Below, piece after piece: positions 1 through 40,774 of a stretch of DNA of 40,774 nucleotides. Each line of letters opens with the position of its first letter. The first letter of the stretch is position 1. Position numbers and translations under genes: made by a program. Under the pieces are notes generated by a model that saw only the letters and a list, made by a program, of their open reading frames with translations, made no database searches and was not told where the DNA came from. This stretch comes from Desulfobacterales bacterium (GTDB lineage: Bacteria > Desulfobacterota > Desulfobacteria > Desulfobacterales > JALSRD01): positions 1 to 40,774 of the forward strand of contig JALSRD010000085.1 of assembly GCA_026984935.1 (NCBI GenBank), in the 5' to 3' direction.

Positions 1-1176
1 CAGGTGCAGCCGCAACGCCTCGGCATTGACGCGTTTCAGGCGCAGGCACATGAAGTAGCCGGAATTAAACGGGTAGATCTCCCAGGCATCCCGGTATTTG
101 GGGTCCTGCAGAACCTCCCTGACCCGTCTGGCGCGCGCCTCCAGGATGTCGAATTTTTCGTGTTTCTCGGCTGCAAAAGTACCCTTTTGCATACCGTTGA
201 GTACGATGGACTGGCTCAGGTGGGAGGCATTGGAGATCGTCCCGCGGACGGCACCGGCGGTTTTTTTCTCCAGGGCATCGTAAAAACGTGCCGCCTCGCC
301 CGCCACCCGTGTGCCGTAGGTGACAAATCCCACGCGCAGGCCCCATGCAAAATTTTCCTTGGTGGCGCCGTCCAGCTTGACAGCCAGAATTCGCGGATGC
401 AGGTCGCACAGTCCGGCAAACAGCGATTCCCGGTGGCACCGGGGGTCGTAGAAAAGACCGAAATAGGCGTCATCCAACCCGACGACCAGGCGCGTTCCAC
501 ACTCGGCGACCTCGAAGAGCATGGCCTGCATCTGTGCCGCTTCGCTCATCGAAAGCGTGTATCCGGTGGGATTGTGCGGAAAGTTGAGCACCAGGCCGAG
601 TTTTTCATTGTGTCGGGCAGCCTCGGTGAGATGCTTTTCGATGGCGTGCATGTCCAGGCCGCCATTCTTGAATTCGAATGGATACTGGCGGACATCGACC
701 CCGTTGCAGCCATTGAATATCAGGTTGTAGTTGCCCCACATCATCTTGGGCAGCAGGACCGCTTCGCCGGGGTCCAGCCACAGCATGGCAAACAGGCTGA
801 TGGCGTGCGTGATTCCACTGGTAACCACCGGCAGGCTGATTGCCTTGCCCGCCAGGGAAGGATTCTTCTCCACAAGCCCCTGTTGCCACCGCTTCCTCAG
901 TTCCGGAATACCGAAGGACGGCGCGTAAGTCAGCGAAGCCGACGGCCGGATGCCGCACACCGGCGCCATTATTGATTCAAGCCCCATGGTATGGCCCTTT
1001 TCACGGGCAATTCCGATGGTGGCGTTGATGGAATGAGCCTTTTCCCTGGCTTCGGCACCCTGGCTCAGGATCCCGCGGGGAAAAAAGAGCTGCCGGCCCT
1101 TGGCCGAGAGCATGCGTGGCACTTCGGCATTGCCGCGCAGGAGGGCTTCGTTGAGTTCTGCCGCAAGCGGGTTCAT
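1..1176 (-). CDS. PLP-dependent class I/II aminotransferase, C-terminus cut by window edge
   Basis: The frame is open from an ATG at 1176 to the window edge (392 codons, no stop), so the C-terminus is missing. It reads as a fold-type I, aspartate/aromatic-type aminotransferase. Family landmarks are NPTG (about residues 202-205), an Asp-Asp-Ala-Tyr stretch (about 235-238) expected to contact the PLP pyridine nitrogen, a Lys in GATKEN (about 273) as the Schiff-base lysine, and GLRVG just after it. AGGGAG sits 8 nt before the ATG. The amino-donor specificity cannot be told from sequence alone. The gene is monocistronic as far as is visible, with the PxxKW gene upstream on the same strand behind a likely terminator hairpin. 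The aminotransferase assignment is firm and the substrate is open. Confidence 0.88.
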   Translation of the reverse strand, partial: MNPLAAELNEALLRGNAEVPRMLSAKGRQLFFPRGILSQGAEAREKAHSINATIGIAREKGHTMGLESIMAPVCGIRPSASLTYAPSFGIPELRKRWQQGLVEKNPSLAGKAISLPVVTSGITHAISLFAMLWLDPGEAVLLPKMMWGNYNLIFNGCNGVDVRQYPFEFKNGGLDMHAIEKHLTEAARHNEKLGLVLNFPHNPTGYTLSMSEAAQMQAMLFEVAECGTRLVVGLDDAYFGLFYDPRCHRESLFAGLCDLHPRILAVKLDGATKENFAWGLRVGFVTYGTRVAGEAARFYDALEKKTAGAVRGTISNASHLSQSIVLNGMQKGTFAAEKHEKFDILEARARRVREVLQDPKYRDAWEIYPFNSGYFMCLRLKRVNAEALRLHL

Positions 1177-1372
1177 GGTGTAACTCCCTGCAGTCCGGAT
1201 CACGGTGGTTCGCCGTCCGTGTATACGCACGCTTTGCCGCTGCCTCGGTGAATCGGCGGCAGATTCGCTTTGGTTCGCAACGGATGGCGCCTGAAAAATG
1301 ATGTCAAAGCAAGCTTTTATCGTCTGGAAGGGAGGTCTGTCAAGAGCGGATCAGGAGATGTACATATAAAGG

Positions 1373-1402
1373 GGCCCCGGTCCCTTTGAGGGGCGCGGGG
1401 CC
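1373..1402. terminator. GC-rich hairpin between PxxKW gene and aminotransferase
   Basis: GGCCCCG (1373-1379) pairs with CGGGGCC (1396-1402), with extra internal pairing of CCC and GGG in the loop. It lies about 20 nt past the PxxKW stop. Read on the minus strand it is followed by CCTTTATAT, a weak T-tract. Read on the plus strand it is followed by TGGCTGTCTTTTT. It is a plausible intrinsic terminator of modest quality. Confidence 0.45.
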
Positions 1403-1422
1403 TGGCTGTCTTTTTGGCCGCA

Positions 1423-1701
1423 TTAGCGATTTCCCCTCTTGGAGGCCTTGAGCGGATTGATCCTGGTACCGGAAACGGCGGCCGTCTTGGCCACATGCGT
1501 GGCCAGGTTGCAGGAGCCGTTCTTCCATTTCACAGCCGGCTCCGGGCAGGCCGAGCAGTACCAGCCCGAGGAAAGTTCCTGGCTGCGGTTGCAGCCGTCA
1601 CACTTTTCGACGACATGGTGGCAGGAACCGCCATTGTAGGAACACCCCTCAACTGTCATAAAAGGGCACTCCTGCCCCTCACGAATCGTTGTACAAATCA
1701 T
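1423..1701 (-). CDS. PxxKW family small cysteine-rich protein
   Basis: This 92-residue protein has nine cysteines (residues 3, 12, 20, 27, 34, 37, 49, 52, 64), two of them in CxxC pairs (34/37 and 49/52), followed by PAVKW (55-59). This is the signature of the PxxKW cysteine-rich family, which I recall as common in sulfate-reducing deltaproteobacteria. A metal- or Fe-S-binding or redox role is an inference; the function is not known to me. The C-terminus is a basic tail. I chose the ATG at 1701 because GGGGGTG lies 6-7 nt upstream and the Cys-rich domain starts there; a longer in-frame ORF upstream has no family-like sequence. A good sigma-70-type promoter lies about 150 nt upstream, so the leader is long. 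Confidence 0.85.
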   Translation of the reverse strand: MICTTIREGQECPFMTVEGCSYNGGSCHHVVEKCDGCNRSQELSSGWYCSACPEPAVKWKNGSCNLATHVAKTAAVSGTRINPLKASKRGNR

Positions 1702-1860
1702 CGGAATCACCCCCTTTGCTTTAAAAGTCGCTTTTGGTCGTGACGACACAGAAAAAAATGGTCCGCACAGGCGGCGCCACGGCGCAAACTTTCCCTGCCG
1801 CAATATTCGCGGGTTTCAGAAGCGCATTAAAATATCCGCATGTCCGGCAAAAGAAAGCGG

Positions 1861-1889
1861 AATATAAGCAAGCCGGCCTTTTCTGTCAA
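1861..1889 (-). promoter_or_regulatory. Sigma-70-type promoter for the PxxKW gene
   Basis: On the minus strand, TTGACA (1889-1884) is followed by a 17-bp spacer and TATATT (1866-1861), matching the consensus at 6/6 and 5/6. Transcription would start near 1854, giving an untranslated leader of about 150 nt before the ATG at 1701. Confidence 0.7.
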
Positions 1890-1976
1890 CCAAAAATCGT
1901 CAAAACAGCCGCCGGGGGTTGATTCTCAGGCACGGCTTGCGTTAAGATGTGCTTAAAAACGGAGGGCCATGGTCGA

Positions 1977-2846
1977 ATGCACTACGAAGGTAACATCATC
2001 CGTCCACCCAGTGAGGCGAATTCCATTCTTTTGCAGGTCACGGTGGGCTGTTCGCGCAACAGGTGCACCTTCTGCGGTACTTACCGGGGCGAACGCTTTA
2101 AAATCAAACCCATGGAAACGATCATGGCGGACATCGCCTTCGCCGCCCGGCACTGCCGCCGGCAGCGGCGTGTCTTTTTGTGCGACGGCGATGCGCTGAT
2201 CGTTCCCCAAAAGCGGCTGTTGCAAATCCTTACAGAAATCAAACGGCAGCTGCCCTGGGTCACGCGCATAGGGACCTATGCCAACGCCAAGGGGTTGGAG
2301 ATGAAAAGCCCCGCACAGCTCCGGGCGCTCAGCGACCTTGGGCTGGGCATCGTATACATGGGTCTGGAAAGCGGCGACGATGTCACCCTTGCGCGCATCC
2401 GCAAGGGCGCGCGCGCCCAAACCATGATCGAAGCGGGGCAAAAAGCCAAAACCGCCGGGATGAAGCTTTCGTTGACCGTGCTGCTGGGGATCGCCGGCAG
2501 AAAGCGCTCCCGAATCCACGCCCGCGAAACCGGCCGGGTGCTGTCCGCCATCGACCCGGACTACGTGGGTGCCCTCAGCCTGATGCTGATTCCCGGCACA
2601 CCGCTTTACGACGATTATGTCCAGGGCCGCTTCACCCTCATCGAACCCTTGGAGATGCTCCACGAGCTTGGCATCATGATCGCCCACACGCACCTGACCC
2701 GCGGGCTGTTTCATGCCAACCACGCATCCAACTATCTGCCCATCAAGGCCCGCCTGCCCAAAGAAAAAGAACAGACGCTCCGGCGCATCGATGCCGCCCT
2801 GGCAGGCCGCATCGACTTAAAACCGGAATACCTGCGCGCGCTTTAG
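1977..2846 (+). CDS. Radical SAM protein with CX4CX2C cluster motif
   Basis: This is a 289-residue protein. Its Fe-S site is C-SRNR-C-TF-C (residues 25-33), a CX4CX2C spacing instead of the usual CX3CX2C. I recall this spacing from a branch of radical SAM proteins that begin MxYxGxIxRPPSE. The rest resembles a TIM-barrel radical SAM core: a GxE-like VYMGLESGDD region and LMLIPGTPLYDDY near the substrate side. The start is placed at ATG 1977, where GGAGGG lies 10 nt upstream; a longer in-frame ATG at 1947 lacks a ribosome site. No substrate or partner gene is evident. The superfamily call is safe and the reaction is unknown. Confidence 0.85.
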   Translation: MHYEGNIIRPPSEANSILLQVTVGCSRNRCTFCGTYRGERFKIKPMETIMADIAFAARHCRRQRRVFLCDGDALIVPQKRLLQILTEIKRQLPWVTRIGTYANAKGLEMKSPAQLRALSDLGLGIVYMGLESGDDVTLARIRKGARAQTMIEAGQKAKTAGMKLSLTVLLGIAGRKRSRIHARETGRVLSAIDPDYVGALSLMLIPGTPLYDDYVQGRFTLIEPLEMLHELGIMIAHTHLTRGLFHANHASNYLPIKARLPKEKEQTLRRIDAALAGRIDLKPEYLRAL

Positions 2847-2880
2847 CCGCAGTTTACCGTTTCCCGGCACAGGCCCATCG

Positions 2881-2904
2881 GCTAATCGGCTAATCGGCTA
2901 ATCG
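2881..2904. repeat. Three tandem copies of an 8-bp unit
   Basis: GCTAATCG is repeated three times without interruption (2881-2888, 2889-2896, 2897-2904), flanked by partial copies ATCG (2877-2880) and GCTA (2905-2908). It lies 35 nt past the radical SAM stop codon, in the gap before the convergent winged-helix gene. It is a short simple-sequence tract that may vary in copy number. Confidence 0.9.
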
Positions 2905-3031
2905 GCTATGCATTCCCCAGTAAACTCCGGCAGGCAACGCGCCACACGGGTTCAGGTTTACGGCTTCAGCGTATGAATTGTCTGGCAACTCGCAGGACCG
3001 GCTTCCGGAGACCCCGTCGTTTGCGCACGCT

Positions 3032-3574
3032 TTATTCGGCCAGTAACGCCGATACGGCCTCCAACACCCGGGGGGCCGTACCCCTTTGCAGGATGCGCTC
3101 GATGGATTGAAGGCAGGCCCGCACAATGGCGGTCTTGGGACGCGGCGAGGTGAGTTGCACAGCAATGGTCTTCAGATCAACGATCAGTTCATTCAGTGAA
3201 TCAAAGTCGAGCGCAAGTTCCGTGGCCTGGGATTTGACCTCGGCCATAACCGTTTCAAGCCCCTCTTGCTGCGCTTCCTCTATGATCGGCCGGCTGCCGA
3301 GCTTGAAACGCGCTTCACCGTCCCTGACCGGCGCGATGCGCTGCGCCAGTTCCCTGCCCCGCTCGGACAGGCAGACCCCTCCGGCCAGCGTGCGCAGCTC
3401 GATCAAACCTGATCCCATCAGGTCTTCGGCGATGCGCGACGCCACACCCCGGTCAAGGCCCAGTTTACGTCCGACATCGTACATGGAAACCTGGCACTCG
3501 CTTTCCATGCCGCAATGTTCAAACATTTCGACCAGGAAACGCTCATCCACTTCGCTGAGTCTGCTGCCGGTCAT
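3032..3574 (-). CDS. Uncharacterised protein with probable winged-helix N-terminus
   Basis: This 180-residue protein is not one I recognise by name. Residues about 5-75 look like a winged-helix or MarR-like fold: VDERFLVEMFEHCGM, a helix pair around DVGRKLGLDRGVASRIAEDLMGSG, then LAGGVCLSERGRELA. That pattern is typical of a small DNA-binding or RNA-binding domain. The C-terminal half is helical and charged with no motif I know, ending QRGTAPRVLEAVSALL. The ATG at 3574 starts the conserved-looking part; upstream in-frame codons to 3649 are compositionally odd, and no strong ribosome site exists at either. It follows ihfA on the same strand after 162 nt, so cotranscription is possible. A regulatory role is inference only. 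Confidence 0.65.
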   Translation of the reverse strand: MTGSRLSEVDERFLVEMFEHCGMESECQVSMYDVGRKLGLDRGVASRIAEDLMGSGLIELRTLAGGVCLSERGRELAQRIAPVRDGEARFKLGSRPIIEEAQQEGLETVMAEVKSQATELALDFDSLNELIVDLKTIAVQLTSPRPKTAIVRACLQSIERILQRGTAPRVLEAVSALLAE

Positions 3575-3736
3575 GCAAGCGCCGCTTTCCGACTTACGGT
3601 CATTTGGAGATTTTTCCCGCTTCCTGCCGTCCCAGGTTGCGGCCCGCAACGGATACCCGCAGCAACCCCCGGCGATGGCGGGAATCCACCGCCTGCAATG
3701 CTTCGCGGGAACAGGTAGCTGATAGATACGCGCCGG

Positions 3737-4015
3737 TCAGTTGACTTTCTTGCGCAGCACAGACGAACATTTAAAGGTGACCACCCGTCGTTTCGACAGC
3801 AGCATGTCCTGGCCGGTGGCAGGATTTCTGCCGCGACGTGCGCGTTTGTCTTTCACACAAAATTTGCCGAAACCGCTGATCAGGACGTCTTCACCGTTTT
3901 GAAGGGTCCTTTTGATGATTTCCAAGAGGATCTCAACTGCATTGGAAGCATCTTTCTTCGGCAGTCCGACCTGTTCATTGATCGCTTCAACAATCCGTGC
4001 CTTGGTGAGCGTCAT
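3737..4015 (-). CDS. ihfA: Integration host factor alpha subunit (HU/IHF family)
   Basis: A 92-residue DNA-bending protein. It has MTLTKARIVEAI at the N-terminus, ISGFGKF in the dimer/beta-arm base, the arm sequence RRGRNPATGQ whose RNP contacts the minor groove, and RRVVTF near the end. The length and the TLTKA and RRVVTF pieces fit IHF alpha better than HU, though a deltaproteobacterial HU-like protein cannot be fully excluded. IHF bends DNA as a heterodimer and often assists sigma-54 promoters, which is relevant to the promoters at 18,987-19,042. AGGAG lies 11 nt before the ATG. A promoter and a palindrome lie directly upstream. Confidence 0.88.
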   Translation of the reverse strand: MTLTKARIVEAINEQVGLPKKDASNAVEILLEIIKRTLQNGEDVLISGFGKFCVKDKRARRGRNPATGQDMLLSKRRVVTFKCSSVLRKKVN

Positions 4016-4080
4016 TGCTTCGCAACTCCTGAATGAATAGTTATTGACAGCTGTCCATCACCGTGTGAAACCCCACTCGG

Positions 4081-4095
4081 CCGATTCAAAATCGG
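4081..4095. promoter_or_regulatory. Palindrome at the ihfA transcription start
   Basis: CCGATT-CAA-AATCGG is a perfect 6-bp inverted repeat with a 3-bp centre. It abuts the -10 box of the ihfA promoter and covers the predicted start site. This placement suits a repressor operator, or a short hairpin at the 5' end of the mRNA. The binding protein is unknown. Confidence 0.45.
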
Positions 4096-4124
4096 ACAAT
4101 ATTCCTAAGCTTTTAATTTGTCAA
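4096..4124 (-). promoter_or_regulatory. Sigma-70-type promoter for ihfA
   Basis: On the minus strand, TTGACA (4124-4119) is followed by a 17-bp spacer and TATTGT (4101-4096), giving a perfect -35 and a 4/6 -10. The start site would fall near 4089, inside the adjacent palindrome. Confidence 0.65.
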
Positions 4125-4243
4125 CCTTTATTGATGAAATCTTGAAATTGCTGCGCTTAAAAACCGAGGCGTACCGGCACTCCGCCGAGGCGGCCCGCGG
4201 GGCCGGGCACTTTTCGAGCCATATGCCTGGGACCTTTATCCTG

Positions 4244-4282
4244 TTTACATCGCCGTGCAGGTGTTTTAGGTTAGGCTAAAAC
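4244..4282 (+). promoter_or_regulatory. Possible promoter with 20-bp inverted repeat before the glycosyltransferase operon
   Basis: The 334-nt gap between ihfA and the glycosyltransferase operon holds the ihfA promoter on one strand and this site on the other. TTTACA (4244-4249), 17 bp, then TAGGTT (4267-4272) forms a weak promoter. Its -10 lies inside a perfect inverted repeat: GTTTTAG (4263-4269), loop GTTAGG, CTAAAAC (4276-4282). An operator overlapping a weak -10 is the simplest reading; nothing identifies the regulator. Confidence 0.4.
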
Positions 4283-4349
4283 ATGTTCTTCAAACCCGAA
4301 AGCCGCAGCGTGGGCCGCACGACCCGCGGCGGCCCTGTCAGGACTGCCG

Positions 4350-5831
4350 ATGCTCTCTTTTCTGTCACGTATGGCCGTCATCGTCTATTTCGCATGCGCC
4401 GCCGGCCTGTTGCTCTACGGGGTGAACTGTTACGTCATGATCTTCCTGTTTTACCGCTCCCGCGGCCGTGCCGCACAGAGGCGCAGGGAGGTGCAGCGGT
4501 CCTTTCCGGTTTCCGCAGCCAGCCCGGAACTGCCGCGGGTGACCACGCAGATTCCCGTTTTCAACGAATACAACGTTGTGGAAAGAGTCATGCGCGCCGC
4601 CTGCCGCATGCGCTATCCGGCCGATCGGCACGAAATTCAGATCCTGGACGACTCCACGGATGAGACCCGCCAGCTCATCGACCGCACGGCGGCCGAGCTG
4701 CGACGGCAGGGACACGATGTCAGGGTGCTGCGCCGCAGCCACCGCCGCGGGTACAAAGCCGGCGCCCTGTCCCGGGGCATGGCCCTGGCCGGCGGTGAGC
4801 TGCTGGCCGTATTCGATGCCGATTTCGTGCCGCCGGCGGATTTTTTGCTGCAAAGCGTACCGTTTTTCCTGGCCGATGCCGGGCTGGGGCTGGTCCAGGC
4901 CCGCTGGGGGCACCTGAACCAGCGCCGCTCGCTGCTGACGCGGGCGCAATCCATCGGAATCGACGGCCACTTCATGGTGGAGCAGTCAGCCCGCAATTGG
5001 AACGGACTGTTCATGAACTTCAACGGCACTGCAGGTATCTGGCGCCGCCAGGCCGTCCAGGCGGCCGGCGGCTGGCAGTGGGACACACTCACCGAGGACA
5101 TGGACCTGTCCTACCGGGTGCAGTTCGCCGGCTGGCGTACTGTATATCTTCCCGATCTGGTGGTCCCCGGTGAAATCCCTGAAGACGTGCGCGCCTTCAA
5201 AAGCCAGCAGTTTCGCTGGGCCAAGGGCTCCATCCAGACAGCCAAAAAACTGCTCCCCGGGCTGCTGCGCAGCCAAGAGCCATGGTTCAGGAAGCTCCAG
5301 GCTGTTTTTCACATGACCCACTATCTGGTCCATCCGCTGATGCTGGTACTGGCATTGCTGGCACTGCCGGTCCTTTTGACCGTCAGTTTCCGTCTGACAC
5401 CGTCTGTCTTCGGCCTGGCCGCAGTGGCGTTGGGAATTTCCATGCTGGCGCCCAGCGCACTGTACGCCGTCAGCCAGCAGGCGGCGTACGAGAACTGGGG
5501 ACGGCACCTGCTGATGCTGCCGCTGCTGGTGGTCATCGGCATCGGCATTGCCCTGTCAAACACCCAGGCGGTATTCGAAGCGCTGGCCGGCAGGCCCAGC
5601 GAATTCGTGCGCACGCCCAAACGCGGAGAGCTGACGAAAAAGGCCTATCCCCTGAAACTGCCGGCCATGGCCCTGCTGGAGATCATGCTGGGCCTTTACT
5701 GTACCTGGTCCCTGGCGGTGTATCTTTCAGCCGGGAAGTACCTGGTGGGACCCTTTCTGGGCGCCTATGCCGCCGGTTTCCTGTTCATCGGGTTGCTCAG
5801 CGTGGTCCATACGCTGGCATTTTCAAAATGA
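4350..5831 (+). CDS. Membrane GT2 glycosyltransferase, cellulose-synthase-like
   Basis: A 493-residue processive-type family 2 glycosyltransferase in the inner membrane. A TM segment (about 9-33) precedes the cytosolic GT-A domain. That domain carries Asp100-Asp101 (DDSTDE), DAD (156-158) for the nucleotide-sugar and metal, TED (248-250) with the catalytic Asp/Glu, and QQFRW (286-290), the QxxRW acceptor-channel motif. At least four TM segments follow from about residue 312. This layout fits BcsA/CslA-like synthases, but no PilZ domain is present. The sugar is unknown; glucose or mannose would be usual. AGGA precedes the ATG by 6 nt. The stop overlaps the next start (ATGA at 5828-5831), so the two are translationally coupled. 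Confidence 0.88.
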   Translation: MLSFLSRMAVIVYFACAAGLLLYGVNCYVMIFLFYRSRGRAAQRRREVQRSFPVSAASPELPRVTTQIPVFNEYNVVERVMRAACRMRYPADRHEIQILDDSTDETRQLIDRTAAELRRQGHDVRVLRRSHRRGYKAGALSRGMALAGGELLAVFDADFVPPADFLLQSVPFFLADAGLGLVQARWGHLNQRRSLLTRAQSIGIDGHFMVEQSARNWNGLFMNFNGTAGIWRRQAVQAAGGWQWDTLTEDMDLSYRVQFAGWRTVYLPDLVVPGEIPEDVRAFKSQQFRWAKGSIQTAKKLLPGLLRSQEPWFRKLQAVFHMTHYLVHPLMLVLALLALPVLLTVSFRLTPSVFGLAAVALGISMLAPSALYAVSQQAAYENWGRHLLMLPLLVVIGIGIALSNTQAVFEALAGRPSEFVRTPKRGELTKKAYPLKLPAMALLEIMLGLYCTWSLAVYLSAGKYLVGPFLGAYAAGFLFIGLLSVVHTLAFSK

Positions 5832-7948
5832 GCCGGCCGGCGGCAGATGACTGCATCCGGAGGCAGCCCTGGTTTTTTTACCTGTCGCTGGCGCTGCTCC
5901 TCTCCGCTTGCCTGTGGGGCGGCCTGTATGGCAAGATCGGCAGGCATCCGCTGTTCTCAGTGCCCGCCGGCGGTTTCATCCTGCTGTACGCCGCCACCTG
6001 GACGGCTTGGATGGCGGTTGTGGTCACTTTCCCCAAAGAACTTGCCGCAAACCGCCAGATTCTTCTGATTCTGACGCTGGCGCTGGCTTTGCGGGTGACC
6101 CTTCTGCCGCACCCTGCTTCCGACGACATCAACCGTTACCTGTGGGAGGGGCGCCTGTTGACCGAAGGGGTCAGCCCCTATGTCCATGCCCCCGGCGACC
6201 CCTTGCTCGCCGGCCGGGCGCAAAGCGACCCTTACCATGGCCGCATCAACCATCCAGCGGTTCCGGCGGCCTACCCGCCGCTGGCACTGCTCTTTTTTGC
6301 CGGCCTGGGAAAGCTCAAGTACGATCCGCTGACGATTAAAATCGCGCTGACGTTTTTCGATCTGGCCACCGTATGCCTGGTGCTCATGCTGCTCGGCCAC
6401 CGCCGCCTGGACCTGCGCTGGAGCCTGGTTTACGCCTTGAACCCGCTGGTGCTCTACAGCTTCGCCGGCCAGGGCCACTACGACGTGATGCAGAACTTCT
6501 TTCTGGCCGCGGCCCTGGTCTGCTACGATCGGCGCCGCTGGGCGTGGATGTACCTGCTGGCCGGACTTTCGGTGCAGACCAAATACGTCGCTGTCTTCGC
6601 ACTGCCGTTTTTCATGCGCCGCGACAACTGGAAACTGGCCTGGATCAGCCTTGCGGCCATCATACTGCCCTACGTGCCCTTCATTCTGCAAAGCCCGCTG
6701 GTGCCTTTTGAAGGCCTTTTATTTTTCGGCCGCCATTTTGCCGTCAACGGCCCGGTCCACGACTTGCTGCGTGCGGCCCTGGGCAGTATGGCGGCGGCCA
6801 CCACCGGCTGCCGGGTGTTGTTGGCGGCTGTTCTGCCGGCGGCTGTCTTCTGGTTTCATCCCTGCCTGAACCCACGTTTCCGCCGCGACCCCGTATCCGG
6901 TATTTTTTTTGTGCTGGGCGCGCTGCTTATGTTCTTGCCGACGGTGCACTTCTGGTATCTGGCCTGGGTGTTTCCCTGGCTCGCCCTGCGTCCGTCCTTC
7001 AGCTGGACGGTTCTGTCCCTGTCGGCGGGTTTTTATTTTGTCTCCAGCGGCATGCTCCAGCAAACCGGCAGCTGGCAGTTGCCGGCCGCCGCACGCACCG
7101 CCGAATGGCTGCCTTTCGGCCTTTTTTTCGCAAATGACGCACGCCTGTTTTGTAAGCGCCTCAAGGCGCCCGTTTTCAGCGAAAACCCGCAGTCCCTGTC
7201 CATCGTCATACCGGCCCGCAACGAAGCCGGCCGCATCGCCGGCTGTGTCCGGGCGCTGCGGCGCTGCGCGCTGGTGCACGAAGTGATTGTGGTGGACGGC
7301 GGTTCCGCGGACGGTACCGCTGCAAAGGCACGCACAGCCGGCGCGCTGGTCCTGCAGCACGCGCATCCTCCGGAAAACGGAGGCGGCCGCGGAGGCCAGA
7401 TTTACGCCGGCATCAACGCCGCCAAAGGCGATGTGGTCGCCATCGTACACGCCGACACGCGTGTGAAACCGACCGTCCTGGAGCGCGTGCTCGGCATGCT
7501 GCAACGCCAGCAGATGGTGGCCGGCGGCGCAATCGGCGGATCGTTTTCCGGATCGGCCCCGGGCCTGAGACTGCTGGAGTACGCCAACGACGCGCGGGCC
7601 GCTTTTCTGGGTATCAGCTTCGGAGACCAGGTCCAGTTTTTCCGGCGGACGCCGGTGGTGGCCAACGATCTGTTTCCCCGCATCCCGCTGATGGAAGATG
7701 TTGAATTCAGCCTGCGGCTGCACCGGTTGGGTCGTCAGGTCTTTTTCTTCGGCGGAACCTGCGTTTCGGCACGCGGCTGGCGGAAGTCCGGTGCCAGGAA
7801 GTTCCGGCTGGTGCTGGCGCTCACCGGCAGCTACCTGTGGCAGCGCCTTTACCGCCCGCCGGACACGACGGGCATGTACTACCGCTACTACGGGGAAATG
7901 GCTCCGCCGCGGGCGCAGCCCCTTGACAGGCCACATGCGAACCAGTAG
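5828..7948 (+). CDS. Fused GT-C membrane glycosyltransferase and GT2 domain
   Basis: A 706-residue two-part protein. Residues about 15-445 are a polytopic GT-C-type enzyme (GT87/DUF2029-like). After the first TM segments comes SDDINRYLWEG, the acidic loop expected to hold the catalytic acidic residues that use polyprenyl-phosphate sugars. Residues about 455-690 are a GT-A family 2 domain with SIVIPARNEAGR, VVDGGSADGT, HADTR and MEDVEFSLR, close to the rSAM/selenodomain-associated transferase 2 type (TIGR04283). The downstream gene at 8605 encodes a second, free copy of that domain. The fusion is one continuous frame without internal stops. The start ATG at 5828 overlaps the stop of the gene before. 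Linking the two would couple lipid-linked sugar transfer to nucleotide-sugar transfer; this is inference. Confidence 0.85.
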   Translation: MSRPAADDCIRRQPWFFYLSLALLLSACLWGGLYGKIGRHPLFSVPAGGFILLYAATWTAWMAVVVTFPKELAANRQILLILTLALALRVTLLPHPASDDINRYLWEGRLLTEGVSPYVHAPGDPLLAGRAQSDPYHGRINHPAVPAAYPPLALLFFAGLGKLKYDPLTIKIALTFFDLATVCLVLMLLGHRRLDLRWSLVYALNPLVLYSFAGQGHYDVMQNFFLAAALVCYDRRRWAWMYLLAGLSVQTKYVAVFALPFFMRRDNWKLAWISLAAIILPYVPFILQSPLVPFEGLLFFGRHFAVNGPVHDLLRAALGSMAAATTGCRVLLAAVLPAAVFWFHPCLNPRFRRDPVSGIFFVLGALLMFLPTVHFWYLAWVFPWLALRPSFSWTVLSLSAGFYFVSSGMLQQTGSWQLPAAARTAEWLPFGLFFANDARLFCKRLKAPVFSENPQSLSIVIPARNEAGRIAGCVRALRRCALVHEVIVVDGGSADGTAAKARTAGALVLQHAHPPENGGGRGGQIYAGINAAKGDVVAIVHADTRVKPTVLERVLGMLQRQQMVAGGAIGGSFSGSAPGLRLLEYANDARAAFLGISFGDQVQFFRRTPVVANDLFPRIPLMEDVEFSLRLHRLGRQVFFFGGTCVSARGWRKSGARKFRLVLALTGSYLWQRLYRPPDTTGMYYRYYGEMAPPRAQPLDRPHANQ

Positions 7949-7985
7949 CACAGTAGCAACAGTTCAGTCCCGCGAGGAAGGCGAC

Positions 7986-8624
7986 ATGCCCGATGCACAA
8001 CAGCAACTGATCATTTTTACACGCTACCCCCGGCCGGGCAAGGCCAAAACGCGCCTGATTCCCGAACTGGGTGCCCACGGCGCCGCCGCGCTGCAGCGCC
8101 GTCTGACCGAGCGCGTCGTGGCCACGGCCCGGCAGCTGCCGGCCGGCCGCCATATTTTTTTCGAAGGCGGCCGTCTGCAGACCATGCAGCGCTGGCTGGG
8201 AAGGGATGCCGTTTTCCATCCCCAGGCACCCGGGGATCTGGGAAGCCGCATGCGCCATGCTTTTGTGCAGGTTTTCGCGGCCGGGGCGGGCCAGGTCGTT
8301 CTGGTCGGCAGCGACATTCCGGGCATTTCGGCGGATATCCTGCGCCAGGCCTTTGCACACCTGAAAGGCCGGGATGTGGTGCTCGGTCCGGCGGCGGACG
8401 GCGGTTATTACCTGATCGGGCTGCGGCGTGAGACTTTTCGGCACGCCTGCCGGGTGCTTTTCGGCGGCATACCATGGGGCAGTGCCGCCGTACTCAAAGA
8501 AACGCTGGCCGCGGCGCATGCCTGTGCCCTTTCCACGGCACTGCTGCACGAACTTAGGGACATCGACCGGCCGCAGGACCTGGCCGCCTGGGAAGGATCG
8601 CCGCATGAACAGTTCAAAAGGTAA
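7986..8624 (+). CDS. TIGR04282-type (DUF2064) transferase 1
   Basis: A 212-residue protein of the DUF2064 nucleotidyl/glycosyltransferase-like family, named rSAM/selenodomain-associated transferase 1. It has FTRYPRPGKAKTRL near the N-terminus (the nucleotide-binding strand-loop), VGSDIPGIS (about 102-110) as the DxD-like site, and ADGGYYLIGL (about 138-147). Families 1 and 2 are typically neighbours, as here. GAGGAAGG lies 5 nt before the ATG at 7986. It overlaps the next gene by 20 nt. In other genomes such pairs sit beside ArsS-like radical SAM genes of arsenosugar biosynthesis; no ArsS is seen in this window, so the arsenosugar role is unproven. Confidence 0.88.
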   Translation: MPDAQQQLIIFTRYPRPGKAKTRLIPELGAHGAAALQRRLTERVVATARQLPAGRHIFFEGGRLQTMQRWLGRDAVFHPQAPGDLGSRMRHAFVQVFAAGAGQVVLVGSDIPGISADILRQAFAHLKGRDVVLGPAADGGYYLIGLRRETFRHACRVLFGGIPWGSAAVLKETLAAAHACALSTALLHELRDIDRPQDLAAWEGSPHEQFKR

Positions 8625-9315
8625 ACCGGCGGCATCGCTTTCGGTTATCATCCCGGCCCTCAACGAAGCCCGCCATATCGGTGCGGCCCTCGACAGCGCC
8701 GGCCGGCGGGCCGGTGTGGAAACCATTGTCGTCGACGGCGGCAGCCGCGACGCCACGACCGTCGTGGCCGCATCCCGGGGCGCCACGGTAATTGCCTGCC
8801 GCCCGGGCCGGGCACGGCAGATGAATGCCGGCGCGGCAGTGGCCGGCGGCCGCATCCTGCTTTTTTTGCATGCCGATACGCGCCTGCCAGCCGGCTACGC
8901 CGGGCACGTGCACCGGGCACTGGCGTCCAAACGTGTGGCCGCCGGGGCCTTCAGCCTGAAAATCGACGTCCAACGGCCTGCCCTGCGCTTCATAGAGAAG
9001 GTGGCCAATTTCCGCTCCCGCGTTTTGAAAATGCCCTACGGCGATCAGGGGATCTTTGTCGGAAAGCGCCTGTTCCGGCGGCTCGGTGGATTTGCCGACA
9101 TGCCCATCATGGAGGATTTCGACCTGGTGCGGCGGCTGCAGCGCATGGGGGACATTGTCACGCTGCCCCAGGTCGCGCTCACCTCTGCCCGCCGCTGGGA
9201 ACACCTGGGTGCACTGAAAACCTGGCTCATAAACCAGGCCGTGGTATGCGCCTACCTGGGCGGATTCGATCCCCGCCGCATTGCCGGATGGTATGGTACC
9301 GGCCGTCTGCGCTGA
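8605..9315 (+). CDS. TIGR04283-type GT2 glycosyltransferase, transferase 2
   Basis: A 236-residue GT-A family 2 transferase. Motifs are LSVIIPALNEARHI (about 11-24), VVDGGSRDAT, LHADTRLP as the DxD site, and MEDFDLVRRL near the C-terminus. It matches the second half of the 5828-7948 protein in domain type, so the operon holds two versions of one domain. The ATG at 8605 lies inside the end of the previous gene with GGAAGG 8 nt upstream, indicating coupled translation. There is no membrane segment, so it is probably cytosolic or peripheral. The acceptor is unknown. Confidence 0.88.
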   Translation: MNSSKGKPAASLSVIIPALNEARHIGAALDSAGRRAGVETIVVDGGSRDATTVVAASRGATVIACRPGRARQMNAGAAVAGGRILLFLHADTRLPAGYAGHVHRALASKRVAAGAFSLKIDVQRPALRFIEKVANFRSRVLKMPYGDQGIFVGKRLFRRLGGFADMPIMEDFDLVRRLQRMGDIVTLPQVALTSARRWEHLGALKTWLINQAVVCAYLGGFDPRRIAGWYGTGRLR

Positions 9316-9331
9316 TGGCGGTTTTAGACAG

Positions 9332-10132
9332 TCAGAAGGCGCACGGTTCCAGGCATTGGCCCACCTGCGGGCAGATCTCCGGCGCGCCTGCCAGCAGCGG
9401 TTCTTCGATTTTTTGCCCGTTCAGAAATTCGTTTAAAAAAAACTCACTGCCGTCGAGCCTGGATATGCGGCCGCCGGCGGCCTCGAGCAAAACACGCGCC
9501 GCAGCAAGGCCCTGGTAGGATTCATTGGCAATCACAGCCGCTTCCGCACGTCCCATGGCGACAAACGCGATATGGGCCCCGGTGCAGCCGAAATTGCGGA
9601 TCTTGCCCGGAAAGTTCGGGTGGTAATGCTGGTGAAAACGCGAATAGGTAAGCAGCAGGCTTTCATCGTCAAGGCAGCCCTGGCCGGAGACCTGAATCCT
9701 GCGCCGGCCCCAGAAAGCATCCCTGCCCGCCTGGGCGGTGTATAAATCGCCTGAAGAAGGCATGTAAAAAACCCCCAGTACAGGCCAAAAGTTTTCAATC
9801 AACGCCAGCGAGGTTCCCCAGATAGGAATCCCCGCCTGAAAATTGGCCACGCCGTCCAGGGGGTCATAGATCCACAGGTAGCGGTTTTCCGCGTGTGAGT
9901 ATTCCAGGTTTTCGTGGGTGTTTACAAAAGCCAGGTGTTCGGGAAAGTGTGTTTTCAGCTTGGCTTTAAAGGACTCCATCAGGCGCAATTCCATATCGGT
10001 AATCAAGGATGCGTCAAACTTGAGTTCGGCTTTTCCTCCCCCGTAAAACTCCAGCGCCTGCCTGCCCATTTCCTGGATAACGTCGATGGCGAATTGATTC
10101 AACACGTTGAAGTCAGTTTCTCTCTTTGTCAA
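9332..10132 (-). CDS. Inositol-monophosphatase-family protein with altered metal site
   Basis: A 266-residue protein. The first metal motif is present: Glu74 (NTHE) and D90-P-L-D93-G94, with Val where Thr or Ser is usual (DGV instead of DGT). In the C-terminal motif, where the family has W-D-x-A-A, this protein reads Q-G-L-A-A (207-211) followed by LLEAAGG, so the third metal-binding Asp is replaced by Gly. The fold assignment is secure but catalysis may be altered or lost. The start is taken as TTG 10132 because AGGAGG stands 6 nt before it; the ATG 30 nt upstream has no ribosome site. It ends 16 nt from the convergent glycosyltransferase operon. Confidence 0.82.
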   Translation of the reverse strand: MTKRETDFNVLNQFAIDVIQEMGRQALEFYGGGKAELKFDASLITDMELRLMESFKAKLKTHFPEHLAFVNTHENLEYSHAENRYLWIYDPLDGVANFQAGIPIWGTSLALIENFWPVLGVFYMPSSGDLYTAQAGRDAFWGRRRIQVSGQGCLDDESLLLTYSRFHQHYHPNFPGKIRNFGCTGAHIAFVAMGRAEAAVIANESYQGLAAARVLLEAAGGRISRLDGSEFFLNEFLNGQKIEEPLLAGAPEICPQVGQCLEPCAF

Positions 10133-10275
10133 TGATGCCCTCCTGATGCATTGCCGGTCCAATTGACGAGGCCTCTACCTTTGCCTGGTCCATTCAGTTT
10201 AACAGAAAAGCCGGCCGGCTCAAAGTACTTTTTCCGCACGCCGCCGATCCCGCCCGGCCCCACACGGGGTATGTA

Positions 10276-10304
10276 TTGACAGGGTCGCAGCCGCTGACTA
10301 TAGT
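10276..10304 (+). promoter_or_regulatory. Sigma-70-type promoter for sppA
   Basis: TTGACA (10276-10281), 17-bp spacer, TATAGT (10299-10304): 6/6 and 5/6 matches. Transcription would start near 10311, about 56 nt before the GTG start at 10367. Confidence 0.75.
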
Positions 10305-10366
10305 CTGACAATCCAAAAATGTGCGGGTCCGGCGGGCCCTGCCGAACTTTTCGAAGGAAACTTGGC

Positions 10367-11356
10367 GTGAAGCGATTTTTTCTCCTGGTCGCCGTTTTTG
10401 CGGCAGGGGCTCTTCTGGCCGGTTGCACGGTTTTTCGCGTCAACCTGCTGCCGTCTGCCCAAAACCGACTTAAAGAGGTCACACTGCAGGGCAAGGCGAG
10501 CGGCAAGGTGGCCGTCATCTCCATCAGCGGAACCATCAGCGGCCGCTCCCGCAAGGGCCTGCTGCGTGACCGCGCCTCCATGGTGCAGGAAGTCGTCTCG
10601 CGGCTTAAACTGGCGCAAAAAGACAAGCAGGTGAAGGCGGTTGTCCTGAAAATCGACACACCGGGCGGCACGGCATCCGCCAGCGATATCCTCTACCATG
10701 AAATTATGGCCTACAAACGCCGCAGCGGCGCCAAAGTCGTGGCGGCCATGATGGGCCTGGCAACCTCCGGCGGATACTATGTATCGCTGGCGGCTGACGC
10801 CATCTATGCCCACCCCACCACGGTCACCGGATCCATCGGCGTCATCTTCCTGCAACCCAAAGCGATCGGCCTGATGAAAAAGATCGGAGTGGATGTCGAT
10901 GTCAGCAAATCCGGCCCCAACAAGGATATGGCATCCCCGTTTCGCCGCAGCACCGCCGAGGAGCGGCGCATCCTGCAGGCCCTGACCCATTCCCTGGCGG
11001 ATCAGTTCCTGCATTTGGTCGCCATACGGCGCCATCTCTTAGCCGAAACACTGGCACAGGTCGCCACGGCCAGGATCTACCTGGCTGCCGACGCACGGAA
11101 ACTGGGCCTTATCGACGCCATCGGGTATCTGCCGGATGCCATCGATAAAGCCAAAGAGCTCGCCGGCCTCGATCCGGCATGTAAAGTCGTGGCCTACCAG
11201 CGGCGCACCGCTCCTGACGGCACCGTTTACAGCGATGCGCTGAACCGATATGCCGGCAGCAGCAGTCCGGGTCCACGGCTCAGCCTGTGGTCGCTTTTAC
11301 CCGTCAAACAGCCCGGCTTTTATTATCTCTGGCTGCCCGGCTTGTCAGCAGAGTAG
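10367..11356 (+). CDS. sppA: Signal peptide peptidase SppA, lipoprotein form (S49 family)
   Basis: A 329-residue short-form SppA that degrades leftover signal peptides in the membrane. The N-terminus VKRFFLLVAVF...LLAGC is a lipoprotein signal with Cys at about 19, which is unusual because most SppA proteins are anchored by a TM helix. The catalytic Ser is in ATSGGYY and the catalytic Lys in SGPNKDM, as in single-domain Ser-Lys dyad enzymes; TGSIGVI also fits. The start is GTG 10367, preceded by AAGGA at about 8 nt; upstream in-frame codons lack a signal. The C-terminal tail of about 50 residues past the protease core matches nothing I know. The MFS gene follows after 64 nt. Confidence 0.88.
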   Translation: MKRFFLLVAVFAAGALLAGCTVFRVNLLPSAQNRLKEVTLQGKASGKVAVISISGTISGRSRKGLLRDRASMVQEVVSRLKLAQKDKQVKAVVLKIDTPGGTASASDILYHEIMAYKRRSGAKVVAAMMGLATSGGYYVSLAADAIYAHPTTVTGSIGVIFLQPKAIGLMKKIGVDVDVSKSGPNKDMASPFRRSTAEERRILQALTHSLADQFLHLVAIRRHLLAETLAQVATARIYLAADARKLGLIDAIGYLPDAIDKAKELAGLDPACKVVAYQRRTAPDGTVYSDALNRYAGSSSPGPRLSLWSLLPVKQPGFYYLWLPGLSAE

Positions 11357-11420
11357 CCCGGCAGTTCCCCCGGATGCGATTCACCAGCGGTTGTTTAACT
11401 CTCTATCAGCGGAGACAGTC

Positions 11421-12800
11421 ATGCGCACGTCGGACTCCGGCGAAATTTTTAAGATCTCCAACATCCGGTATTTCATTCGCTTCCGGCTGTTTTTCAACGC
11501 CCGCTTCTACTACCCGGTCTTTACGATCCTGTTTATCGATTTCGGCCTTTCGCTGGAGCAGTTCGCCCTGCTTAACGTGGTCTGGGCCGCGACCATCGTG
11601 CTGCTGGAAGTTCCCTCGGGCGCACTGGCCGACACCATGGGCCGCAGAAACCTGCTGGTTCTGGCCGCCGGTCTGATGGTCGCCGAAATGGCCCTCCTGT
11701 CGTTCGTTCCGCGCGGCAACGTGCATCTTCTGTTCGCCGCCTTCCTGCTGAACCGCGTACTGAGCGGCACGGCCGAGGCCGCGGCCAGCGGCGCCGATGA
11801 AGCGCTGGCCTTCGACAGCCTCAAGCAGGCGGGCCTGGAACGGCAATGGGGACGTGTGCTGGACCGCCAAATGCGCGTACAGTCCATGGGCTACATGCTC
11901 GCCATGAGCATGGGTGCTGCGGTATACGATCCGCATATGATGCAGAAAACGGCCGACTGGCTGGGGCTGCACGTTGTGCTGACCCAGGATATCACCCTGC
12001 GCTTTCCCATCTACCTGACCCTGCTGATGGCGCTGCTGGCACTGACGACCACCTTGGGCATGCACGAAACCCGCCCCCAGAATGATACAGCTGCCTGCCG
12101 AGACCTGAAATCCTGCGGGCACTCCGCCCGCCAGGCTTTCGGCGTGACCTTTCAGGCGGGGCGCTGGATCCTGAAAACCCCGATTGCCCTGGTCATCATT
12201 GCCGGCGGCGTTTTGTTCGACAACATCATCCGCATGGTGCTGACACTTTCCAGCCAATATTACCGCCTGATTCAGCTGCCCGAAGCCACCTTCGGTCTCA
12301 TCGGATCCGGCCTGGCCTTGATGGGCCTGTTGGCGCCCCGCGTGGCCCTGAAGCTGGTTGAACGGCGCACGCCGGCTTTCAACATGGCCCTGCTGGCCGG
12401 CCTGACATTCTGCGGCCTGCTGGGCATGACTTTTTTCATACCGCGGCTAGGCCTGCTGCCCATGGTGTTTTTGTACAGCGCCATGCTGATGATGGGATTT
12501 ATGCTGAGCTATTACCTGAACCGCATCACGGCCTCGGAGCAACGTGCCACCGTACTGAGCTTCAAGGGCCTTTCATTCAACCTGGGATACGGGATCGCCG
12601 GATTGCTGTATGCCTTGCTGGTGGCGATGACAAAATCCGGGCTGACAACAGATATCCGGGTCGGCGGGAAAGTGCTGGAAGACCTGGCCTTTAAGGCCTC
12701 ACTGGGCTGGTTCCCATGGTACTTCCTCTTTACACTGGCGCTGTGGTTCTTTTTTGCCAGCCGGAAATTGCACCTTGCCGACATGCAGCAGATCAGATAG
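11421..12800 (+). CDS. MFS transporter
   Basis: A 459-residue polytopic membrane protein of the major facilitator superfamily. After the first helix pair, LLEVPSGALADTMGRRNLL is the loop 2-3 motif A (G-x-L-A-D-x-x-G-R-R). About 12 hydrophobic segments follow, with a large extramembrane loop around residues 165-240. The protein resembles permeases of unknown substrate annotated simply as MFS transporters. GGAGA lies 7 nt before ATG 11421. It follows sppA closely on the same strand and may share its promoter. Confidence 0.82.
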   Translation: MRTSDSGEIFKISNIRYFIRFRLFFNARFYYPVFTILFIDFGLSLEQFALLNVVWAATIVLLEVPSGALADTMGRRNLLVLAAGLMVAEMALLSFVPRGNVHLLFAAFLLNRVLSGTAEAAASGADEALAFDSLKQAGLERQWGRVLDRQMRVQSMGYMLAMSMGAAVYDPHMMQKTADWLGLHVVLTQDITLRFPIYLTLLMALLALTTTLGMHETRPQNDTAACRDLKSCGHSARQAFGVTFQAGRWILKTPIALVIIAGGVLFDNIIRMVLTLSSQYYRLIQLPEATFGLIGSGLALMGLLAPRVALKLVERRTPAFNMALLAGLTFCGLLGMTFFIPRLGLLPMVFLYSAMLMMGFMLSYYLNRITASEQRATVLSFKGLSFNLGYGIAGLLYALLVAMTKSGLTTDIRVGGKVLEDLAFKASLGWFPWYFLFTLALWFFFASRKLHLADMQQIR

Positions 12801-13071
12801 AGCCCACGCCCACCCGGCTGCCCACCGCGATGGCAGACCAGTCGCTGCGCGCCCATCTCGCAAATTGCGGCACCCGGCTTGACGTAATTTGTCACCTCTC
12901 AGACCTTCGCCTGTCATAATCTGCGCACCACCTCCCTAACTTACCGTGTTCACATATCTTCACAATTCAAATGGCCTGGCTCGCTTCTTGCAATCAGCCA
13001 CTGTTAAAAAGCTGCCGGACGTCGGCAGTCAGTTCCGTTCTTCGCGTCACCGCAGAAAGGGCCGGGCCGCC

Positions 13072-13275
13072 ATGCAACTGATCGAATACCAATGCCGCAA
13101 ATGCCGTTACGTTTTTGCAAAGATACATTTTCAAAAGGATTCCAAGGCGGTGTCATGCCCCCGCTGCCATCATCATGTGGTGCGCCAGCGCCTGGACTTT
13201 ACAGCCCCGTGGCATGATCCCCCGCCGGCGACGCCTTTTCCCGACACCTCCGACGAGCCGACATGGCGGCCGTAG
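13072..13275 (+). CDS. Small zinc-ribbon protein
   Basis: A 67-residue protein with two CxxC pairs (YQCRKCRY at about 8-11 and SCPRCHHH at about 30-33), a rubredoxin-like or FmdB-like zinc ribbon. A Pro-rich tail (about 46-67) follows. The ATG at 13072 starts directly at the ribbon; an AAAGGG site lies some 17 nt upstream and spacing is poor. An upstream in-frame ATG at 12946 adds residues with no domain. It precedes the STAS-like gene by 52 nt. A regulatory or RNA/DNA-binding role is possible; nothing specific can be said. Confidence 0.65.
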   Translation: MQLIEYQCRKCRYVFAKIHFQKDSKAVSCPRCHHHVVRQRLDFTAPWHDPPPATPFPDTSDEPTWRP

Positions 13276-13327
13276 CATATATCGTGGCGGCTGCAACAGC
13301 CAAATAGAGAAAGGAAAACTTCAATCC

Positions 13328-13630
13328 ATGGCATCCAACTTCCATATTGCCGTCGATCATGTTGTCGGGAGGCTGCACATCCGACTTGATGGCGACTTTG
13401 ACGGCACCTCGGCGTTCGAGCTAATCCATATGCTGGATCGATACGGCCGCAAGGCGACTGAAATCATCATCGACACCAGTGGACTGAAGCGCGTATTTCC
13501 TTTTGGCAGGGACACCTTTCGCAATAACCTGCACCACATCACCGGCGGGACCGGCGAACTGATCGTGCGGGGCAAGCACAAAAAGCGGTTTTCTCTACAT
13601 GGACAGAGCACCATTTGCAATCCGCGCTAA
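13328..13630 (+). CDS. STAS-domain-like protein (anti-sigma antagonist fold)
   Basis: A 100-residue protein with the beta-alpha pattern of a STAS domain: VGRLHIRLDGDFDGTSAFEL, then EIIIDTSGLKRVFPFGRDTF. In SpoIIAA-type antagonists the second strand ends in a D-x-S-G-x-x-x-I-D-S-S-G phosphoserine loop. Here the DTSG is kept but the region where the phosphorylated Ser would lie reads FPFGRDTF, so classic Ser phosphorylation looks unlikely. AAAGGAAAA precedes the ATG by about 13 nt. No kinase partner is in the window. The fold call is moderate and the function unknown. Confidence 0.6.
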   Translation: MASNFHIAVDHVVGRLHIRLDGDFDGTSAFELIHMLDRYGRKATEIIIDTSGLKRVFPFGRDTFRNNLHHITGGTGELIVRGKHKKRFSLHGQSTICNPR

Positions 13631-13680
13631 CCGGTTAACCTTCATCTGAGAGCATCTTGACAGGCAAAACATTCAGGGCC

Positions 13681-14145
13681 ATGAATTCGTTTTCCGGCCC
13701 CGAGCGACGCTCGGGCAGAGACCGGCGCCACCGGCAAGCATCCATTTTCAGCAAATCCCGTCTGGCCGGCCTGCGCCACCGGCCGCGCAGGCGCGAAGAC
13801 CGCCGCAAAGCGTTCAGCGTTGACCGCCACAGCCCCAGGACGCTGGTGGTCATTCTGCTGATTATCCTGCTGAGCATCAGCGATGCCGCACTGACCCTTT
13901 ATCTCATCGGGCATGGCGCCGCTGAAATCAACCCGCTGATGCGCTACTTTCTGCACTACGGGCCGGGGGTTTTTTTTATCGTCAAATACCTGCTGACATC
14001 CCTTTCTCTTTTCATCATATTGATCTACAAGGACAATTTCATCTTCGAGACCCGCCTGCGCGTCAAAATCCTCTTTTGGGCGGCCCTGGTGCCCTTTCTC
14101 CTTGTCGTCGCATGGGAAGTCATACTGTTTCTGCTGACAATCTAA
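13681..14145 (+). CDS. DUF5658-type membrane protein
   Basis: A 154-residue protein. The N-terminus is basic and polar with two Arg-rich blocks (GPERRSGRDRR and RPRRREDRRK), then three TM segments. The first reads VVILLIILLSISDAALTLYLI and is followed by AAEINPLMRYFL and GPGVFFIVKYLLT. The D-A-x-x-T-x-x-L...E-x-N-P-x-M pattern matches DUF5658. Function is unknown to me. An alternative TTG start at 13657 would add eight residues; neither start has a well-spaced ribosome site, and I prefer the ATG. Confidence 0.7.
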   Translation: MNSFSGPERRSGRDRRHRQASIFSKSRLAGLRHRPRRREDRRKAFSVDRHSPRTLVVILLIILLSISDAALTLYLIGHGAAEINPLMRYFLHYGPGVFFIVKYLLTSLSLFIILIYKDNFIFETRLRVKILFWAALVPFLLVVAWEVILFLLTI

Positions 14146-14305
14146 GCCGGACCCCGGCGGGAAACAAACGCCCTGTTCTACGATTCTCACCACCCGCGAT
14201 TCGGCTGTCGGCCCTCCTGCCCATCGTCGATGAAAACACTTTCGCGCCGCCCCTTGCCCAACATCGGGATTCTCGCTCATACACAATATGTTGTTTATTT
14301 TTTTC

Positions 14306-14334
14306 TTGACATACCACATAAGGCGTTTTATAAG
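14306..14334 (+). promoter_or_regulatory. Sigma-70-type promoter for the PilZ gene
   Basis: TTGACA (14306-14311), 17-bp spacer, TATAAG (14329-14334): 6/6 and 5/6. The start site would be near 14341, leaving a leader of about 77 nt to ATG 14418. The 272-nt gap before the PilZ gene otherwise shows only AT-rich sequence just upstream of the -35 box. Confidence 0.75.
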
Positions 14335-14417
14335 CACTCCCGGCAGGAGTCGCTCCATGGCAACGGACCATCATCCTGGCCACATATTTCCGGTTGGGGT
14401 GTTTCGCGGAGGAAAGC

Positions 14418-14825
14418 ATGGCGGATATGCAGGAAAATCGTCAGGAGAAACGCTACCGGGTCAAAGAGGGTGCCATCGCCGTCATCGGCAACCATGCCAA
14501 CGTGCTCGGGCAAATCATCGATATCAGCCTGAGCGGGCTTTCCTTTCGTTACATGGACAACGGCCAGAAAGAAGACAATGACCGTCTGACCATTTTGTCG
14601 ACGGACCAGAATTTTTACCTCGTCAATATTCCTTTTGAAACGGTTTCCGATTTTTCACTGCACAACATTCCGTCCTTCAGCAGTATGGTCATGCGCCGCC
14701 GGTGCCTGCGTTTCGGCACGCTGACCGCAGAGCAGACTGCCCAGATCAAACGTTTCATCGCCCGCTACGCCTCCTCTGAAAGCTTGAAAAACGCATCTGA
14801 TTCCGGTAACGTGGCAGCCATCTGA
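14418..14825 (+). CDS. PilZ-domain protein (putative c-di-GMP receptor)
   Basis: A 135-residue single-domain protein. EKRYRVKEGA (residues about 9-18) supplies the RxxxR-like c-di-GMP-binding arm, and IIDISLSGLSF (about 33-43) the D/N-x-S-x-x-G motif of PilZ. GGAGGA lies 5 nt before ATG 14418. The two motifs are intact enough to predict c-di-GMP binding, though the first arm is R-Y-R-V-K instead of canonical RxxxR. A BcsA/CslA-like synthase at 4350-5831 lacks its own PilZ domain, but nothing links them beyond being on one segment. It has its own promoter. Confidence 0.78.
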   Translation: MADMQENRQEKRYRVKEGAIAVIGNHANVLGQIIDISLSGLSFRYMDNGQKEDNDRLTILSTDQNFYLVNIPFETVSDFSLHNIPSFSSMVMRRRCLRFGTLTAEQTAQIKRFIARYASSESLKNASDSGNVAAI

Positions 14826-14982
14826 CTGCTGTTGATGCGAAACGGCCTCATTTTAGCGCCAACTATCGGGAATAACAGTCTCTGGAGTCCGTCGGCCGCG
14901 ACTTTCTGCATGTCGCATTCCGGACATGGAAACGGACCGGCGGCCGGCTGACGAACCAACCCGAATCAGGAGCATGAATCCA

Positions 14983-15453
14983 ATGCCCGTCAAATATGCG
15001 CCAGTTCGCCGGGTGGTGTCGGTACTTGCGGTACTGTTTTTCTGCCTCGCCGGCTTTGGCTGTCAACGCAATGAGGTCAACAGGGAAATCGGCCACCTGC
15101 ACGATACCGACAAGGAAGTCCGTCAGGAGGCCGTCAAAGCCCTGGTACGCATTGGCCCCCCGGCTGTCGAACCGCTGATCAAGGCCCTCAAGGAAAAAAA
15201 TCCTGATGTTCAGGCAGCCGCCGCCAAGGCGCTGGGTCTGATCGGTGACAAACGGGCCGTGATGCCGCTGGTGGACATGATGAAGAACTCCTACAATGTC
15301 GAGCTGATGTTCGAAATTGCCGTGGCCCTGACACAAATCGGAGATGAACGCGCCTGCGGGGCCCTGCAGACGGCCAGCCGGAACTCCAGCAACCTAATCT
15401 CCAGCGCCGCCAGAAAAGTCTTGTCGCAAAGCGGACTTTGCAAACAGAAATAG
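14983..15453 (+). CDS. HEAT-repeat lipoprotein-like exported protein
   Basis: A 156-residue protein. A signal sequence (VVSVLAVLFFCLAGFGC) ends with Cys at about 27. The last residues AGFGC are only a loose lipobox, so lipidation is probable but not certain. Four helical HEAT/PBS-lyase-like repeats follow: VRQEAVKALVRIGPPAVEPL, PDVQAAAAKALGLIGDKRAV, a third around VELMFEIAVALTQIGDERA, and a degenerate last one. Such repeats are protein-binding scaffolds. Start ATG 14983 has AGGAG 10 nt upstream; ATG 14974 is only 1 nt from that site. It ends 11 nt before the acyl-ligase gene. Confidence 0.78.
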   Translation: MPVKYAPVRRVVSVLAVLFFCLAGFGCQRNEVNREIGHLHDTDKEVRQEAVKALVRIGPPAVEPLIKALKEKNPDVQAAAAKALGLIGDKRAVMPLVDMMKNSYNVELMFEIAVALTQIGDERACGALQTASRNSSNLISSAARKVLSQSGLCKQK

Positions 15454-15464
15454 GGAAACCCGCC

Positions 15465-16991
15465 ATGGGACTTTACGATTTCACATTCTACGACCTGATC
15501 AATCGCAACGCCGTGCTCTTCAGCGAAAAAACGGCTTGGGACGAGGCGGCCGACGACCGCCGGCGTTCATTTGCACAATACAAACAGCAGGTCGATCGCC
15601 TGGCCGGCGGATTGCAGGGCCTGGACATCGGCCGCGGAGCGCGCATCGCCGTAATCGGTAAAAACAGTTGGCAATATTTTCTGCTGTACGGCGCGGCGGC
15701 GGCTGTGGGCGCAATCGTGCTGCCGCTCAACTGGCGCCTGTCCGCCGATGAAATCTGCTTTAACATCAACGACGGCGGGCCGGTTGCGCTGTTCGCCGAC
15801 CCGGAATTCGTGCCGCTCATCGATGGTTTGCGGAAAAAGCTCGCCAGTGTGAAATCGTACTTCAACCTGCTTCCCGGTCAGGGCGGCTTTGCAGCATATG
15901 AAGACCTGATGGAGAGCGGCCACGATCTGCGGCCGGCAGACCTCGCAGGCAATGACCCTCTGGTGATCATTCATACGGCGGCCGTTGCCGGCAGGCCCCG
16001 CGGCGCAGTGCTGAGCCATACAAATATGATGCTGGCCTGTCTGCACCTGAATCTGGGGTTGCATCTCAGTTCCACCGATGTGCACCTGAACCTGCTGCCG
16101 CTGTTTCACGTCGGCGGCCTGTTCATGGCGGCCGCCAGCTTCCACGCCGGAGCGCTGAACGTCAACATGCGCAAGTTCGATGCCGCCGCGGCACTCGACC
16201 TGATCGCAGACCGGAAGGTTTCCGTGATGTTCGATTTCGCTCCGATTCTATCATCCATCCTGGACGCGCAGTCCAAAAGCGGTGCAAACATCCACTGCCT
16301 GCGGAAAGTTGTGGGCATCGACGCCGCCGAAACCATCGAAAGATACCAGCGGGTCAGCGGCGGCGCCTTTTACTGCATGTACGGGCAGACGGAAACCTCG
16401 GCCTTGGTGAGCCTGGGGCCATACAACGACTGTCCGGGGTCGGCCGGGCGGGTGATCCGGCTGGCGGATGTGCGGCTGGTCGACGACGATGACCGGCCCG
16501 TTGCCCGCGGCGAAAGCGGCGAAATCTGCATCAAGGGCCCCATGGTGTTTTCCGGCTACTGGAACCTCCCGCAAGACACGGCCTATGCCTTTCGCAGCGG
16601 CTGGCACCACACCGGCGACCTGGGACGTTTCGACGAAGCGGGCTTCCTGTGGTATGCCGGACGCAAGGCCGAGAAGGAACTGATCAAACCGGGAGGGGAA
16701 AACGTCTATCCCGCCGAGGTGGAAAAAACCATCCTGGCACACCCGGACGTTTTGCAGACGGTGGTTTTCGGCGTACCGGACCCCAAATGGGGAGAAGGCA
16801 TCAAGGCCGTCTGCCGGCTGGCGCCCGGATCGGCCTTGACGGCCGAAGACCTGATCCGCTTCGTGGGCGCGCGTATCGCCAGCTACAAAAAACCACAGTA
16901 CGTGGAATTCGTCTCCGAACTTCCGCTGGACGCCGGCGGCCGCCCGGACCGCGCCAGAGTCAAAAAAACCTTCGGCGGCGGACCGGGGTAG
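15465..16991 (+). CDS. Acyl-CoA-synthetase-like AMP-binding protein with altered catalytic motifs
   Basis: A 508-residue protein of the ANL adenylating superfamily. The overall fold motifs are present: MYGQTETSA (A5), GWHHTGDLG (A7), GRKAEKELIKPGGENVYPAEVE (A8). Two key sites differ from consensus. The ATP P-loop A3, normally YTSGTTGxPKG, reads IIHTAAVAGRPRG (about 168-180). The C-terminal A10 lysine (GK before the last helix) is Arg in LDAGGRPDRARVKK (about 493). Both changes weaken the case for normal adenylation. It may be a divergent ligase or a non-catalytic relative. It follows the HEAT lipoprotein with an AGGGA ribosome site 9 nt before ATG 15465. Confidence 0.82.
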   Translation: MGLYDFTFYDLINRNAVLFSEKTAWDEAADDRRRSFAQYKQQVDRLAGGLQGLDIGRGARIAVIGKNSWQYFLLYGAAAAVGAIVLPLNWRLSADEICFNINDGGPVALFADPEFVPLIDGLRKKLASVKSYFNLLPGQGGFAAYEDLMESGHDLRPADLAGNDPLVIIHTAAVAGRPRGAVLSHTNMMLACLHLNLGLHLSSTDVHLNLLPLFHVGGLFMAAASFHAGALNVNMRKFDAAAALDLIADRKVSVMFDFAPILSSILDAQSKSGANIHCLRKVVGIDAAETIERYQRVSGGAFYCMYGQTETSALVSLGPYNDCPGSAGRVIRLADVRLVDDDDRPVARGESGEICIKGPMVFSGYWNLPQDTAYAFRSGWHHTGDLGRFDEAGFLWYAGRKAEKELIKPGGENVYPAEVEKTILAHPDVLQTVVFGVPDPKWGEGIKAVCRLAPGSALTAEDLIRFVGARIASYKKPQYVEFVSELPLDAGGRPDRARVKKTFGGGPG

Positions 16992-17073
16992 CCCGGCGGA
17001 ATCCCTGCGCCGGCGCCCCACGTCGAGCCGCCGTAAGCTATCAGGGTTCAAGTGCCCTGCCCATTGGATGCCC

Positions 17074-17469
17074 TTACTGCCGGGAGGTGGAGAGGCCTCG
17101 CTGCAACCGTTGCATTAATCGATCCAATTTCTTTTGCTGGTCTTCATTCAGATAGGGCTTCATTTTCCCGGACGCCTGAAGAAAAACTTTCTCAAACTGG
17201 GGCCGCAGGTGTGCCCGTAGTATCCGGACCCGCTTTACGGCCGTATCGACAAAAGGATGGATATGCCTTCTCTGCTCACTGCTGAGATCCAGCGCGCGGC
17301 TTAAGTTGGCCATAACCAGCTGTACGGCGACTTGGTCGTTTCCGCGGATCAAGGCGTTGATCTTGCTGCGTATCTGATGCCGGACATACAGACTGGTGCC
17401 CACCGTGCCGACAACCACGCCGGAAATAAAGATAACCAAAAGGGCCGCATATACCCTGATTTTGTTCAT
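17074..17469 (-). CDS. Spy/CpxP-like periplasmic protein with N-terminal anchor
   Basis: A 131-residue protein. One N-terminal TM helix (about 3-24) anchors a helical periplasmic domain. The domain carries LDLSSEQRRHIHPFVD and YLNEDQQKKLDRLM, both resembling the LTxxQ-type repeats of Spy/CpxP and heavy-metal sensor proteins. It is the last gene of the sigma/anti-sigma run, 21 nt past the anti-sigma gene on the same strand. Start at ATG 17469, after GGGG at 4 nt; an ATG at 17478 lacks a ribosome site. A role as chaperone or stress sensor near an ECF system is inferred from family context. Confidence 0.7.
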   Translation of the reverse strand: MNKIRVYAALLVIFISGVVVGTVGTSLYVRHQIRSKINALIRGNDQVAVQLVMANLSRALDLSSEQRRHIHPFVDTAVKRVRILRAHLRPQFEKVFLQASGKMKPYLNEDQQKKLDRLMQRLQRGLSTSRQ

Positions 17470-17490
17470 GGTCCCCATTCAGCCAACATT

Positions 17491-17823
17491 TTAAAGCGCA
17501 GCGAGCACTAAAGACGCCAACCCAAACGGGTCGTTTAACATGAGCCTGGACAGATCCGTGTCAAGGCTTCCGCCGGAGAGCCATGCAAAAGCCATAAGCG
17601 CCAGGGCAGCGGCGCAGCCCGCGCCTGCAAAACGGCAAACCACCGGCATGGGAAACCATCGCTCGAATCGCATGAACCGCTTTTTCTCCATGCAGCCGAG
17701 CTGATGAATATCCTGCATGAGTGTCTGGCGCCAGCCGGGAGGCAAATCCGGAAGTTGACGTCTGCGATAGGCACCCCCCAGCAATCTTTCCAGCCGGTCG
17801 ATTTTTTGCCTTGGGTTATGCAT
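17491..17823 (-). CDS. Putative membrane anti-sigma factor
   Basis: A 110-residue protein translated from an ATG that overlaps the sigma factor stop by 8 nt (ATGCATAA, 17816-17823), a coupling typical of sigma/anti-sigma pairs. Residues 1-55 are basic and helical (IDRLERLLGGAYRRRQLPDLPPGWRQTLMQDIHQL), then one TM segment (about 72-88, AGAGCAAALALMAFAWL). There is no H-x3-C-x2-C zinc anti-sigma motif, so assignment rests on position and topology. AGGGG lies about 5 nt before the start. It could instead be an unrelated membrane protein cotranscribed with the sigma factor. Confidence 0.6.
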   Translation of the reverse strand: MHNPRQKIDRLERLLGGAYRRRQLPDLPPGWRQTLMQDIHQLGCMEKKRFMRFERWFPMPVVCRFAGAGCAAALALMAFAWLSGGSLDTDLSRLMLNDPFGLASLVLAAL

Positions 17824-18412
17824 TGAGGCCCCTGTTTTCCGGGAATAAAGATGCCAGTATGTTGCGCAGCTTGCGGCGTGCGCGGAAACTGCGGATTTTA
17901 ACATTCGCGGCGGACATGTCCATAAGCTGCGCGGTCTCCGCCACGGAACGCTCTTCAAAATACATCAGGATCATCAGCATGCGGTCTCCGGCCGATAGTT
18001 TGTTCAACGCCCAATCGAGCAACTCCCTGGTTTCAAATTGTTCCGCCATATCCGGCAAGTCGGCCAGGGTGCTGTCCTGATGGTAGCGATGCAACCAATC
18101 CTGGGTGTTTTCCGACAGCGCACTGATGGGAGTTTCGCAGTTGCGGTAGTGGGCACGCCAGAAATCGTGGCAGGCCCTTGTGGCAATCCCGGCCAGCCAG
18201 TGCCGCAAGGGCCGTCTGCCGTCGTATCCGGATAGCGATTTGTACGCTCTTAAAAATACGTCATGGGTTACTTCCGCCGCATTTTCGGGCGGGACTCTAC
18301 GCGCTACCTGTTGATGTATAGCGTCTTCATGTCTTTTGAGCAACACTTCGAATGAGCGGGTGTGCCCATTGAGAATTCGTTCGATAACAACTGCATCTTC
18401 GTCTCTTTCCAT
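17816..18412 (-). CDS. ECF (RpoE-like) RNA polymerase sigma factor
   Basis: A 198-residue extracytoplasmic-function sigma factor. Region 2 includes AAEVTHDVFLRAYKSL (about 46-61), the DNA-melting stretch YDGRRPLRHWLAGIATRACHDFWR. Region 4 includes LSAGDRMLMILMYFEERSVAETAQLMDMSAANVKIRSFRARRKLR, a helix-turn-helix for the -35 element. There is no C-terminal extension. The chosen ATG at 18412 follows 22 nt after the stop of the repeat protein, so it likely lies in one transcript with it. An in-frame TTG at 18421 is also possible; neither has a clear ribosome site. The next gene overlaps its stop. Confidence 0.9.
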   Translation of the reverse strand: MERDEDAVVIERILNGHTRSFEVLLKRHEDAIHQQVARRVPPENAAEVTHDVFLRAYKSLSGYDGRRPLRHWLAGIATRACHDFWRAHYRNCETPISALSENTQDWLHRYHQDSTLADLPDMAEQFETRELLDWALNKLSAGDRMLMILMYFEERSVAETAQLMDMSAANVKIRSFRARRKLRNILASLFPENRGLNA

Positions 18413-18434
18413 TATCGGCAAACGGCCGCATCAA

Positions 18435-18880
18435 TTAGGGGGTCACCGTCGTGGTCGACGTTCGGGTGCCGCTGCGTCCGGCCGGACCGGTGGTTGTCAC
18501 GCTGCGCTGGTAACTCTCAGAATTAAACCCCCGCTGCACGGCCCGCGAGGCGGTATTACCGCCGGGCCCGGTAACGGTGGTCGTCCGGCCGGCGCTCCCC
18601 GCATAAGAGGGATAGACTGCGTATTGATATCGGCGATGCCGTTTCCGGTAATGGTTGCCGTACTGCCATGGGACGTGGAATAGCCGGCCGGGCCGGTGCT
18701 GGTGACACTGCGCTGGTAGCCCGCGGAGGTGAAACCCCGCTGAACAGAACGTGTACAAGTTCTGCCACGGGCACCGGTTACGGAAACCGTCCGCCCCCGC
18801 GCCTGGACGGTGTTGAAAGCGCCGAAAACCGCGACCATCATCAATGCTGCAACCACCGCAGTCATTTCCTTGACTGTCAT
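18435..18880 (-). pseudogene. Exported two-repeat Ser/Thr-rich protein with a frameshift between repeats
   Basis: Translation from ATG 18880 (AGGAG 8 nt upstream) gives a signal peptide ending VQA-RG and a first 50-residue repeat (18793-18644), then runs off into unrelated sequence and stops at 18497. One frame over, a second 50-residue repeat (18587-18438) ends at a TAA at 18435. The repeats align without gaps with about 30 of 50 identities (shared VQRGF, YQRSVT and TGPAG). The 56-nt linker (18588-18643) is not a multiple of three, so the period is 206 nt; restoring one base would make one 148-residue protein. A four-G run in the linker is a likely slip site. It may be a true frameshift, a sequencing error, or a recoded gene. 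The family is unknown to me. Confidence 0.72.
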
Positions 18881-18986
18881 CTTTTTGCTCCTTTGGTATT
18901 GAGTGGCGGAAAAACGTCTCTGCAACAATAGTCGTTGCGTAAAGCCAACCGGTTACAAAAAAATCCGGGGCCGCTTCTCAAGTTAT

Positions 18987-19012
18987 AGCAATATCAGTGC
19001 CAATCCGAAAAA
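18987..19012 (-). promoter_or_regulatory. Sigma-54-type promoter, proximal copy
   Basis: On the minus strand the site reads TTGGCAC-TGATA-TTGCT: GG at 19001/19000 and GC at 18989/18988, exactly the 12-bp register of the -24/-12 consensus TGGCACN5TTGC. Transcription would start near 18976, about 96 nt before ATG 18880 of the repeat protein. It is one of two near-identical 26-bp copies. Confidence 0.75.
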
Positions 19013-19016
19013 TTAA

Positions 19017-19042
19017 AGCAATATTAGTGCCAATCCGAAAAA
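19017..19042 (-). promoter_or_regulatory. Sigma-54-type promoter, distal copy
   Basis: This is the second copy of the 26-bp direct repeat, 30 bp upstream of the first and differing at one base. Read on the minus strand: TTGGCAC-TAATA-TTGCT, with GG at 19031/19030 and GC at 19019/19018. Spacing matches the sigma-54 consensus. Transcription would start near 19006. Confidence 0.72.
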
Positions 19043-19047
19043 GCCTG

Positions 19048-19090
19048 CCGTCACAGTGCCACGCTCCGTCACATAAAGAAGCTTTCTTTA
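19048..19090. promoter_or_regulatory. Candidate activator-binding region: CCGTCAC repeats and 17-bp palindrome
   Basis: Just upstream of the two sigma-54 sites lie two CCGTCAC repeats (19048-19054 and 19066-19072, 18 bp apart). Next to them is a perfect inverted repeat TAAAGAA-GCT-TTCTTTA (19074-19090). The palindrome lies roughly 70-110 bp upstream of the predicted start sites, where sigma-54 enhancer-binding proteins commonly bind. No such activator gene is seen in this window. Confidence 0.35.
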
Positions 19091-19180
19091 TCGTCCCTAT
19101 CGATTGTTTCAACGCATATTAACTGCCTGTTGCGCTAAAAAGAATGTCCAATTTGCCAAAACACCATGACGGCGGCCAGG

Positions 19181-19657
19181 CTATTCGGCATGCAGCGTAA
19201 TCCACTCCTTGAGCAGGGAGCGACGAGCCCTGTCCCGCCGCGTAATCGCTTGATTCAGCAAATTCTGCCCGTTGTCGAGAATGCGCTGTTGGTCAGGCGT
19301 CAGGATTTGGCGCAGTTGCGCAATCAAATCCGTAAACAGCATGGTCAGCTGTTCCCCGGCAGCGGCCACCCGCCGGTAAGCGGATAATACAACCTCCCGA
19401 TCCGGGTGAGGCGCCCCCAAAGCCTTTCGCAAATCGGCACGGGCGGCCTGCAGTGCGCTGATCACCGGTTGAAAATCGGTCTGGTGCTGCTTCAGCACCC
19501 GGGCAATTTCATGCTTTTGGGCATCGGTAAACTGCATACGAATCAGTGTTTTCAGCAGGGTACCCCCCAGGGTCATTGGCGCTGTCTCAAATGCCGCACC
19601 ATAAGCATTTCCCGCAATCATCATGATTACCAGTACGGCCGGAATCAACTTTCTCAT
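19181..19657 (-). CDS. Spy/CpxP-like periplasmic protein
   Basis: A 158-residue exported protein. The signal peptide is MRKLIPAVLVIMMIAGNAYG with cleavage before AAF. The mature part is helical with MQFTDAQKHEIARVLKQH and QILTPDQQRILDNG, both LTxxQ-type segments of the Spy/CpxP family; a basic stretch QAITRRDRARRSLLKEW ends it. AAAGGAG stands 8 nt before the ATG. It is the first gene on this strand before the sigma-54 region and appears separate from the operon below it, with a 300-nt gap. Together with the protein at 17074-17469 it makes two Spy/CpxP-like genes flanking the ECF pair. Confidence 0.78.
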   Translation of the reverse strand: MRKLIPAVLVIMMIAGNAYGAAFETAPMTLGGTLLKTLIRMQFTDAQKHEIARVLKQHQTDFQPVISALQAARADLRKALGAPHPDREVVLSAYRRVAAAGEQLTMLFTDLIAQLRQILTPDQQRILDNGQNLLNQAITRRDRARRSLLKEWITLHAE

Positions 19658-19806
19658 CCTACATCTCCTTTCTTTACAGGGTTTATTGTCCCGCTTCTAT
19701 GGAGAATGTCGTCGGCCACCGGCAGGCGGTTACAGAAAACTGCACACCTGTCTAAAACAGGCCATGCAAAAGAAGCTGAAGGCCTCATCCGCCGGGCGAA
19801 TTTATT

Positions 19807-20073
19807 TTTTACCTGAATTTTGCAAGCGTTGCGTTTGCCGCCTATACAAGGCGCAGGGCATGCAGCTGTAGTATACTACCGCAAATGCCCTGCAACACAG
19901 TCGATGCGGTAAAATCGGCGCTCCCGCAGGGCAGACAATTTTGAAGTCAAAATGGAAGGTTTCCGAACATACCAATGACGCTGAAAATTATCGCGCTGCA
20001 TCCATTGACAACCATGAGATAACATTACAATTTTATAAGTTTTCAAAATTGTCTGTGCAAGATTCAGGTTTTA
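19807..20073. mobile_element. MITE-like element with inverted ends and 5-bp target duplication
   Basis: Most of the 508-nt gap between 19657 and 20166 is this element. Ends CCTGAATTTTGCA (19812-19824) and TGCAAGATTCAGG (20056-20068) are inverted repeats with one mismatch in 13. TTTTA stands directly outside both ends (19807-19811 and 20069-20073), as a 5-bp target-site duplication. Inside lie paired palindromes: GCAGGGCAT/ATGCCCTGC (19853-19861, 19885-19893), GTAGTATACTAC (19868-19879), another GCAGGGCA (19926-19933), and CAGACAATTTTGAA (19932-19945) paired with TTCAAAATTGTCTG (20042-20055), which abuts the right end. It has no transposase. The remainder of the gap holds only CCTGTACAGG (20074-20083) and AT-rich sequence. 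Confidence 0.55.
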
Positions 20074-20165
20074 CCTGTACAGGCCGATAAACGATACAAT
20101 AGGCGATCGATTCGTTTCTGGTACCAAATGTTTTTAGAAGCAACTATTGACGGGGGGATCAACCC

Positions 20166-20849
20166 ATGGCAATCAAGTTGTGGTCAAACAGGCCCGTACC
20201 CGGAGCCAGGAAGGCCAGCAAAGAAATGCGTCCACATTATGCGCACTCCGAAATACCGGCCGGGATTTCAATTACGCGGTCGAAAGACCGGCTTATCCTG
20301 CGCAGGAGGTGGCTATGCTTGCGGATGTGGATCCATGTTTTAGGGGGAACGTTTTTTATCGCCGGGACAGTGGTGGTGTTTGCCGTCAGAAATCAGCAAC
20401 CACAGGCACAGGCCACAGGTATTTCGTATTTATTCCTTATCGCGGCCATGGGTGTGTTTTATTATGTCATGGCCATTTTACTGAACAAAACGCGCATAAC
20501 CGTCGACCGCAGTACCATCCGCATCAAGCATTATCCTCTTTTCTGGCCGGGAAATCACCAGATGGATGTGCGCCTGATCACCCAGTTTTACGTCAAACAA
20601 ACGCTTGTCAGGAGGGGTCGGGGACATTCAATTCTGCTCTGCGGAGAAGGTTATCAATATGAAACCAGTTGGTTTGAGCTGCGAGCACGTGAGAAAGTCA
20701 GAGGAGATGTGAAAATATTAGACAAACTGCCGTCCCGGAAACAGGCGCTGCTTATCGAGCATGAAATAGAAAATTTCCTGGGCATTCAAAACCAACCTGT
20801 TTACGGTGAAGTCGATCCCGATGCCAAAACCAAATTCACTTCCTCCTGA
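20166..20849 (+). CDS. Membrane protein with two TM segments and possible PH-like domain
   Basis: A 227-residue protein. Residues 1-50 are basic and cytosolic-looking, followed by two TM segments (about 52-75, MWIHVLGGTFFIAGTVVVFAV, and 87-106, YLFLIAAMGVFYYVMAILL). After them comes a beta-rich stretch beginning NKTRITVDRSTIRIKHYPL and LITQFYVKQ, a pattern typical of bacterial PH-like membrane proteins, and a C-terminal helix LPSRKQALLIEHEIENFLG. A GGGGGG site is about 8 nt before ATG 20166. The MITE-like element lies directly upstream, so its insertion could influence expression. No function is assignable. Confidence 0.72.
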   Translation: MAIKLWSNRPVPGARKASKEMRPHYAHSEIPAGISITRSKDRLILRRRWLCLRMWIHVLGGTFFIAGTVVVFAVRNQQPQAQATGISYLFLIAAMGVFYYVMAILLNKTRITVDRSTIRIKHYPLFWPGNHQMDVRLITQFYVKQTLVRRGRGHSILLCGEGYQYETSWFELRAREKVRGDVKILDKLPSRKQALLIEHEIENFLGIQNQPVYGEVDPDAKTKFTSS

Positions 20850-20892
20850 AGCACTTGCAAATTCGGCAGTGCAGTGCTGAACAAAGAGGGGC

Positions 20893-21738
20893 TCAGGCCC
20901 CCGACACGGCCAGTGAATCCTCGATCTTGATCTGCAGCTCGGCCAGATCCACGTCGGACAACCCCAGGATGGCGTCTTCCTCGGTGGCCATCAGCATCAG
21001 GGACGGGTCCGCATCCAGTCCTATTTCCATTTTATTGCAGGCCTTGTTGGCCAGGCGCACCATAACCAAGACGTGGTTTTTGGCATCGAATTGCTCTTCG
21101 TGGTGCTGAACCACCACTTCGCGGTACAGCTGCGGCAGGTTCCAAGCGGTGAGCAGCTGATGCCCCTTGGATGGATGCAGGTCGTGCATGACCTGATTGA
21201 TGAACTCCGTCGTCGGGGGCTTGTCGATCTCCCCTGTTTCACACAAATGATCGATAACGGTCAGAATGAGCAGTTTTCCCATATCGTGCAGCAGGCCTGC
21301 GAAAAAGGCCTCCTGGGCCAGTTCTTTGAGGTTCAGACGCTTGGCCAGCCAGAGGGACCCCAGCGCGCAGCCCACCGAGTGTCGCCAGAGGGTATCGAGC
21401 AACTCTTTAAAAAGCGGGTCCCGTGAGGCAAAGTTGGTTTTCTGGGTGGCCAGCAGCACGATGTTGGCAATCTCCTTGGTCCCCAGGCGCTTGATGGCAT
21501 TATCCACGGTGGACACCTCGGAAAGCCCGCGGTAAAAAGCCGAATTGGCGATGCGCAGCACATGGCCGGTCAGGGCCTGATCCTGCATGATCAGCTTGGC
21601 CAGGTGCCGGATATCCGGATCCTGTTTCGAAATTTCCTGTTGCACCTGGTGTGCACAGGCGTTGAACACCGGCATGGGCACCTGGCCGCTGTCCAGCTGT
21701 GCGTTGACCATATCGATAAACGTCAGCACTTCAGGCAT
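20893..21738 (-). CDS. HDOD-domain protein
   Basis: A 281-residue single HDOD domain, an HD-related output module without phosphohydrolase activity. It shows LIMQDQALTGHVLRIANSAFYRG (about 48-70), TVDNAIKRLGTKEIANIVLL, LWRHSVGCALGSLWLA and AFFAGLLHDMGKLLIL (about 143-160), which retains an HD pair. Its ATG (21736-21738) lies 1 nt after the stop of the GspE/PilB-type gene, with GGGAG inside that gene's end, so the two are coupled. HDOD proteins often act in signalling, motility and pili; the pairing with a pilus-type ATPase is consistent. Confidence 0.85.
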   Translation of the reverse strand: MPEVLTFIDMVNAQLDSGQVPMPVFNACAHQVQQEISKQDPDIRHLAKLIMQDQALTGHVLRIANSAFYRGLSEVSTVDNAIKRLGTKEIANIVLLATQKTNFASRDPLFKELLDTLWRHSVGCALGSLWLAKRLNLKELAQEAFFAGLLHDMGKLLILTVIDHLCETGEIDKPPTTEFINQVMHDLHPSKGHQLLTAWNLPQLYREVVVQHHEEQFDAKNHVLVMVRLANKACNKMEIGLDADPSLMLMATEEDAILGLSDVDLAELQIKIEDSLAVSGA

Positions 21739-21739
21739 A

Positions 21740-23623
21740 TCACACTCCCAGGATATGGCGCAGTTCGTTCAATGGCCGCGGCCGGTTCAGTTTTGGCAGG
21801 CAGCGCAGTACTTCCTCCGGTGTGGTGATGCCCATAGCCGCCTTGACGGCGCCGTCTTCCAGCAGGGTGACCAGACCGGTGGATTCGATACTGATTTTGC
21901 GAATGTCGTAACTCGTCTTGCGCTCAAGGATGGCGTTGCGAACCCTTTCGTCCAGAATCAGCAGTTCAAAAACGCCCACCCGGCCGCGGTACCCCGTGTA
22001 GTTGCAGTGCTGGCACCCTTTGGCTTTGCGAAACTGCCAGCCGATGCAGTCTTTGGGATCGTAGCCCATGCGCTGCATCAGGGCGGGATCCGGTTTGCAG
22101 GCTTCGGCGCAGTGCAAACAGACCTTGCGCAACAGGCGCTGCGCCAGCACGCTGATGACGGTGGAGGAAATCATGAAGGCCTCGATCTCCATGTTCAGCA
22201 GCCGGACGAGGCCGCCGATGCTGTCCTCGGTATGAAAAGTGGTGAGAACCTTGTGACCTGTCAAGGCCGCCTGCACGGCGACCTCGGCCGAGTAGTTGTC
22301 GCGGATCTCGCCGATGACGATGACGTCCGGGTCCTGGCGCACAATGTGACGTAGCGTTTCTTCAAAGGTCAGGTTGATTTTGGGATTGATCGAGCACTGC
22401 GAAATGCCGTCGATGATGTACTCCACGGGCTCTTCGGCCGTAATGATGCTGATCTGGGGGTTCTTGATATGGTTGATACAGCTGTAGATGGTCGTGGTCT
22501 TACCCGACCCGGTGGGCCCGGTGACCAGCATGACACCGCTGGGCTGCAGCAGGGCCTCTTCCACAAAGCGGTCCCGCATGCGTGATGACATGCCGAGTTC
22601 GTCCAGCTGGATCAGTGTCCCCTTGCGGTTGAGCAGCCGCAGCACGATTTTCTCGCCGTAAACCGTTACGTAGAAAGAAACCCGCAGGTCCAGTTCATGG
22701 CCCTGATGGTCGAAAAACAGGCGCCCACCCTGGTGCCGGCGCTTTTCCACGATGTCGGCGCCGCACATTACCTTGATCCGGCTGGTGAGTGTGGGGGCGA
22801 TGTCCTGCGGCAGATCTTTATGCAAAACGAGGATGCCGTCCCGGCGAAAACGGATGCGCAGCCGGTCTTCCAGCGGTTCGATGTGGATGTCGCTGGCTTC
22901 GTCCTCGATGGCGGCGACGATGATCGCATTGGCCAGGCCCACAACGGAGTCATCGTTCAATTGTATTTCATGCTCGGTTTTGGCATACCGCAGGAACTGG
23001 TCGAGCACTCTCCGGATGGATTTTTCGTGGGCAATGGCCCGGACCATATCCGGACCGAAAAACCGCGTGGCGGCCTCTAGCGCTTCATCGTCTAAGGGAT
23101 CCGCAAAAGCGACCAGGACGCCTTCGCCGGTCCGGCGGATGGGGATGAAACAGTGTTTTTCATACCACTTGGCCGGAGCCCTGCGAAACACCTCCGGCTC
23201 AATTTCGTCATACTCGGGAGTAATATGGGCGAACCCCAGCTGCATGGAGAGCACCTGGATGATGTCGCTCTCATCGACCAGTCGTTTGGCGACCAGAATC
23301 TGGCCGATCTTGCGCCGGTTTTTTTCTTCCTGCTGGATCTTGACGGCCAGTTCCAGATCCTCCGGGGAAATGTACCCCAGCTCTGCCAGCAGCTCGCCGA
23401 CGGGGAGGTTGGTTGCGTGGGAGCGCACACTTTCCTGTATCTGCGCATCGGTGACACATTTCAGATCCTTCAGAACCCCCAGCAACGATTTATGCGCTTC
23501 GAGCTTGGACTGAATCCGCCGCGCATACTGGAGTTTCCGGTCGCTGATCACCCCGTCGGCAAGCAGGTAAGATACGATCGGTCCATATGCGCAAGACGGT
23601 TCTGCAGTTGTTGCAGGTTGCAT
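21740..23623 (-). CDS. GspE/PilB-type secretion or type IV pilus assembly ATPase
   Basis: A 627-residue ATPase. Residues about 60-230 are an MshEN-type N-terminal region (GELLAELGYISPEDLELAV, IGQILVAKRLV), followed by a GspE N2 region. The motor has GPTGSGKTTT (Walker A, near residue 370), ITAEEPVEYI (Asp box), VIVIGEIRD (Walker B) and TTFHTEDS (His box). Two CxxC pairs (CLHC near 500 and CQHC near 536) form the zinc site typical of GspE/PilB. MshEN domains in this family can bind c-di-GMP. The start is ATG 23623 with GGGAGGA 6 nt upstream; an upstream in-frame Met adds an atypical 18 residues. No other pilus or secretion genes are in the window. Confidence 0.88.
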   Translation of the reverse strand: MQPATTAEPSCAYGPIVSYLLADGVISDRKLQYARRIQSKLEAHKSLLGVLKDLKCVTDAQIQESVRSHATNLPVGELLAELGYISPEDLELAVKIQQEEKNRRKIGQILVAKRLVDESDIIQVLSMQLGFAHITPEYDEIEPEVFRRAPAKWYEKHCFIPIRRTGEGVLVAFADPLDDEALEAATRFFGPDMVRAIAHEKSIRRVLDQFLRYAKTEHEIQLNDDSVVGLANAIIVAAIEDEASDIHIEPLEDRLRIRFRRDGILVLHKDLPQDIAPTLTSRIKVMCGADIVEKRRHQGGRLFFDHQGHELDLRVSFYVTVYGEKIVLRLLNRKGTLIQLDELGMSSRMRDRFVEEALLQPSGVMLVTGPTGSGKTTTIYSCINHIKNPQISIITAEEPVEYIIDGISQCSINPKINLTFEETLRHIVRQDPDVIVIGEIRDNYSAEVAVQAALTGHKVLTTFHTEDSIGGLVRLLNMEIEAFMISSTVISVLAQRLLRKVCLHCAEACKPDPALMQRMGYDPKDCIGWQFRKAKGCQHCNYTGYRGRVGVFELLILDERVRNAILERKTSYDIRKISIESTGLVTLLEDGAVKAAMGITTPEEVLRCLPKLNRPRPLNELRHILGV

Positions 23624-23883
23624 CTTTTCCTCCCGGGCATGTATGGCACATGCAGATCGCGGCATACAGGTCTTCACGAAAATTTCCGTTCAAACGGCAC
23701 AATCGGCTTTCAGGCGGCACCCGTGGCACCTGTCCGGCCGCAGCGAAACGAGCATCACCGGCCACTGCACGGCCATCCTGTATCTTTTTCGGCCGAACGG
23801 CCGCCCGACTTTAGTGAAGAGATGCCATTTGCATGGATGGCGAGTCCGGAGAACCGGGCCAAAGGGGCCCTGCAGAAATGTTT

Positions 23884-24468
23884 TTACGTCGTACGGAGGG
23901 AAGAGGGTCGCATCCAGCAAATTTCCGTCGTGTCCGCGGCCACAGCGGCGATATGCCCGTCGAAACGGATCTGTTCAACGGCCCAGAGCCCGTCCCGGTA
24001 GCGCACATGCAAGTGCCGATCGTCGATGATGGAGACCACGCGGCATTCCGCAAGGCCCCGGAAGCCGATTCCAGCGGCCTTTAACACCGCTTCCTTGGCC
24101 GTCCAGATACGGAAAAAACGTTGGACAGGCGGATCATCACCCAGGCGCCATTCATCGTCAGCGGCAATTTTGGCGATCAGCGCTTCGGAAACGGGTTTGA
24201 CCTTTTCCACGTCGATGCCCACCCGCACCCGGGCCAGCACGGCCCCCACCCAGGCCGGTTTATGGGTCACGGACCAATACCAGCCGCCCGTCGGCAAAGG
24301 TGCCCCGTTATCGTCTTTTTCCAGCGGTCCCAGCGCCACGCCGAGACGCCGGGCCGACGCGGCCAGCGTCTGCCGGGCCAGACGGCTGAGCATCGCCACG
24401 CGCGCACGTCCCCCGAGTTTGCGGTCTGCATCGGGGACAGGCATTACCTCTGCGTATGCACAAGGCAT
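23884..24468 (-). CDS. Sfp-type 4'-phosphopantetheinyl transferase
   Basis: A 194-residue enzyme that moves phosphopantetheine from CoA to a carrier-protein serine. The two family motifs are VGIDVEKV (Asp and Glu bind Mg2+) and WTAKEAVLKAAG (W-x-x-K-E-A-x-x-K). A conserved SVTHKPAW lies between the P1 and P2 regions. It is at the 3' end of the long operon, 26 nt past rsmI, and its own leader holds AAAGG close to the ATG. The target carrier protein is unknown; no PKS, NRPS or FAS genes are in the window. In-frame ATG 24444 is an alternative start. Confidence 0.88.
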   Translation of the reverse strand: MPCAYAEVMPVPDADRKLGGRARVAMLSRLARQTLAASARRLGVALGPLEKDDNGAPLPTGGWYWSVTHKPAWVGAVLARVRVGIDVEKVKPVSEALIAKIAADDEWRLGDDPPVQRFFRIWTAKEAVLKAAGIGFRGLAECRVVSIIDDRHLHVRYRDGLWAVEQIRFDGHIAAVAADTTEICWMRPSSLRTT

Positions 24469-24494
24469 GGGGCCTTTTCTCCCTCTGCGTGCGG

Positions 24495-25409
24495 TCAGCG
24501 CTCCGATCGGTCCGGCGGGCTTTCTGCTGACGCGTCTTTTTTCAGTTTCAGTGCCTCACGGTAGACCGTGTTTCTTGAGACATTGAGCGCACCGGCCACC
24601 CGGCGGACCGCCTCGCTCAGGGAAAGATCACCATTGCCGGCAAGTTTGGCAAGTTCACGGTGTACCTGCTTCAGATCCGGCGGTTGCGGGGATACCGCCG
24701 GCCCGACCAGCAGTGTGATCTCGCCTAGGATTTTCCCGCGCGCCTCCAGCCGATGCATGATCTGCGCCAGCGTGCCGTGAATGAACTCCTCGTGCAGCTT
24801 GGTCATCTCGCGCGCCAGCACGGCCGGGCGGTTGCCCATGATCCGCCGGACGTCTTCCAGAAGCTGCCTGATGCGCTGCGGGGATTCAAAAAAGATCACG
24901 GTGCGCCCTTCGGCGGCCAGCGCTTCCAGCAGCTGCAGCCGGCGGTTTTTTTGGCGGGAGACGAAGCCCGCAAAGAGGTAGCTGCCGCCGGGCAGACCGG
25001 CCACGCTCAGGGCGGTGCTGACAGCGGAAACGCCGGGGATCGGCACCACTTTAAACCCGGCCGCCAGAACGTCCGCCACCAAGAGGCGGCCGGGGTCTGA
25101 AAGCGCCGGTGAACCGGCGTCGGAAACCAGCGCCACGCTGTCGCCCTTTTCAAGCCGGTTAACGATCTGCACCGCACGGCGCCGCTCGTTGTGCTCGTGG
25201 CAGGAGACAAGGGGTTTCTTGATACCGAGGGCCGCCAGCAGGCGACCGGTGCGCCGGGTGTCCTCAGCCGCCACCAGGTCCACGCCGCGCAGCACCTTCA
25301 GCGCCCGCAGCGTAATATCGTCGCGGTTGCCGATGGGCGTACCCACGACGTAGAGCGCGGGGCCGCAGACCGGCTCGTTTTGTTCAGCGGTAGGCGAGTC
25401 CGAAGGCAT
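24495..25409 (-). CDS. rsmI: 16S rRNA (cytidine-1402-2'-O)-methyltransferase
   Basis: A 304-residue tetrapyrrole-methylase-fold enzyme that 2'-O-methylates C1402 of 16S rRNA. Family motifs are LYVVGTPIGNRDDIT near the N-terminus, AEDTRRTGRLL, VSCHEHNE, ALVSDAGSPALSDPG and FFESPQRI. The C-terminal region ends with a short helix-turn-helix-like tail (SLSEAVRRVAGALNVSRNTVYREAL). ATG 25409 lies 26 nt inside yraN, so translation is coupled. Upstream in-frame Met at 25463 is within yraN and less likely. Confidence 0.94.
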   Translation of the reverse strand: MPSDSPTAEQNEPVCGPALYVVGTPIGNRDDITLRALKVLRGVDLVAAEDTRRTGRLLAALGIKKPLVSCHEHNERRRAVQIVNRLEKGDSVALVSDAGSPALSDPGRLLVADVLAAGFKVVPIPGVSAVSTALSVAGLPGGSYLFAGFVSRQKNRRLQLLEALAAEGRTVIFFESPQRIRQLLEDVRRIMGNRPAVLAREMTKLHEEFIHGTLAQIMHRLEARGKILGEITLLVGPAVSPQPPDLKQVHRELAKLAGNGDLSLSEAVRRVAGALNVSRNTVYREALKLKKDASAESPPDRSER

Positions 25410-25755
25410 TTCTGACGATTTCCAGCCGCGGCTCACGGCCGGCGGCGTCCACGGCGACCACATCGAAGCGCGCCTTTGGGCAGCCCAGGCGCCTGGCCTT
25501 CAGGTAGTAAAGCGCCACCTTCGAAAGCGTGCGCTGTTTGGCCGGCGTCAGGGCCAGCTTGGCGGACCCGTAGCGCAGGCTGCGGCGGGCCTTGACCTCG
25601 ACGAAAACCAGGGTGTTCTGCTCCTTGGCGATGATGTCGATTTCACCCAGCGGACTGCGGTAATTGCGCTCCAGGATGCGGTAGCCGGCTTTCTTGAGAT
25701 GCGCCGCCGCCAGTGCCTCGCAGTCGCGGCCCAACTGGTGGGGGGTTTTCACCAT
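25384..25755 (-). CDS. yraN: YraN family endonuclease-like protein
   Basis: A 123-residue UPF0102 protein of the PD-(D/E)XK nuclease fold. It has GRDCEALAAAHLKKAGYRILERNYR, then LGEIDIIAKEQNTLVFVEVKARRS, where E-I-D and V-E-V-K are the nuclease core. The biological role is still unsettled in the family; it regularly neighbours rnhB and rsmI, as here. Its start overlaps the end of rnhB by several bases. ATG 25755 is preferred over ATG 25761 because of GGGG spacing. Confidence 0.92.
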   Translation of the reverse strand: MVKTPHQLGRDCEALAAAHLKKAGYRILERNYRSPLGEIDIIAKEQNTLVFVEVKARRSLRYGSAKLALTPAKQRTLSKVALYYLKARRLGCPKARFDVVAVDAAGREPRLEIVRNAFGLAYR

Positions 25756-26381
25756 GACCATGCCCCGGAGGAACCCCGGCCGAGGTGCTCCCGGACACCT
25801 CTAAAAGTACGGCGGTGGATGGGGCAGCAGCCGAAGCGGCAAATGGCCTCGCGGTGTGCCCGCGTGGGGTAGCCCTTGTGGCGGTCAAAGCCATACTGCG
25901 GGTAATGCCGGTGGTACTGCTGCATGAGCCGGTCCCGGCTGACCTTGGCCACCACCGAGGCCGCTGCAATGGACGCACTGCGCCGGTCGCCCTTGGGTAT
26001 GGCCCTCTGGAAAACATCCAGTTCGATGCCGGTGTTGCCGTCTATGAGCAGACAGTCCGCCGGCGGCCGCAGATTGGCGGCCGCCATTTTCATGGCCAGC
26101 CGCGACGCCTGCAGAATGTTGATACGGTCGATTTCACCGGCGTCCACGATGGCAACGCCGATACTGACGGCCCGTTCGTAGATTGCGTCGTAAAAACGCT
26201 CGCGCTGGCGGGCGGTCAACAGTTTGGAGTCAGTCACGCCTTCGATGGCGCCGCCGGCCGGCAGGATCACCGCCGCGGCCACCACCGGCCCGGCCAGCGG
26301 ACCGCGGCCGGCTTCATCGATACCGGCGATCGTGACAAAACCGCGCGCCAGGGCCCTGTTTTCAAAGTACTGCAGGTCCAC
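25749..26381 (-). CDS. rnhB: Ribonuclease HII
   Basis: A 210-residue enzyme that cleaves RNA in RNA-DNA hybrids, mainly at single ribonucleotides. GIDEAGRGPLAGPV (residues about 20-33) gives the catalytic Asp-Glu pair, TDSKLL follows, LIDGN supplies a further Asp, and KGDRRSASIAAASVVAKVSRD is the family C-terminal motif. It uses a GTG start at 26381 with GGGGAG about 6 nt upstream. The last residues (GRGSSGAWSW) form a short non-conserved tail overlapping yraN. Confidence 0.95.
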   Translation of the reverse strand: MDLQYFENRALARGFVTIAGIDEAGRGPLAGPVVAAAVILPAGGAIEGVTDSKLLTARQRERFYDAIYERAVSIGVAIVDAGEIDRINILQASRLAMKMAAANLRPPADCLLIDGNTGIELDVFQRAIPKGDRRSASIAAASVVAKVSRDRLMQQYHRHYPQYGFDRHKGYPTRAHREAICRFGCCPIHRRTFRGVREHLGRGSSGAWSW

Positions 26382-26410
26382 GGGGCGCTCCCCACTATGG
26401 TCTTGAACCT

Positions 26411-26758
26411 TCAGGCGAACCGGCGCTCCTTGATGCGTGCCGCCTTGCCGCGCAGCTTGCGCAGATAGTAGATCTTGGAGCGCCGTACACGTCCGCGGCT
26501 GACGACTTCGATCTTGTCGATGATCGGCGAGTGCAGGGGGAACACCCGTTCGACACCGATGCCGTAGGACACCTTGCGCACCGTAAAGGTCGCGTTGGTG
26601 CCGCCGCGCTTCTTGCTGATGACAACGCCCTGAAAGATCTGAATACGCTCCTTGTTGCCCTCTCTGATTTTGACATGCACTTTGACGGTGTCGCCCGCCT
26701 GAAAATCGGGCAGGTCCATGCGCATGATCTCGCGTTCAAGCTGTCTGATGGTCTGCAT
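26411..26758 (-). CDS. rplS: 50S ribosomal protein L19
   Basis: A 115-residue protein at the 30S-50S interface. It has [57 protein letters not shown], and [18 protein letters not shown], all typical of bacterial L19. AAGGAGG lies 5-6 nt before the ATG. It follows the SPOUT methyltransferase gene after 31 nt. The rimM-trmD-rplS core of the operon is conserved in many bacteria. Confidence 0.96.
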
Positions 26759-26789
26759 CTATCCTCCTTACAGTATCTGCTCTCAATGG

Positions 26790-27389
26790 TCAGTCGTTTG
26801 CGTATCCCCGACGCGCGTTTGCAGGCCCCACGAGGCGGTCCAATACAATAGCGGCGGCCGAGCGAACCGCAAGATGGTTATATTCCGTACAGCCGTTTAT
26901 GGGCGCCAGCACCATGTCGGCCGCCTGAATGATCTCCGGGGCCAGCCCCCAGGCGGTGCCGAACAGCAGCAGGCACGGGTTTTCCGCCTGCAGCAAGCGG
27001 CGCAACCGGCCAAATCCGGCCGCGCCCGGGTGCTGCCGTGAACTGGTGGCGACAACCAGGGGCCGTCTTCCGCTGCGGCCGCGGATATGCTCCAGGACCC
27101 CGGCCAGCGAGTCCTGCAGCCGGATGATTTCCAGCGCCGCTCCACGGTCCGGGTTGTGGTGCGCGCCGGCGCCGGTCAGCCAGTGGGCCAAGATTCTGCG
27201 CACCAGCGTCTGCTGGTCCGCCAGCGGCGTAACCACGTAGTACCGCCGCACCCCGTATGTCCTGGCGGCGCGTGCGATATCGTGCAGATCCAGGTTGGTG
27301 ACGGCGGCGGCAATCACCTCACCCTGCTTGCTGATCACCGGATAGTGAATCAGCGCAATGTAGAGATTGGTTCCGGATGATCTTTTCAA
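26790..27389 (-). CDS. RNA methyltransferase of the PF09936 type, overlapping trmD
   Basis: A 199-residue SPOUT-fold RNA methyltransferase of the family usually linked to trmD. Family motifs are NLYIALIHYPV, AAAVTNLDLHDIARAARTYGV, YYVVTPLADQQ, LLLFGTAWGLAPEII and GCTEYNHLAVRSAAAIVLDRL. The start is TTG 27389, the first possible codon before NLYIAL; no ATG or GTG exists at the right place. Its coding start overlaps the trmD end by 71 nt (27319-27389) in another frame. In some bacteria the two are fused, which fits coupled expression. The RNA substrate is unknown. Confidence 0.85.
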   Translation of the reverse strand: MKRSSGTNLYIALIHYPVISKQGEVIAAAVTNLDLHDIARAARTYGVRRYYVVTPLADQQTLVRRILAHWLTGAGAHHNPDRGAALEIIRLQDSLAGVLEHIRGRSGRRPLVVATSSRQHPGAAGFGRLRRLLQAENPCLLLFGTAWGLAPEIIQAADMVLAPINGCTEYNHLAVRSAAAIVLDRLVGPANARRGYAND

Positions 27390-28116
27390 TATCGCTGCGC
27401 CACTTTTGCAGGATCTCCACTTCCGCCGGGCTCAGCGCCCTGTGCATCAGCAGGTCCGGTCTCTTCAAGAACGTCCGCACCAGCGAAGCCTCACGGCGCC
27501 ATTTTTCGATTTCGCGATGATTGCCGGACAAAAGCACATCCGGAACCGCATGGCCTTCGAACACGCGCGGTCGGGTGTAATGGCCGTGCTCCAGAAGGCT
27601 TTCGTGAAACGAGTCTTTCACGGCCGATGACTCACCACCCAGGACACCGGGGATCAGGCGCGCTACGGCGTCGATCACCACCAGCGCGGGCAGCTCACCG
27701 CCGGTGAGCACGTAGTCGCCGATGGAAATCTCCTCGTCGATAAAATCGCTGCAGACGCGTTCGTCAATGCCCTCGTAGCGCCCGCACACCAGAATCAGCC
27801 CGCCGCGCAATGCCAGGTCCCAGGCCGCGGCCTGGCAGAACGGCCGTCCCTGGGGGGTCAGGTGAACAACGCTGGCGCCCGGCATTCGGCCGCGCGCAAA
27901 GCGTATGGCCGCCGCCAGCGGTTCCGGCTTCATCACCATGCCGCAACCACCCCCGTATGGCCGGTCATCGGTTACCCGGTGTCGTCCGGCGGCAAACTCG
28001 CGGATATCAATGGCGCAGATATCGATCTGTCCGCGCTGCACGGCCCGCCGGAGGATACCGTGGGCCCGCATGGCGGCCACCAACTCGGGGAAAATCGTCA
28101 AAACGGTAAATTTCAT
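27319..28116 (-). CDS. trmD: tRNA (guanine-37-N1)-methyltransferase
   Basis: A 265-residue SPOUT enzyme making m1G37 in tRNA. Motifs are FTVLTIFPEL at the start, DDRPYGGGCGMVMKPEPL, GRYEGIDERV, EISIGDYVLTGGELPALVVIDA (the knot with the SAM site), and a helical C-terminal domain. The length is close to the usual 245-260 residues; a 71-nt overlap with the next gene covers the last residues, where NQSLHCADSLSGDQQAG looks like a non-conserved extension. The start is ATG 28116; the GTG codon just before is also in frame. It follows rimM after 36 nt. Confidence 0.96.
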   Translation of the reverse strand: MKFTVLTIFPELVAAMRAHGILRRAVQRGQIDICAIDIREFAAGRHRVTDDRPYGGGCGMVMKPEPLAAAIRFARGRMPGASVVHLTPQGRPFCQAAAWDLALRGGLILVCGRYEGIDERVCSDFIDEEISIGDYVLTGGELPALVVIDAVARLIPGVLGGESSAVKDSFHESLLEHGHYTRPRVFEGHAVPDVLLSGNHREIEKWRREASLVRTFLKRPDLLMHRALSPAEVEILQKWRSDIEKIIRNQSLHCADSLSGDQQAG

Positions 28117-28152
28117 CACTTACCGCCGCTCCCGGCCGCGTTCAAGCCGATC

Positions 28153-28662
28153 TTACAGGCCTTCCGGCAAATCGACGCACATGGTACCCGCCGCGACATC
28201 GACATCCAGGACAACCGTTGCCAGTGCCGGCACCAGCACCTCGTGCCCAGCGTTGCGCACCACGTAGACATCGTTGCTGCCCGTGGCGATGATCTCCTCT
28301 ATCGTACCGAGGAAATGGTTCTGCGGCGTATAGACCGACAGGCCGTAAAGGTCGTGCCAGTAGTAGGTGCCCTCTTCCAAGCCGGGCAGTTCGCCCCGCC
28401 GGACCACGATTTCCGCGCCGGCCAAAGCTTCGGCCGCCGTGCAATCGCAAACCCCCTCCAGATCGGTCAGCAGCAGGCGCTTGTGCGGGCGGACGCGGCA
28501 GATCCGGTAGGCTTTTACTCCGGTACGGGGGCGACGCACCAGCAACTCCCGGCCGTTTGCGAAAAAGGCCTCCGTTTCTGCAAAAGGATGTATCTTAACC
28601 GCTCCCCGGATGCCGTGGGCACCGGTGATCTTCCCGATAACCAGCAGTTTTGATTTCTCCAT
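28153..28662 (-). CDS. rimM: Ribosome maturation factor RimM
   Basis: A 169-residue 16S rRNA processing factor that binds the 30S head. VIGKITGAHGIRGAVKI (about 8-24) is the N-terminal beta-barrel signature, and YYWHDLYGLSVY (about 101-112) leads the PRC-barrel domain; VLVPALATVVLDVD precedes the end. It begins 9 nt after the khpA stop and is followed by trmD, its usual partner. Confidence 0.95.
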   Translation of the reverse strand: MEKSKLLVIGKITGAHGIRGAVKIHPFAETEAFFANGRELLVRRPRTGVKAYRICRVRPHKRLLLTDLEGVCDCTAAEALAGAEIVVRRGELPGLEEGTYYWHDLYGLSVYTPQNHFLGTIEEIIATGSNDVYVVRNAGHEVLVPALATVVLDVDVAAGTMCVDLPEGL

Positions 28663-28671
28663 GGGCTTCCG

Positions 28672-28902
28672 CTACTCGAGGATTTCAAGCACCGTACGCT
28701 TCTTGACCTTGGCAGAGGCGGCGCTCAAGATCGTCCGCATAGCCCTGGCGGTACGTCCCTGTTTCCCGATGACCTTGCCCAGATCCTCTTTGGCCACCTT
28801 GAGTTCCAGAACCGACGTCTGGTTGCCTTCGATTTCGGAAACCGACACCTGTTCGGGGTAATCAACCAAGGCCTGCGCGATATACCGGATCAGCTCCTTC
28901 AT
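28672..28902 (-). CDS. khpA: KH-domain RNA-binding protein KhpA
   Basis: A 76-residue KH-domain protein (KhpA/YlqC). [16 protein letters not shown] starts it, and [24 protein letters not shown] contains the GKQG loop (G-x-x-G) for single-stranded RNA. GGAGG lies 7 nt before the ATG. It sits between rpsP and rimM, its usual place in several phyla. KhpA pairs with KhpB in other bacteria. Confidence 0.93.
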
Positions 28903-28954
28903 AGCACCACCTCCATGGTTGGCAGTTGGGAATCAGAGGCACGGCCAAAAGTTT

Positions 28955-29206
28955 TCAACTGCGGGTGGAAACCCCCTCCCTCTTGAGGATGCTTTTTACC
29001 GTGTCGGTCGGGATGGCGCCCTGATCGATCCAGTACTGCACGCGCTCTGCTTTCAAGACCACCTGCGCCGGATCCTTCAGCGGGTCATAAGTCCCCAGGT
29101 TTTCGAGGAACCTGCCATCCCGCGGCGAACGTCCGTCTGCGGCCACAATGCGGTAAAACGGTTTCTTTTTGGCCCCGTGCCGGGCCAAACGGATTTTAAC
29201 TGGCAT
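28955..29206 (-). CDS. rpsP: 30S ribosomal protein S16
   Basis: An 83-residue assembly protein of the 30S subunit. [43 protein letters not shown] is the family N-terminus, and [21 protein letters not shown] the C-terminal signature. AAAGGAG lies at the end of ffh, 6 nt before this ATG. Confidence 0.96.
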
Positions 29207-29216
29207 TTTTTCTCCT

Positions 29217-30548
29217 TTAGAACGGCAGCATGCCGCGGCCCATGGCGCGCATGCCGCCCTTGTTGATTTTCTTCATCATCTTCATGATCTGGGCATAATT
29301 TTTCAACAATTTGTTGACGTCCTGCACACGCGTACCACTGCCTTTGGCGATCCGTTTGCGGCGGCTGCCGTTGATGATGGTGTGCTTCTGCCGCTCAGTC
29401 GGTGTCATGGAGTTGATGATGGCTTCGATCCTGACCAGTTCGCGGTCATCCACTTCGAGATTCTTGAACTGCTTGAAACGGTTGACGCCGGGAATCATCG
29501 CGAGCAGCTCGGACAGCGACCCCATTTTGCGGATCTGGACCATCTGGTCTCGAAAATCCTCCAGGGTGAACTGGCTGGTTCTGAGCTTCTTCTCCAGTTC
29601 GGCGGCTTTCTTTTCGTCCACCACCGCCTGGGCCTTTTCGATCATGGTCAAAACGTCGCCCATGCCCAGGATGCGCGAGGACATGCGGTCCGGATGAAAA
29701 GGCTCCAGGTCGGCCAGTTTTTCTCCGGTTCCCACGAACTTGATGGGTTTGCCGGTCACGAACTTGATGGAAATGGCCGCGCCGCCGCGGGCATCGCCGT
29801 CCATCTTGGTCAGGATGATACCGCCGATATCCAGCGCCTGGTCAAAGGCTGTGGCGATATTGACGGCATCCTGGCCGGTCATGGCGTCCGCCACCAGCAG
29901 GACATCGGACGGTTTGAGCACGTCCCGGATACGGACCAGCTCCGCCATCAGCGCTTCGTCCACATGCAGGCGGCCGGCCGTATCGATGATCAACACGTCA
30001 CAACCGGCCTGCTGGGCGGCGATGCGCGCCTGCCGACAGATCTCGACCGGATCCATGTCGGTCGCCGAAGCAAAAACCGGCACGTTGAGCTGCGCGCCCA
30101 ACTTGACCAGCTGCTCAATGGCCGCCGGCCGGTAGACATCCACCGGCACCAGGTAGGGCGTACGCCCCTGCTTCCTCAGGAAAACGGATAGCTTGCCGGC
30201 CGTGGTCGTTTTGCCGGAGCCCTGCAGCCCGGCCAGCATAACTGCCGCCGGCCTGGGTCCGCCCAGTTCAAGGGCCTCGTGGTGCGAACCCATCAGTGCG
30301 GTCAGTTCGTCGTTGACGATCTTGACCACCTGCTGTCCCGGCGTCAGGCTGGCCATGACCTCCTGGCCCAACGCACGCTGCTTGATGTCCGCAACCAGCT
30401 TTTTCACCACGCGGTAGTGCACGTCGGCCTCGAGCAGGGCCATGCGCACCTGCTTGAGGCCGTCGGCGATATTCTTCTCCGACAGCTTGCCGTGCCCCTT
30501 GAGCTGCTTGAAAACCGCGTTGAGCCTGTCGCTTAAACTTTCAAACAT
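29217..30548 (-). CDS. ffh: Signal recognition particle protein Ffh
   Basis: A 443-residue GTPase that binds signal sequences and the SRP RNA. The NG domain has [15 protein letters not shown] (G1), [13 protein letters not shown] (G3), [14 protein letters not shown] (G4) and [15 protein letters not shown]. The Met-rich M domain follows ([14 protein letters not shown], then the M-rich tail [21 protein letters not shown]). The stop lies 10 nt before the rpsP ATG. It is the first gene of the operon, with a strong promoter upstream. No SRP RNA gene was seen in the window. Confidence 0.96.
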
Positions 30549-30580
30549 ACCGATGCCTGCCTGCTTTCATTAAATCCTTG

Positions 30581-30609
30581 AAAATAGTCTTTCAGCAGTG
30601 TTATGTCAA
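30581..30609 (-). promoter_or_regulatory. Sigma-70-type promoter of the ffh-to-PPTase operon
   Basis: On the minus strand TTGACA (30609-30604) is followed by a 17-bp spacer and TATTTT (30586-30581), matching 6/6 and 4/6. The start would be near 30574, some 26 nt before the ATG of ffh. It drives eleven genes in a row, with no strong terminator seen within. Confidence 0.7.
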
Positions 30610-30727
30610 GACAAATCCCGGTCCGGCCAGGTGCATTTTTTTGCCACAGGGCGCCTGCCGATTCCCGGTGCTTAAAAACGCGGGTCTATGCACCCAACGA
30701 ACCCAAACAGCCCCATCCGGTGCCTTC

Positions 30728-31813
30728 ATGACTGCCGCATGCAACCGCACAGACATTCAGGAACTCACGGCCGACGAGTTGGCCGCCTGGCTGTCGCGCC
30801 ACGGAATCGAAGCCTACCGCCGGCAGCAGATTTTCAGGTGGATCTACCAGCGCCAGGCAGACGGGTTCGATGCCATGACCGACATCAAGCGCGCAATCCG
30901 CCGGCTGCTGGGCGACCATTTCAGTATCACGCGCCTGGAACTGCTGGAACGCGCCGTTTCACGCGATGGTTCCTGCAAGTACCTGTTCCGCCTTAAAGAC
31001 GGCCGATGCATCGAAAGCGTCCTGATACCGGAGCGCAGCCACCATACCCTGTGCATTTCCAGCCAGGTCGGCTGCGCCCAGGGATGCCGGTTCTGCATGA
31101 CCGGCGCAACCGGCCTGCAGCGCAACCTCAGTATGGGCGAAATCACCGCCCAGATCCGTGACGTACAGCGGGACCTGCAGGCCGACCAGCGGCTGACCAA
31201 CATCGTTATGATGGGCATGGGGGAGCCCATGGCCAATTACCGGCAGGTGGTGCGCGCCATCGGCGTCATGACCGACCGCGACAGCGGACTGGGCTTTTCA
31301 ACCCGCCGGGTCACCGTTTCCACCGCCGGCCTGGTGCCCGCCATGCTCCAGCTGGGCCGCGACACATCCGTTAACCTGGCCGTCTCGCTCAATGCCGCCG
31401 ACAACCGCACCCGCAGCCGTCTGATGCCCATCAACCGCCGGTACCCCATGGAAACGCTGCTGGATGCCTGCCGCCGTTACCCCTTGCGGCACCGGCGCAT
31501 GATCACCTTCGAGTACATCCTGATCCAGGACGTCAACGACTCGCCCGATGATGCCCGCCGCCTGGCAACCCTTCTGCGGCCCATCCGCGCCAAAATCAAC
31601 CTGATTCCCTTCAACGAACATCCGGGCAGCGCTTTCAAACGTCCGGATCCCGCCGCGGTGCAGCGTTTTCAGGAGATTCTGCAGCAACGCCATTACACCG
31701 CCATTGTCCGCCACAGCAAGGGCCGGGACATCGCCGCTGCCTGCGGCCAGCTGCGGGCCAGCGCCGGGAAAAACGCAGCCTGCCCGGCCCGTGCAATTCC
31801 CTGCCCTCCCTGA
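30728..31813 (+). CDS. rlmN: Dual-specificity 23S rRNA A2503 / tRNA A37 C2-methyltransferase
   Basis: A 361-residue radical SAM methyltransferase. Its Fe-S motif is C-AQG-C-RF-C (CX3CX2C) in SSQVGCAQGCRFCMTG. MMGMGEPMANY (GxE-like) and ISFNEHPG-like INLIPFNEHPGS are family landmarks. The catalytic methyl-carrying Cys near the C-terminus is in AAACGQL. The start ATG 30728 gives the usual length; upstream in-frame residues from 30578 look like leader, not protein. There is no strong ribosome site. The stop is 4 nt from the end of the convergent PP-loop gene. Confidence 0.93.
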   Translation: MTAACNRTDIQELTADELAAWLSRHGIEAYRRQQIFRWIYQRQADGFDAMTDIKRAIRRLLGDHFSITRLELLERAVSRDGSCKYLFRLKDGRCIESVLIPERSHHTLCISSQVGCAQGCRFCMTGATGLQRNLSMGEITAQIRDVQRDLQADQRLTNIVMMGMGEPMANYRQVVRAIGVMTDRDSGLGFSTRRVTVSTAGLVPAMLQLGRDTSVNLAVSLNAADNRTRSRLMPINRRYPMETLLDACRRYPLRHRRMITFEYILIQDVNDSPDDARRLATLLRPIRAKINLIPFNEHPGSAFKRPDPAAVQRFQEILQQRHYTAIVRHSKGRDIAAACGQLRASAGKNAACPARAIPCPP

Positions 31814-31817
31814 GCCG

Positions 31818-32813
31818 TCAGATCATCAGGTGTTTGACCTCGGCCGGCGGAACCGCCACGACGGTCAGCGTACGCCGGTCTTTTCCGGCGGACACCCGCA
31901 CACGCACCGGCGTATCGGACGGCGCCCTGCTGTAGCCGGCGCACATGGCGGCCCCCATGAACAGGGCCCCCTGGGCGGCATCCGCCGGCAGCAAAACCGT
32001 CGGCCCGGGATAGTCTTCCATTTTCAGCAGCAGATGCCGCCTGCCGTCGGCATGCCTGTGGATCATCTCGTTGTCATTCCGGGTTCGGCCGACGATCACC
32101 CTGGTATGGTCTTTGAGGCGGAAATGCCGGCCGTACTTCAAAAGGTGCAGGTCGTTTTGCGTATAGTCCTGCTGGTGGTCAAAGAGGTCTTTCAGGCGCC
32201 GGCAGTACCCCGCGTCGGTGAGCAGGCAGCCGCCGGCGGGGTTGGGGTAGTCGGTAACCCCGAACTGGGCGGCCAGTGCGATCTGTCGCTTGCGGGACCT
32301 GCCGCTGATGTCCAGCAGCTGCGTGCGGTCGACCAGGCCCTTCTGCTCGACAATGGTTTCAGGGAGCAGGCGCGCACTCAGGGGGCGCAGGATATAGCCC
32401 TCGCAACCGGAGTGTTTTTCCACGTAGCGCAGCGAGGGGCGTGTCTGGGACATGGGGCGCTGGCCCAGCACCTCGCCGCTGAAGAGAAAATCAAAGCCTT
32501 TCGTCCGCATGATCCCGCCGGCCAGACGGAACATCAATGCATGACAGTCCATGCAGGGGTTCATGTGCTGGCCGTAACCGCAGTTGGGGTTTTTCAGCAT
32601 GGGCAGGTAACGTTCACCGATGTCGCGCACGGTGAGGGGAATGCCCGTTTGCGCTGCCGCCCGGCGCGCCCTGGCCGCTGAGAAAAAAGGGGTTTCGAAG
32701 CTGACCCAGTGGACCCGTATCCCCTGTCGGCGCAGAACCAGTGCCGACAGGATGCTGTCCAGCCCGCCGGAACAGAGCCCCAGAGCGGTGGTTTTGATAG
32801 ATGCCGCAGTCAT
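31818..32813 (-). CDS. PP-loop ATPase of tRNA-thiolation type
   Basis: A 331-residue protein. The ATP PP-loop is CSGGLDSIL (SGGxDS at 15-20), and NPCMDCHALMF supplies a C-x-x-C near residue 90, as in MnmA/ThiI-like tRNA-thiolating enzymes. The C-terminal part (from LHLLKYGRHFRLKDHTRVIVGRTRNDNEMI) resembles a DUF814/NFACT-R-like segment rather than the MnmA tRNA-binding domain, so this is a distinct architecture. ATG 32813 gives the best start; no clear ribosome site. It may thiolate tRNA or act as a related sulfur-transfer ligase; substrate unknown. Confidence 0.75.
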   Translation of the reverse strand: MTAASIKTTALGLCSGGLDSILSALVLRRQGIRVHWVSFETPFFSAARARRAAAQTGIPLTVRDIGERYLPMLKNPNCGYGQHMNPCMDCHALMFRLAGGIMRTKGFDFLFSGEVLGQRPMSQTRPSLRYVEKHSGCEGYILRPLSARLLPETIVEQKGLVDRTQLLDISGRSRKRQIALAAQFGVTDYPNPAGGCLLTDAGYCRRLKDLFDHQQDYTQNDLHLLKYGRHFRLKDHTRVIVGRTRNDNEMIHRHADGRRHLLLKMEDYPGPTVLLPADAAQGALFMGAAMCAGYSRAPSDTPVRVRVSAGKDRRTLTVVAVPPAEVKHLMI

Positions 32814-33018
32814 TGTCGCACACTTTTCGAGACGGGGTAAAGTCGCCGGATCTATTGGCCGATAATGCAGCATGACGCCGCTCGCCGGCAACCGACCGGC
32901 GGATTTAACAAATGGCTATCCGGCGGCTGCCGGCATCGCCTCTGTTTTGTAACATAAACGTTCCGCAGGCAGATGACAAGCACAAGCCCGCCGGAAGAGC
33001 AAAAAGAGATGCAAACGT

Positions 33019-34071
33019 ATGAAAATTCAATGTCCGCATTGCCAAAAACGATACCGCATCAAAGATGAAAAGCTGCCTGTGGGCAAAAGCATTCAGATCC
33101 CGTGCCCCAGCTGCAAGGGAACCATCGTACTGGATCTGACCCGCCCGGACCGGCAGGGCCGCCAAACAATCCCCGCCCCCGGCGGACCGGCGACGGACAT
33201 GCCGGCAGCGGCCGCTGCCGACGAGGCCGGCCGGCTGGAGAGCGAACTGCTGCTGCAATGGGAGGAACTGCCGCCCATGCTCGAAGTTTTGGTAAAAATC
33301 CGGCAAATCCTGCAAAATCCGGATGCCAGCCTGAAAAAAGTGGCCCAGGTGGTTGAAACCGACCCGGGAATTGCCGCCAGGATTCTGAAAATCGCCAATT
33401 CGGCCTTTTACGGTCTGAGCGGCAATGTGTCCTCGGTGCAGCATGCGGCCGTGGTGCTCGGCTTTCAAACGCTGGAAGATGTCGTGACCATGGCCAGCAC
33501 ATCCGACTTTCTGGGCAAGAAGCTCGACGGTTACGGGATCGGCGCCGGCGACCTCTGGCGGCATGCCCTGACTGTGGCCATCGGCACGCGCAAGCTGGTA
33601 TTGTCTAAAGATCCCAAGCTGGAAAACGATGCCTTTTCCGCCGGTCTGTTCCACGATCTGGGGAAGATCATGCTGGACCCCTTCATTCGCGAAAATCAGG
33701 TGGAGCTGCAGCGCCGCATCGAGGAAGGCGGCCGGCCGTGGGTGACGGCCGAAAGAGAAGTCCTGGGATTCGATCACGCCCACCTGACGGCCAGCCTGTG
33801 CGAAAACTGGAACTTTCCGCCGGCCCAGTCCCAGGCTATCCGCTACCACCATTACCCGGCCCGTTCACAGGCAAACCTGCTATCCTACGCCCTGCATGTC
33901 GTCGATGCACTGTCCGCCATGCACATTTCCCCGGCCGAGGGCACGGGCGCCGCACCACCGCTGGAAGAGGGGGCCCTGGACTTTCTGGGAATCGAGCTTG
34001 CGGGACTGACGGAAATGATGGAAGAGGTAGCCGTATCGGTTGACCAGATCACCGGTGAAATGGGCGCCTGA
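33019..34071 (+). CDS. Zinc-ribbon plus HDOD-domain protein
   Basis: A 350-residue protein. Residues 1-40 are an MJ0042-type zinc ribbon (CPHC at 5-8, CPSC at 29-32). After a Pro-rich linker comes an HDOD domain from about residue 90: VVETDPGIAARILKIANSAFYGLSG, LWRHALTVAIGTRKLVLS, FSAGLFHDLGKIMLDPF, with an HD pair retained. It is a second HDOD protein in the window and shares the IANSAFYxGLS piece with that at 20893-21738. The promoter is not evident. It ends convergent with the receiver gene, 35 nt apart. It is probably a signalling output module. Confidence 0.82.
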   Translation: MKIQCPHCQKRYRIKDEKLPVGKSIQIPCPSCKGTIVLDLTRPDRQGRQTIPAPGGPATDMPAAAAADEAGRLESELLLQWEELPPMLEVLVKIRQILQNPDASLKKVAQVVETDPGIAARILKIANSAFYGLSGNVSSVQHAAVVLGFQTLEDVVTMASTSDFLGKKLDGYGIGAGDLWRHALTVAIGTRKLVLSKDPKLENDAFSAGLFHDLGKIMLDPFIRENQVELQRRIEEGGRPWVTAEREVLGFDHAHLTASLCENWNFPPAQSQAIRYHHYPARSQANLLSYALHVVDALSAMHISPAEGTGAAPPLEEGALDFLGIELAGLTEMMEEVAVSVDQITGEMGA

Positions 34072-34106
34072 CCCGCGCCGTGCCGGATGGTGCCGGAAAA
34101 GGTGCG

Positions 34107-34481
34107 CTATGCATCTCTTTTCAGCAGGCGGTTCACCGCTTCAACGACCTGGGTGTTGGTGAACGGTTTGACAATATAGGCATCAGCCTTCAGCACCATT
34201 CCCCTGGCGATGTCCTCCTCGCTGCCCTTGGCGGTCAAAAAAACCACTTTGATCTCCCGCCAGTCCGGTTTCAGACGCACAATTTCACAGACTTCAAAAC
34301 CGTCGATACCCGGAAGCATGATGTCCAGCAGAATGAGGTGCGGCTGGAACTTGGATATACTTTCAATGGCCTCTTCGCCGCTGCGGGCCACAAGCACTTC
34401 AAAACCATTTTGTTCCATCAGGAACTCGAGGGCCACCACGATGCTGGGGTCATCGTCCACGATCAGCACCCTGCGGGGCAT
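34107..34481 (-). CDS. CheY-like response regulator receiver
   Basis: A 124-residue single receiver domain. VLIVDDDPSIV gives the acidic pair, HLILLDIMLPGIDGFE contains the phosphorylated Asp (DIMLP), FLTAKGS the Thr/Ala switch, and YIVKPF the conserved Lys-Pro. There is no output domain. ATG 34481 with GAAAGAG 6 nt upstream is preferred over an in-frame TTG at 34499. No histidine kinase is adjacent. Confidence 0.9.
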   Translation of the reverse strand: MPRRVLIVDDDPSIVVALEFLMEQNGFEVLVARSGEEAIESISKFQPHLILLDIMLPGIDGFEVCEIVRLKPDWREIKVVFLTAKGSEEDIARGMVLKADAYIVKPFTNTQVVEAVNRLLKRDA

Positions 34482-34580
34482 CGCATCTCTTTCAGGCAAA
34501 TCAGATCCTTTCAGTCTTCCTTCTGCCGGCCACGGACACGCGCTTCACTGTCCCGCGCCAACCGGACGTACGACCCAACT

Positions 34581-35645
34581 TCACATCCCGCCAAACTCCG
34601 CCAGCCGGTCCTCCATCCCGAACACATAGAGGATCAGGGCTGCCCGGATGTACATCCCGTTCCTCAGCTGGCGCCAGTACATGGCACGCGGATCCGAATC
34701 GATGGCCGGATCGATTTCGAACCGTCGCGGGAGCGGATGCAGGATGATGGCATCGGACTTCATCCGGCGGATATTCTCACAGGTCAGATGATAGCGTGTA
34801 TAGTCCACCCGGCTGGACTCCCCCGAGACATCGTATTCGTCCTGCACGCGCGTCATGTAGAGGCTGTCCACCTGCGGCAGAGCCTCCTCGAGGCTGTCCG
34901 TTTTTTGCACCGCAATTCCTTTTTCGACCAGGTAACTCTCCAGTTCCGGTGAAATCTGGAACTCGACGGGCGCGGCGAAAATCATTTTAATGCCGCTGTA
35001 GCGCGTCAGCAGATAGGCCGCCGAGCGCACCGCGCGCCCCCGCAGCAGATCGCCGACAAAACCGTAGGTCTTGCCCGAGATGCCGCCACGGTCCTGAAAG
35101 GAGCGGTGCATGGTATAGACATCCAGCAACGCCTGGGTGGGGTGCTGGTCTTTGCCGCTGCCGCCGTTGAAAATCGGGACATTGCGGCCGGCAAACTGCT
35201 GCAGGTATGCCATGTACTCGCAGAACCCCGGCTTGGCGTCGCGCATGATGATCAAGTCGAAGTAGCTGGAAAAGGTCCGCAGGGCATCTTCCTGACTTTC
35301 GCCTTTCACCTCCGAGGAAAGCGAGGGGTCACGCACTTCACCGGTGCGCATGCCGACGATCTGGCAGGCCGACAGGAAAGACAGAAAGGTCCGTGTGGAG
35401 GGCTGCGTAAAGTAGAGCATGGCCCGTTTGTGGCGCAGCAGGGATGCCAGGAAATCGTCGCCGCCGGGCTGGTGGGATATGGCATTGATGCGGTCGGCGA
35501 TATCAAACAGCGTCTCTAAAAACTCGCGGCTGAACTGCTGTGAGACCATGATATCGTACAGCCTGCCGTCCTTTTCATAGTTCGGCAGCCGCGCATCCAG
35601 GTCCTGTCGCAGGTATTCTTCCCGGCTCATGATTGTTGCTGTCAT
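34581..35645 (-). CDS. pyrB: Aspartate carbamoyltransferase-like enzyme
   Basis: A 354-residue carbamoyltransferase, longer than the usual ~310 residues. Carbamoyl-phosphate motifs are PSTRTFLSF (S-T-R-T, with Phe where Arg is usual next), SSEVKGES (the ATCase SxxKGE loop), DQHPTQALLD and HPLPRRFEID. MTRVQDEY matches the aspartate-binding Arg-Val-Gln of ATCase. These favour aspartate over ornithine. It starts at ATG 35645 with AGGAG 8 nt upstream. It is divergent from the rocD-argF cluster across a 335-nt gap. No regulatory pyrI-like subunit is in the window. Confidence 0.85.
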   Translation of the reverse strand: MTATIMSREEYLRQDLDARLPNYEKDGRLYDIMVSQQFSREFLETLFDIADRINAISHQPGGDDFLASLLRHKRAMLYFTQPSTRTFLSFLSACQIVGMRTGEVRDPSLSSEVKGESQEDALRTFSSYFDLIIMRDAKPGFCEYMAYLQQFAGRNVPIFNGGSGKDQHPTQALLDVYTMHRSFQDRGGISGKTYGFVGDLLRGRAVRSAAYLLTRYSGIKMIFAAPVEFQISPELESYLVEKGIAVQKTDSLEEALPQVDSLYMTRVQDEYDVSGESSRVDYTRYHLTCENIRRMKSDAIILHPLPRRFEIDPAIDSDPRAMYWRQLRNGMYIRAALILYVFGMEDRLAEFGGM

Positions 35646-35898
35646 CGGCACATCTCCTGCCCGTTGGTTGTTTATTTCCGGCATACCACATTCGGACGGT
35701 TGATCTCAACCAGATTTCCGGGTGCATTCCATCGAAACTGCCTAAACGCGCTACGAGCCATTTGGGCACCATCAAAGCTCAAGCCGCGGTCGATACCCTG
35801 CAAAGGCCACCTGGGTCCGGTTTGCCGGAGTATTTTACGCGGCTGTCCGGCCGCGATCCGGCAACCCTGCCACTGCAATAAAACGGTGCGCTATTCAA

Positions 35899-35916
35899 GG
35901 TTGCAAGCAGGCAACC
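35899..35916. promoter_or_regulatory. Stem-loop in the pyrB-rocD intergenic region
   Basis: GGTTGC (35899-35904), loop AAGCAG, GCAACC (35911-35916) forms a perfect 6-bp stem. The gap from 35646 to 35980 contains no gene. Beyond this hairpin I see no strong promoter or riboswitch-like structure; it probably holds divergent promoters for pyrB and rocD. Confidence 0.35.
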
Positions 35917-35980
35917 GCTGTGGTAGTCCTCACGCTGGGGGACGTTACAGATTTCGCCAAGACGATGAGGAGCGACGGCC

Positions 35981-37180
35981 ATGGATTCCAAAGATTTCAT
36001 CCAACTGGAAGACACCTTCGGCGCCCACAATTACAAACCACTGGACGTGGTGCTGACCCGCGGCCAGGGCGTCTGGGTCTGGGATGTGGCGGGGAAGCGC
36101 TACATGGACTGCCTGTCGGCCTACTCGGCGGTCAATCAGGGGCACTGCCACCCGCGCATCATGCAGGCCATGATCGCCCAGGCCCGCAAACTCACGCTGA
36201 CGTCGCGCGCCTTCCGCAACGACCAGCTGGGTCTCTTTTACCGCGAGCTCTGCGAGCTGACCCGTTCGCATAAAGTCCTGCCCATGAACAGCGGTGCCGA
36301 GGCCGTGGAAACCGTCATCAAGGCCGTGCGCAAATGGGGTTATCGCGCCAAGGGGATTCCCGCAGAGCATGCCGAGATCATCGTGTGCGAAAACAATTTC
36401 CACGGCCGCACCATCACCATCGTGGGGTTTTCCAGCGATCCGCAGGCACGCGGCGATTTCGGTCCCTTTACGCCGGGCTTTAAAATTATCCCCTTCGGGG
36501 ATGCGACAGCCCTGGAAAATGCCGTTACGCCCAACACTGTGGCCTTTTTGGCAGAGCCCATTCAGGGGGAGGCGGGTGTCATCATTCCGCCGGCAGGCTA
36601 CTTGAAGCAGGTCCGCAAAATATGCAGTGACAACAACATCGTGCTCATCCTGGATGAAATCCAGACCGGCCTGGGTCGCACCGGTAAGCTGCTGGCCGAA
36701 GAGCACGAGGGCATCGAGGCGGACCTGACCCTGATCGGCAAGGCCCTTTCCGGCGGTTTCTACCCGGTTTCGGCAGTGCTCTCCAACAGCGAGGTGCTCG
36801 GACTGCTGCAGCCGGGCGAACACGGCAGCACCTTCGGCGGCAACCCTCTGGCCTGCGCCCTGGCCAGGGAAGCGCTCAAGGTGCTTATCGAGGAGGGCAT
36901 GATCGACAATGCCCGCGATACAGGAGACTACTTCCGCACGGCGCTTTCACAGATCCGCACCCCGGTCATCAAAGAGGTCCGCGGCAAAGGGCTGCTGATC
37001 GCCGTCGAACTCACACCCGATGCCGGCGGAGCACGGCCGTACTGTGAAAAATTGATGCAAAAAGGCCTCTTATGCAAAGAAACCCATGAGAACACGATCC
37101 GCTTCGCACCGCCGCTGGTCATTACCCGCGAACAGGTGGACTGGGCCATGGAGCGTATCGCAGCGGTGCTGGGCGGCTGA
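35981..37180 (+). CDS. rocD: Ornithine--oxo-acid transaminase
   Basis: A 399-residue class III aminotransferase converting ornithine to glutamate semialdehyde. It has [39 protein letters not shown] (PLP phosphate site), [35 protein letters not shown] and [15 protein letters not shown], where the Lys of GKALSGG is the Schiff-base residue; [10 protein letters not shown] follows. These match ornithine aminotransferases better than acetylornithine ones, notably [18 protein letters not shown] is 8 nt before the ATG. argF follows after 27 nt. Confidence 0.92.
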
Positions 37181-37207
37181 GCGGCCCACGGATGGAAGGA
37201 TGGCGGC

Positions 37208-38125
37208 ATGAAACGTGACTTTCTGCATATCACCGATTTTAGCAGCGATGAAATCCGGGAATTTCTGGAGATCGCCACCGATATCAAGGCCAGGCTCAAG
37301 GCCCGCGCAACCGAAGCCCCCTTCAGCGGCCAAACCCTGGCGATGATCTTCGCCAAGCCGTCGGCGCGCACCCGCATTTCCTTTGAAACCGGATTCTTCC
37401 GCCTGGGCGGCCACGCCGTCTACCTCAGTCCCCAGGATATCGAGATCGGCAAGCGCGAAGCGGTCAAGGATGTGGCGCGGGTGGTCAGCCGCTACAACGA
37501 TATGCTCATGGCGCGGCTCTTCGACCACGCCCACCTGCTGGAACTGGCGCGCCATGCCAGCATTCCCGTGATCAACGGGCTGACGGATTACAACCACCCC
37601 TGCCAGATCATGGCCGACCTGTTCACCATCAAAGAACGCCTGGGCCGCATCAGCGATCTGCGCATCGTCTACGTGGGTGACGGCAACAACGTGGTGCATT
37701 CCTGGCTGCGCCTGGCGGCCCGCCTGCCGCTGCACTTCACCTGCGCGTGCCCCCAAAACTACCAGCCGGACGCCGAGACGGTCCGCCTGGCCCGGGCCGC
37801 CGGGCTGTCGGTGGTGGAAATCAGTCATGACCCTTTCAGCGCTGTAAGAAAAGCCGATGTGATTTACACGGACGTGTGGGCCTCCATGGGGAAAAAGCAC
37901 GAACTCAAGGAGCGCATCAGACACTTCGAGGGATTCCAGGTCAACACCGCACTGATGGCCGCCACGGGCAAAGACACCATTTTCATGCACTGCCTGCCGG
38001 CCCAGCGGGGCCTCGAGGTATCCGACAGCGTTATGGAATCGCCGGCTTCGGTCGTCTTTGACCAGGCCGAAAACCGCATGCACGCCCAGAACGCCATCAT
38101 GCTGAAACTGGCCGGAAAAGTCTGA
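37208..38125 (+). CDS. argF: Ornithine carbamoyltransferase
   Basis: A 305-residue OTC. SARTRISFETG (S-x-R-T-R carbamoyl-phosphate site), DYNHPCQIMADL (H-P-C-Q), VGDGNNVVHSW, and FMHCLPAQRG (H-C-L-P, ornithine site) are all present. It either makes citrulline in arginine synthesis or works in reverse. Its place between rocD and arcC suggests the catabolic direction, which is inference. GGAAGGA stands about 8 nt before ATG 37208. Confidence 0.93.
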   Translation: MKRDFLHITDFSSDEIREFLEIATDIKARLKARATEAPFSGQTLAMIFAKPSARTRISFETGFFRLGGHAVYLSPQDIEIGKREAVKDVARVVSRYNDMLMARLFDHAHLLELARHASIPVINGLTDYNHPCQIMADLFTIKERLGRISDLRIVYVGDGNNVVHSWLRLAARLPLHFTCACPQNYQPDAETVRLARAAGLSVVEISHDPFSAVRKADVIYTDVWASMGKKHELKERIRHFEGFQVNTALMAATGKDTIFMHCLPAQRGLEVSDSVMESPASVVFDQAENRMHAQNAIMLKLAGKV

Positions 38126-38278
38126 ACACGACGGGCCAAAGGCTGCGCAACTGTGCGCCCGGCAGCGTACTGCGGACAATGCGGCCGGCACGTCTTAACC
38201 AGCCGCCGCCAGCATCGTAACGCCCATTGAGAAACGGTACTGATGACATTTTTCAAGTGGTACCGGGAGGTGTGCCTT

Positions 38279-39622
38279 ATGGTCGAAAAAGTCATCATTA
38301 TGGGGGCCGCCGGACGCGACTTCCACAACTTCAACGTCTACTTCCGCGACAACCCGCGCTACCGGGTGGTCTGTTTCACGGCCACCCAGATCCCCAACAT
38401 CGAAGGGCGCAACTACCCGCCGGCATTGGCTGGGAAGCGCTACCCGCAAGGCATCCCTATTTATCCGGAAGGCGAACTCGCCGCACTGATCGCCCGTCAC
38501 CGCATCGATCTGGTGGCTTTTTCCTACAGCGATGTGCCGCATGTCGAAGTCATGCACAAGGCATCGCTGGCCATGGCCCACGGAGCGGATTTCACCCTCA
38601 TCGGCGCCACTTATACCATGCTGCGCGCCAAACGGCCCGTGGTGGCCGTCTGTGCGGTGCGCACGGGCTGCGGCAAGTCCCAGACCACACGCAAAATCTG
38701 CCGGCTGCTCTCAGACAGAGGCCAACGGGTCGTCGCCGTGCGCCATCCCATGCCCTACGGCGACCTGAACCGGCAGGCCGTACAGCGTTTTTCGCAGTAT
38801 ACAGACTTCGAAAAGCACGACTGCACCATCGAGGAGCGTGAAGAATACGAGCCTCTGGTTGGCGAGGGCATCACGGTTTTCGCCGGCATCGACTATGCCG
38901 GTATTCTGAAGGCCGCCGAAGCCGAAGCCGATGTCATCGTCTGGGACGGCGGCAACAACGACACGCCCTTTTTCTATCCGGATGTGCACATCGTGGTTTT
39001 CGACCCCCACCGGGCCGGGCATGAGCTGCTCTACTACCCGGGAGAGACCAACATGATCATGGCCAACATCGCCGTGATCAACAAAGTCGACAGTGCCGGC
39101 AAGGACCAGATCGAGCAGGTGCGCCGTAACATCGAACAGCACGCACCGGCAGCCGACATCGTGCTGGCCGAATCGGCCGTCTCCGTGGACACCCCCGAGC
39201 AGATCCGCGGCAAACGCGTGCTGGTGGTCGAAGACGGTCCGTCGGTGACCCACGGCGAAATGCCGTACGGCGCCGGCTTCCTGGCCGCCCAACGCAACGC
39301 CGCCGCCGCGCTGGTCGATCCGCGGCCGCATGCCACAGGCTCCATCAAAGAAACGTTTCAACGCTATCCCAAGCTCGAAAAAGTGCTGCCGGCCATGGGC
39401 TACAGCCACCGCCAGATCGACGAACTGGAGCAGACCATCAACGCGGCGGTTTGTGACCTGGTGCTCTGCGCCACCCCCGTGGATCTGGCCAAACTGATAA
39501 AAATCGACAAACCCATTTTGCGCGTACGTTACAGCTATCGCGATGCCGGCCAACCCGAACTGGAAAGCGTGCTGATCAAACGATTGCAGTCGGTGGCTCG
39601 GCCGCCCAACAAACCCGAGTAA
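38279..39622 (+). CDS. Cyclic 2,3-diphosphoglycerate-synthetase-like P-loop protein
   Basis: A 447-residue predicted GTPase/ATPase resembling cyclic 2,3-DPG synthetase (COG2403 type). An N-terminal Rossmann-like part (VEKVIIMGAAGRDFHNFNVYF) precedes a P-loop AVRTGCGKSQTT (about 134-145), VIVWDGGNNDTPFF as Walker B, and INKVDSA (a G4-like NKxD motif). Cyclic-DPG is an archaeal thermoadaptation solute; bacterial members turn up in arginine/carbamoyl-phosphate clusters with OTC and carbamate kinase, as here. The true reaction is unknown. GGGAGGTG lies 7 nt before ATG 38279; an in-frame ATG at 38243 is less likely. Confidence 0.82.
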   Translation: MVEKVIIMGAAGRDFHNFNVYFRDNPRYRVVCFTATQIPNIEGRNYPPALAGKRYPQGIPIYPEGELAALIARHRIDLVAFSYSDVPHVEVMHKASLAMAHGADFTLIGATYTMLRAKRPVVAVCAVRTGCGKSQTTRKICRLLSDRGQRVVAVRHPMPYGDLNRQAVQRFSQYTDFEKHDCTIEEREEYEPLVGEGITVFAGIDYAGILKAAEAEADVIVWDGGNNDTPFFYPDVHIVVFDPHRAGHELLYYPGETNMIMANIAVINKVDSAGKDQIEQVRRNIEQHAPAADIVLAESAVSVDTPEQIRGKRVLVVEDGPSVTHGEMPYGAGFLAAQRNAAAALVDPRPHATGSIKETFQRYPKLEKVLPAMGYSHRQIDELEQTINAAVCDLVLCATPVDLAKLIKIDKPILRVRYSYRDAGQPELESVLIKRLQSVARPPNKPE

Positions 39623-39642
39623 CCCGGCAACCCAATATCCCC

Positions 39643-40590
39643 ATGACGGCTGCAGATATCCCCATCCTGCTGGTTGCACTGGGCGGAAACGCGCTCATCC
39701 GCAAGGGACAGCCCGGGACCGTGGAAGAACAGTTCAAGAACCTGCGGCCGCCTCTGCGGCAGATCGCGCGCCTCTCCCGAAACTGGCGCATCCTCATCAC
39801 CCATGGCAACGGCCCCCAGGTGGGGAACCTGCTTCTGCAGCAGGAGTGCTGCGACGCCGTGCCCAAGCTGCCCCTGGAAATCCTGGTGGCCCAGACCCAG
39901 GGCCAGATCGGCTACATGATCGAATCGAGTCTGGACAGCGAACTGATGAAACTGGGAAAAAGATTCCAAAAGCCGCTGGTCAGCCTCCTGACTTACGTGG
40001 TGGTGGACGCCGACGACCCGGCCTTTGCCCGCCCCACCAAACCCATCGGCCCGGTCCTCAGCGCCCGACAGGCCGGCAACCTGCCTTACCCGACCCGCAA
40101 AACCGCCAAAGGGTGGCGCCGCGTGGTGGCCTCGCCCGAGCCGCTTACGGTCATCGAAAAACACGAAATCCGGCGCCTCATCGAAATGGACTTCATCGTG
40201 ATCTGCTGCGGCGGCGGCGGAATTCCGGTAATCCGCAGCGGAAGGGCCTTCGACGGCGTGGATGCCGTCATCGACAAGGACCTGGCCAGCGCCCGGCTGT
40301 CGGCCGAAGCGGGCGTCGATACCTTTCTGATCGCCACCGATGTCGCGGGGGCCTATCTCGACTACGGCGGCAGGAACCAGCGCTTGCTGCGCACCACCAC
40401 TGTCAGCGAAGCGCTGGCATACACCCGCAGGGGCCACTTCCCGCCCGGCTCCATGGGGCCCAAGGTCGAAGCCGCCGCCGCTTTCCTAAAGGCCGGCGGC
40501 CGCCAGGCGCTGATCACCTCCATCAACGCCATCGAAGAGGCAGTGGCCGGCCGTGCCGGCACGCGCATCGTACCGGATCCGGCCGTCTAA
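39643..40590 (+). CDS. arcC: Carbamate kinase
   Basis: A 315-residue amino-acid-kinase-fold enzyme that makes ATP from carbamoyl phosphate and ADP. LLVALGGNALIRKGQPGT, ITHGNGPQVGNLLLQQ, PTKPIGP, VVASPEP, VICCGGGGIPV, DAVIDKDLASARLS, and GSMGPKVEAAAAFL are all classic carbamate-kinase motifs. It closes the rocD-argF-DPG-synthetase-like run, 20 nt after the stop before it. It has no obvious ribosome site of its own, so coupling is likely. Confidence 0.95.
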   Translation: MTAADIPILLVALGGNALIRKGQPGTVEEQFKNLRPPLRQIARLSRNWRILITHGNGPQVGNLLLQQECCDAVPKLPLEILVAQTQGQIGYMIESSLDSELMKLGKRFQKPLVSLLTYVVVDADDPAFARPTKPIGPVLSARQAGNLPYPTRKTAKGWRRVVASPEPLTVIEKHEIRRLIEMDFIVICCGGGGIPVIRSGRAFDGVDAVIDKDLASARLSAEAGVDTFLIATDVAGAYLDYGGRNQRLLRTTTVSEALAYTRRGHFPPGSMGPKVEAAAAFLKAGGRQALITSINAIEEAVAGRAGTRIVPDPAV

Positions 40591-40700
40591 AGTTCGGCCG
40601 GCCATTCGCCGAATAAGAAAAAAAGGGACATCCGCAGCGTTGCCGGTCGATACCGGCCGTATGCCAAAACCCGTCGCCTTTCGAAAAAACGAGGTATCCC

Positions 40701-40774
40701 ATGACCATCATCGTTATTCTTCTCGGACTGTGCGTCCTGCTGGCCGGCGCCATGGTGCTGATGTACAACGGCCT
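40701..40774 (+). CDS. Probable LemA-family protein, cut by window edge
   Basis: The frame starts at ATG 40701 with GAGG 6 nt upstream and runs off the window after 24 full codons. The peptide MTIIVILLGLCVLLAGAMVLMYNG is a membrane helix ending in YNG, the opening of LemA-family proteins (TM segment then YN-x-LV). Only the first helix is visible, so the call is tentative. Confidence 0.5.
   Translation, partial: MTIIVILLGLCVLLAGAMVLMYNG

Follow-up and report, generated by a model that had tools for sequence, protein, structure and literature searches.

Two closely similar copies of a sequence that fits the −24/−12 element of σ54 stand ahead of an ECF σ operon in a Desulfobacterales genome; the question they raise is whether they are promoters and, if so, what they would add to control of the operon. 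The window, that is, the whole stretch of DNA analyzed, is contig C85 (40,774 nucleotides) of a 3.9-Mb genome. The boxes lie in the 300-nt gap between the Spy/Metal_resist gene and the repeat-protein gene, on the minus strand and facing the ATG of the repeat-protein gene at position 18880, as originally predicted (Table 1). Also in agreement with that prediction, both are exact TGGCAC-N5-TTGC matches in the same orientation and 30 bp apart, and the 26-bp unit proposed to carry them (18987-19012 and 19017-19042) differs between copies at one base. The duplication is in fact wider than this unit: it covers 30 bp with three differences, none of which falls on the 10 fixed bases of the box. The ECF gene itself begins ∼570 nt downstream of the boxes, with the repeat gene and an ECF-type promoter in between.

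Table 1. Features of the candidate promoter region and the ECF operon, in window coordinates.
Feature	Position	Strand	Remarks
σ54 box 1 (distal)	19018-19032	-	TGGCACTAATATTGC; predicted start ~19006; exact pattern match, flanks fit consensus
σ54 box 2 (proximal)	18988-19002	-	TGGCACTGATATTGC; predicted start ~18976; exact pattern match, flanks fit consensus
30-bp tandem duplication carrying boxes 1 and 2	18980-19039	-	2 copies (18980-19009 / 19010-19039), 90% identity, from repeat search
Candidate degenerate third box	19047-19061	-	TGGCACTGTGACGGC; GG and GC retained; 29 bp upstream of box 1
Palindrome, candidate activator site	19073-19091	.	ATAAAGAA-AGC-TTCTTTAT; ~76 and ~106 bp upstream of predicted starts
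Predicted ECF autopromoter TGTAAC-N17-CGAC(TA), before repeat protein	18931-18957	-	motif common to most orthologous operons
Predicted ECF autopromoter TGTAAC-N17-CGAC, before Spy-like gene	19708-19734	-	many orthologs have the site at this position
Spy/CpxP-like periplasmic protein, Metal_resist family	19181-19657	-	PF13801, E 4.9e-11; L081 ortholog 34% identity
Secreted repeat protein gene	18435-18880	-	two repeats, 57% identical, different frames
ECF σ factor	17816-18421	-	σ70 regions 2 and 4; orthologs 34-49% identical
Putative anti-σ factor, 110 aa	17491-17823	-	one hydrophobic segment; overlaps ECF stop codon; assigned by position and reading frame
Membrane-anchored Spy/CnrX-like protein	17074-17478	-	weak LTXXQ/Metal_resist matches below cut-off

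In each copy, GG and GC dinucleotides 10 bp apart occur in the TGGCAC-N5-TTGC context of a σ54 promoter, and the sequence with its flanks matches 16 of the 17 informative positions of the consensus mrNrYTGGCACG-N4-TTGCWNNw (quoted in PMC2725144). No other exact match occurs in the 40.8-kb window, and when the 300-nt gap was shuffled 4,000 times with dinucleotide composition preserved, one exact box arose in 2 shuffles and two boxes in none. Because the boxes are copies of each other, the pair amounts to one coincidence plus one duplication, not to two independent matches. The degenerate third box upstream has a weak position weight matrix score (8.4, rank 39 in the window) and may be a chance match.

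The genome is equipped to use such promoters: it encodes RpoN (PF04552, E = 1.5e-62) and enhancer-binding proteins (34 PF00158 matches, ∼29 of them strong), although none of the genes in the neighborhood of the operon was recognized as a dedicated activator gene. By pattern counts and crude gene calls, on which all our genome-wide statistics are based, exact σ54 boxes number 23, versus 6 for a reversed control pattern; of the other 21, roughly half lie between genes, and seven are followed by a start codon 33 to 286 nt downstream. With rpoN, activators, and an excess of boxes in the genome, a box that matches exactly, lies between genes, and points toward a gene is likelier to be real than not. 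Thus, judging from sequence quality, orientation, rpoN, the enhancer-binding proteins, and the genome-wide excess, σ54 promoters appear to be the likeliest reading of the two boxes, as had been proposed. Elsewhere in the window, a σ54-like box at 12977-12992 on the plus strand (TGGCTCGCTTCTTGCA) lies upstream of a small zinc-ribbon-like gene; its counterpart in the congener (L051, 747-762; TGGCTTGTTTCTTGCA) is retained amid diverged sequence, and by this comparison it is, as a candidate promoter, better conserved than the tandem boxes at 18988-19032.

The operon that the boxes face resembles, in gene order, CnrYXH-type systems, which comprise an ECF σ, a small membrane anti-σ, and a CnrX-like periplasmic sensor. 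Here, an ECF σ with regions 2 and 4 is followed by a short putative anti-σ and a membrane-anchored Metal_resist/LTXXQ-like protein, with a Metal_resist protein encoded upstream. Unlike in CnrYXH, profile matches for the anti-σ and the sensor are weak or absent, but position and membrane segment fit; profile searches gave no convincing family match for the putative anti-σ, and the names of both genes rest on position and weak similarity. The two genes occupy the same order and position in orthologous operons. The repeat protein matched nothing in Pfam or NCBIfam; since its two repeats are in different frames, the gene is either frameshifted or misassembled, and its homolog in L081, a locus of another genome (G437), is intact with three repeats. 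A frameshifted first downstream gene could mean that the region is decaying.

What the original prediction overlooked is a conserved ECF-type promoter between the boxes and the ECF gene, of the kind expected upstream of an autoregulated σ operon. Upstream of 77 ECF orthologs, TGTAAC-N14..19-CG occurs 82 times on the coding strand versus 19 times on the opposite strand; most of these motifs have a 17-nt spacer and read CGACTA or CGACTT, and they precede Spy or the ECF gene. Exact TGTAAC-N17-CGAC sites in the genome number only two (10 for the reversed pattern), the one before the Spy-like gene and the one before the repeat gene. The shared motif, and the fact that each of the only two exact sites precedes a gene of the operon, argue that the operon is self-transcribed: its own ECF σ probably transcribes it from two points, one ahead of Spy and the other ahead of the repeat gene. 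With an autopromoter closer to the gene than the boxes are, σ54 would be at most an additional input.

The arrangement for a cascade from σ54 to an ECF σ, as highlighted in the original prediction, is present here, but such a cascade is not unprecedented. In Pseudomonas syringae, the ECF σ gene hrpL is driven by σ54 with HrpRS, and ECF polymerase at a neighboring promoter represses it by occluding control sites (PMC5263251). As at hrpL, the window has a σ54-type promoter sequence upstream of an ECF σ gene; with an ECF-type promoter nearby, interaction between the two polymerases is possible. The window differs in having two tandem boxes, a codirectional ECF promoter that is apparently an autopromoter, and a gene set of Spy/CnrX-like proteins and a putative anti-σ; furthermore, control of hrpL was established experimentally, whereas the wiring here is predicted from sequence. 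In the Borrelia RpoN-RpoS cascade, σ54 drives another alternative σ as well (PMC3037356); there the target is RpoS, not an ECF σ. The tandem boxes before the ECF operon look like a plausible lineage-specific variant of known wiring.

Proximity of the two promoter types also bears on the best of the alternatives, that σ54 polymerase at the boxes acts mainly as a brake, with a closed complex on box 2 blocking the ECF autopromoter until it is cleared by an activator or by competition. Box 2 ends 30 bp upstream of the ECF site, and its predicted start lies 19 bp before the ECF −35 element (18952-18957), so that a closed complex there would abut, and probably overlap, the −35 and block the autopromoter. 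Such a brake would be consistent with the stable closed complexes that σ54 polymerase makes, with the suggestion that RpoN may bind tightly and inhibit when activator is insufficient (PMC2725144), and with the interference between ECF and σ54 polymerases via neighboring sites at hrpL (PMC5263251). However, boxes that are near consensus and face a gene usually serve as productive promoters, and transcription from the autopromoter before Spy could circumvent the block. We consider a brake improbable, and less likely than an activator-dependent σ54 input to an autoregulated ECF operon.

Conservation was the test set for the boxes, one that would support a σ54 promoter without strictly defining it, and here they did not fare well: upstream regions of 77 orthologous operons showed no excess of σ54 signals that would reflect conserved GG/GC (6 with a score of at least 11, versus 7 in the control), nor did the signal exceed the control in the 260-bp stretches that precede 60 ortholog autopromoters. 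The orthologs were found by alignment search; querying the genome contigs with the single ECF protein found none. A search of 58 relatives for the box pair, allowing 2 mismatches, found only the window, and no exact box lies near repeat-family genes located away from recognizable ECF genes (G503 and G633). The lack of a σ54 signal in orthologs would also suit a reading in which a different regulator of the neighboring ECF promoter binds the 30-bp direct repeats and the σ54 match is incidental; the repeats sit just upstream of that promoter, and their spacing is about three helical turns. Against this, a full match with fitting flanks is improbable by chance, and exact boxes are in excess in the genome. 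We rate this reading below the brake and unlikely.

L081 is the only syntenic relative found, with Spy, repeat, ECF, anti-σ, and CnrX-like genes in that order, and its 84-nt Spy-repeat gap has neither a σ54 box nor an internal ECF site. With no box signal in the orthologs or in L081, the tandem-box arrangement is lineage specific at best; from the one syntenic relative compared, the boxes and the ECF site before the repeat gene look like a lineage-specific addition. In congener G001, in whose genome we found no ECF ortholog, the gene for an AMP-binding ligase is directly followed by one for a phosphopantetheinyl transferase; adjacency of these genes implies that the window segment at ∼17.0 to 23.9 kb is absent there. 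That segment (∼17000-23880) holds the ECF cassette together with an HDOD gene and a GspE-like ATPase gene. Least probable of the readings considered is that the boxes are a nonfunctional relic, left by duplication of a chance or decayed promoter within a decaying lineage-specific gap, while the two ECF promoters alone serve the operon: the boxes are absent from L081, the first downstream gene is frameshifted relative to L081, and the cassette is missing at the corresponding congener position, but the three differences between the copies leave all ten fixed bases intact, an argument tempered by our own arithmetic that three changes would miss the fixed bases by chance ∼28% of the time.

Duplicated −24/−12 elements were expected to be rare, and few turned up, but the window is not their sole example: at least two others exist in the order. 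A relaxed tandem pattern occurred in 8 of 389 genomes of the order, versus 2 for the control; three of the eight (the window, G245, and G023) look like duplicated σ54 cores, and the rest resemble repeats or coding sequence. G245 and G023 (loci L167 and L169) have near-identical direct tandem boxes like those of the window, but 21 and 22 bp apart, respectively, rather than 30 bp; the former pair precedes a response-regulator gene, and the contig end truncates the target of the latter. Thus, duplicated boxes are rare but recurrent in the order. Our search of the literature on tandem σ54 promoters returned nothing useful, so the rarity given here refers to the genomes searched.

σ54 polymerase would need an activator, and one candidate binding site is the palindrome upstream of the boxes. 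It is the only inverted repeat of the region with arms of at least 6 bp, and no second copy with 2 or fewer mismatches occurs in the genome; an equally good one arose in 66 of 1,000 shuffles (6.6%), which is not significant. Its distance from the boxes would suit an activator site but is suggestive only. A direct repeat, TGTGACGG, at 19035-19071 on the minus strand has two copies 18 bp apart, with the palindrome on one side and box 1 on the other. Integration host factor (IHF) sites were set aside, as only two-mismatch matches were found. Among other signals, the stability of leader RNA structure did not exceed that of shuffles, an Rfam search of the window gave no matches, a σ70 promoter and terminator scan stayed close to the shuffled level, and no terminator-like site was found on the minus strand from Spy to the repeat gene.

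On balance, we lean toward the view that the tandem boxes are two real σ54 promoter cores that arose by a 30-bp microduplication and were added in this lineage before a self-driving ECF operon. From what the sequence contains (boxes, duplication, ECF sites, gene order, rpoN, and activators in the genome), we infer the use of σ54, its activator, and the direction of its effect as follows. An enhancer-binding protein, perhaps at the palindrome, would activate σ54 RNA polymerase at either box but not at both simultaneously, since two polymerases do not fit side by side within 30 bp. The transcript would continue via the repeat gene into the ECF, anti-σ, and CnrX/Spy-like genes and would enlarge the pool of ECF σ held by the anti-σ. 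Envelope stress would then free the ECF σ, leading to amplification from its own two promoters. A bolder proposal, which we regard as doubtful, is that twin σ54 promoters, arisen by microduplication next to a codirectional ECF autopromoter, let unlike polymerases compete or alternate on ∼100 bp, gating a self-amplifying envelope-stress operon.

If the boxes work, a self-amplifying ECF operon that reads the state of the envelope would come under a second gate, that of an activator-dependent σ, tying envelope stress to whatever signal the enhancer-binding protein senses, and the locus would offer a small natural example of in situ duplication of a promoter core. More secure, and of wider reach, is the autopromoter motif TGTAAC-N17-CGAC, which is shared across a widespread group of Spy/CnrX-linked ECF σs in Desulfobacterota and Nitrospirae (L081-L160).
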